Shown piece after piece: positions 1 through 32,296 of a DNA stretch of 32,296 bases. The position numbers were made by a program, and so were the translations under genes. The stretch is from IMG/VR virus record IMGVR_UViG_3300042541_000778, positions 1 through 32,296 of that record, one strand, 5' to 3'. This DNA is from a virus. The notes under the pieces were generated by a model that searched no databases, was not told the origin of the DNA, and saw only the letters and a program-made list of their open reading frames with translations. Numbering within the stretch: position 1 is the first letter of the stretch; the number at the start of each line of letters is the position of its first letter.

Positions 1-309
1 TTTTAAATTGTTTGGCCCTACATTATAACAAAATGAACACAACGCACTAAACTGATTGCTGTTTATATCATCCCTACAGAATGAATCCACTGATCTTTGG
101 AATGGTTTTAATAAATCCATTAATAATTCTGTGGCCTTTTCCTCTGTGATTGCAGGATCTGTTAATTTTACTTTGTTACTATCTGGATAAAAGGTAGATC
201 CATACCCAATTGTATTAACTCCGGCAGGACATTTGTATGGTTTTGCTTTAAACCCTTCAAATTTCTTAATTAAATCTATTCCTAACTGATTGCAGGATGT
301 TATTTTCAC
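1..309 (-). CDS. Endolysin, T4-type lysozyme (GH24), N-terminal 103 codons, cut by window edge
   Basis: This lysozyme should cleave the glycan backbone of peptidoglycan at the end of infection. The start is GTG at 309; an in-frame stop lies six codons upstream and there is no ATG between, and the GTG overlaps the stop of the holin-like gene. The translation begins VKITSCNQLGIDLIKKFEGF and carries the family triad as E18, C27 and T33, i.e. E-8-C-5-T, followed by IGYG. It remains open to base 1, ending CYNVGPNNLK. The last 50 residues are at 32296-32144; joined, the protein is 153 residues, a normal size for this family. Having no signal peptide, it needs a holin to reach the wall. Confidence 0.9.
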   Translation of the reverse strand, partial: MKITSCNQLGIDLIKKFEGFKAKPYKCPAGVNTIGYGSTFYPDSNKVKLTDPAITEEKATELLMDLLKPFQRSVDSFCRDDINSNQFSALCSFCYNVGPNNLK

Positions 310-599
310 TTTATTGGTTTTGTTTTAATAATCTTTGGCGCTTTTCCTATCTTTAAATTGTGATTTTCTACCCTTAAACCTTCAATTTCTATGGTTAATT
401 CATCCACCTTTTTGCTCAATTGATCCACTTTCGCTTCCAATTTTTCATTCATGGCAGTAAACATATCAATAACTTTTTGGGAGTTTTCTAATTGTATTGT
501 ACTTATATCGGCATTCTCTTTTCTTCTACCTACGATCCATCCTATAAATGCTGATCCTGCTGATGTAATAATGCCTATGATTGCTTCCCTTGATTCCAT
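306..599 (-). CDS. Small membrane protein with coiled coil, putative holin
   Basis: 97 residues. One hydrophobic segment at about residues 6-24 (AIIGIITSAGSAFIGWIVG) is followed by RRK and then a long heptad-like region (about residues 38-80, many Leu, Ile, Val, Lys and Glu), with a basic C-terminus. The gene overlaps the GTG start of the endolysin, and the u-spanin follows the endolysin, so a holin or other lysis role is likely from position. I cannot match it to a named holin family. A single N-terminal membrane helix plus coiled coil is also the topology of an inner-membrane spanin or a lysis accessory protein, so the holin call is inference from context. Confidence 0.6.
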   Translation of the reverse strand: MESREAIIGIITSAGSAFIGWIVGRRKENADISTIQLENSQKVIDMFTAMNEKLEAKVDQLSKKVDELTIEIEGLRVENHNLKIGKAPKIIKTKPIK

Positions 600-601
600 T
601 A

Positions 602-1039
602 TTATAATTGTTGAATTTTATTGCTGATTTCTACGATGCCCCGAAAATAGGTATAATCTGAATCCTCATCAGTCAAATAGGTAGTTCCTTCATTTACACA
701 GGTAAATACAGAAAACCCATCGGCTGACAAATCAAAATAACCTGCTGATCTGGTTCTAATTAATTGTAATATTTGTGAAATTGCTTGATTAGCTTGTAGT
801 TCTCCACCCGAATCGCCACTAAATCTTGTTACTACTTCAATTCTTGTAAGGGTTTCAGTAATGTAACTTGATCTGTTAAAATCAGCTTCATTTGTACTGA
901 CTGAATAAACGTAAATGTATGGGTAAACTGATGTGCTTGGCACCCTGTTAAAAACCGGTAACACCGTAGCATTTAATGTAATGGTTCCGGTTAATCTGGT
1001 AATGATCGCCTTGCGAATAAATTGGATAGCCTCTAACAT
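602..1039 (-). CDS. Tail completion protein, DUF3168-like
   Basis: 145 residues. The pattern of an N-terminal helix (IQFIRKAIITRLTG), a VFNRVP segment, then YPYIYVYSVST and a later EVVTRFSGDSG segment resembles the DUF3168 family (gpU-like tail terminator or completion proteins), which cap the tail tube and join it to the head. It follows the gp10-like gene in the usual order and overlaps it by one base. In most siphoviruses the tail-tube gene comes next; here the lysis genes come next instead. The assignment rests on length, pattern and position. Confidence 0.75.
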   Translation of the reverse strand: MLEAIQFIRKAIITRLTGTITLNATVLPVFNRVPSTSVYPYIYVYSVSTNEADFNRSSYITETLTRIEVVTRFSGDSGGELQANQAISQILQLIRTRSAGYFDLSADGFSVFTCVNEGTTYLTDEDSDYTYFRGIVEISNKIQQL

Positions 1040-1491
1040 TATTTAGTCAATTGTTTAATTTTATTATCTAACCTAATTTCTAATTTATTTAATTCCTTTT
1101 TAACATTTGTAAAAAAAAATGGCCTTGCAGGCAAAACAACATCTTTAACCCCTTTGCCTTTAAACTGCGCTGCGTAACTATCATTAAACCCCAATGCCTT
1201 TAAATGGCTTAAATCTACCTTTCTATTTGTACCAAATTCAACGTATGGCGCATAAGGTGCTTTGGCAAATATGCTTACTCTATTTTTTCCTACCCTTTCA
1301 AAAAAAATACTTTGCATCAAATTGCCTGTATCCTTTTTAACATCTACTTTCATTCCCTGTACAGCAAATGCAGCTGTATAGGCCAACTCATTTGATAATT
1401 CCTGTGCTGCCAATTGGCCTAACTGTTGGATCTTTTTCTTTAATGAATTTAAATCCCCTTCATTAATAGTTATGCCATCTTTTTTTGCCAT
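1039..1491 (-). CDS. HK97 gp10-like head-tail joining protein
   Basis: 150 residues. The N-terminal helix (GDLNSLKKKIQQLGQLAAQELSNEL) is followed by VKKDTGNLMQSI, then APYAPYVEFGT and a PARPFF segment near the C-terminus. The D-T-G-x-L, YAPYVEFGT and ARPF signatures are those of the HK97 gp10 family (minor head-tail joining proteins). The gene overlaps its upstream neighbour by a single base and sits in the standard connector order of gp6-like, head closure, gp10-like, completion. Its product would act at the neck of the virion during head-tail joining. Confidence 0.88.
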   Translation of the reverse strand: MAKKDGITINEGDLNSLKKKIQQLGQLAAQELSNELAYTAAFAVQGMKVDVKKDTGNLMQSIFFERVGKNRVSIFAKAPYAPYVEFGTNRKVDLSHLKALGFNDSYAAQFKGKGVKDVVLPARPFFFTNVKKELNKLEIRLDNKIKQLTK

Positions 1492-1826
1492 TACCCCTCA
1501 ATCTTGGTAGCTGTTATTTTAACCCAAAAATTTTCTATGGTTTGGTACCCAGAATTAATCCTGTATGTACTTGCATTTCCTTCTACCTGTAATATATCTT
1601 GATTCTGAATTAGATCAGCTGTTGGCCTTCTAATCATGATCTCAATTTTTGTTTCAAGTGATCTGATCCCATTCTTTGCAGATATATCCCCAGATGTTTC
1701 CAAAACTCTGCACCAATATGTTCCAATCACAGCTGTGGTAGATGTCCACCCACCATAACCATCAGCAGTTTTAGTTAATCTGCTTACTATAATTCTTTGC
1801 TTTAGATCACCTGATGTTAATGCCAT
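1491..1826 (-). CDS. Head closure / head-tail joining protein (Phage_H_T_join type)
   Basis: 111 residues. It begins MALTSGDLKQRIIVSRLTKT, followed by DGYGGWT and YWCRVLETSGD. That opening, LKQRI..........D..GG....W....W..V, is typical of SPP1 gp16 / HK97 gp7-type head closure proteins that plug the connector after packaging. A later IMIRR...I...D.L...G..Y.I segment also fits. It overlaps its neighbours by single bases (TAATG junctions), consistent with translational coupling in the connector block. Confidence 0.85.
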   Translation of the reverse strand: MALTSGDLKQRIIVSRLTKTADGYGGWTSTTAVIGTYWCRVLETSGDISAKNGIRSLETKIEIMIRRPTADLIQNQDILQVEGNASTYRINSGYQTIENFWVKITATKIEG

Positions 1827-2344
1827 TATACAAACATTGCTTTATACCCATTTAAAATACTTTGTGCCGATGATGGTACATCCTGCACAATGGTTCCTGT
1901 AACGTAATCAGTTCTATTATCATAATAAGTACTAACCATCATTAACAATGCCTGCTTTAATAGGCCATCATTCATGCCGGATGTAGTGTAATTAATCTTA
2001 ATATTAACTGCATCGCCAATTAATTCTATGATCTTATCATCTAAACCAAATACATTGTATTGTAAAGCTGTATTATCTACGGTGCCTGTAACACTTTGAA
2101 TTGATGCTATTGGGCCAAATGGCACATCAATTAACAAATCAAAACGTACTGATGGCAAATAATATGTTCTTGTCTTTGCTACTATATCTCTGGACATATA
2201 ATTTTCGGCTGCTATTCTTGCAGCTGTGATCATAGTTCCAATCAGCGCATCATCTGCTGATGTATCAATCCTAACAAAGTTTTTAACATCATTAACAGTA
2301 ATAATTTCTGATCCTGTAGTGCTATTTATTTTTATTTGGCGCAT
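1826..2344 (-). CDS. Head-tail connector protein, HK97 gp6-like
   Basis: 172 residues. VNDVKNFVRIDTSADDALIGTMITAA, followed by AAENYMSR, is the helical opening of gp6-like connectors (Phage_connect family), with a characteristic acidic L.....D..........A........R segment. The C-terminal half has DGLLKQALLMMVSTYYDNR, also typical of the family. It would form the ring under the portal. It overlaps the end of the preceding small gene by 23 bases. Confidence 0.87.
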   Translation of the reverse strand: MRQIKINSTTGSEIITVNDVKNFVRIDTSADDALIGTMITAARIAAENYMSRDIVAKTRTYYLPSVRFDLLIDVPFGPIASIQSVTGTVDNTALQYNVFGLDDKIIELIGDAVNIKINYTTSGMNDGLLKQALLMMVSTYYDNRTDYVTGTIVQDVPSSAQSILNGYKAMFV

Positions 2345-2561
2345 TTTTCTTTTTGCTTATAGCTTTTGTTTCGTAAACTATTTTTTCTTCTTTGGTTTCT
2401 ACTTCGGCCACTTTAATTTCCTTTGTTTCTGCCTCCACCATTACACCAATTTTCTTTTCTAAATAATATTTTTCAAGATCCTTTGGTAAATAATAGGATT
2501 CACCTGCAATGTGCATGGTGCCTCCATTTAAAACAGTCTTTATAATTTTAATTTGTGCCAT
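2322..2561 (-). CDS. Small head-region protein, paralogue of the adjacent gene
   Basis: 79 residues, function not recognised. The N-terminal half (KIIKTVLNGG, then AGESYYLPKDLEKYYLEKKIGV) resembles the first 40 residues of the gene just upstream at 2563-2787, with the same K-[IM]-hydrophobic-K-x-V...G start, the same (V/L)EK..(I/L) helix and a following K-x-(A/G)-(I/V). The C-terminal half is low complexity: alternating Glu/Lys/Val, then a very basic tail (KKKNAPNKNK). It sits between capsid and connector genes, where capsid decoration or adaptor proteins are often found, but no such function can be read from the sequence. Confidence 0.7.
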   Translation of the reverse strand: MAQIKIIKTVLNGGTMHIAGESYYLPKDLEKYYLEKKIGVMVEAETKEIKVAEVETKEEKIVYETKAISKKKNAPNKNK

Positions 2562-2562
2562 T

Positions 2563-2787
2563 TTAATCTATGTTTTCAGCTATTTCCAATAATTCATCAT
2601 CAATAACCGGATCTATAATTTCTTCTATTACTTCTTCTACTATTTCTTCTACTTTCTTGGATGATTTAATGGCCCATCCTTTTGATATAAACAATTTTTC
2701 AACCTCGGATGAAACATCAAAAATACCGTATGCCTTATAATAGTTTATACCATCATTGACATTTTTTAGCATTGTTATTTTGCCCAT
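2563..2787 (-). CDS. Small head-region protein of unknown function
   Basis: 74 residues, not recognised. The first 40 residues (KITMLKNVNDGINYYKAYGI, then a VEKLFISKGWAI helix) align by eye with those of the next gene, and the rest is a strongly acidic Glu/Ile/Val tail (EEIVEEVIEEI...). Against the basic tail of its neighbour, the pair suggests a duplicated core with diverged tails. It is the first gene after the capsid terminator hairpin at 2820-2846. A TATATTTG box lies at 2813-2806, but no good -33 element accompanies it. Confidence 0.7.
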   Translation of the reverse strand: MGKITMLKNVNDGINYYKAYGIFDVSSEVEKLFISKGWAIKSSKKVEEIVEEVIEEIIDPVIDDELLEIAENID

Positions 2788-2809
2788 ATTGTTTTATTTT
2801 TTGAACAAA

Positions 2810-2846
2810 TATAAAAGAAAATGGCACCCGTTTTGCAGGTGCCATT
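2810..2846 (-). terminator. Hairpin terminator after major capsid gene
   Basis: On the minus strand AATGGCACC and GGTGCCATT form a perfect 9-bp stem (2846-2838 with 2828-2820) around a 9-base loop, followed by TTCTTTTAT. It begins 25 bases after the capsid stop codon. It probably reduces read-through into the connector genes so that capsid protein is made in excess. Confidence 0.75.
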
Positions 2847-2870
2847 ATTCTATTTGGATTCTACGATTGA

Positions 2871-4064
2871 CTAAACACCAATTGCAGCAATATCAGTAGA
2901 GAATGTACCACCAACAAAGGCCAATGGCGCATAGTTAGTTAATGCAATTCTTTCTGTTAAACGAACTGTTACAAATCCTTCACGCACGTTGATTCCATCC
3001 TCACGGAAAAATTCTAATGCAAGATTCTCACGCACCCACATTTGAGTTCCTAAAGCAAAGTTACCAACCAAATAAGTTCCGGCAGTAACAGCAGTATTAA
3101 CTACTACAGGTACCCCTAAAAAACTTGGTGTTAAACCTTGGTATACTTGATCTTTCAAGTACTCATTTGTAGTGGCTTTCAATAATAAGATTTTAGTAAA
3201 ATCTGTTGGTGAAAGCATGATATAATCAGCTGTGTAATTAACCAAAGCTAATTGATTGATTGCAACTGTTAAAACATCAAATTGATTGGCAGCTGTAATA
3301 GTATCTGCGAATGAACCTGCTGCAAATGCTGTAGCAATTGAATTAATACCCTCAATGTTTTGACCTGATCCATTACCATAAAGCAATTGTGTATCCTCAA
3401 CAGTTAACAATTTTTCTGGCGCACGAGCTGACAAATAAGATGTCAATTGAGCAGTATCGGCTAACATTTCTTCGGAAATACGGAAATAAGTACCGATTTT
3501 TCTTACGTTTGCATCCTCTGCTGTCAAATCGAAATCTGATTCTGGATATAATCCACCTTGTGCGATTGGCGCTGCACCATTATCATAAGCAGTTTCACGC
3601 ACAAAACGTACCACCTCTGATTGTGTAGATCCCTGTGCTAACAATTGGCGCACATGGACTGCTCTTGTAGGATCAAACTTAATACCTGCAACATATTGAG
3701 CAGGAATAACCTCACCTGTAAAATTGTTAGCTACAGTCATATCACCTGCTTTGATTTCAAATGCAGCTGAACGACTTTTGCCATTAATCATACCTTCTAA
3801 AGCACCTTTGCTGATTCCTTCTAACAAACCTTGCTTAAATGATTTCACTGTAGCGCCACTTGCTGTCTTTTTAGCAGCAATTTCCTGCGCATCAATGCGT
3901 GAATGAATTTCAGTGAATTTAGTTTCTAAATTTCTGATTTCACTTTTCAATAATTCATCAGCCTTTCCTGTTGCGCTTGCAACTGCTTGGCCTTCTGCTT
4001 TCTCAATTCTTGAGTCAATGGCTGAATTTAATTCATCCAATTGTTTTTTTATATCCTCTGACAT
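2871..4064 (-). CDS. Major capsid protein, HK97 fold, with N-terminal scaffolding (delta) domain
   Basis: 397 residues. Residues 1 to about 70 are a charged coiled coil (KKQLDELNSAIDSRIEKAEG...), the usual fused scaffold of HK97-type capsid proteins that the prohead protease removes. The rest matches the family: GEVIPAQYV, SEVVRFVRETAYDNGAAP near the E-loop, KIGTYFRISEEMLAD, a LLYGNGSGQNIEGI segment in the P domain, DYIMLSPTDF, and a C-terminal NLALEFFREDGINVREGFVTVRL. The cleavage point probably lies around residues 95-115; this is inferred, not seen. The gene directly follows the protease gene, with four bases between. Confidence 0.95.
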   Translation of the reverse strand: MSEDIKKQLDELNSAIDSRIEKAEGQAVASATGKADELLKSEIRNLETKFTEIHSRIDAQEIAAKKTASGATVKSFKQGLLEGISKGALEGMINGKSRSAAFEIKAGDMTVANNFTGEVIPAQYVAGIKFDPTRAVHVRQLLAQGSTQSEVVRFVRETAYDNGAAPIAQGGLYPESDFDLTAEDANVRKIGTYFRISEEMLADTAQLTSYLSARAPEKLLTVEDTQLLYGNGSGQNIEGINSIATAFAAGSFADTITAANQFDVLTVAINQLALVNYTADYIMLSPTDFTKILLLKATTNEYLKDQVYQGLTPSFLGVPVVVNTAVTAGTYLVGNFALGTQMWVRENLALEFFREDGINVREGFVTVRLTERIALTNYAPLAFVGGTFSTDIAAIGV

Positions 4065-4068
4065 AGTT

Positions 4069-4749
4069 TTATTTTTTTATACTTGTTTTTAAATAATTAA
4101 ATATTTCGGAAATGTCCTCACTTTTATCTACCGGCAATGTGGCATCTGGTGCCGGCACTGTGGTAATGTCAATAAATAATGATTTCAATTTCATCAATTC
4201 ACCTTCAATTGCGTATCCCAACTCATCAGATACATTTTCTTTTTTGATCATTTTAGCCAAAATATCAAATCGCTTTCCTAATAGATCTTGATCTATTAAC
4301 CCTTTGGCATCTGTAATCATTGCTAATGGATTTGCTGCTAATGTAACGCATGAAATCTCATATAGCTTTACTTCTTTCAATTCACGCACCCCATCCTGTC
4401 TAAATGATTTTACTATTGGCATAATACCCACAGAGTTCTCATTGATCACCCCATTTTTCATCAATAACAAAATATCTTGGCCCATTCTTGTCATAGGTAT
4501 TTCAGCGACAAAATATAAACCATTTCCATCCTCACGCAATTCTGTAAACTTTCCTAATGGCTGATCAATACGGTGCTGATTGCAATAACGTACTCTGGAA
4601 CCGTTTTCGTTTAATGTCTTGGTGTATGCACCGGCTAAAATAATGTCATTGTCTGAATCGATATTATTAAACACTGATCCATAGCCTTTAACAATACCGT
4701 TTGATTCATCAATATCCTCTAATCCTATGGATGTTTGTTTGAAAATCAT
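4069..4749 (-). CDS. Prohead protease, HK97 family (U35-type)
   Basis: 226 residues. It processes the capsid precursor and scaffold inside the prohead. The VKGYGSVFNNIDSDNDII opening, H59 in NQHRIDQPLGK, S106 in NENSVGI and E131 in VKLYEISCVTLAANPLA match the conserved blocks and the His-Ser-acid active site of herpes/HK97-like assembly proteases. The C-terminal 75 residues are not conserved in pattern and may interact with the scaffold. A possible promoter (TAATTTTG at 4774-4767) lies 17 bases before the ATG and shares an extended block with the one before the portal gene. Confidence 0.93.
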   Translation of the reverse strand: MIFKQTSIGLEDIDESNGIVKGYGSVFNNIDSDNDIILAGAYTKTLNENGSRVRYCNQHRIDQPLGKFTELREDGNGLYFVAEIPMTRMGQDILLLMKNGVINENSVGIMPIVKSFRQDGVRELKEVKLYEISCVTLAANPLAMITDAKGLIDQDLLGKRFDILAKMIKKENVSDELGYAIEGELMKLKSLFIDITTVPAPDATLPVDKSEDISEIFNYLKTSIKK

Positions 4750-4759
4750 ATCGTTTTAC

Positions 4760-4793
4760 TTTTTGTCAAAATTAGTTTTTTATTGTATTCAAA
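4760..4793 (-). promoter_or_regulatory. Possible promoter before prohead protease
   Basis: The minus strand has TAATTTTG (4774-4767), an exact TAnnTTTG box of the Bacteroidota type, with TTTG at 4793-4790 only 15 bases upstream, shorter than the usual spacing of about 19. The block TTTTGACAAAAA (4771-4760) recurs before the portal gene, and both starts are preceded by CGAT. Confidence 0.4.
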
Positions 4794-4811
4794 ATGCAGA
4801 TGTAAATATTT

Positions 4812-4994
4812 TTATTCCATCTTTGGTTCACCTTCTTCAAATACTATAGTATTGTCCTGATCCTTTAATGGAATTATGTGGCTATTGCTTAATAAAACTT
4901 CATCACTAATGCCATCTGGATAGGCATCACATCCACCGGATATTCTTCTTAAATGAATACATTTTATACAGATAAAATTATCTTTATTCTCCAT
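4812..4994 (-). CDS. Small Cys-rich head-region protein
   Basis: 60 residues. C9 and C12 (CIKC) and C22 in GGCDAYPDGI, with a later H and acidic tail, give a compact Cys-x2-Cys...Cys pattern that could bind a metal. From memory, small proteins or domains with this CxxC...GGCxAYPDGI pattern occur beside or at the end of MuF genes in many phages; I know no tested function. It starts by a one-base overlap with the stop of the MuF-metallopeptidase gene. An immunity or chaperone role toward the toxin-like domain is possible by position only. Confidence 0.8.
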   Translation of the reverse strand: MENKDNFICIKCIHLRRISGGCDAYPDGISDEVLLSNSHIIPLKDQDNTIVFEEGEPKME

Positions 4995-6727
4995 TATTTT
5001 TTAAAGTATTTATTGATTAGTTGCCCTATTTTAATTGCATACTTTGATGGATTATCAGATAATTTAAATTCTGTAAATCCTTCGGCCATAAATTCATCTA
5101 CATTTAAATTGGCATAATCTCCCAACCAAATTTTATTATATTCTTCTACATTACCCCTTCTTAATAATCTTAATTTCTCGCCATTATATTCCCTTTTTAA
5201 TGCTTTTAACTCTTGGTAATATTCTTGCCCTTTAACTGTTCTATATTCTGCGTGTCTGGTAATTATACAATGGGCAAATTCATGGGTTATTGTTGCTATT
5301 TTGTTATTAACTTCACTAACATCACTTTTAAATCTTGTTGAAAATCTTTGTTCTGCTAAATTTCTTGTTCTGTTTCTAATGCTATCTGTAGTATTTCCAA
5401 AATTTATTTCAAGCAAATTGCCATTTATAGTTTTTACATATCCATAAGAATTTCCTGTAGAATCATATTTTAAAGGAATGTTTAATTTTGTATTGTGTAA
5501 CGAATCTAATTTATATTCATTAGTCAAATTATTTAATTGCTTATTATAAACATTAAATTCAGCTAAACTAAAATCAGCAGCTGTTTCAACATCTCTAATT
5601 TTTAAACCTGCATTTTCTAAAATTGTTTTAGCTTGTATTCTTGCCTCATCAATTGTTTTAGCATTAAATGTGCCATCAATAATCTGCTCTGCTATTGGTG
5701 CCAATACCTCTGGACTTGTTAATAATGCCTCTGTGATGGCGCTTTGTACCTGTGCTTGTGCAACTCCAAATCCAATATCTGTAATGTTTTCCCCTGTAGT
5801 TTGGGCATTAGGTTTCGGAAATACACTAACACCACATCTGCAATTAATCACATTGCTTGCTGATCCTGCCGGATCCCCTGCCCATTTAAGGAATTGACCT
5901 TGAACAGAAAATTTACCGGCATTAGGTACCGTTTGCCCATTGGCTGCCCCATGGCTTGCTCTCTCTCTGCCATCTATTGATGTGTGCCATGTTTTCATTA
6001 GATCCCTGCCATCAAATACACTTTGCGCAGAAACAATGGTGGCATAATTAGCAGCATTTGTAGCCTCTGTCCTTACTAATCGCTTTGCTTGATATGTTGA
6101 ATACCTATTAAACTGCGTTTTAAGCATCTTGGCTTTGACCTTTTCCCCCTGATTCATGAATGCAGGATCACTCATTAGCTTTTGAGTAACAGAAATTAAT
6201 GTGTTTTTAGCTGTGCCACTGACTAATGTAACCCTTTGCGCCCCTACTTGTTGCCCTACAAATGCAAATGATTTGGCCCAAATAGACATTAAATTATCTA
6301 AATCGCTTGTCTTATTTAGTAATTTATCAACATTCTTGTAATACCATAAAGCAAAATGTAAACCAATTTTACTGTACATTTCTGTGTACATATTGATCAA
6401 ATCATTTTCCTTAAAAAATACTGATACATCTGTGGCTGATAATGCACCCTGTCTGATAAACATGGCAGATGCTTGATCGTATTGATCATTATAAAACTTA
6501 TAAAAATCCTTTACTGATGATCTTTCTGCCTTGGTTAATTGCTCACTAAATTTAGCTGTGTAATTTTCTTTGGCTGCCTTGATTTCCTTTTCTTGCGAAT
6601 AAAGAGAATTGCAAACAGCTAATCGCTGATCCGATGTGGCAAAATCATTTACCACATTTGGATCAATTACACATCTGCCAATGAAATCATTTAGATCCTC
6701 ATTTACTCTCGGTGATGGTAATGGCAT
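4994..6727 (-). CDS. MuF head morphogenesis protein fused to a HExxH metallopeptidase domain
   Basis: 577 residues, much longer than a plain MuF protein. Residues 1-45 (LPSPRVNEDLNDFIGRC ... DQRLAVCNSLY) resemble a short segment recurring in phage head proteins. Residues about 205-305 form the MuF domain: RLVRTEATNAANYA, TWHTSIDGRERASHGAANGQ, then INCRCGVSVFP with C296/C298. After a helical linker, residues about 400-577 form a separate domain with H482-E483-F-A-H486 (IATITHEFAHC) and, about 60 residues on, DEFMAEGFTEF, whose E545 or E549 could be the third zinc ligand. This architecture matches MuF polymorphic toxins, which put a toxin on a capsid protein that can enter the cell with DNA. 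Enzyme activity and target are inferred. Confidence 0.9.
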   Translation of the reverse strand: MPLPSPRVNEDLNDFIGRCVIDPNVVNDFATSDQRLAVCNSLYSQEKEIKAAKENYTAKFSEQLTKAERSSVKDFYKFYNDQYDQASAMFIRQGALSATDVSVFFKENDLINMYTEMYSKIGLHFALWYYKNVDKLLNKTSDLDNLMSIWAKSFAFVGQQVGAQRVTLVSGTAKNTLISVTQKLMSDPAFMNQGEKVKAKMLKTQFNRYSTYQAKRLVRTEATNAANYATIVSAQSVFDGRDLMKTWHTSIDGRERASHGAANGQTVPNAGKFSVQGQFLKWAGDPAGSASNVINCRCGVSVFPKPNAQTTGENITDIGFGVAQAQVQSAITEALLTSPEVLAPIAEQIIDGTFNAKTIDEARIQAKTILENAGLKIRDVETAADFSLAEFNVYNKQLNNLTNEYKLDSLHNTKLNIPLKYDSTGNSYGYVKTINGNLLEINFGNTTDSIRNRTRNLAEQRFSTRFKSDVSEVNNKIATITHEFAHCIITRHAEYRTVKGQEYYQELKALKREYNGEKLRLLRRGNVEEYNKIWLGDYANLNVDEFMAEGFTEFKLSDNPSKYAIKIGQLINKYFKK

Positions 6728-6728
6728 A

Positions 6729-8108
6729 TTATTTTAGATCATAATCAATGTCTAATGCCTTTGGATTCTCCAACGCATCTATAGTAACATTCTGTGGCGC
6801 TAATGATGTTGGGATAAAATAGTCATTCATGTAGGCATTCACTTCATCTTTGCCATAGTTCATCGCATCTCTTTTTTCATTTGGTGTAATCCACCATGCC
6901 GATGCAAGCTGACTAACTAACTTATCCACTTCCTCTTGCATTTCACTGATCATAGTGAAATCAAAATCTAAATAAAGATTGGCACCAAATTGTGGCACTA
7001 ACCACCGGTTTAATTCATCCCTAATTTTAATTAGTTCTGGAATTACTGCATTTTGATACATAGCCTTCTTGGCCTCCTTCATGTTGTTATATGTAGATGA
7101 ATCGGTATTATTAAGCAATTGCACCGGAATGTTGTAGATATTACATAGATCTTTTACTGTGCCATTGTACTGCTCAATCAATGATAAATCTGCTGCGCTT
7201 AATCCAAAATTTACCCATGATAAATCCTTCGATGATACAATCACATCACCGGCATTGTTTGTGCCTTGATATTGCTTTCTAAAATTGTCCTTTAGCGCCT
7301 GTGCTTGCACTTGGTTTATGGTTCCTTCCTTATCAATTAGCATTCCCCTTGATGTCTGATTTTGCAGGTATTTTACACCTGTTGTTACAGCTTCATTGTT
7401 TGCCGTTAATACCCGTAAACCTGCACGCAAAGGTGATTGTCCATATAGATTAGATCCTGCGCTGTTGTAATCAGGATTAAAATCTTTAATGTGGCATATA
7501 TCCTCTGGACTTATTTCCTGTGTGGCATTGTACCGGATTCTGTATCCACTAATTGGATCTAAAACCCCCTGTGAAACGATTTCCACTAATTGTGATGGCA
7601 AAACATACAGCTGACCAAATTTACCTTGGTTTGGGCCACTTGTTGGCTTAATACCATAAATGTATCTGTTACCGGTTAGCTTACCGAATGCAATTAATTC
7701 CTGCAAAAATGTACTAAATGATTGCTCCGGATTTGGCCTATTTAATAATGCTTCTAATGGACTATCTGTGATCTGTGTAAATGCTCTTTTGCGTAAAACA
7801 TTGGCTTTATACATTGCCCCACCATCCATAATTCCCGATGTCATGGCTTTATATTGCTTGGCTGTACCTTTGTCATTTACTTCATAGATCTGAAAAGGTA
7901 TTGTGGTAGCTGCCTTGGTGATTAGGTTAATAATAGAATAAACGGTGGCATTTCTTTGGTATCCATTAACGATAAATGATTGATCATTTTCCTCTTGCAT
8001 AATAATGCTTGTACCTAACCATTGGTATAATAATTTATTATATGCCGGATCTGTTCCCCCTAAAGCCTTGATGATTGATTGTCTAAATGTATCTACTATG
8101 CCTGCCAT
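6729..8108 (-). CDS. Portal protein
   Basis: 459 residues from the ATG at 8108. The frame is open upstream through a TTG at 8129, but that codon lies inside a -7-like box and the ATG at 8108 fits the leader pattern of neighbouring genes. NGYQRNATVYSIINLITKAATTIPF, PNPEQSFSTFLQE, a LTGNRYIYGIKP segment, EDICHIKDFNPD and YGQSPLRAGLRVLTANNEA are the conserved blocks of HK97-type portals, with GTVKDLCNIYNIPVQLLN and EIQEEVD-like helices in the C-terminal half. Its dodecameric ring is the DNA gate and terminase dock. It lies between terminase and MuF, the standard order. Confidence 0.95.
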   Translation of the reverse strand: MAGIVDTFRQSIIKALGGTDPAYNKLLYQWLGTSIIMQEENDQSFIVNGYQRNATVYSIINLITKAATTIPFQIYEVNDKGTAKQYKAMTSGIMDGGAMYKANVLRKRAFTQITDSPLEALLNRPNPEQSFSTFLQELIAFGKLTGNRYIYGIKPTSGPNQGKFGQLYVLPSQLVEIVSQGVLDPISGYRIRYNATQEISPEDICHIKDFNPDYNSAGSNLYGQSPLRAGLRVLTANNEAVTTGVKYLQNQTSRGMLIDKEGTINQVQAQALKDNFRKQYQGTNNAGDVIVSSKDLSWVNFGLSAADLSLIEQYNGTVKDLCNIYNIPVQLLNNTDSSTYNNMKEAKKAMYQNAVIPELIKIRDELNRWLVPQFGANLYLDFDFTMISEMQEEVDKLVSQLASAWWITPNEKRDAMNYGKDEVNAYMNDYFIPTSLAPQNVTIDALENPKALDIDYDLK

Positions 8109-8119
8109 GTTATCGCTTT

Positions 8120-8134
8120 TTTTTGTCAAAAATA
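8120..8134 (-). promoter_or_regulatory. Possible promoter/leader element before portal
   Basis: TATTTTTG at 8134-8127 fits TAnnTTTG, and it is embedded in TTTTGACAAAAA (8131-8120), the same 12-base block found before the protease gene. CGATAAC sits directly before the ATG at 8108. No well-spaced -33 element is visible. Confidence 0.35.
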
Positions 8135-8139
8135 ATCAA

Positions 8140-9324
8140 TTAAATTACAAAAAAATCATTCCTATTTTTATACTTTGAGTAAACACCATACCTGATCGCA
8201 TCCATTAAATGGTTTTGTTTGTCAATAGGTTTATTTATAATGGTTCCATCTTTAAGCTGTTCCCAAAAATAGAATTGAAATTCATTGTGTAAATTCTTGC
8301 TTTCAAAGCTATAATAAACCTCAAATTCCTTTAGTAAACTGATTCCTGCGTTTATGGATCCGGTGCCTTTTATTGCCCCTTTTGCTAATATATCCATCTG
8401 CCTTAATTCCTCAATTGATTTTGGTTCTGCTGAATCACAATAAAATAAATCTTGATCATATCCATTGGACTTTATAAACTCTGCAATATCCCTATTTGTC
8501 ATTCCCTTTTTATAACAAACTTCATGCAGATATAACCGATCTTTAACCTTGGCTATCTGGACAATGGCTGTAGGATCCTGTGCATATCCAAAATCCAATC
8601 CATAGAATATTTCATCAAACTCTGGGAAATTATCTTTTGGAATTTGTTTCCATTTAGGAAATATCTGCCTTTCGGAAAATACTGCCCTTTTACCTTCCCC
8701 ATACACTCGCCAATAATCCGGATCCCTTTCTTTTAATCTCTCAATTTCTGCTACCAATTCAGCAGGTAAAAACTTATTATCTTGATATGTGGTGATCCAT
8801 GTTTCACAATCATCACGATCTATTACTTCATCATAAATCCAATGGATAGGATCAGATGGGTTAAAATCTATGATCATTTCATCCTCTGTTCTCATTAATA
8901 ACTGCCTGTAATCCTCGTAATCTAATTCGTTACCCTCATTGATATAGCAGATATTACGCTTTCGGCCCCTGATCTTTTGTGGTTCATCTACGGATAAAAA
9001 CTCCACTGTATGATGGCCGTATGTGTATGTGTTTTCTGATTTATTGTGATTGCCTAAAAATAAGATTCCCAGATTATCTAAAATTTCCATGAAATCCCTT
9101 TGCACTGATCCTTTGATGGCCGGCAATGTCTTGCGCACTATACTGATCACTAATGGCTTTGTGCTACTTGTTAGCTTATAGATTAGGTATTGGCATATCG
9201 CATAAGTTTTACCGGATCTGGTGCCACCTTGATGAACCTTGATTCTTGCTTTGCTATTTAATGTTTGGTAAAATTGAATATTACATTTCTGTACTACTCG
9301 TTTTCTATTTTGGCCGGTGTCCAT
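8140..9324 (-). CDS. terL: Terminase large subunit (packaging ATPase-nuclease)
   Basis: 394 residues. The ATPase half has Walker A GGTRSGKT at residues 33-40, a Walker B-like ICYINE ending at E130, and IIDFNPS at about 151-157 (coupling motif). The nuclease half has D244 in YGLDFGYAQDPTA, D297 in FYCDSAEP and D375 in HLMDAIRYG, the RNase H-like acidic triad. The pattern is that of the PBSX-like terminase family (Terminase_3 type). It pumps DNA into the prohead through the portal and cuts concatemers. It overlaps the small subunit gene by 31 bases. Confidence 0.96.
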   Translation of the reverse strand: MDTGQNRKRVVQKCNIQFYQTLNSKARIKVHQGGTRSGKTYAICQYLIYKLTSSTKPLVISIVRKTLPAIKGSVQRDFMEILDNLGILFLGNHNKSENTYTYGHHTVEFLSVDEPQKIRGRKRNICYINEGNELDYEDYRQLLMRTEDEMIIDFNPSDPIHWIYDEVIDRDDCETWITTYQDNKFLPAELVAEIERLKERDPDYWRVYGEGKRAVFSERQIFPKWKQIPKDNFPEFDEIFYGLDFGYAQDPTAIVQIAKVKDRLYLHEVCYKKGMTNRDIAEFIKSNGYDQDLFYCDSAEPKSIEELRQMDILAKGAIKGTGSINAGISLLKEFEVYYSFESKNLHNEFQFYFWEQLKDGTIINKPIDKQNHLMDAIRYGVYSKYKNRNDFFVI

Positions 9325-9656
9325 TCTATGATTGATGATTCTACCCCTGTATCATGCTTGATTTCTGTCCTTTCGACATAATCTCGCTTTTTGCCTTTAG
9401 TCTTTAGGTAAAATATGGTGGCTGTTGTGTTTCCTTCTTTAATCTGCTTATGCAATTGGCTTTCAGCAAAATCTAAAACTAAATCATTTAGATCATCTAT
9501 TTGTTCTTTGTACTTTGGATCTGTGCGCATCCATAGGTAATGTGTAGTGCGTTCAATGCCGGCAATTTTGGCAGCTGTAGTTACAATGCCCAATGATTTT
9601 TCCATCGCCTCGATCATGCGCTTTTTGCTGCTCTCTGTTACTTTTGGCCTTCTCAT
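9294..9656 (-). CDS. terS: Terminase small subunit
   Basis: 120 residues. A helix-turn-helix occupies about residues 10-45 (KRMIEAMEKSLGIVTTAAKIAGIERTTHYLWMR), followed by KEQIDDLNDLVLDFAESQLHKQIKEGNTTATIFYLKTKGKKRDY. That second block, FAE..L......G...A..F.L....K.RGY-like, is typical of small terminase subunits. The protein should recognise the packaging start site and recruit TerL. It overlaps TerL by 31 bases and the upstream ParB-like gene by four (ATGA). Confidence 0.9.
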   Translation of the reverse strand: MRRPKVTESSKKRMIEAMEKSLGIVTTAAKIAGIERTTHYLWMRTDPKYKEQIDDLNDLVLDFAESQLHKQIKEGNTTATIFYLKTKGKKRDYVERTEIKHDTGVESSIIEWTPAKIENE

Positions 9657-10156
9657 TTGCTTAATCTTACATTATAACCCTTTTCAATTAATTCTGTGTA
9701 TGCTTTCTGCCTTGATTCTTCATCATTAAATGTCAACTCTACTAAAAACAGATCCAACGGTGATTCCTCTGGTTCCGGTTCTAATGTCGGTTCAAATACC
9801 GGCACATCTAAACCCCAATCATTTAGCAGGTGTTCATCCCATTGATTGGCTAATATATCCCAATCCCATTCACCATAACCGACATTATCTTTAATTATAA
9901 ATTCCTTTTGCTGATCAGCAGTTAACATAGATGCCTTTATGATTGGTACCCTTTTTAATCCGGCTTCAATGCAGGCTTTTAATCGCATATTTCCACCCAA
10001 TACGATCATATAATCATCCACAACAATGGGCCGTAATGCCAACATTTCGGGAAAATCTTTTATAGATTTAACCAATTTGGCAAATTTGGTATCCTTAATA
10101 AATCTTGGATTAGATGGATTAGGAATAATCAGCTTGATGTTTACTTCTTCAATCAT
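9653..10156 (-). CDS. ParB/Srx-like domain protein next to terminase
   Basis: 167 residues. IIPNPSNPRFIKDTKFAKLVKSIKDFPEM, followed by LRPIVVDDYMIVLGGNMRLKACIEAGLKRVPII, is a clear ParB N-terminal (ParB/Srx-like) fold with the GGNMRL active-site-like loop. It continues with LTADQQKEFIIKDNVGYGEWDWDILANQWD, a segment typical of phage ParB-like proteins found next to terminases and methylases. There is no ParB helix-turn-helix domain and no ParA, so plasmid-type partitioning is unlikely. A role in packaging or DNA recognition is inferred from position; nuclease or CTPase activity is possible for the family but not shown. Confidence 0.88.
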   Translation of the reverse strand: MIEEVNIKLIIPNPSNPRFIKDTKFAKLVKSIKDFPEMLALRPIVVDDYMIVLGGNMRLKACIEAGLKRVPIIKASMLTADQQKEFIIKDNVGYGEWDWDILANQWDEHLLNDWGLDVPVFEPTLEPEPEESPLDLFLVELTFNDEESRQKAYTELIEKGYNVRLSK

Positions 10157-10254
10157 TATTTATTCTTTTCATCTATGATCATAAAAATCATAAATATTAC
10201 AAATGCAAGTATTATGCCACCAAAAAAGATTGATTCTATGATTAGATTATCCAT
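10156..10254 (-). CDS. 32-residue small membrane protein
   Basis: Starts at the ATG 10254-10252, inside TAATG with the stop of the upstream 47-residue gene, and its own TAA overlaps the ATG of the ParB-like gene in the same way. Residues about 4-27 (LIIESIFFGGIILAFVIFMI...) are one membrane helix, followed by DEKNK. No function can be read. The exact stop-start coupling on both sides is the main reason to believe it is translated. Confidence 0.65.
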   Translation of the reverse strand: MDNLIIESIFFGGIILAFVIFMIFMIIDEKNK

Positions 10255-10397
10255 TAACGATCATAGCCAAATACTATTTCCCACATAATCCATGAAAAGA
10301 TAATTAAATCGTTTCTGTTTTTTTTAGGCAGATTAATGCGAATTGATGGCAAAACTTCTATAGTGTGCCTTGTTGTTTTTAAACCAAAATATATCAT
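10254..10397 (-). CDS. 47-residue protein of unknown function
   Basis: Starts at ATG 10397-10395, sharing ATGA with the stop of the DUF3310-like gene, and ends with the TAA that overlaps the next ATG. The protein begins MIYFGLKTTRHTIEVLP and has a basic centre (PKKNRND) and a hydrophobic, aromatic end (FSWIMWEIVFGYDR). Not recognised. Its place in an unbroken chain of overlapping starts and stops supports it. Confidence 0.6.
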   Translation of the reverse strand: MIYFGLKTTRHTIEVLPSIRINLPKKNRNDLIIFSWIMWEIVFGYDR

Positions 10398-10612
10398 AAT
10401 TTATTATTTATGTGTCTTTTTAAATACCAAATTGCCTTTTCTAAATCCTCTCTCTCATTACCTTTTTTGCCTGATCTTAAAATGTATTTAATGGCATTAC
10501 CGGTGTGAAAAGATAAATTAAACTGTTCAATTATATCTATTGGCTGTGGCCCTGTTATAGTCTGATAATGTGGTGGTTTATTCACCATATCTGGCTGATC
10601 ATTGTAATTCAT
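10394..10612 (-). CDS. DUF3310-like protein
   Basis: 72 residues from the ATG at 10612. NKPPHYQTITGPQPIDIIEQ, then FHTGNAIKYILRSGKKGNEREDLEKAIWYLKRHI, is the DUF3310 signature (HY...IE.ID.IE.....F..GN.IKYI.R...K....EDL.KA..YL). The family is common in phages and related to the T7 gp1.7 nucleotide kinase region, but the activity here is untested. The frame opens as far up as 10678, but the -7-like box at 10683-10676 and the hairpin at 10642-10677 lie over that part, and 10612 has an A-rich leader (ACCTAAATCAATAGAA), so 10612 is preferred. Confidence 0.85.
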   Translation of the reverse strand: MNYNDQPDMVNKPPHYQTITGPQPIDIIEQFNLSFHTGNAIKYILRSGKKGNEREDLEKAIWYLKRHINNKL

Positions 10613-10641
10613 TTCTATTGATTTAGGTAAATAAGTGCTTT

Positions 10642-10677
10642 TGTACCTGCTGTTATTCCTCACCCAACAGCTGTACA
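10642..10677 (-). repeat. Inverted repeat upstream of DUF3310-like gene
   Basis: On the minus strand TGTAC-a-GCTGTT, then an 11-base loop, then AACAGC-ag-GTACA. This gives a two-part stem of 5 and 6 bp with a small asymmetric bulge, beginning 11 bases after the preceding stop codon. No U-tract follows, so an operator or RNA processing site is as likely as a terminator. Confidence 0.55.
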
Positions 10678-10683
10678 AATGTA
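10676..10683 (-). promoter_or_regulatory. -7-like box TACATTTG
   Basis: Exact match to TAnnTTTG in the gap after the 128-residue gene; it overlaps the edge of the inverted repeat at 10642-10677. No TTTG or TTG is visible at the usual distance, so this is weak evidence for a promoter. Confidence 0.3.
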
Positions 10684-10687
10684 AAAA

Positions 10688-11074
10688 CTATTTCCATAGG
10701 TTCGACATAGGTTTCTCCCAACAATCTACACCGTATGATTTTAGCAAAATATTTATCTGCGTATTTAACGAATCTTTGTGGATTTTGTCCATTGTATCCA
10801 TTTCCATTCCTAAAATAAAAAAAGATTCCATGGCAGTACAGGCATTTTGAAATGTGTCTAATGCTTGTAATAATTCATCACCTGATTTCTCCGGTGGAAA
10901 TAATGTTTTGTTTGCCCTTTCTAATTCTTTAATCAGATGGTTTGTAGCTGATTTAACAGACTGTTTATTGGCCGGATGCCCGATCCATCCACCATCAATA
11001 AAATCAAGCAGATTTTGGCATAATGCAAAATAGGTTAATTGTCTAATTTTGTTTTTCTTTTTGTCGTAACTCAT
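10688..11074 (-). CDS. Protein of unknown function, 128 residues
   Basis: Not recognised. It is mostly helical, with a GGWIGHPANKQSVKSATNHLIKELERANKTLF segment and PPEKSGDELLQALDTFQNACTAMESF. No membrane segment or catalytic motif stands out. Its start has the leader AAAAACCTAATCA-ATG, identical to that of the gene at 12432, and it overlaps the end of the upstream gene by 32 bases. Its place among the small early genes suggests an accessory role in DNA metabolism or host takeover, but this is only context. Confidence 0.75.
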   Translation of the reverse strand: MSYDKKKNKIRQLTYFALCQNLLDFIDGGWIGHPANKQSVKSATNHLIKELERANKTLFPPEKSGDELLQALDTFQNACTAMESFFILGMEMDTMDKIHKDSLNTQINILLKSYGVDCWEKPMSNLWK

Positions 11075-11279
11075 TGATTAGGTTTTTAAATTTTTGTAAT
11101 CTTATAAATGCCATTTTCCGATCCTGTGGACAATGGCTGTTTAAACGATCCATGGTAACTGCCACAAATATTCTTGAATTGGTAATCATTTCCCAACCTG
11201 TTAGCTGAATATCTATAGATTCATTGGATAATAAATATTGATGGCCCCAATCCCATGCAGCTTGATAATTAGGTTTCAT
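11043..11279 (-). CDS. Protein of unknown function, 78 residues
   Basis: Not recognised. A Trp/Tyr-rich start (YQAAWDWGHQYL) precedes a predicted amphipathic centre and a basic helical end (RLQKFKNLINELRQKEKQN). It overlaps the VRR-NUC gene stop by four bases (ATGA) and the following gene by 32 bases, so the three are likely co-translated. Confidence 0.7.
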   Translation of the reverse strand: MKPNYQAAWDWGHQYLLSNESIDIQLTGWEMITNSRIFVAVTMDRLNSHCPQDRKMAFIRLQKFKNLINELRQKEKQN

Positions 11280-11689
11280 CTTAATATTTGTTCCTGTAGC
11301 TTACCATCAATGTATCCAGATCTGTATCCGGCTTGATACAGATCAATAATTGGATCTGATTTGTAAATCCTTAACAAATCAATTAGATCATCCAATGATC
11401 TAACTATTTTGTAGCAATAACCATGATGTTCTACCATTGATTGAAATCTCTTTTGGTTCGGCTGTTGCTTACCATCGGCAAACTTAACTTCAATAAACAG
11501 GCCATGATGGGTATTATTAGCCATAACGATAAACAGATCAGCTGCGCCGGCTTTCAATCCTTCGGCATTTAATGCTCTGCCTACCCTTGGATGTCTTAAC
11601 CCACCGTTTGGAATACTAAAGAAATCATAGCCATTCCAATCAAGATACTGACACAAAATTACTTGCAGGTGATGTTCTTCTTTTTTCAT
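11276..11689 (-). CDS. VRR-NUC domain nuclease
   Basis: 137 residues. E5 near the N-terminus (KKEEHHLQVILCQYL), FFSIPNGGLRHPRVGRALNAEGLKAGAADLFI, then GLFIEVKFADGKQQPNQKRF and GYCYKIVRSLDDLIDLL, form the full VRR-NUC fold with its PD-(D/E)XK core (D of AADL, E-x-K of FIEVK, Q of QPNQ). Stand-alone phage VRR-NUC proteins are thought to cut branched or junction DNA during replication and packaging. The gene lies downstream of the repeat-rich control locus and is coupled by ATGA to the next gene. The last 30 residues extend past the usual domain. Confidence 0.92.
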   Translation of the reverse strand: MKKEEHHLQVILCQYLDWNGYDFFSIPNGGLRHPRVGRALNAEGLKAGAADLFIVMANNTHHGLFIEVKFADGKQQPNQKRFQSMVEHHGYCYKIVRSLDDLIDLLRIYKSDPIIDLYQAGYRSGYIDGKLQEQILR

Positions 11690-11695
11690 TGTTGA

Positions 11696-11866
11696 TTATG
11701 GTTTATGATTATCCATGAATTTAATAAATCCGGTATGATCATAGATTTCACTATCTACAATTTTTTTTTTAGCCATTGGAATTTCTATAGCGCTAATCAC
11801 AGCTGTTAATATTATTATAAACGCAGTGATCAAAACAACGAAAAACGGATGTATGATCTTATTCAT
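11696..11866 (-). CDS. Small membrane protein, 56 residues
   Basis: Starts at ATG 11866-11864, which shares ATGA with the stop of the 34-residue gene upstream. The frame is open to 11911, but the coupled start gives a cleaner protein: a short N-terminus (MNKIIH), one membrane helix at about residues 7-28 (PFFVVLITAFIIILTAVISAI), then a charged tail containing MAKKKIVDSEIYDHTGF. Not recognised. Confidence 0.7.
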   Translation of the reverse strand: MNKIIHPFFVVLITAFIIILTAVISAIEIPMAKKKIVDSEIYDHTGFIKFMDNHKP

Positions 11867-11967
11867 ATTGCTAAATAGATTAAAAGTATTGTAATGGCCA
11901 ACATAGACCAAAAATTAATTTCAGCGCTTAAATCTGCTGATGATACTTTTTTACCTTGATTTTCCAT
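11863..11967 (-). CDS. 34-residue small membrane protein
   Basis: Starts at ATG 11967-11965 and stops at TGA 11865-11863 inside the start of the next gene. The N-terminal half is polar (MENQGKKVSSADLSAEIN) and the C-terminal half is a membrane helix (WSMLAITILLIYLAI). It is the first gene after the 228-bp control region. Its leader (TTTAAACAAAGGTAAATAAACAAATT) is A-rich as expected here. Function unknown. Confidence 0.6.
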   Translation of the reverse strand: MENQGKKVSSADLSAEINFWSMLAITILLIYLAI

Positions 11968-11996
11968 AATTTGTTTATTTACCTTTGTTTAAAATA

Positions 11997-12017
11997 TAAG
12001 GGTAATTTTTACCCTTA
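11997..12017. repeat. Perfect 9-bp inverted repeat
   Basis: TAAGGGTAA, 3-base loop, TTACCCTTA. Read on the minus strand it is followed by TATATTTTAAAC, a weak U-tract, so it could be a terminator or a palindromic operator ahead of the 34-residue gene. Confidence 0.6.
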
Positions 12018-12044
12018 TTTTGTTACCTAATTAGTTAACTTTTA

Positions 12045-12096
12045 CCATCATTATATGTCAATTGTGCTATTAATGATGGAATTATCCGACATATAA
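12045..12096. repeat. Two interlocked 9-bp inverted repeats
   Basis: CCATCATTA (12045-12053) pairs with TAATGATGG (12071-12079), and TTATATGTC (12051-12059) pairs with GACATATAA (12088-12096). The arms interleave and share three bases, so the two stems are largely alternatives in one strand. Both are perfect matches. Confidence 0.65.
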
Positions 12097-12100
12097 CATT

Positions 12101-12161
12101 AATTATTTTTAAAGTTATGCGTTTAATTTGTCAATTATATTTAAAGTTATGCGTTTAATTT
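12101..12161. repeat. Two direct repeats, 29 bp with one mismatch, period 32 bp
   Basis: Copies at 12101-12129 and 12133-12161 share the core AAAGTTATGCGTTTAATTT and differ only at 12107/12139. The 32-bp period is close to three helical turns, placing both copies on one face of the DNA, as iterons and operator pairs often are. Confidence 0.8.
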
Positions 12162-12195
12162 AAACCTATCTGCTTTGTCTTTTTCTGTCATTGTC

Positions 12196-12432
12196 TTATT
12201 GGTTTAAATTGTTCTGGCTATTCGGATTTTCCGAATTACCACTTTGTTTAGTAATTAACCTACCATGTTTTGTGTATTTACCTTTTTCCATGTTGTCAAT
12301 GTAAATATCCTCATGCGTAATAATCCCAAAATCTATATTTGGTTTGAAATTTACTGCTTTTACCTGTTTATTTTTTGGATATAAAAAATAAATAATGCCT
12401 GTAATGGCAATAATGCTGATAACTTTTTTCAT
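12196..12432 (-). CDS. Small membrane-anchored protein, 78 residues
   Basis: One N-terminal hydrophobic segment at about residues 4-19 (VISIIAITGIIYFLYP) is followed by a polar domain with KPNIDFGIITHEDIYIDNMEKGKYTKHGRL and an Asn/Gln-rich end. It could be an uncleaved signal anchor or a poor signal peptide. Not recognised. The leader AAAAACCTAATCA-ATG is identical to that of the gene at 11074. It is the last gene before the repeat-rich locus. Confidence 0.7.
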   Translation of the reverse strand: MKKVISIIAITGIIYFLYPKNKQVKAVNFKPNIDFGIITHEDIYIDNMEKGKYTKHGRLITKQSGNSENPNSQNNLNQ

Positions 12433-12448
12433 TGATTAGGTTTTTAGT

Positions 12449-13186
12449 TTAAAATAATTGACCATTTTGATCAAATCTGACATCCATATTAACCATGGAT
12501 TGGATAAATTCTTTATAATATGCGCTTTTATATGTCGCATCAAGTTCTATATCGCTTAAAGATGATACATAATTTTTTAATTTTATTCGATTTTTATCCG
12601 ATTCTGGACATTCATACAATCCAAATTTTACCAAATAATCATAAAGCTGATATAATCCACCGGCAATCCATTTAAAATCTTTGCCCATTTTGACCATTAG
12701 ATCTGCATGATCATTCGCATTATTAATGGCCATCATTTTTAATTCATGATCTGATGGTACCGGTTTAATAGTTTCCATTTTTGGCAACTTTGCAAGTTCT
12801 GCCAATTCAAACTGTTTGCGTTCTATGTATTTCCGAATCCATTGAACAAAATTGGATGAATTAAAAAATACCTGCTGATCCTTATTTAAAAATTCACCGT
12901 TTAACCCCATTTTTAAACCGATCATAATTTCATCTTTTGTTAGATTTCCGAACAATTCCAGATCATCAGTTAAAATTACTATTTGCGCCATGTCCTCATT
13001 TTGATTCTCTGATCTTAATGATAATTTCATTTTTGCAATGGCCCAGATCTGTGTGGCTAAATCTGTTTTTTCACTTGGTAGCATTAGCATCAATTTTGTA
13101 GATGCCTGTGCTTGTACTATTTTGTTTTGCAGATTGCTGATATTAATCGCCAATGGCGAATGGATTTTTATAAGTTCCGTTTTCAT
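12449..13186 (-). CDS. Unknown protein downstream of replication initiator
   Basis: 245 residues, soluble, largely helical, not recognised. Visible blocks are LATQIWAIAKMKLSLRSENQNEDMAQIVILTDDLELFGNLTKDEIMIGLKMGLNGEF, FFNSSNFVQWIRKYIERKQFELAEL, and an Asp/Asn-rich MAINNANDHADLMVKM. No Walker motif or nuclease motif is seen. It starts 44 bases inside the initiator gene, so the two are probably made together. A role beside the initiator (helicase loading or origin complex) is plausible from position, as initiator-plus-partner pairs are common in phages, but there is no sequence evidence for that. Confidence 0.8.
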   Translation of the reverse strand: MKTELIKIHSPLAINISNLQNKIVQAQASTKLMLMLPSEKTDLATQIWAIAKMKLSLRSENQNEDMAQIVILTDDLELFGNLTKDEIMIGLKMGLNGEFLNKDQQVFFNSSNFVQWIRKYIERKQFELAELAKLPKMETIKPVPSDHELKMMAINNANDHADLMVKMGKDFKWIAGGLYQLYDYLVKFGLYECPESDKNRIKLKNYVSSLSDIELDATYKSAYYKEFIQSMVNMDVRFDQNGQLF

Positions 13187-13880
13187 GTAGTTTTTGGATT
13201 TGTTGTCGTGCTAATTCTATGTTTTCTAAATTGGTTTGATGCTTGCCTTTTGTAATATTATTAATTTCTTCTTTTTTAGCAAAAATTCCATTCCAATTAT
13301 TGGATATTGAATAATCAATGGCTTTTTCTAATTGATCATCTGTGGCAGATTCCCATGTCTTAATTAATGCCTGTTTTCCAATAGGTTTATAAGATTGTTT
13401 TTTCTCTTTTTTATAGTCAAACCATTTTTGAAAAATTAAATCTCTATTAGACAAAATTTGTCCAATGTCCTTATCTTTCTTACTTATATTATTATATATA
13501 TAGTCTTTATTACTTAAATCTTTATTACTATTATTTGATGGTTTTCCTGCTATAGGATTTTCCTGCATAGGAATTCCTGTATGTAGGGATTCCTTTATAG
13601 GAAATTCATGCAATAGGTACTCTATAACCCAATATCCAAAATTTGTTTGGTACCGGATTCGTGATAAATAACCTGCATTTTCTAACTCTTTTAGTGCAGC
13701 TGCAATGCTTGGTTTACCTTCCTTTACTTGGCTTGAAATTCGTTCCACAGAAAAATCCCAATCATCCGGTTTTGATTGAATATAGGCATAGATGCCCTTG
13801 GCTTTAAACGATATTTGATCGCTGTTTAATAGCGCATTTGGTACCGTTCCATACCTGTTTTTAATTCTTATTTTCTTCAT
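13143..13880 (-). CDS. Replication initiator-like protein with winged-helix domain
   Basis: 245 residues from ATG 13880. The N-terminal part reads KIRIKNRYGTVPNALLNSDQISFKAKGIYAYIQSKPDDWDFSVERISSQVKEGKPSIAAALKELENAGYLSR. This is a winged helix typical of phage and plasmid replication proteins. The middle is low complexity (KPSNNSNKDLSNKDYIYNNISK). The C-terminal part, FQKWFDYKKEKKQSYKP ... ALIKTWESATDDQLEKAIDYSISNNWNGIFAKKE, resembles the DnaD/replisome-organiser tail that contacts helicase machinery. An upstream-extended start would run through the leader hairpin, so 13880 is preferred. It has its own promoter (13984-14012) and a structured leader. Confidence 0.85.
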   Translation of the reverse strand: MKKIRIKNRYGTVPNALLNSDQISFKAKGIYAYIQSKPDDWDFSVERISSQVKEGKPSIAAALKELENAGYLSRIRYQTNFGYWVIEYLLHEFPIKESLHTGIPMQENPIAGKPSNNSNKDLSNKDYIYNNISKKDKDIGQILSNRDLIFQKWFDYKKEKKQSYKPIGKQALIKTWESATDDQLEKAIDYSISNNWNGIFAKKEEINNITKGKHQTNLENIELARQQIQKLHENGTYKNPFAIGD

Positions 13881-13883
13881 AAT

Positions 13884-13972
13884 AAAAAAGACCATCAATT
13901 AAATCCCCCAGATCTCACCTTGGGTTCAATAATGATGGCCTTTAAGACCGTTTATAGCTATGTTGTGAGATC
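13884..13972 (-). promoter_or_regulatory. Structured leader with pseudoknot/attenuator-like pairing before the initiator
   Basis: In RNA order: segment 1 GATCTCAC (13972-13965), GGTCTT (13949-13944), segment 2 AAGGCCATCA (13942-13933), segment 3 GTGAGATC (13918-13911), segment 4 TGATGGTCTT (13897-13888) running into six U (13889-13884). Segment 1 pairs with 3 (8 bp), and 2 with 4 (10 bp, one GU). Segment 2 can pair instead with the upstream GGTCTT. Stem 2-4 plus U-run looks like a terminator only four bases before the ATG. Confidence 0.6.
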
Positions 13973-13983
13973 GCTAAAGTTTA

Positions 13984-14012
13984 CAAATATACTATTTATT
14001 TGTTGATCGCAA
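13984..14012 (-). promoter_or_regulatory. Promoter for replication initiator
   Basis: TATATTTG (13991-13984) is an exact TAnnTTTG box, with TTG at 14012-14010, 18 bases upstream. It lies at the end of the 89-residue gene. Transcription would start near 13977, giving a leader of about 97 bases. Confidence 0.6.
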
Positions 14013-14261
14013 TGGCATAAAGTTAAAAAACCCTGCATATTGTGGATGATCATTAACAAATTTTCTTGCGTAATAAGCTGTGTAATTATTGCTAACCTTA
14101 AAGTATTCATTGGTTTTTACCAACTTATGCCACCGGATTTCTTCAATAATTGATTTACTGCCCATTTTTATTTTGCCTCTCTGGATATAGTCATAGGCAA
14201 TGTTCTTATAAACTTCGTAAATCTCTGGATGTTCCTGATCGTATTGCTGAAATGTTTTCAT
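13992..14261 (-). CDS. Conserved-looking phage protein of unknown function, 89 residues
   Basis: The pattern F.QYDQEHPEIYEVYKNIAYDYIQRGKIKMGSKSIIEEIRWHKL, followed by FKVSNNYTAYYARKFVNDHPQYAGFF, resembles a small protein I have seen in many phages and prophages, with the IRW...FK.NN.....AR.....P...GFF signature. No function is established to my knowledge. It overlaps the upstream membrane protein gene by four bases (ATGA). Confidence 0.82.
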   Translation of the reverse strand: MKTFQQYDQEHPEIYEVYKNIAYDYIQRGKIKMGSKSIIEEIRWHKLVKTNEYFKVSNNYTAYYARKFVNDHPQYAGFFNFMPLRSTNK

Positions 14262-14443
14262 TTGCGTAAAAAGAAAAAGACCAAAATAAAAATATAAAAT
14301 TCACATCCTACCAATACCATGGCAGGGATCATGGATTCAAACCATGAATAATTGAAAACACCTGTTAGCTTTAAAAAAACAGCTACAAATGTAATCACTA
14401 ACAAAATCTTGACTAATGGATTAAAATTAAAATTAAATATCAT
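14258..14443 (-). CDS. Small two-helix membrane protein, 61 residues
   Basis: Two hydrophobic segments at about residues 10-28 (LVKILLVITFVAVFLKL) and 37-58 (SMIPAMVLVGCEFYIFILVFFFL), ending RK. It overlaps both neighbours by four bases. Size and topology allow a small inner-membrane effector (superinfection exclusion or a holin-like toxin), but nothing specific is seen. Confidence 0.65.
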   Translation of the reverse strand: MIFNFNFNPLVKILLVITFVAVFLKLTGVFNYSWFESMIPAMVLVGCEFYIFILVFFFLRK

Positions 14444-14646
14444 ATTCCTAAATGATCATCAATGTGATTGAATTTATTATAAACTGCGTAACGATTATTA
14501 AGGTAAATCAATAACGATTTTTCCTCAATTTTAGCATCATTTGGTAGGATGCCATTTCGTTTATATTTCAAAACGACTTGCGTAATTTCTTCGATCAATT
14601 CAAGATTTCGTATTTCTTCGATCTTGATCCTGTGCAAAGCCGACAT
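14440..14646 (-). CDS. Protein of unknown function, 68 residues
   Basis: Soluble, charged and helical (IKIEEIRNLELIEEITQVVLKYKRNG, then EEKSLLIYLNNRYAVYNKF). Not recognised. It overlaps the next gene by four bases, and its first 47 bases overlap the 44-residue gene in another frame. Confidence 0.65.
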   Translation of the reverse strand: MSALHRIKIEEIRNLELIEEITQVVLKYKRNGILPNDAKIEEKSLLIYLNNRYAVYNKFNHIDDHLGI

Positions 14647-14734
14647 ATTTTAGCTTTAATAAGTTTTTATCTAACTCTTTAGCAATGTGCGCAAACACCT
14701 CATTAAAGGTGTACCCTAATTCGTTCTTTTTCAT
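14600..14734 (-). CDS. 44-residue protein overlapping two neighbours
   Basis: Starts at ATG 14734-14732, sharing ATGA with the stop of the 87-residue gene, and ends inside the following gene. Sequence begins MKKNELGYTFNEVFAHIAKE and has a helical, basic character (LDKNLLKLKY). It fills an otherwise empty gap of 84 bases and completes the overlap chain, which is why it is proposed. Confidence 0.5.
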   Translation of the reverse strand: MKKNELGYTFNEVFAHIAKELDKNLLKLKYVGFAQDQDRRNTKS

Positions 14735-14994
14735 TTTCTTATGTATTTAACGATTGACATAATAGGGATCCCTATGGATTTTCCCTCTAATGTTTTAAAA
14801 AATAATGTTCTATTTCCTTCGGTGGCAAGTTCTAACACTCCAGACAGATAGGCATCTTTATTACCTAATTTATACTGAATATCAAATTTACCTCCTAATT
14901 CTATGTCCTTATGTTTAAAGACTGAATTAGCTACCGAATAAATGGCCCTTAATTCGCCATGTCGTGTCGTGTACTGACCTACTATTTTTCTCAT
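14731..14994 (-). CDS. Protein of unknown function, 87 residues
   Basis: A beta-rich pattern (IVGQYTTRHGELRAIYSVANSVFKHKDIELGGKFDIQYKLGNKDAYLSGVLELATEGNRTLFFKTLEGKSIGIPIMSI) suggests a small barrel or OB-like fold, but no family is recognised. It follows the hairpin after the SSB-like gene and is followed by ATGA-coupled small genes. Confidence 0.7.
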   Translation of the reverse strand: MRKIVGQYTTRHGELRAIYSVANSVFKHKDIELGGKFDIQYKLGNKDAYLSGVLELATEGNRTLFFKTLEGKSIGIPIMSIVKYIRK

Positions 14995-15000
14995 AATTAA

Positions 15001-15029
15001 ATAATAAAGGCCGACATTTCAGCCGGCCT
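15001..15029 (-). terminator. Hairpin after SSB-like gene
   Basis: Minus strand AGGCCGGC, loop TGAAAT, GTCGGCCT (15029-15008): an 8-bp GC-rich stem with one GU pair, followed by TTATTAT. The U-tract is imperfect, so it is probably a partial terminator or a 3'-end stabiliser of the upstream mRNA. Confidence 0.6.
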
Positions 15030-15033
15030 ATGT

Positions 15034-15375
15034 TTAAAATGGTAAATCATCATCAGCATCCTCATTAACCCATGCACTTGGCTGTGGCTGTTGTGCTTTT
15101 GTTGCCACCATATTTGCTTTAGGATTTATTTCTGTCTGTACTTTAGTAGGATTTGCCATTGGCAGTTTAAAATTGCCTAAAATGGGCAACTTTTCGCCAC
15201 TTTCTCTTTCTTCTTTAGATTGGCTTTGTGTAATAAATCCATTATTACCATATTTATCTGGGATTTCATTCACAAATCCTGATAAATTTAGCCATGAATT
15301 GCCTTTTTTGTCGATTGTTAATCGTGATTGATCAATCTTATTAAAATTGATGCTAATGTTTGTTAATTGCCCCAT
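15034..15375 (-). CDS. Non-canonical single-stranded DNA-binding protein (SSB-like)
   Basis: 113 residues from ATG 15375, two bases after the upstream stop. The frame extends upstream to 15444 but only inside the preceding gene. The N-terminal part (LTNISINFNKIDQSRLTIDKKGNSWLNLSGFVNEIPDKYGNNGFITQ) is beta-rich, as in a small OB fold. A Pro/Gln/Asn-rich linker leads to NEDADDDLPF, the acidic tip by which bacterial SSBs recruit partner proteins. It lies one gene after the Sak3-like annealing protein, the usual company of phage SSBs. The core is not a recognisable classic SSB, so the call rests on the tail and context. Confidence 0.75.
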   Translation of the reverse strand: MGQLTNISINFNKIDQSRLTIDKKGNSWLNLSGFVNEIPDKYGNNGFITQSQSKEERESGEKLPILGNFKLPMANPTKVQTEINPKANMVATKAQQPQPSAWVNEDADDDLPF

Positions 15376-15376
15376 G

Positions 15377-15844
15377 TTATTTAACTGTTTTTTTGATTGA
15401 TGTTGTAGATTTTTTTGATGCCGGATAAAATTCGTGTGCCTCACCTGTGTCCGGATCCACTGTAGTGGTAAAATTGGTGATGGCCTTACAGAATCCCTCT
15501 ATTTCTTTTTGTTGCCTTTTAAGGAAACTAATTTGATCCTCTAAATCATTCCATTTCTTGGTGGCTGTGTAATCATAAGATGTGCCAACCTCTGCTATGG
15601 CAAATTCTACCCCATGCACATTGTGTTTGCCACCTAACTTATGCAGTTCATCAATTGATTTCTGCTTGATTCCCTTATCTACCGTTTCAAATAAAATCTG
15701 AAATTTAGATATGATGGCCAATTGCACCAATGGATCCTTTAAAGATACATCAAATTCATCCACCATAACTTGCGCCTGATGGATGATTTCTTGCTTATCC
15801 ATGTTAATGATCATGGATGGTTTTAATGTTAATTCATTTTTCAT
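15377..15844 (-). CDS. Protein of unknown function between annealase and SSB
   Basis: 155 residues. It is helical at the N-terminus (KQEIIHQAQVMVDEFDVSLKDPLVQLAIISKFQILFETVDKGIKQKSIDELHKLGGKHNVHGVEFAIAEVGTSYDYT). Then comes a coiled-coil stretch (WNDLEDQISFLKRQQKEIEGF) and a Ser/Thr/Lys-rich end. Not recognised. Its place between a Sak3-like annealase and an SSB suggests a recombination or ssDNA-handling accessory. The start overlaps the annealase stop by four bases and has the leader AAAAACCAATTAAA. Confidence 0.8.
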   Translation of the reverse strand: MKNELTLKPSMIINMDKQEIIHQAQVMVDEFDVSLKDPLVQLAIISKFQILFETVDKGIKQKSIDELHKLGGKHNVHGVEFAIAEVGTSYDYTATKKWNDLEDQISFLKRQQKEIEGFCKAITNFTTTVDPDTGEAHEFYPASKKSTTSIKKTVK

Positions 15845-16476
15845 TTTAATTGGTTTTTACGGTTAGTGAATAATTTTTGTACACTTTTTATTTGATATTG
15901 TGGATCTAATTCATTCCATAATTCTAATACATGGCCTAATTCAGTACAGGCATTTAGTGAATTAATTAATTGGGTTTCTTGATCTTTGTTTAATGAAATT
16001 TCTGCCACCTTTACATTAGATTTGGGTTCTGTAGGTGATTTATCCAAATCATTTGTATCAGGCAAATCCTCACCGGCATAGATATATAATCCCAATCCAA
16101 ACATTGCCAAATTTTTAACCAAACATCTCATAATGGTTTTATTAACATCAAATGATGTTGCTGCCTCCACTGTCTTATCACCATATTTAGTTTTATAGCT
16201 ATATGGTTTTTTAAGCATTGATTTATTTGCTCCATCCATAACAGGCAACCACATTTCTAATGTTTCACCTTCAATTGTTACTTCTGTATGGCACATAAAA
16301 CCTAATATTTCATCAAATTCAGTTTGTTTAATAACATATCGGGCATCTGGGCATTCTCTTTTAACTTCTGCCCATGCCCATGGCCATGATAAATATGTCA
16401 AATCTTTTTTCTTTTCGACATGGCCATTTACATTAATAGCTGATAATCTTTCAAATACGGATTTTTTCTTTTCCAT
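15841..16476 (-). CDS. Sak3-like single-strand annealing protein (DUF1071 family)
   Basis: 211 residues. DLTYLSWPWAWAEVKRECPDARYVI, MWLPVMDGANKSM and a central SFDVNKTIMRCLVKNLAMFGLGLYIYAGEDLP are hallmark blocks of the DUF1071/Sak3 recombinase family, which anneals complementary single strands in phage recombination and repair. The C-terminal 70 residues are a variable helical tail. No exonuclease partner of the classic Red/RecE kind is seen nearby, although a VRR-NUC nuclease is encoded downstream at 11276-11689. The leader AAACCAATAAGTAA precedes the ATG. Confidence 0.9.
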   Translation of the reverse strand: MEKKKSVFERLSAINVNGHVEKKKDLTYLSWPWAWAEVKRECPDARYVIKQTEFDEILGFMCHTEVTIEGETLEMWLPVMDGANKSMLKKPYSYKTKYGDKTVEAATSFDVNKTIMRCLVKNLAMFGLGLYIYAGEDLPDTNDLDKSPTEPKSNVKVAEISLNKDQETQLINSLNACTELGHVLELWNELDPQYQIKSVQKLFTNRKNQLK

Positions 16477-16671
16477 TTACTTATTGGTTTGGTTTAGGAT
16501 GTTAATAACTTTTTCTATTTCTGCATTAATTACAGGATCATTTACCTTTCGGCTAATAATACTCTGGATGTTATGGGGTTTAAACTCCCTTGCACTATGT
16601 GGCAAATAACCCATTTTATTTAGATTATCTGCCACCATTTGATGTATTTCGTACTGCTTTACTTTACGCAT
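16477..16671 (-). CDS. Protein of unknown function, 64 residues
   Basis: Basic, helical: VKQYEIHQMVADNLNKMGYLPHSAREFKPHNIQSIISRKVNDPVINAEIEKVINIL. The alternation of helices with a SAREFKPHNIQSII turn could be a small DNA-binding fold, but no family is recognised. It is directly adjacent to the annealase gene and overlaps its upstream neighbour by eight bases. Confidence 0.7.
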   Translation of the reverse strand: MRKVKQYEIHQMVADNLNKMGYLPHSAREFKPHNIQSIISRKVNDPVINAEIEKVINILNQTNK

Positions 16672-16861
16672 GATTGATTTGATTAGATTGGATTGGATCC
16701 GGTATATCCATGATTTGTACTAACCGGCCCCTAAATATGCGCCATTCTTTGTCTAAAAAAGATTGCGCCTCATTAAAGGTGTAAAATTCTTTGATCACCG
16801 TATAATATCCGGCATCATCACGAAATTTCATTTTCAAAATAAACGATTCTTCATTTTTCAT
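16664..16861 (-). CDS. Protein of unknown function, 65 residues
   Basis: Begins MKNEESFILKMKFRDDAGYY, then IKEFYTFNEAQSFLDKEWRIFRGRLVQIMDI: a short beta-beta-alpha-beta-like pattern. Not recognised. The ATG shares ATGA with the stop of the 42-residue membrane protein upstream. Confidence 0.7.
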   Translation of the reverse strand: MKNEESFILKMKFRDDAGYYTVIKEFYTFNEAQSFLDKEWRIFRGRLVQIMDIPDPIQSNQINHA

Positions 16862-16986
16862 GGTTTGATAATTGGTAGGATGTGGAACAATAATAAATAA
16901 ATAAAACTATAAATAGCAATGCCACCATATAATCCCTGTGGATCCTGATGGTGGAAATTTGTGATGTAATTAATGATTTTTTTCAT
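16858..16986 (-). CDS. 42-residue small membrane protein
   Basis: Starts at ATG 16986-16984 behind the leader TTCTTAAACC, and stops in the ATGA of the next gene. The N-terminal half is polar (KKIINYITNFHHQDPQG), followed by one membrane helix (GIAIYSFIYLLLFHILPII). It fills most of the gap between a terminator and the next gene. Function unknown. Confidence 0.6.
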   Translation of the reverse strand: MKKIINYITNFHHQDPQGLYGGIAIYSFIYLLLFHILPIIKP

Positions 16987-16999
16987 GGTTTAAGAAATT

Positions 17000-17026
17000 A
17001 AAAAATGCCATGGAATCTGCCATGGC
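17000..17026 (-). terminator. Intrinsic terminator after first early gene
   Basis: Minus strand GCCATGG, loop CAGATT, CCATGGC (17026-17007), then six T (17005-17000) after one A. The stem begins 12 bases after the stop of the gene at 17038-17403. Confidence 0.85.
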
Positions 17027-17037
17027 TCAGGATCTTA

Positions 17038-17403
17038 TTATATATTAAAATAAACACTTGCAAAAACTAAACCTTGACTTGACATCCATTTAGCTAATTC
17101 TAAATCTGATTTAGATTTTGAAATTTTAATTGGGTATTCAGTCAATTCATTATTTTTAAAAACAAATGATTTTAATCCACCATTATCAATGCAATTCATA
17201 TACTCCATTTTTTTAATTGAATTAATACCATTTGAGTTATAAATTGAATAAACTTCGTTTTCAAATTCATAAAATTTAACATTAGAAAACCATTTATTCA
17301 ATTGCATGATTTGCTTTTTCCACTCATAAGGATTGTAATCATTTCTTGAATGATTGATAGCTTGATCAGTTGTAATTTCAGTTAATTTAATTGAATTTTC
17401 CAT
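17038..17403 (-). CDS. Orphan early protein, 121 residues
   Basis: Begins MENSIKLTEITTDQAINHSR, and has YNPYEWKKQIMQLNKWFSNVKFYEFENEVYSIYNSNGINSIKKMEYMNC and a C-terminal SDLELAKWMSSQGLVFASVYF. Not recognised; no membrane segment. The frame opens up to 17463, but the promoter box at 17441-17434 lies inside that extension, so the ATG at 17403 with leader AAACCAATAAAAAAA is the real start. It stands alone between a strong promoter and a strong terminator, as expected for an early, highly expressed host-takeover or anti-defence protein; that role is inference. Confidence 0.8.
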   Translation of the reverse strand: MENSIKLTEITTDQAINHSRNDYNPYEWKKQIMQLNKWFSNVKFYEFENEVYSIYNSNGINSIKKMEYMNCIDNGGLKSFVFKNNELTEYPIKISKSKSDLELAKWMSSQGLVFASVYFNI

Positions 17404-17433
17404 TTTTTTTATTGGTTTATGTGTTGTGTGATG

Positions 17434-17464
17434 TAAATGTACTGCCTTATTTGATATTTCCAAA
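17434..17464 (-). promoter_or_regulatory. Strong Bacteroidota-type promoter
   Basis: TTTG (17464-17461), 19 bases, TACATTTA (17441-17434): the expected spacing and seven of eight consensus bases of TAnnTTTG. Transcription should start near 17427, about 24 bases before the ATG at 17403. Confidence 0.7.
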
Positions 17465-17524
17465 ACTTTTTAAAAGATTTTTAAAAAATAAATCAATAAT
17501 TATCCATCAATACTTTAAATATAA

Positions 17525-17550
17525 GAAAAAAGCACCTAAAATTAGATGCT
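17525..17550 (-). terminator. Intrinsic terminator after metallophosphoesterase
   Basis: Minus strand AGCATCTA, loop ATTT-type, TAGGTGCT (17550-17531; 8 bp with one GU), then TTTTT (17530-17526). It isolates the phosphoesterase gene from the promoter at 17434-17464. Confidence 0.75.
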
Positions 17551-17593
17551 CTTTTGCTTTTTTAACCCTATAAACCATTATGAATAAACGAAT

Positions 17594-18592
17594 TTACAAA
17601 ACTTTTCCATCTTTTATTACCTTGTTATGCACATTGCTTTTACCATTTTCAATTTCTACAATGGCAAAACCTTGATTATGTTGGGCCATTACCATGTATT
17701 TTGGTGATGTATATGTCAAACATCCTGTAGTGTATGTTTTTATGTACTCTTTAAATCCTGTTTTCTTCATGGCAAAACTTGTTTTATGAACATGGCCCAT
17801 TAACGCATTACACATTATTTTATTCATTAAATTTTGCGCAGGATTAACGCCACCGGATCCATATAATTCATGGCCATGTATTACCAACAGATCACCCATG
17901 TAGCACCCTTGCCAATCTTGCACCATGTTATAACCTAATTTTTCCAGATGGAAAAATATCTCAAATTGTAGATCATGGATCTGTGCAAATTCTTCGGCTT
18001 GATTCTGTAGGATTCTTGCATACCGGTTCTCATGATTTCCTAATTTAAAATAGATTGGAATATGTTTAAAAATATCCCTGATCCTTTGCATGAATTCTCG
18101 GCACATATCCACTTCCCTTGGAAAATCCCTTAAATCCGGATCTTTCTGATGGGCCGATAAGCTGTAAACATCGAAAATGTCCCCATTCAAATACAGGCAA
18201 TCTATTTGCTGATCCTTTAAATACTTAATTGCACAGGTCAATGATTCTAAATGATGGAATGGCACATGGATGTCTGATAAAATACCAACCTTTTTAAATT
18301 TATCTGGCAAATAGAAAGGTAAATGATCTTTACCTATAGATTCAGCTATTCCAAAATTCTCTAAACTATCTAAATTATAGTTTTTATAATCGCCACTTTG
18401 TTTATAATTCTGCCCTAATATAAATTCATTTTTGGCCCTTAACGTAATATTGTTATTGATCATGGCATCCTTTAACATTTTAGGACTTTTATAACCATAA
18501 TCTTGGAAATGTTCTTTATGAAAGCTGCTTAAATTTAGATGTGATTTGAAAAAATGATCTCGGATAATATTATATTTTTCCTCTTTACTCAT
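17594..18592 (-). CDS. Calcineurin-like metallophosphoesterase
   Basis: 332 residues. The catalytic domain runs from about residue 100 to 320 with all metal-binding motifs: D107 and H109 (ILSDIHVPFH), D138 (LNGDIFD), N186 and H187 (LGNHENR), H239 (VIHGHE) and H267/H269 (GHVH). Residues 1 to about 95 are an extra helical and basic segment (SFHKEHFQDYGYKSPKMLKDAMINNNIT) that may bind nucleic acid. Phage enzymes of this family cut phosphoester bonds in nucleic acids or nucleotides; the substrate here is unknown. The gene has its own promoter (18606-18633) and is bounded by terminators on both sides, so it is a single-gene unit. Confidence 0.92.
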   Translation of the reverse strand: MSKEEKYNIIRDHFFKSHLNLSSFHKEHFQDYGYKSPKMLKDAMINNNITLRAKNEFILGQNYKQSGDYKNYNLDSLENFGIAESIGKDHLPFYLPDKFKKVGILSDIHVPFHHLESLTCAIKYLKDQQIDCLYLNGDIFDVYSLSAHQKDPDLRDFPREVDMCREFMQRIRDIFKHIPIYFKLGNHENRYARILQNQAEEFAQIHDLQFEIFFHLEKLGYNMVQDWQGCYMGDLLVIHGHELYGSGGVNPAQNLMNKIMCNALMGHVHKTSFAMKKTGFKEYIKTYTTGCLTYTSPKYMVMAQHNQGFAIVEIENGKSNVHNKVIKDGKVL

Positions 18593-18605
18593 GATTAGTT
18601 TTTTT

Positions 18606-18633
18606 CAAAATTAGTCAAATAAACAAATACAAA
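18606..18633 (-). promoter_or_regulatory. Probable promoter of metallophosphoesterase
   Basis: TTTG (18633-18630), 16 bases, TAATTTTG (18613-18606), an exact TAnnTTTG box. The ACTAATTTTGA block is the same as the one before the protease gene. The ATG is 13 bases downstream of the box, so the leader would be only about 7 bases. Confidence 0.5.
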
Positions 18634-18651
18634 TAACATTTGTAAATTAAC

Positions 18652-18682
18652 AAAAAAGACCACTAACAATGTTAATGATCTT
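18652..18682 (-). terminator. Intrinsic terminator at end of tail operon
   Basis: Minus strand AAGATCATTAAC, loop ATT, GTTAGTGGTCTT (18682-18656), then TTTT: a 12-bp stem with two GU pairs and six T in all (18657-18652). The other strand also ends in a T-run. Confidence 0.85.
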
Positions 18683-18710
18683 TTTGCATCCCAACCTAAC
18701 CAATAAACAA

Positions 18711-18727
18711 CCCGATCAAAAATCGGG
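18711..18727 (-). terminator. Second hairpin at end of tail operon
   Basis: CCCGAT, loop TTTTG, ATCGGG, then TTGTTTATTGGTT. Six GC-rich base pairs 47 bases after the tail hub stop. With the stronger hairpin at 18652-18682 it forms a tandem transcription stop. Confidence 0.65.
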
Positions 18728-18774
18728 CCATTTATACAAACACAACCTATTTACTATGAAAACAAACTACTAAT

Positions 18775-20748
18775 TTAAACTTGAAAAATAACCCTGTATT
18801 GATGCGAAACATCCGTATAATTATCCGGTATGTGGCAAATAATACTGTAAATATTTGATTTAACCGAAAATTTCATCGAATCCATAATGGCCGAATCTGT
18901 TTCGGTAAATGTATCAAATTTTATGTAAACTTTATTAGCCATTGATAGCATAAAATTACTGCCATTGATACTAAAATCACCTTCATAACTTTTTAAAAAT
19001 GCTCTAAAATCGTTTAATCTTTGTTGGATTACGATCTGTTCCATTTTCTGTGGTGTCGTGTCTTGCGCCCTTTTAAGGCCAAAAAACAAACCATATTTTG
19101 CATTGTATAAAATGCTGTCATTTTGTAAATCCATAACATCGGAATTATAATTGTAAATTCCATCGTGTTCTAATAAATCACTTTTATTATTGTTATATAA
19201 AGTACCGGTATATGTAACAGCTTTAAACCTTGATGCACCTATGGCATTTTGTATTAATCCTACATTATCAATATAGGTTCTATTAAATCCAAATCCTGTG
19301 TAATATGGTACTGCTACACCCACCAATAAATCACCATAGACTGCTAAACTTGGCAATCCTACATTTATATTTCTAAACTCAAAGGATTGACATTCTACGG
19401 TTTGTGTATTCCAAATTATAGTTCCGGTAACATCCCATGTATTTGTCGCAGCATTAAAATAGGCTGATCCTGCTGTGCCACCTCTAACATAATACGCAAT
19501 TTGATAAGTAAATGTAGTATTGCCATCATAATTATAATTATCAAATGCCACATCCATATTGAAATTTAATGTCAACTGATTTGATGATACATTAAATGTT
19601 TGGCAGGTAATGGCAGTGCTTGGTGTGTAGCCTCCAGATGATTGAACATTTGTAAAACTTACTGAATTAGCTCCATTAGCTGAAAAATCTGATCCTACTG
19701 TCAATGTTACACCGGCCCCTGCATTCCAATACTGCAAATCAAATTCAAATCCTGCATTATAATTCGCATAAACTTGCTTGTTTTCAAGATCTACAGTCAT
19801 TTCATATTTCTTTAATGGCCTCTTTACAGATCTAACCATGTTAGAATTTCTTGGAATTAATTGGCTTTTTATTGTTCTTAAATAATTGGCTGTAGTGTTA
19901 CTCAAATTGGTTCCTGATGAATTGTAAATATAAAATTTAATATTCTCTGATCCACCGTTTAAATATGCTTGTTTAGCAGGTAAAATCGCATTACCTACCA
20001 ATGCGCCACTCTGTATTCCTTCAATGATTCTTTGATCACCATAAGATGATGAATTAACAATGTACCACCGGCCATAACTTTGAAAAATCTTGACATTGGT
20101 AGCAATTAAAATAGATCGTAAAACCTTTTTTGCATCTAAAATATCATTATCTTTTGTTATAAACGCATTTGTTTTGATCAATAAATCCTCATAGATATTA
20201 GACCAATTCCCAGAAATTCCGGATCTAATATCATTTGAAAGCCATATATCAAAATCCAATCCTAATTGGCCCAAATTCTGATAAATGAAATCCCATAAAA
20301 ATGTGTTTTTTGATTCATCTAATGTATCCGGCAACCATGTATTAAATCCTTTTAATTGACCTAATCCATCAATGGCTGTTAATTCAATGTTGTATGGTGG
20401 TGTAATTATGGCTTCTTGATAAACATCATTAGTAATAAATCCTGCCCAATAAATAGACCAAACACCTACAGATTCTTGAAAATATAGTATTAGTTTATAT
20501 TCCCTTTCATCGTACTCAAAAAAATTATCATAAGTAACATCATTAGTTACCTTTAAATTTAATGTTGCTGATGATCCAATCAATGGCTCATAAATATCAT
20601 CATCTGCTTTCCATTCTATTGTCATGGGTTCCCCATCGCAGATCATAGGAAATACAGTGCTGTTATAATCTTTTTTTAAGATCTCAATTTTGCGCTGATT
20701 GCCTTGGACATCTGAAAATTCTAATCTGTATTTTGCACCGTATGCCAT
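18775..20748 (-). CDS. Tail hub / distal tail protein
   Basis: 657 residues. The N-terminal part (YGAKYRLEFSDVQGNQRKIEILKKDY ... YEPLIGSSATLNLKVTND, then YKLILYFQESVGVWSIYWAGFITNDVYQEAIITPPYNIELTAIDGLGQLKGF) has the beta-rich layout of tail hub proteins in Bacteroidota phages. A jelly-roll-like, Ser/Asn-rich domain lies near residues 330-470. It directly follows the tape-measure gene (two bases apart), where distal tail and baseplate hub genes sit. No peptidase or lysozyme motif was seen. It is the last gene of the tail operon. Confidence 0.78.
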   Translation of the reverse strand: MAYGAKYRLEFSDVQGNQRKIEILKKDYNSTVFPMICDGEPMTIEWKADDDIYEPLIGSSATLNLKVTNDVTYDNFFEYDEREYKLILYFQESVGVWSIYWAGFITNDVYQEAIITPPYNIELTAIDGLGQLKGFNTWLPDTLDESKNTFLWDFIYQNLGQLGLDFDIWLSNDIRSGISGNWSNIYEDLLIKTNAFITKDNDILDAKKVLRSILIATNVKIFQSYGRWYIVNSSSYGDQRIIEGIQSGALVGNAILPAKQAYLNGGSENIKFYIYNSSGTNLSNTTANYLRTIKSQLIPRNSNMVRSVKRPLKKYEMTVDLENKQVYANYNAGFEFDLQYWNAGAGVTLTVGSDFSANGANSVSFTNVQSSGGYTPSTAITCQTFNVSSNQLTLNFNMDVAFDNYNYDGNTTFTYQIAYYVRGGTAGSAYFNAATNTWDVTGTIIWNTQTVECQSFEFRNINVGLPSLAVYGDLLVGVAVPYYTGFGFNRTYIDNVGLIQNAIGASRFKAVTYTGTLYNNNKSDLLEHDGIYNYNSDVMDLQNDSILYNAKYGLFFGLKRAQDTTPQKMEQIVIQQRLNDFRAFLKSYEGDFSINGSNFMLSMANKVYIKFDTFTETDSAIMDSMKFSVKSNIYSIICHIPDNYTDVSHQYRVIFQV

Positions 20749-20750
20749 AA

Positions 20751-23243
20751 TTATCCTATTCTATTTCTCGTTTTTTCTGCTCTTTGTAACGCTAAAATTA
20801 AATCTTGGCCTCTTACTACAAACTCCCCAGACAAATTCATGTCATTGCCTCCACCAAAATCCATCATATTTTGTAGTTTAGATAATGGCGCAATTACTTC
20901 CGGATTGGATTTAGCACCCATGTACTCACCCATTAATCCCATTGTAGGGCCACTAACTATACCACCTTTAGCAAATGCGCTAATTCCTGTAAATGCACCC
21001 TGTACCACTCCCATTGCAGCTGCAATAAATGGCGCTAATGCTACTAATCCTGCCGGCCCTGCTGCTGCTGCTGCGTTTGTACCAATGGTAACTGCATTTG
21101 CTTGTGATTCTGCATATTTTGTAGCTACTTTCTTTTTACCGAATATTGATTCAGCTATGGCCATAGCACCCATTTGCACCAATACATTTGCCATTGCTCC
21201 AATAAATCCTTCTAATCCTGTTTTGGCTAATCCAAATGAATTTACAATGCTATTTCCTATGCTTTGAAATACTTGCTGTGTGGTATTTTTTAGCATATCC
21301 ATAGCCTGCATATACATATTAAAATTCTCTGCTTGTATTGCCAACTGTTCTGATAATATAGCAGTACTTTCAGTAACTCTCTGATCCATTATCTGAAATG
21401 GTGTGGCAATATTGGTAACTTGCCCATATAGTTTCTGTAATGATGTAAAAAATTCAGATTGCGTAATGTCGTAACTAAAAAAACTTTTTACCAATTTTCC
21501 AAATTCATCGCCTTGGGCTGATGTGGTAGCTAAAAACTTTTTTAATACATTTTCCTGTTCTGATGTAATGGTTTTATTAACCGATTGTAAATCATCAAAT
21601 ATTTCTTTATTTAAATCCTTTATTTTAGTTCCTAAATCACCAAAATCAAATTTTGCCTCTGCTGATATTTCAACAGGATCAGTTTTCTTTTTTGTTTCTT
21701 CTTCAATTGGATTAACCTTATTTAAATCTATACCGGCTGTCTTGGCAATTGCTGCCTGTAACTCAATATTTTTCTTTATTTGATCATCTAAACCTTTGGC
21801 ATATTGCGCCCCTGCATTCTTTAAATATTTAACATTTCCTGTTAATTGATATAAAGACCAATTTAATAAAGTTGTGGCATCTAAATTAGCATTTGTTTTA
21901 CCTGTTTGTAGATCTAAATTATCTGCTGCGAGCTGCTCAATTCTTGACATTGCTGCCTGTTGTGTAGCTTTTTGTAGCAATGCTGTATTATATTTATCTA
22001 TTGCTGCTTTTGCCTTATCTGTATTAATAGAATCTAATGTAATATTCTTTAGATATTCTGGTGATGTGGCATTAATTGCTTTTATAGCTTTTAATCTTTC
22101 TTCTTTACTTACCCTTTCATTCTTGGCTATTCCAACCAATCTTTCAAGATTTGATTTTTCCTTTGCTATATTTTGATTGGCTTCATCCCTAACAGCTGAC
22201 ATTTCCTGTTCTGCTGTTTTTGTTGAATTTAAAATGCCTGTATATTGTACAAATGCAGTTCCTAATATTGCTAAAGCTGCTGCCAATGCTAAATATGGAT
22301 TAGCTATTAAAAATTTACTCATTGATTGCAGTACTTTTTGTGCTGCTGAAAATCCGGAAATCATTTTTTCAGATACCAATCCCACCACATAAAGCAATGG
22401 CCCTAATGCAGCTGCAACACCTCCAATAATTACTATTAATTTTTTATTAAAATCAGATGTTTTAGATATTGATCCTATGTAATCATTTATGCCTTTAATA
22501 ACTTTTACCACTGTTGGTAACATTACTTGACCAAATTCATTTCCCAACTGCTTTAATCCTTCTTGCATCATTCGCATTTGATTGGCTGCGCCTCCACCTG
22601 TTCTCTCAAAATCACCATGTGCATTGGCAGTGGCATCTGTTACAAATTGGTAACGTAACATCACTTTTTCACCTTGTGTCATTTCAGAATACAATTTTTT
22701 AATCCCATTTGCCAAAGCATAGGATTTCAAATTGTCCTCTGTCATTACAACACCCAATCTTTTTAATGATTCTGTTTCACCGGTAAATATCCCATTTAAA
22801 GCTGTTGTAACTTCGGCAATGTTCATATTTTTAAATGATGCAAGATCACCGGCCAAACCTACTAATGATGTGGATAATTTAGCTGATTCTGCTGTACTTA
22901 ATCCCATTGATGTGGCCATATCACCAAACAATGCAGCCATGTCTAATGCTGTACCCTCGGCAATACCAAATGATTTTAAGGTATTTTTTGCAAATGCTTG
23001 CACCTCTGCTGATGATCCTTTAAATGCTACATCTACTTTGTTTAAAGATTCATTAAAATCTGTAGCCATTTTGATTGCTGCACCTCCTAATAAGGCTAAT
23101 GGTGCTGATAAACGTAACGACATTGATTGCCCAACATCCTTCATTTGTTTACCAAATGCAGATAGTTTTTTTTCAGCTGAATTTAACGCTGCTTCCAGAT
23201 CCTTGGAATTACCGTTTAAGAATATTTCTAATGTATTTGCCAT
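20751..23243 (-). CDS. Tail tape measure protein
   Basis: 830 residues. The N-terminal third (LEIFLNGNSKDLEAALNSAEKKLSAFGKQMKDVGQSMS, KMATDFNESLNKVDVAFKGSSAEVQAF, SMGLSTAESAKLSTSLVGLAGDLASFKN, ALNGIFTGETESLKRLGVVMTEDNL) is the PhageMin_Tail domain. Hydrophobic segments lie near residues 260-295 and 310-330, and the C-terminus has FAKGGIVSGPTMGLMGE followed by NPEVIAPL, the usual tape-measure ending. At about 0.15 nm per residue the tail would be near 125 nm, a rule-of-thumb estimate. A terminator and a -7-like box lie just upstream. Confidence 0.95.
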   Translation of the reverse strand: MANTLEIFLNGNSKDLEAALNSAEKKLSAFGKQMKDVGQSMSLRLSAPLALLGGAAIKMATDFNESLNKVDVAFKGSSAEVQAFAKNTLKSFGIAEGTALDMAALFGDMATSMGLSTAESAKLSTSLVGLAGDLASFKNMNIAEVTTALNGIFTGETESLKRLGVVMTEDNLKSYALANGIKKLYSEMTQGEKVMLRYQFVTDATANAHGDFERTGGGAANQMRMMQEGLKQLGNEFGQVMLPTVVKVIKGINDYIGSISKTSDFNKKLIVIIGGVAAALGPLLYVVGLVSEKMISGFSAAQKVLQSMSKFLIANPYLALAAALAILGTAFVQYTGILNSTKTAEQEMSAVRDEANQNIAKEKSNLERLVGIAKNERVSKEERLKAIKAINATSPEYLKNITLDSINTDKAKAAIDKYNTALLQKATQQAAMSRIEQLAADNLDLQTGKTNANLDATTLLNWSLYQLTGNVKYLKNAGAQYAKGLDDQIKKNIELQAAIAKTAGIDLNKVNPIEEETKKKTDPVEISAEAKFDFGDLGTKIKDLNKEIFDDLQSVNKTITSEQENVLKKFLATTSAQGDEFGKLVKSFFSYDITQSEFFTSLQKLYGQVTNIATPFQIMDQRVTESTAILSEQLAIQAENFNMYMQAMDMLKNTTQQVFQSIGNSIVNSFGLAKTGLEGFIGAMANVLVQMGAMAIAESIFGKKKVATKYAESQANAVTIGTNAAAAAGPAGLVALAPFIAAAMGVVQGAFTGISAFAKGGIVSGPTMGLMGEYMGAKSNPEVIAPLSKLQNMMDFGGGNDMNLSGEFVVRGQDLILALQRAEKTRNRIG

Positions 23244-23247
23244 GCCT

Positions 23248-23255
23248 CAAAGTTA
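23248..23255 (-). promoter_or_regulatory. -7-like box TAACTTTG before tape measure gene
   Basis: Exact TAnnTTTG directly after the terminator U-run and 4 bases before the tape-measure ATG. No -33 element at proper distance, and a start this close would be leaderless, so it may be chance. Confidence 0.25.
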
Positions 23256-23256
23256 T

Positions 23257-23284
23257 AAAAAAAACCAATCCTTACTTTGATTGG
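23257..23284 (-). terminator. Intrinsic terminator between chaperone and tape measure
   Basis: Minus strand CCAATC, loop AAAGTAAG, GATTGG (23284-23265), then eight T (23264-23257). The stem can extend by two weaker pairs. It overlaps the stop codon of the frameshifted chaperone (23274-23272). It probably lowers tape-measure expression. Confidence 0.8.
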
Positions 23285-23607
23285 CTTTTCTTGATTTGTT
23301 CCATAAATGCTTGTAATTCTTCCGGTGATGATTTAGGTACACCCTTATTTAAATACACATCCTGTGGCAAAGGAAATAGTTTATCCGGTGTGATTAATTG
23401 TGATCGCTTTTTAGCTGTAGAATTCACAATCATAGCGCTTTCAAATCTACTCATTTCCCAAAAAAGGTTCATTTTGATTGACCAACTCTCCCCTAACAAC
23501 GCATTTTCCTTCCATGTATTGCGCCAAAAATGATCTGGTAAAATACCTGCTTGACCAATGTAATAATCAAACATGGCATCCCATGTTAGGGGTTTATCTG
23601 CTTTGGG
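23272..23607 (-). CDS. Tail assembly chaperone, T-extension made by -1 frameshift
   Basis: 111 codons read in the -1 frame after the slippery site, giving a 235-residue fusion with the upstream 124 codons. The frame is open from the slip to the TAA/TGA at 23272 and continues PKADKPLTWDAMFDYYIGQA, then ILPDHFWRNTWKENALL and FWEMSRFESAMIVNS. The pattern ...FDY....G..P..FW..T..E........R matches T-domains of gpGT-type chaperones that bring the tape measure to the tube subunits. An ATG at 23574 could start a stand-alone product, but the slippery site and family precedent favour the fusion. Confidence 0.85.
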   Translation of the reverse strand, partial: PKADKPLTWDAMFDYYIGQAGILPDHFWRNTWKENALLGESWSIKMNLFWEMSRFESAMIVNSTAKKRSQLITPDKLFPLPQDVYLNKGVPKSSPEELQAFMEQIKKSQSK

Positions 23608-23978
23608 TTTTTTGTCGATTTAGATACGTTCCTGCGCACTCCGGCATTTAGATCATTACCCAATACCCTTGATTCCATCAATGTATTTATGATTGTGCCT
23701 AATGCTTCTTGATCAATGTCATCCATCCATGCACCTACACTAAATTTATTGTAATCTATTTCATTATTGGATTCCTGATCATAAGCAATGATACCGGCAT
23801 ACACCATATCACGCATTGTGGCCATGGATAAACCGGATCCAAAGATCTTATCTACCTCGGATATTTTAAATCCTGATGCTTCCTCAAATGCTGCCCAGAA
23901 ATTCATTGAAAAATGCAATGTACGGGTTTTGCCTCCCAAATCTAATTGGCAGTAACCCCTTTTTTTGTTGACTTCCAT
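23586..23978 (-). CDS. Tail assembly chaperone (gpG-like)
   Basis: 130 residues. EVNKKRGYCQLDLGGKTRTLHFSMNFWAAFEEASG, then an Ala/Ile-rich helix (MRDMVYAGIIAYDQESNNEIDYNKFSVGAWMDDIDQEALGTIINTLMES), is the layout of G-type chaperones (beta hairpin with R.L.......FE...G, then helical W.D). The last codons contain A_AAA_AAC in frame, where some ribosomes should shift to make the longer fusion. It lies between tail-tube and tape-measure genes, as expected. Confidence 0.88.
   Translation of the reverse strand: MEVNKKRGYCQLDLGGKTRTLHFSMNFWAAFEEASGFKISEVDKIFGSGLSMATMRDMVYAGIIAYDQESNNEIDYNKFSVGAWMDDIDQEALGTIINTLMESRVLGNDLNAGVRRNVSKSTKNPKQINP
23607..23613 (-). other. Slippery heptamer A_AAA_AAC for programmed -1 frameshift
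   Basis: The codons ACA AAA AAC of the chaperone gene contain A_AAA_AAC in the correct phase, seven codons (counting the stop) before the normal end. After slipping, the -1 frame stays open for 111 residues. A short hairpin (CATGG-GATG-CCATG at 23585-23572) lies about 21 bases downstream and may help. Confidence 0.85.
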
Positions 23979-24008
23979 TTGTTTTTATGATTAGATTAAA
24001 TTCAAATA

Positions 24009-24032
24009 CCCAACACCATTGCTGATGTTGGG
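24009..24032 (-). terminator. Hairpin after tail-tube gene
   Basis: Minus strand CCCAACATC, loop AGCAAT, GGTGTTGGG: 9 bp including one GU pair, followed by TATTTG rather than a clean U-run. Probably a partial terminator or mRNA 3'-end protector that keeps tube protein above chaperone level. Confidence 0.55.
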
Positions 24033-24054
24033 CTAATATATTTATTGCAAATTA

Positions 24055-24462
24055 TTACAATACTGATTTAACAATCGCACCTGTAACGGTGATTGTACCA
24101 CTAAAAGTTACAGCAGCTTCCATCTCACCTGTTTGCTCTAATGATGAAATAAATCCATCACAGGTATAAATTGAATCACCTGCTGTAGCTGTTCCAAAAA
24201 TTGCAGTTAATTGAGTTCTTGCGATTAACAAATCCAATAATTGCTCTGCATTATTAGCATCTGAATAATCTACTAAACCATCAAATGAAATCTCACCTGA
24301 TTTTAAACCTGCAATTCCTTCCGACCAACCGGATGAATCTTTTGTCGTAGCATCAGCCACATCCAAGTTTACTGATAATGTACATGATGTGGTGTGTCCT
24401 ACCACTGTGCCTTCAACCTTTAATAATAGATTGGTGCCGTTAAATACTCCTGCTGTTGCCAT
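24055..24462 (-). CDS. Major tail tube protein, copy B
   Basis: 135 residues. GVFNGTNLLLKVEGTVVGHTTSCTLSVNLDVADATTKDSSGWSEGIAGLKSGEISFDGLVDYSDANNAEQLLDLLIAR, followed by YTCDGFISSLEQTGEMEAAVTFSGTITVTG, is the beta-sandwich pattern of TP901-1/lambda-V-like tube subunits. The copy at 24513-24962 shares NGTN, GH.T...LS.NLD, K.S.GW.E.IAG..S and GLVDYSDA.N. This one is shorter and lies nearest the chaperone gene and hairpin, so it is the better candidate for the main tube protein. Confidence 0.85.
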   Translation of the reverse strand: MATAGVFNGTNLLLKVEGTVVGHTTSCTLSVNLDVADATTKDSSGWSEGIAGLKSGEISFDGLVDYSDANNAEQLLDLLIARTQLTAIFGTATAGDSIYTCDGFISSLEQTGEMEAAVTFSGTITVTGAIVKSVL

Positions 24463-24512
24463 ATTTGTTTAAATTTTATTGCTCTTTTTTTGTGTAAAAA
24501 TAGAAAAATATC

Positions 24513-24962
24513 TTACACATTTTCCCAATTGATATTTATATTTTCCCAATTCGTAAAAACTAAATTCCATGGCAATCTCGGCTCCCAATAAACACGACCA
24601 TCAATCACAATATCAAGTGAATATCTGACCACTGTTTCCGTTTCTGCAATTTCTTCTACAGCTGTTACATAGCCTCCACCAAAATAAAACATTCCGGCTG
24701 TTTGGAATACCCATTTAGTGTATTTTTTAGTGATCAGCAAATTGACAAATTGATCATAATTCATCGCATCGCTATAATCTACTAAACCTTCAACCTTCAT
24801 TGTAACAGATCGTTTACCTGCTATACATTCGGCCCACCCCCCACTATTTTTATTTGTGGTACTTGGTAAATCTAAATTCATTGATAATACAGCATTTGTG
24901 CTATGGCCCAACGCTATATCATTATTATAAATTACAACATTAGTTCCATTATATAATGGCAT
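24513..24962 (-). CDS. Tail tube protein paralogue, copy A
   Basis: 149 residues. YNGTNVVIYNNDIALGHSTNAVLSMNLDLPSTTNKNSGGWAECIAGKRSVTMKVEGLVDYSDAMNYDQFVNLLI aligns along its length with the neighbouring tube protein, but the C-terminus has an extra Trp/Asn-rich tail (PWNLVFTNWENININWENV). It may be a minor tube or tube-terminal ring subunit, or the two could form a mixed tube. It overlaps the upstream gene by 14 bases. Confidence 0.82.
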   Translation of the reverse strand: MPLYNGTNVVIYNNDIALGHSTNAVLSMNLDLPSTTNKNSGGWAECIAGKRSVTMKVEGLVDYSDAMNYDQFVNLLITKKYTKWVFQTAGMFYFGGGYVTAVEEIAETETVVRYSLDIVIDGRVYWEPRLPWNLVFTNWENININWENV

Positions 24963-25335
24963 TTTCTTCTATTGGTGGCACCGGTACCGGCTCCCATGGC
25001 AATGGTAATGTAATGATTGGTGGATTTACTAAATCCTCTATTTGCTTGGCTAAATTAATGTCTAATGCCGGCACATCCAATGATGATTCTAACCATCCAC
25101 AAACAATGTCAAATGTTAGATCTGCATAGGGTATGTAGGTATCGCCTTCTTTTTGGCTATATGTCTGGCATCCGTAAACATCGGCCACATATTCTTCAAA
25201 TGTCGCATTCCTGCGCCAATGTACATACACTACAAAATCTTTCTCACCTTCATAAGATGGAAAACATTGCATCTGACTGATCACCCATTCAAAGGATAAA
25301 TCTGTGGTTTTAATTGTTCTATAATTCGACATCAT
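24949..25335 (-). CDS. Tail-region protein of unknown function, 128 residues
   Basis: Contains WVISQMQCFPSYEGEKDFVVYVHWRRNATFEEYVADVYG, TFDIVCGWLESSLDVPALDINLAKQIEDLVNPPIITLPLPW and a Pro-rich end (EPVPVPPIEEN). I recall proteins with this WVISQL.C.P...VHWRR.A signature in siphovirus tail clusters, but no assigned function. It overlaps the genes on both sides (17 and 14 bases), which ties it to tail tube synthesis. Confidence 0.8.
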   Translation of the reverse strand: MMSNYRTIKTTDLSFEWVISQMQCFPSYEGEKDFVVYVHWRRNATFEEYVADVYGCQTYSQKEGDTYIPYADLTFDIVCGWLESSLDVPALDINLAKQIEDLVNPPIITLPLPWEPVPVPPIEENAII

Positions 25336-25720
25336 CTATTGTTTCTATATCTTTAAATTTTACCCCTGTAATCCATCCACTTAAAAATGGATATATTTCT
25401 AATCCTTCTGGATTGTTTACCACAATAGGATCAAAATCAAATTCTGATAAATTCAGATCCTTACTTTGTTGGTTTAATTTCTTTAAACCATCCTTTGAAA
25501 ATGAATAACTGCCCTTTTCATTTAGGATTAGATTGCCATCTTTGTCTACAGATGCTGCATCTAAACGCAATTCCTCTGCTTTTTCATTGTATTGATCCAA
25601 ATAAATCTGTACTTTTTTGGCAATTAGGACTAACTTTTTTTGCCCTTTTGTCTTACCATCTTTCGCATTAGTGTTTAAATTGTAAACTAATGTGAATAAA
25701 TCTGCATAACTTTTTTTCAT
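25319..25720 (-). CDS. Tail-region protein of unknown function, 133 residues
   Basis: The helical N-terminal half (MKKSYADLFTLVYNLNT, then KTKGQKKLVLIAKKVQIYLDQYNEKAEELRLDAASVDKDGNLIL) resembles by eye small DUF1617-like phage tail-region proteins with a long helix, a D.G..... loop and a C-terminal EFDFDPIVV segment. Confidence in that match is low. It is first behind the TACCTTTG box and starts the tail operon. Confidence 0.75.
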   Translation of the reverse strand: MKKSYADLFTLVYNLNTNAKDGKTKGQKKLVLIAKKVQIYLDQYNEKAEELRLDAASVDKDGNLILNEKGSYSFSKDGLKKLNQQSKDLNLSEFDFDPIVVNNPEGLEIYPFLSGWITGVKFKDIETIDDVEL

Positions 25721-25744
25721 TGTATTTATTGATTTGATTTATTG

Positions 25745-25771
25745 CAAAGGTAGAAAAAATATAATCACAAA
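25745..25771 (-). promoter_or_regulatory. Probable promoter of tail operon
   Basis: TACCTTTG (25752-25745), exact TAnnTTTG followed by CA, with TTTG at 25771-25768 and 15 bases between. The spacing is short, but the box is the best in this region and lies 24 bases before the ATG of the first tail gene. Confidence 0.5.
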
Positions 25772-25773
25772 AA

Positions 25774-27111
25774 TTAGGTAACAATTTTAACAGTTCCCCC
25801 ATCATTATAAAGATCACCTATAGATAATCCACCACCTGATGTTGGCAAATCCATACCTATAGTATTATCAGCAAGATATATTTTTGTTTTATATGATGAT
25901 CCTACTAAAATACCTAATCTTAATGCACCTGTGTTTGTTGACCATATTCCAGAAGCACTATAACTAAAATAACCAATGGCAATACCTTTATTATTGCTTT
26001 CATCTTGCATGAATCTTGTCATAATTTGTACAGTACTTCCGGAACCTCTGTAAACTTCATTAAAAGCTGTAGATGCTGATCTTATAGCATTTAATGTATA
26101 ACCATTTGTAGTAGAATTAATACCTAAATTACCTGCATTATTATAAATTATGCTGTTTCCTAATCCTGTTGTGGATGTCCATAATGGCATAAAATTAGTA
26201 GATCCAGATCCTGTTACACCACCACCTATTGCAGTACCATTTACTCTGTATGTACCTGATATATTTACATCACCTGTAACATCTAATTTATAGGTATTAT
26301 TTGTGTTTCCTATTGCAACATTACCCCCCGAATTTATTCTTAACCTTTCATTTGCATTTGTATAAAATAACATTGCATCTAAACTATGATTATATCCTAA
26401 TAATCCTCTATATCGATCCTCTCCACTTGTACCATCTGCAAAAGCTAAAAAATCTCTACTGCTTGTACTTGATGCTGCTATAGTTATTCCACCTTCACCA
26501 CTTGCATTACCTGCAAAAACTACTAAACTATCTGAATAATAATCATTTAATGTACCTATTTTTAATCTTGCATTATTAGTTAAGGACATTTTTAATGTTC
26601 TACTTGCAGGCAAATAAGTATTATTATTTTGTACTAAAAAATCCATTCTTGGATTTAAAAAACTTGGTGTACTACCTGTATTTGTGGCCCTTAATTCTAT
26701 ACAATATTGACCACCTGTTTCCTGATATTCTCTTGGACTAATTAAAATACCCGAATAACCATCAGCTATTGAACTTGTTCCTGTAAATAAAGCTGCTATT
26801 GTATTTCCAGAAACATGTAACATAGCTAATGGCGCTGTATTATTAATAGCTACATTAGTTCCATTATCATAAATTAAACTGCTACCCAATGATGTTGCTG
26901 CTGTCCATTTTGGAATGTAATTTGTCGCACCTGATCCGGATATACCTGCACCTGCTGATGTTAAAATATTGCCTGATGTATCAAATCCTAAATAACCTGC
27001 AATAGTTCCTGTAAATGCCGTAGCTGATGTGTATGCAGGTGCATTTAATCGGCCTGTAACTTGACCTTTTATGTAGTTTACTAATGATCCTAAATCAGTA
27101 TTTTTTGACAT
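25774..27111 (-). CDS. Tail fibre protein with repeat modules
   Basis: 445 residues, beta-rich and low in charge. Two modules of the kind NY(I/V)PKWT...L..S(L/I)IYDNGTN(V)(A/G)I appear at about residues 67 and 307, each followed by a LHVSGN- or LDVTGD-like strand. Similar modules are in the 1351-residue fibre, so the two genes share parts. The C-terminus is short (SIGDLYNDGGTVKIVT) and resembles the endings of many Bacteroidota phage fibres. No peptidase S74 chaperone domain is seen. A role in receptor contact is inferred. Confidence 0.82.
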   Translation of the reverse strand: MSKNTDLGSLVNYIKGQVTGRLNAPAYTSATAFTGTIAGYLGFDTSGNILTSAGAGISGSGATNYIPKWTAATSLGSSLIYDNGTNVAINNTAPLAMLHVSGNTIAALFTGTSSIADGYSGILISPREYQETGGQYCIELRATNTGSTPSFLNPRMDFLVQNNNTYLPASRTLKMSLTNNARLKIGTLNDYYSDSLVVFAGNASGEGGITIAASSTSSRDFLAFADGTSGEDRYRGLLGYNHSLDAMLFYTNANERLRINSGGNVAIGNTNNTYKLDVTGDVNISGTYRVNGTAIGGGVTGSGSTNFMPLWTSTTGLGNSIIYNNAGNLGINSTTNGYTLNAIRSASTAFNEVYRGSGSTVQIMTRFMQDESNNKGIAIGYFSYSASGIWSTNTGALRLGILVGSSYKTKIYLADNTIGMDLPTSGGGLSIGDLYNDGGTVKIVT

Positions 27112-27122
27112 TATATTATTAT

Positions 27123-27605
27123 TTAATCAATTTTTTCAAAAACAATATTTAAAATTATTTGATTTTTTTTGGAATTATTAATAGGAATTCTTCTATAAAT
27201 ATTTGCAGGTAAAATAAATAAATCACCTTCAATTGCCTCTGGTTTATATTCTCCAATTTTTAAATTATTATCAGCAAAGCACAAAGTTTTTTGTATTTCC
27301 GGATCAAATTTTAAAAAATAAATAGCATTATAAATATTAGTATTTTCTTGCTCATTATATGGTAATTCTGTATTAATAAACGCACATAATTCTTTTTCTG
27401 GTTTAATAACATTTCCCCAATTAGCTGTAATATTAATATTATTTGGTAAAATATCTTTTATGTATTTTAATAATATTTGATTATCAAAAGGAAAAATTGA
27501 ATCGCAGCATTCACAAAATTTTGTATCTAAATCATCATTACCAAAAATTTCTTTTTGAATAATTTGACTTAATCCTATTTGAGTAATTTTTATTAAATTT
27601 TGCAT
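27123..27605 (-). CDS. Double-stranded beta-helix-like protein between the fibre genes
   Basis: 160 residues. The second half (TNIYNAIYFLKFDPEIQKTLCFADNNLKIGEYKPEAIEGDLFILPANIYRRIPINNSKKNQIILNIVFEK) has the strand order and the G-D-L-F-I-L-P...R..P.N.S...RI.....F-like end seen in 2-oxoglutarate/Fe(II) oxygenase and cupin folds. The iron-binding H-x-D...H set is not visible: Tyr/Asn and Arg occupy those places. It may be a degenerate, non-enzymatic member that helps fibre assembly. Its codons are strongly AT-biased even for this genome. The fold call is by eye. Confidence 0.6.
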   Translation of the reverse strand: MQNLIKITQIGLSQIIQKEIFGNDDLDTKFCECCDSIFPFDNQILLKYIKDILPNNINITANWGNVIKPEKELCAFINTELPYNEQENTNIYNAIYFLKFDPEIQKTLCFADNNLKIGEYKPEAIEGDLFILPANIYRRIPINNSKKNQIILNIVFEKID

Positions 27606-27622
27606 TTATATATTAATTTTAT

Positions 27623-30600
27623 TTACCATCTAATCCATGTTTCCCATGTGCTTACGGTTCTATTTCCATAAACAGGTGATCCTGTTTGACCTGTTCCCCA
27701 AACCATTGCATTTGGAAAAGTTCCACATCCGGCACCATCATAACCTCCACCAACAGCCCCTGGCGCATCACCCCAATTACATACTAATTGACCTGTGGTA
27801 TAAATTCCATGGCCACCTCCGTTTCCAAAATATACTCTATAACCTACATGATCCCCACTTGTTGTTACCTCTGTAGCTGTTCTTGTATTAAAATATCTAT
27901 AACTACCATCATTCCATCCTGCTGTAGCTTGAAATGCTGTATCACTTCTTTGTATAAGCATTTCTACTAAAGGTAAATTTACGTTAATTAAATTTACTGT
28001 GGCTGTACCACCATAAGGTGATGAAAATACCCTAACCCACCCATTACCTCTATATTCTCTATAATACATTTGATAAACACCCAATGATAATGGCGCTGCA
28101 AAATAATACATTCCTTCCGGTGGATTTCTTGATGCAAATAATTTTAAATTGACAATTGGATCTGACAATGTTAGTCCTGTTGGTTCATTATCTACGATAT
28201 TCCATGTTGAATTATTATAAAATTCTAATTTATTAAATGTAGAATTTATCCTGATCATTCCGGCTGCTAATGTTGCATTTCTTTGCGCTGTTGTACCTAC
28301 AGGAATAATTATAGATGATGTTCCCAAAACATGGAAAATAGATTGAGGACTTGTTGTATTTATACCCACATTTCCACTTGAATCTATACGCATTCTTTCT
28401 GTATAAATTGATGCACCTCCACTTCTAAAAATAATTCCACCATTTGTGGTATTTGTATAACCTCCATTAACGTATAAATTAGAATCTCCAACTCCCCCTC
28501 CTTCAATTCCCATATTAGTTCCTTCAGAATATAAACCATTTAAACTAATTATATTATATGTGCTACCACTTGTAGAGTTATTAAAAAATGCAATTTGATT
28601 TGAACCTCCGGTATTTACAGAAAATTTACCTGTAGGTACAATAGTAGAAATTCCAATATTAGTTCCATTATCAAAAATTAAACTATTGCTAACGGTATTT
28701 GTTCCTGTCCATTTAGTTAAAAAATTGGCAGTACCGGTACCTGTAATTCCTGATGTAAATGTCGCTGTGTAATTAACCACATCCACAATATCATTTAAAA
28801 CTGCACCGGTTCCTAAAACTACTGTGCTTGAATTTGTTGCCGTAAAATCCACTGTGCTTAACCTTGCACCGTTTATAAATACATCTATTAATCCAACCGT
28901 ATATCCACCAATTATGGTAAATGTAGTCTGTCCAGATGTCGCAGTGAATGTGCTTACATTTCTTACAGCTGATGCACCGGCACTATAATTAGGTACATTT
29001 AAGGTAGATCCTACCAATGTTGCCGGCCCACTTGTTCCTGTTGTAGTTAATGTAGATATTCCTGCTGCAATTGTCCATGATCGATCAGCTGTCAAATCAT
29101 AAGCTGTTCCATTAATTGTTAAAGTTCTGGCATTTGTTACAGGTGTAAACCCTAATGCTGTTGTAACATTTAAACTCGTTAATAATAATGTGCCACCTAA
29201 TGTCAATGATCCGGTGGTAGTTACTGTGCCTGTCAATGTCAAACCACTAACTGTGCCTGCGCCACTTACACTTGTAACAGTTCCATTTGTATTGGATTTA
29301 TTATTAAATGTTGTCCAATCTGTGCTACTTAAATAGCCATTTGTGGATCCAGATGCTTGGCTAATAGATATTACATTACTTGTAATGCTTAATGGCGCTG
29401 TGGCGCTTGTAATCCTATTGGTATATGCTGTATCCCATGTGGCAGCGCTTGCAGTTGTAGGTATTAAATATCCTGCTGTTAAACTAAAAACACCTGTTGT
29501 ATTGGTATAAGTTAAACCGGTGGCGCTTGATGATAATGATGTTAATGAAATAAAACTACTTGGATTGCTTGCCAAATAATAAGTATTACTATCCACCGAT
29601 CCATCAGCTTTTAAAAACTCTGTTGCTATGCCACCGGTTTTCTTTAATGATGTTGCAATAATAGATCCGTTTACTTGGACTGTGTTAACATTATCGTTTA
29701 TATTTGTTCCAAATAACCATTTACCATCACTTGCTATTCTGGCGCTTTCAATGTCATCGGCCCTAAATATTACCGGATGTGGTGTTTCTGATCCTATATT
29801 AACTCCGGAATTTAAGGTACTAAATACCCCTTTGATTGAATTATCTGCATGGGTAATACCAATTAATGCAGCTGCTGAAATACCCTGTACAATAAAGTTT
29901 GTGGCACCGGCATAATATGCAGGCAATTGACCTATAAAACTATCCCCAACCGAATCAATCCCACCCTTTGCTGTTGCTGATCCATCAGTATAAAATTTTA
30001 TGCCTTGGCCTGCTCTTGTAGCTACGATTGCTGCATCAGATGTGGTATTTGCTTGCCATGCACCCGAAATACCAAAAATGGCCGTTTCTGTGCCGTTCTG
30101 CCTTGCGCTAAATGATCCACCACCTGTTGCGCCTGTATTATCAATAATGATTTTTCCGTATGCTGTAGAATCTTTTGCATGGATCATGCTTGATGGCGCT
30201 GTTAATCCCACACCTAAATAACCCAATGCTGATAATCTTGCTTTTTCTGTAGAATTTGCAAAAAATGTTATATAATCATTTAAAACACCTGTGCCAAATC
30301 TTAACTCACCTGTTACATCATAACGAAATAATATTTGGTATAAACCTAAATGTATTCCCCAATTATCATCTACAGTTAAATTGCCACCAACAACAGTTAA
30401 TTTGCTATTTACTGAATAATATGAACCATCATCATTAATAAAAACTTGACTACCATCATCATAAATAATTGAATTTGTAATACTGTTTACGGTATCAAAT
30501 TTAGGCACATAATTAATATCGCCTAAACCACTTATGCCACCGGCATTTGTTATAGCAGTTGAAAGATTAATATTTCGCCATACCAAATCATCCTCATACC

Positions 30601-31678
30601 ATTGTAAAATGTCTTCATCTGTACGGGTTATAACCTGCACATCATGTAGTTCCTCTATTTCGTAGCCATTATCTACCTTTACATAGATTTTACCATTATT
30701 TGCATGAGCATAAACCACAAAACCCATAATCACCGTATGATCTGGCGCTAATGGTTTTACATTTGTAATCTGTCCTGCAACTGTAGGTGATAAATAAAGT
30801 ATATCCCCATCGGCCCATGTTTCACCTTGCAGATCACCTGTGGTATCAATTTTATTAACTAATCCGGATGTTGTTATAAAACCTTCCTGATTGTTATTTA
30901 TATCCTCTGTAACTAAACCTAATGTGCCTGCTGATGTTGCATCTGTAACAGCTAATGCCAAATCTACTTTTAATCTTTGGCCTTGCGCCCCACTAATGTA
31001 AACAGCTTGATAATTTTCCTCTAATAAATTGCCACCTGTTTTATTTACTATTCTTGTAACTAATTCTTGGCCAACTTGTAATGTTACATTGCCACCTTTT
31101 AATCTTAAATCAGCTGTGCCATCTGTGTTATTCCACGACATGGTGCCGGCTGTTACCGGAATTGCTGAATTTGTCGTATTAAATTGTACAAAATCAGAAA
31201 TTAAACCATAGGTGCCTAAATTTAAATTTTGTGTGGCCCCTGTGTATGGCACATAACCTCCACCTCCACCACCACCATTAACAATGTTCCACCATATTTT
31301 ATCTATAGCAGTTAAAATAGTATCGCTTGCTGTTACTGTTCCTGCTGTTGCAACAAATCCTGTTAATGTGGTGTTTAAAACTCTGGCTGTTGTAAAATAT
31401 AATCGTGATCCCTCGGCTATTGCTGATGTGGTAGTGCCTGTAGGTAAATAGGTATTCGTGTCTAATGATCCATCACCTTTTAAAAATTGTGATGAATTAC
31501 CACCGGTTACCTTAAATTGTGCTGCTCTTAAAAATCCATTTTGATCAATAAATACATTTGATCCACCACCAAAACCATCTGAAATCTGCTTTTCACTTGC
31601 CGTTAATATATCATTATCTATTAATTTTAATAGCGCTTTGTAGGTATCTGCAACAAGTTTACCGGTTAATGTAGCCAT
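27623..31678 (-). CDS. Large tail fibre protein
   Basis: 1351 residues, the largest protein in the window. An N-terminal segment (LTGKLVADTYKALLKLIDNDILTASEKQISDGFGGGSNVFI) probably attaches it to the tail. Two FLK(G/A)DGS(L/V)D(T/S)NTY modules occur near residues 71 and 693, and NY(V)PKF/NFLTKWT...NS(I/L)I(Y/F)D(D/N)G modules near 391 and 985, separated by Thr/Ser/Gly-rich strands. The last about 185 residues are a distinct Gly/Tyr/Trp-rich domain (MYYREYRGNGWVRVFSS ... GHGIYTTGQLVCNW, Cys-containing, ending STWETWIRW) likely to bind the receptor; a fibrinogen- or lectin-like fold is possible. It begins 29 bases after the u-spanin stop. Confidence 0.88.
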   Translation of the reverse strand: MATLTGKLVADTYKALLKLIDNDILTASEKQISDGFGGGSNVFIDQNGFLRAAQFKVTGGNSSQFLKGDGSLDTNTYLPTGTTTSAIAEGSRLYFTTARVLNTTLTGFVATAGTVTASDTILTAIDKIWWNIVNGGGGGGGYVPYTGATQNLNLGTYGLISDFVQFNTTNSAIPVTAGTMSWNNTDGTADLRLKGGNVTLQVGQELVTRIVNKTGGNLLEENYQAVYISGAQGQRLKVDLALAVTDATSAGTLGLVTEDINNNQEGFITTSGLVNKIDTTGDLQGETWADGDILYLSPTVAGQITNVKPLAPDHTVIMGFVVYAHANNGKIYVKVDNGYEIEELHDVQVITRTDEDILQWYEDDLVWRNINLSTAITNAGGISGLGDINYVPKFDTVNSITNSIIYDDGSQVFINDDGSYYSVNSKLTVVGGNLTVDDNWGIHLGLYQILFRYDVTGELRFGTGVLNDYITFFANSTEKARLSALGYLGVGLTAPSSMIHAKDSTAYGKIIIDNTGATGGGSFSARQNGTETAIFGISGAWQANTTSDAAIVATRAGQGIKFYTDGSATAKGGIDSVGDSFIGQLPAYYAGATNFIVQGISAAALIGITHADNSIKGVFSTLNSGVNIGSETPHPVIFRADDIESARIASDGKWLFGTNINDNVNTVQVNGSIIATSLKKTGGIATEFLKADGSVDSNTYYLASNPSSFISLTSLSSSATGLTYTNTTGVFSLTAGYLIPTTASAATWDTAYTNRITSATAPLSITSNVISISQASGSTNGYLSSTDWTTFNNKSNTNGTVTSVSGAGTVSGLTLTGTVTTTGSLTLGGTLLLTSLNVTTALGFTPVTNARTLTINGTAYDLTADRSWTIAAGISTLTTTGTSGPATLVGSTLNVPNYSAGASAVRNVSTFTATSGQTTFTIIGGYTVGLIDVFINGARLSTVDFTATNSSTVVLGTGAVLNDIVDVVNYTATFTSGITGTGTANFLTKWTGTNTVSNSLIFDNGTNIGISTIVPTGKFSVNTGGSNQIAFFNNSTSGSTYNIISLNGLYSEGTNMGIEGGGVGDSNLYVNGGYTNTTNGGIIFRSGGASIYTERMRIDSSGNVGINTTSPQSIFHVLGTSSIIIPVGTTAQRNATLAAGMIRINSTFNKLEFYNNSTWNIVDNEPTGLTLSDPIVNLKLFASRNPPEGMYYFAAPLSLGVYQMYYREYRGNGWVRVFSSPYGGTATVNLINVNLPLVEMLIQRSDTAFQATAGWNDGSYRYFNTRTATEVTTSGDHVGYRVYFGNGGGHGIYTTGQLVCNWGDAPGAVGGGYDGAGCGTFPNAMVWGTGQTGSPVYGNRTVSTWETWIRW

Positions 31679-31706
31679 TTAATATTGCCTTTATATTTCG
31701 TGCAAT

Positions 31707-32147
31707 TTAGGCAAAAAATCGTTTAAAAATTTGTTGGCCGATTGCTAACAATATGAGGATAATTAATATCTGATTTATTAATGTTTGAATCCACCCTATT
31801 TTTTTGGTTTCGGATTCCCTGTAAATAGTCTTTGTTATGTATCTGTATTCGATCCTATATTCATTGCTATTTAAATAAGGATAATAATTAATAGTTGCCT
31901 TTAGCTTGCCTTTTACACCACTTATAATCACTTCACCTTGCTGACCTTTTATCCTCTCTCTAAATGGCTTTAAAATGCCATTAGAATCGCATGGATTTGT
32001 GATCAATATGGTATCTTTTAATTCTTTGTATTCTGTGATTATTTTAGTGATCACTACAGAATCTTTTTGATCTGTAATTACAGGTAATTGCTTGACTGAT
32101 CTACACGAAAAACTAAAAATGATTAGTAAAAATGCAAGATATTTCAT
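31707..32147 (-). CDS. Lipoprotein with C-terminal membrane helix, putative u-spanin
   Basis: 146 residues. It begins MKYLAFLLIIFSFSC: a short signal peptide with a lipobox-like end and lipidated C15. A soluble, beta- and charge-rich middle follows, then a membrane helix at about residues 117-138 (IGWIQTLINQILIILILLAI) and a basic end. An outer-membrane lipoprotein anchor plus an inner-membrane C-terminal helix in one chain is the layout of unimolecular spanins (phage T1 gp11 type), which fuse the two membranes in the last step of lysis. It overlaps the endolysin stop by four bases (ATGA), completing a holin-endolysin-spanin cassette. Confidence 0.82.
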   Translation of the reverse strand: MKYLAFLLIIFSFSCRSVKQLPVITDQKDSVVITKIITEYKELKDTILITNPCDSNGILKPFRERIKGQQGEVIISGVKGKLKATINYYPYLNSNEYRIEYRYITKTIYRESETKKIGWIQTLINQILIILILLAIGQQIFKRFFA

Positions 32148-32296
32148 GATTGAAAATATAGTTTAGCTTCGGCCATTCTTCTAATGGTTAATCCGGTTAA
32201 TGTTTTGCCCCCAGATTTATTCCATTTCAAAAATTCATCTTTGATTGTTAGATCATTTGGATCCTTATTTACTTTTTTTAATAATGTAGATCCTTT
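32144..32296 (-). CDS. Endolysin, T4-type lysozyme (GH24), C-terminal 50 codons
   Basis: Open from the right edge to TGA at 32146-32144, reading KGSTLLKKVNKDPNDLTIKD, then EFLKWNKSGGKTLTGLTIRRMAEAKLYFQS. The STLL..., EF..WN..GG....GLT.RR..E..L... pattern is the C-terminal signature of phage lysozymes. It continues in phase from the piece at 309-1, whose last residues are NVGPNNLK, to give NVGPNNLKKGSTLL. Split only because the circular map was opened here. Confidence 0.9.
   Translation of the reverse strand, partial: KGSTLLKKVNKDPNDLTIKDEFLKWNKSGGKTLTGLTIRRMAEAKLYFQS

Follow-up and report, generated by a model that had tools for sequence, protein, structure and literature searches.

The window analysed here, the full 32,296-base stretch of an IMG/VR virus record, carries its structural, replication and lysis open reading frames (ORFs) all on the minus strand. 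Since its terminase is 38-41% identical to Bacteroides and Phocaeicola phage terminases, among the top matches listed, we infer that the virus is of a Bacteroidetes type. The region under study, positions 11968-12195, is flanked upstream by the gene for TM78, a 78-aa probable membrane protein (12196..12432, minus strand), and downstream by a 34-aa ORF (11863..11967, minus strand, start at 11967), which is the first gene in that direction and precedes a VRR-NUC nuclease gene (11276..11689, minus strand; PF08774, E 2.8e-7). A sequence-only reading of this DNA had described an AT-rich locus with 29-bp direct repeats at a 32-bp period, two interleaved perfect 9-bp palindromes and a 9-bp hairpin. 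The GC content is indeed 23%, against 33% window-wide, the repeats (12101-12129 and 12133-12161, 97% identical) and both palindromes (12045-12053/12071-12079 and 12051-12059/12088-12096) are present, and the hairpin, at 11996-12018, has 10 pairs and a 3-nt loop. The accompanying description of the locus as the only long gene-free stretch holds in part: its features are in place, but it contains a 14-codon remnant ORF, and other intergenic gaps measure 176-237 nt.

Near-identical repeats of 29 bp are not attributable to chance. Thirteen close relatives (91-99% identity) were obtained among 17 loci from a VRR-NUC search; 12 cover the site, with L020 in addition. An accessory gene, which we name gene A, is intact in six relatives (L002, L003, L008, L011, L014 and L020; 76 aa in L008) and reduced to a short remnant in L004, L005, L013 and the window, where the 14 codons left encode MTEKDKADRFKLNA (12147..12191, minus strand). 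Read from these relatives, the repeat unit consists of the last codons of gene A and the bases after them. Thus, on the minus strand of the window, repeat copy 1 (12133..12161) overlaps the remnant at its 3′ end and copy 2 (12101..12129) is a tandem duplication of the gene A 3′ end; two copies are present in L003, L008, L011, L014 and L020, and one in L002. Because the 3′ end of gene A is the repeat unit in the relatives, the 29/32-bp repeats are, as judged from this comparison, the duplicated 3′ end of an exchangeable accessory gene that has been lost here. Their meaning, like that of most parts of the locus, is therefore not the one first proposed. The repeat also resembles M5, a repeat of more distant phages (see below), 28 of 2000 shuffles being equally good, and in view of this resemblance a common origin of the two is possible.

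A different picture was obtained for the 95-nt region at 12014..12108 (minus strand). This region is conserved, was aligned in 16 and later in 35 distinct copies, and is matched by R1, a covariance model built from 16 of these copies, that of the window included. We name this element M1. R1 matched 34 of 80 TM78-bearing loci at E<=1.3e-4, and M1 is also present in other contigs, further ones being identified with DNA patterns (L055, L059-L062 and L064-L066). It is absent from the other 46 TM78 loci, 44 of which have at least 1 kb of downstream sequence. M1 is not at the site in the close relatives L002, L003, L014 and L020, whose contigs are fragments, and the record of L024, whose contig stops within this region, gave no strong R1 match. 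Searches of whole records, in two overlapping sets, yielded a single strong R1 match in 13 of 17 and in 17 of 23 records. The counts leave out L063 and L067 (pattern matches due to chance as judged by eye) and L056 and L058 (pattern matches without the element); those based on 35 copies also leave out L169 (partial element). The exact duplicates L140 and L141 were dropped as well. L095 and L097 were kept out of the alignment; they are on the same contigs as L011 and L010, whose copies are those of L008 and L009. No convincing M1 match was detected in 50,697 named phage records or in plasmids; cellular genome contigs gave 13 pattern matches, which by eye resemble chance, and a best covariance-model match (L069) with E 0.041. 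No described element of this kind came up in searches of an open literature library that leaves out most subscription papers. Repeat-containing intergenic control elements of phages are a known kind, but M1 seems to be undescribed as a family.

Both palindromes lie within M1 on the minus strand. The first, P2 (12045..12079), forms at least 8 of its 9 pairs in 22 of the 35 copies, and the second, S1 (12051..12096), does so in 10 of 35 and is perfect in only 4. The 52-nt interlocked structure is kept in L004-L006 and L008-L013; L012 and L027 have a diverged version. The check for conservation of repeats and palindromes in close relatives gave a mixed outcome: one palindrome is partly kept, but the other is mostly not, and the 29-bp repeats follow gene A. 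The window has one interlocked pair of perfect stems 8 bp or longer, on the minus strand, and one or more such pairs were present in 18 of 100 whole-window dinucleotide shuffles, so that interlocking alone says little and the weight falls on the homologs. The columns of an imperfect palindrome, GTTACCTAATTAGTTAAC on the plus strand (12022..12039), are different in most of the copies that lie outside the window clade (for example TTCGACAAATTATGTCAC on the element strand). The hairpin at 11996..12018 can be made out in 7 of the 12 close relatives covering the site; as an intrinsic terminator, for which a GC-rich stem and then a T run are expected on the transcribed strand, it was rejected, being flagged on the plus strand only and having 3 GC pairs, while the genes are on the minus strand.

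The strongest internal regularity across M1 copies is not the palindromes but a 33-bp direct repeat. In the profile of the 35 copies this repeat, ATGTCACATAaTGAGGGTAAaATcCGACAAATT / ATGTcACAAAgTtAgggtatAattTgACaaAtT, scores 28.9 at lag 33, while 200 column permutations reach 20.8 at most, and the best dyad scores 15.9, with a null 95% value of 14.3 and a null maximum of 17.9. A position weight matrix, which had the window copies in its training set, places unit a at 12029..12061 and unit b, diverged in the window clade, at 11996..12028 (both minus strand). Unit b resembles M5, none of 2000 shuffles being as good. M5 (GTAAAGCTATAACTTGACAA) belongs, together with M2 (TATATGCAcAAgGGTATAAT) and M3, which contains TTATNCACA boxes, to the modules that are added in the longer gaps of relatives. 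Around 33 M1 copies, M5 was found 40 times in sense orientation near the element and never antisense or elsewhere; the corresponding numbers for M2 are 19, 0 and 1. M5 often ends right at the ATG of the gene that follows, and this ATG belongs to different genes in L128, L066 and L163. Of the 44 TM78 loci that lack M1 but extend 1 kb or more downstream, 10 carry M2 or M5 within 1 kb. In L002 and L003, M1 is absent between TM78 and the 34-aa ORF, where an M2-type repeat pair is inserted between the arms of a AAGGGTAA/TTACCCTT hairpin.

The genes on both sides of M1 change. An operator for the nuclease operon, one of the functions proposed from the sequence, fits the position of M1. Among 40 copies, duplicates included, the first downstream gene is VRR-NUC in 12 and the 34-aa ORF of the window clade in 10; a different gene follows in the other 18, namely a DUF6965-family gene in 10 and others in 8. 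Kinship with the DUF6965 gene of the window was assigned by ORF clustering, and in L136 the DUF6965-family gene sits behind a 32-aa ORF. The upstream gene also varies between copies while M1 persists. In the 65.7-kb record of L059, M1 lies ∼6 kb beyond TM78; TM78 is therefore not an obligatory neighbour. Despite these different neighbours, M1 copies stay 68-91% identical. The best reading of these comparisons is that the site would be one of gene-cassette exchange. In L014, L024, L006 and L009, the interval from TM78 to the 34-aa ORF gains and loses different small genes, several of which have similar last residues (YNETY...) and common junction DNA.

With somewhat less than even confidence, we favour a role for the stretch in the control of an early operon: it would be a non-coding cis-regulatory region of fixed orientation, acting as operator, promoter or leader and placed at a gene-cassette exchange site. 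M1 with its 33-bp direct repeat, accompanied in relatives by M2 and M5, is found once per record, in gene direction, and is kept while the genes of both flanks change; it lies directly upstream of an operon and its orientation is fixed, as expected for an operator or promoter. By binding a putative regulator, or by acting at the level of the transcript, the repeats would determine how the early gene that happens to follow is expressed, here the operon of the 34-aa protein and VRR-NUC. The conserved flank may in addition supply homology for cassette swapping.

Over 35 gaps totalling 8,108 nt, a strict Bacteroidetes-type promoter (TTG-N17-22-TAnnTTTG) gave 3 sense and 3 antisense matches, with no minus-strand match at the window site. 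One of the three strict matches in the whole window, TTG-N21-TACCTTTG at 11956-11987, is on the plus strand, opposite to the genes, and points into the hairpin. The sigma-70-like sequence at 12134-12105 is at chance level, with 15 such matches in the region against 20 expected. A 64-aa protein is encoded at 16477-16671 (minus strand), and 16 of 19 records, although their replication modules differ, encode a member of its family (64-85 aa); this count is based on ORF clustering of records that are in pieces (only 40 of the 65.7 kb of G001) and that all have TM78 by selection. Its AlphaFold model consists of three helices (pLDDT 82). As a helix-turn-helix regulator it was set aside, because PDB fold matches were no better than E 1.7 and PDB sequence matches no better than E 0.18; for the same reason the protein stays a lead, that is, only a candidate partner of M1.

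An alternative function for the stretch is that of a replication origin. In the sequence-only reading it may be bound by the winged-helix initiator of the window, a version that the relatives do not support. A match to this initiator (E<=1e-3) is lacking in 11 of 17 M1-bearing records and present in 6 (G000, G003, G004, G005, G006 and G018), several of the records being fragments. Six of the 17 (G001, G002, G007, G017, G024 and G025) instead have a DnaB-type helicase related to that of L060, and the parts of them that were read contain no 245-aa partner gene. Moreover, M1 is 91% identical between L065, which has VRR-NUC downstream and contains part of a 245-aa-type partner gene, and L060/L134, which have the DnaB-type module. 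Because M1 is common to initiator and DnaB-type genomes, with copies up to 91% identical, an origin specific to the winged-helix initiator is unlikely. In G003 (L054 / L183-L184), which retains M1, the initiator matches that of the window only at residues 182-251, towards its C terminus, a sign of possible domain swapping of its DNA-binding half. GC skew, suggested as a check, is negative along the whole window, and the cumulative curve has no turn and thus no origin signal. As to an origin inside the initiator gene, no repeat family there exceeds two copies.

The 33-bp repeats might still be iterons opened by another initiator, either host DnaA or a small protein conserved in the phages, a version that we consider unlikely. 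Multiple direct repeats in gene-free, AT-rich DNA, as in an origin, are present: they are spaced near 3 helical turns in DNA of 23% GC, at one place per genome and close to replication or recombination genes. The DnaA-box-like TTATNCACA is denser in the gaps of relatives (6 in 8,454 nt) than elsewhere (30 in 215,300), and iteron plasmid origins are described, in a section of PMC5043065, as combining phased direct repeats with DnaA sites. Against this, M1 is common to records with unrelated replication genes and absent from the same site in four close relatives (contig fragments); the repeats reach start codons and are in sense orientation only; and the gap of the window itself contains no TTATNCACA. 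The TTATNCACA sites in the gaps of L136, L134, L129, L144 and L148, some of which are closely related loci, lie downstream of M1 and are ∼5x denser than in the rest of the loci examined.

Structure in the transcript offers another explanation, to which we assign a low probability: a structured RNA leader would form the P2 hairpin, perhaps with S1 as an alternative or pseudoknot, and control the downstream cistron. The RNA fold of the window copy has a z score of -3.1, none of 200 shuffles being equally stable, and P2 outscores slid versions of itself on nearly all measures. Changes in the P2 arms, tallied on a quick tree with transversions and the mismatched pairs 33-63 and 34-62 excluded, also point in this direction. 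Thus, C-to-T changes at columns 31, 32 and 35 (8 events) and A-to-G changes at column 59 (4 events, 2 reversals) preserve G-U pairing on the sense strand, in contrast to T-to-C changes at columns 37 and 57 (2 events); the single G-to-A changes at columns 65 and 61 both arise opposite a partner T. This lean hints at RNA pairing and is no proof of it. Covariation of P2 over the 35 copies, although higher than in the slid versions, exceeds that of shuffles so slightly as to be unremarkable (42 to 68 of 500 shuffles are as high), that of S1 is no different from its shuffles, several copies form only 6 of the 9 P2 pairs, and the window has no Rfam 15 match at gathering thresholds. An outer stem, P1 (TTTGTCGG/CCGACAAA), is perfect in L060, yet over 16 copies it is no better than shuffles, and on the S1 counts given above an H-type pseudoknot was rejected as a general feature. 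A broader proposal, which we regard as quite improbable, is a portable expression leader: the repeats and hairpin would be a plug-in point at one exchange site, expressing and regulating any small early gene inserted there, with the RNA hairpin, in some lineages a pseudoknot, acting as sensor.

Very improbable, in our view, is that M1 derives from the 3′ portion of a small gene, has decayed and is kept only through recent descent. The frame PSLxEKMSHNEGKIRQIMSQ is open in most copies, a 44-aa ORF runs through it in L059, and the neighbouring 29-bp repeats are just such a scar. This frame, however, has in-frame stops in L055 and L062, most copies have no upstream ATG, indels occur upstream, changes at codon positions 1, 2 and 3 number 20, 9 and 14, and copies stay alike (68-91% identity) across different neighbours; the stops, the missing ATG and the lack of any protein-family match for the frame likewise led us to reject M1 as a coding gene. 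Finally, a mobile short element scattered through the genome is ruled out by the single strong R1 match per record.

Read as a cis-regulatory region, M1 is a non-coding element that is defined and can be searched for in uncultivated phages, probably of Bacteroidetes type, whose control signals are hardly known, and it would mark a recurrent cassette-exchange site. The locus also illustrates that repeats resembling iterons may, in a single genome, be left behind by gene loss, and that relatives decide this, not the repeats themselves.

Among known systems, iteron origins (lambda ori with its O protein, and iteron plasmids) are likewise AT-rich, with repeated sites near replication genes. Lambda iterons are given as 19-bp inverted repeats in sections of PMC5043065 and PMC9723704. 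M1 differs from lambda in having one 33-bp lag, unrelated replication genes across phages and repeats that abut start codons. In the leader of T4 gene 32, a pseudoknot has complementary arms that interlock ahead of a gene of DNA metabolism, and this arrangement is what M1 shares with it. Compared to the T4 structure and the classical H-type knot, the second stem of M1 is mostly unconserved, its loop 2 is long (11 nt) and its 3′ arms overlap by 3 nt. The stoperators of mycobacteriophages have a fixed orientation relative to transcription. Like these and other phage early operators, the M1 repeats are short asymmetric sites whose orientation is fixed with transcription. Stoperators, however, are distributed across the mycobacteriophage genome, as stated in a part of PMC9283540, whereas M1 is present at one locus.

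Follow-up and report, generated by a model that had tools for sequence, protein, structure and literature searches.

The attenuator of plasmid pT181 sits before the gene of the plasmid's replication initiator. Loop-loop helices of 6-7 nt are formed by HIV-1 DIS, which has purines 5' of the kissing bases, and by ColE1 RNAI/RNAII, and among phages the C4 RNA of P1/P7 is an immunity RNA comparable to P4 CI in causing premature termination through complementary leader segments. In pT181 an antisense RNA is at work, an antiterminator sequesters the 5' arm of the terminator, and loop-loop kissing is the recognition step (PMC4878617). Replication genes of P4 are likewise held off by premature termination, in a leader with mutually complementary short segments (CI RNA, seqA-seqC) (PMC4825925), and in the case of IsrK, from the Gifsy-1 prophage, one promoter yields both a terminated short RNA and the read-through mRNA of phage control genes (PMC4825925). 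The locus studied here, in a viral DNA stretch of 32,296 nucleotides (the window, meaning the whole stretch analysed), also carries complementary segments ahead of a replication initiator gene, and we compared it with related leaders and with these systems.

Results

Anatomy of the leader

The genes flanking the leader are on the minus strand, and its elements are, in the order of transcription:

14261-13992, minus strand: 89-aa gene (phrog_13625), co-directional upstream neighbour of the leader, outside the RNA
14012-13984, minus strand: Bacteroidota-type promoter, TTG-N18-TATATTTG, with the -33 TTG at 14012-14010 and the -7 box at 13991-13984
13979, minus strand: predicted +1, five bases past the G of the -7 box, placed by published numbering (PMC6847099)
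13976-13955, minus strand: H1, the 5'-terminal hairpin, TAGC (13976-13973) pairing with GCTA (13958-13955) around a 14-nt loop that holds arm 1
13972-13965, minus strand: arm 1, GATCTCAC, in the H1 loop, kissing partner of arm 3
13942-13888, minus strand: H3, the terminator-like hairpin, with arms 2 and 4 as basal stem (RNAfold minimum free energy structure)
13942-13933, minus strand: arm 2, AAGGCCATCA, 5' side of the H3 basal stem
13924-13907, minus strand: apical part of H3, CCCA (13924-13921) pairing with TGGG (13910-13907) around a 10-nt loop, AG+GUGAGAUC
13918-13911, minus strand: arm 3, GTGAGATC, in the apical loop of H3
13897-13888, minus strand: arm 4, TGATGGTCTT, 3' side of the H3 basal stem
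13889-13884, minus strand: U run, six T in the sequence, directly 3' of H3
13880-13878, minus strand: ATG of the initiator, from the sequence
13880-13143, minus strand: HTH_36 replication initiator, first gene past the leader (Pfam HTH_36, 9e-8; PHROG replication initiation, 2.8e-16)

The original prediction had placed four arms here on the minus strand, and the sequence bears this out: arms 1 and 3 pair over a perfect 8 bp, arms 2 and 4 over 10 bp with one G.U, and six U (T run 13889-13884) follow segment 4 ahead of the ATG. The H-type pseudoknot proposed for these arms holds as far as their interleaved pairing is concerned, but not in its plain shape, as arm 1 is in a hairpin of its own and arm 3 in the H3 loop. 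According to RNAfold, arms 2 and 4 form a long hairpin (-22.6 kcal/mol) with the six U directly after it and arm 3 in its apical loop. The closing helix of H1 is weak in the window (4 bp), and when a truncated window transcript is folded the 8-bp helix between arms 1 and 3 is the main feature. The predicted shape is two hairpins kissing loop-to-loop, and not a plain H-type pseudoknot. No second copy of the arms was found elsewhere in the window, the only other occurrence of the arm 3 sequence being as the complement of arm 1.

The good promoter that had been proposed upstream is present, with the correction that it is of the Bacteroidota type, in whose consensus and numbering the G of the -7 box is at -5 (PMC6847099). 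The 3' end of the 89-aa gene (stop codon 13994-13992) lies within it, and this gene adjoins the leader in many relatives too. A start downstream of segment 1, named in advance as an argument against the structure, is not predicted, since the +1 at about 13979 lies upstream of arm 1, three bases ahead of the H1 closing helix. The proposed pairing of segment 2 with an upstream copy of GGTCTT did not hold, as this copy is not conserved (GATCTT, AATCTT, GAACTT and AGACTT in relatives).

Single-sequence statistics give no support for the arms or the promoter in this AT-rich 32-kb window. This strand of the window has five instances of the interleaved 8+10 arrangement, where shuffles have 0-7, the promoter motif is found 4 times versus 7.3 expected, and the z-score of the leader free energy is only -2.2. 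The case for the leader structure is a comparative one.

Covariation among class A relatives

Eleven leaders of the window's class, class A, were aligned and scored for a structure made of H1, the kiss, the H3 base and the H3 apex. In this set 98.7% of cells were paired, a percentage favoured by the fact that the structure was partly derived from the same sequences and the set partly found via arm complementarity, and both sides had changed in 15 of the 27 pairs. This level of covariation was reached by 0 of 500 shuffles, and pairing stayed below 49% in a control in which partners were slid by 1-3 columns. All four helices covary, each on its own: the H1 closing helix is 96% paired with both-side changes in 4/5 pairs, the kissing helix 1:3 is 100% paired across the 11 leaders with 4/8 pairs covarying, the H3 basal stem is 98% paired and shows compensating changes, and the H3 apical helix is 100% paired, with covariation in 4/4 pairs. 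The original prediction had looked to related leaders for compensating changes in both arm pairs, and these are found among the 11. Close relatives are nearly identical and thus uninformative; the distant ones carry the compensated arm pairs CUUCUCAC/GUGAGAAG, GUUCUCAC/GUGAGAAC, CUCCUUAC/GUAAGGAG, CUCACUAC/GUAGUGAG and CUCUCGAC/GUCGAGAG, the window itself having GAUCUCAC/GUGAGAUC.

Inverted repeats just upstream of an initiator gene could also act as DNA, that is, as operator or origin sites for the initiator with no RNA structure involved. A protein operator, however, would keep its sequence, while here the differences between phages are compensated at RNA-pairing positions, stem sequences are free to vary, one and the same initiator is found with swapped loops, and a U run always follows one end; we consider a DNA-level role very improbable. 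Judging from the compensated changes, the leader structure is almost certainly real.

A wider family with many loop sequences

In other phages, the same place is occupied by a mirror image (class B), where the 5' hairpin has the loop GU-N3-AG and the terminator-like hairpin the loop CU-N3-AC. The ends of these loops are constant and their centres vary, the forms seen being GUAGGAG, GUGAGAG, GUGGUAG, GUCGGAG, GUGGAAG and GUCAGAG. A pattern for one class B loop type alone matched at least 120 stretches, some of them by chance, and many matches to the GTAGGAG pattern without hairpins, being coding sequence, were dropped. A third small group (L014-L020), with AUGCGG/CCGCAU, shows the same layout by eye. 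Leaders picked by their initiator protein instead of their loop have the same architecture, with at least seven loop types.

The bias of the class A set was avoided in a test on 74 unique leaders, which were chosen by initiator protein only and whose hairpins were delimited from stems alone. In 67/74 the two loops matched perfectly over at least 7 nt, versus about 8% of mismatched pairs, and in the remaining 7/74 the loop had been delimited wrongly. A descriptor scan of 2.16 Mb returned 208 elements at a score of at least 50, versus 2 in shuffled sequence. At least four standard pair types occur at most positions of the H1 and H3 stems, in a set selected for pairing, which biases the percentages but not the diversity. 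A mixed class B alignment made with MAFFT, with only 2 invariant columns, was too poor for a covariance model, and blastn of a class B leader against named phages gave only short chance matches. In all, over 100 distinct leaders ahead of replication operons in Bacteroidota-type phages have this architecture; their loops are diverse in sequence and match perfectly in each, and cultured virulent Flavobacterium phages are among the carriers. Such a device had been called unusual for a phage; in Bacteroidota-type phages it is in fact common.

Three observations were made along the way. Two leaders on GC-richer viral contigs (L104 and L114) have a GUAGGAG/CUCCUAC kissing terminator before a Lin1244-like gene, without the TAnnTTTG box, which suggests that the element reaches phages of hosts outside the Bacteroidota. 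On contig IMGVR_UViG_3300027969_000114 (L125), of 59 kb, where phages of this type have about 31 kb, two copies of the leader lie about 31 kb apart, and the contig might be a head-to-tail dimer, a chimeric assembly or two related phages joined. In Thiomargarita nelsonii (L213, L215, L221), a short palindromic element with GGTAGGAG/ACTCCTAC ends is repeated on several contigs of one genome; this is a MITE-like element unrelated to the phage leader.

Fixed and variable positions

In most of 147 leaders a promoter is followed by an intrinsic-terminator-like hairpin and then by a co-directional gene. Of the 147, 101 have a perfect TAnnTTTG in the 20-nt bin immediately before H1, the other upstream bins holding 0-7. 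H1 begins at the predicted +1 or within a few nt of it, and H3 adjoins the U run at a fixed junction, as do the ordinary terminator-like hairpins of the same phages. Stem sequences and the middle hairpin are not fixed, and the distance from U run to ATG ranges from 6 to about 60 nt. With this distance variable and the hairpin-U run junction fixed, a translational switch, which the original prediction had offered as an alternative to attenuation, is unlikely as the general mode.

A co-directional ORF starts about 6-30 nt past the element in nearly all genuine members. Its product may be an HTH_36, Lin1244_N or DUF6291 protein, or one of others resembling methylases; the device is not tied to one initiator, and the replication operons behind it begin with any of several unrelated genes. 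In 20 near-complete contigs scanned there was one element each where detected, before the first replication gene. These positions bear on whether the element is a stand-alone small RNA gene merely placed before the replication operon. Promoter, compact RNA of about 95 nt and terminator-like hairpin would indeed make a complete transcription unit; chance packing, however, would give neither the nearby co-directional gene nor the location at the operon start, and we find this explanation improbable.

It is also conceivable that the leader protects or insulates the replication mRNA, the 5' hairpin locked to a second hairpin shielding it from decay, with H3 no working terminator and the U-rich stretch past it a landing site for the ribosome or S1. 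This would suit the position of H1 at or within a few nt of the predicted +1, an ATG that is often close to the U run, and the preference of Bacteroidota, which have no Shine-Dalgarno sites, for unstructured upstream regions (PMC6847099). On the other hand, H3 meets its U run exactly as ordinary terminator-like hairpins do, the distance to the ATG is not fixed, and matched loop diversity is not needed for protection, so that a protector is an unlikely account of the leader, if not as unlikely as a separate small RNA gene.

Loop types in cultured phages, and a search of cellular genomes

The element is found in the Flavobacterium phages tooticki9-1, morran9-1, mumin9-1, snusmum9-1 and elemoA/E, each with its own self-matched loops; the loop pairs of cultured Flavobacterium phages are GUGAGACG/CGUCUCAC, GUGAGAAG/CUUCUCAC, GUGGAACG/CGUUCCAC, UGAGAGC/GCUCUCA and GUGGAGG/CCUCCAC. 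Between tooticki and mumin the loop variants are compensated, and the rest of the leader is about 92% identical. The set to which these two belong has been described as virulent (PMC7077304). In Cellulophaga phi19:1 the kiss is present and the U run is poor. No convincing element was seen in the leaders of two Bacteroides phages, VA7 and C1_85S2P, in both of which the initiator is an internal gene of its operon. A search of 84,980 bacterial and archaeal genomes with a strict class B pattern gave 11 matches, one of them convincing. A second conserved hairpin-like stretch, GGTAATCTTTAAACC, lies between the terminator-like hairpin and the ATG in tooticki-type and Cellulophaga phi19:1 leaders (L405, 780-1000; L413, 401-446), with about 85% identity over 46 nt between genera.

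A tree of 59 initiators requires 22 or more changes of loop type, and initiators that are nearly identical differ in their loops and even in their class. Loop types turning over faster than initiators suggests, but does not show, a specificity function between phages; the turnover is consistent with specificity cassettes being exchanged, or with mere recombination plus compensatory drift. Two elements were found at each of three loci, and their loops differed in every case (L112, ends at 8295 and 10254, minus strand; L219, 2935 and 4779; L141, 608 and 3077), and these look as if cross-talk were avoided.

From such data one could propose a self-specific RNA control, in which the short terminated leader, or the leader of another copy, swaps kissing partners with leaders of its own loop type as these are being transcribed. 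Leader dosage would then limit or license replication, and co-infecting phages would be excluded or tolerated by loop type, much like an incompatibility group. As the window has no further copy of the arms, no phage RNA other than the leader itself could be the partner, and the variable centres with constant ends of class B loops, the loop changes on the initiator tree, the compensated loop differences between phages of the same host, and the different loops of the two-element genomes would all agree with it. Against it, the intramolecular kiss should beat a kiss in trans, compensatory drift and cassette recombination could yield equal diversity, just three two-element genomes were seen, and, as the tooticki/mumin carriers are virulent (PMC7077304), lysogenic immunity is not the purpose there. 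We regard this control as a tentative possibility, the least doubtful of the alternatives considered; being a special case of attenuation, it overlaps in its likelihood with the reading we prefer. Slightly more doubtful still is an exchangeable loop code, in which the H1 loop would address the terminator as a self-matched replication gate for each phage, and co-infecting virulent phages would recognise or ignore each other by loop type.

Discussion

The reading that best explains our results, with a probability of roughly 0.6, is promoter-proximal attenuation of transcription of the phage replication operon, by a leader in which the terminator docks on the 5' hairpin. RNA polymerase would start at about 13979 and make H1 at once; arm 3, on emerging, would pair with the H1 loop over 8 bp, and once the second half of H3 has emerged, H3 and the six U would act as a stop signal immediately ahead of the initiator's ATG. 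How likely termination is would be set by H1 docking on H3, which may favour or hinder it, so that the fraction of polymerases that pass would determine the expression of the replication genes, the rest leaving a compact RNA of about 95 nt. Comparison of the leaders shows H1, H3 and the kissing helix as predicted structures, and fixed promoter and U run positions; that H3 terminates and that the kiss changes the outcome we infer from this arrangement. Of the attenuator originally proposed, the structured leader, its own promoter and the terminator-like hairpin with U run before the initiator all stand, whereas the mutually exclusive logic built on GGTCTT does not; control of initiator dosage is possible. 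The strong hairpin and U-rich stretch before the AUG could, in addition, affect mRNA stability or translation.

What would trigger such an attenuator can be narrowed down. With many loop types that are always self-matched, a fixed host RNA is not the partner of the loop, and the anti-Shine-Dalgarno sequence is rejected together with any other such RNA by the varying loop centres. Three candidates are left, namely a protein recognising the shape of the folded leader, the kinetics by themselves, or a second leader RNA with a loop of the same type. Pairing of the 5' arm of H3 with upstream RNA is lower in class B leaders than in their shuffled versions (0.31 vs 0.50), and thus no classical antiterminator is seen. 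Antisense-RNA copy control of the pT181, ColE1 or R1 type was rejected for want of an antisense promoter across 147 leaders: antisense TAnnTTTG is at background level within 200 nt downstream, and the full -33/-7 promoter is on the antisense strand in 2/147 leaders versus 62/147 in sense.

Several class A leaders have an open frame of about 20 codons (MPS..EVRS..WWLF) running through H3 into the initiator start. An amino-acid leader-peptide attenuator was rejected because this frame is not conserved, the window and two other leaders (L007, L232) being without its ATG. Lysogenic immunity is unlikely, given the single convincing class B match in 84,980 genomes and the virulence of the tooticki/mumin carriers (PMC7077304). 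An H-type pseudoknot riboswitch such as preQ1 or SAM-II was rejected as well, with no match in Rfam and, in a class B alignment with only 2 invariant columns, no conserved ligand core.

Rfam 15 contains no family that matches the window or 13 loci, permissive scans giving only sub-threshold, chance-like matches, and we found no description of such a leader in the open PMC papers searched, although unnamed entries in large lists of candidate RNAs are possible. By its sequence and predicted fold, the leader looks like a new, apparently undescribed family of structured RNA before phage replication genes. Its position is where genome replication is controlled in a group of phages about which little is understood, and what defines it is a loop code that is very simple and can be rewritten. 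Should the kiss control termination, this would be a new principle of attenuation, one without a competing antiterminator, and if the loops act between phages, there would be an RNA-based incompatibility among virulent phages.

Among known systems, the leader would appear to work most like the attenuators in leaders of plasmid initiators such as pT181, the premature termination of the P4 type, or IsrK, while failing their defining features where tested. It shares with pT181 a terminator or terminator-like hairpin before a replication initiator and the use of loop-loop kissing, but has neither the antisense promoter nor the sequestration of a terminator arm. With P4 CI and P1/P7 C4 it shares mutually complementary short segments in the leader of phage replication genes; the complements of P4, however, act through a processed trans RNA in lysogeny, whereas here they are hairpin loops and the carriers include virulent phages, and the phage leader matches no Rfam family, C4 included. 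IsrK, unlike the phage leader, acts on translation of its own read-through mRNA, and we have seen no kissing-loop terminator described for it. Finally, the kiss is intermolecular in HIV-1 DIS and ColE1, whereas that of the phage leader is predicted to form within one RNA, as in pT181 it does not, and to include the terminator-like hairpin's own loop.
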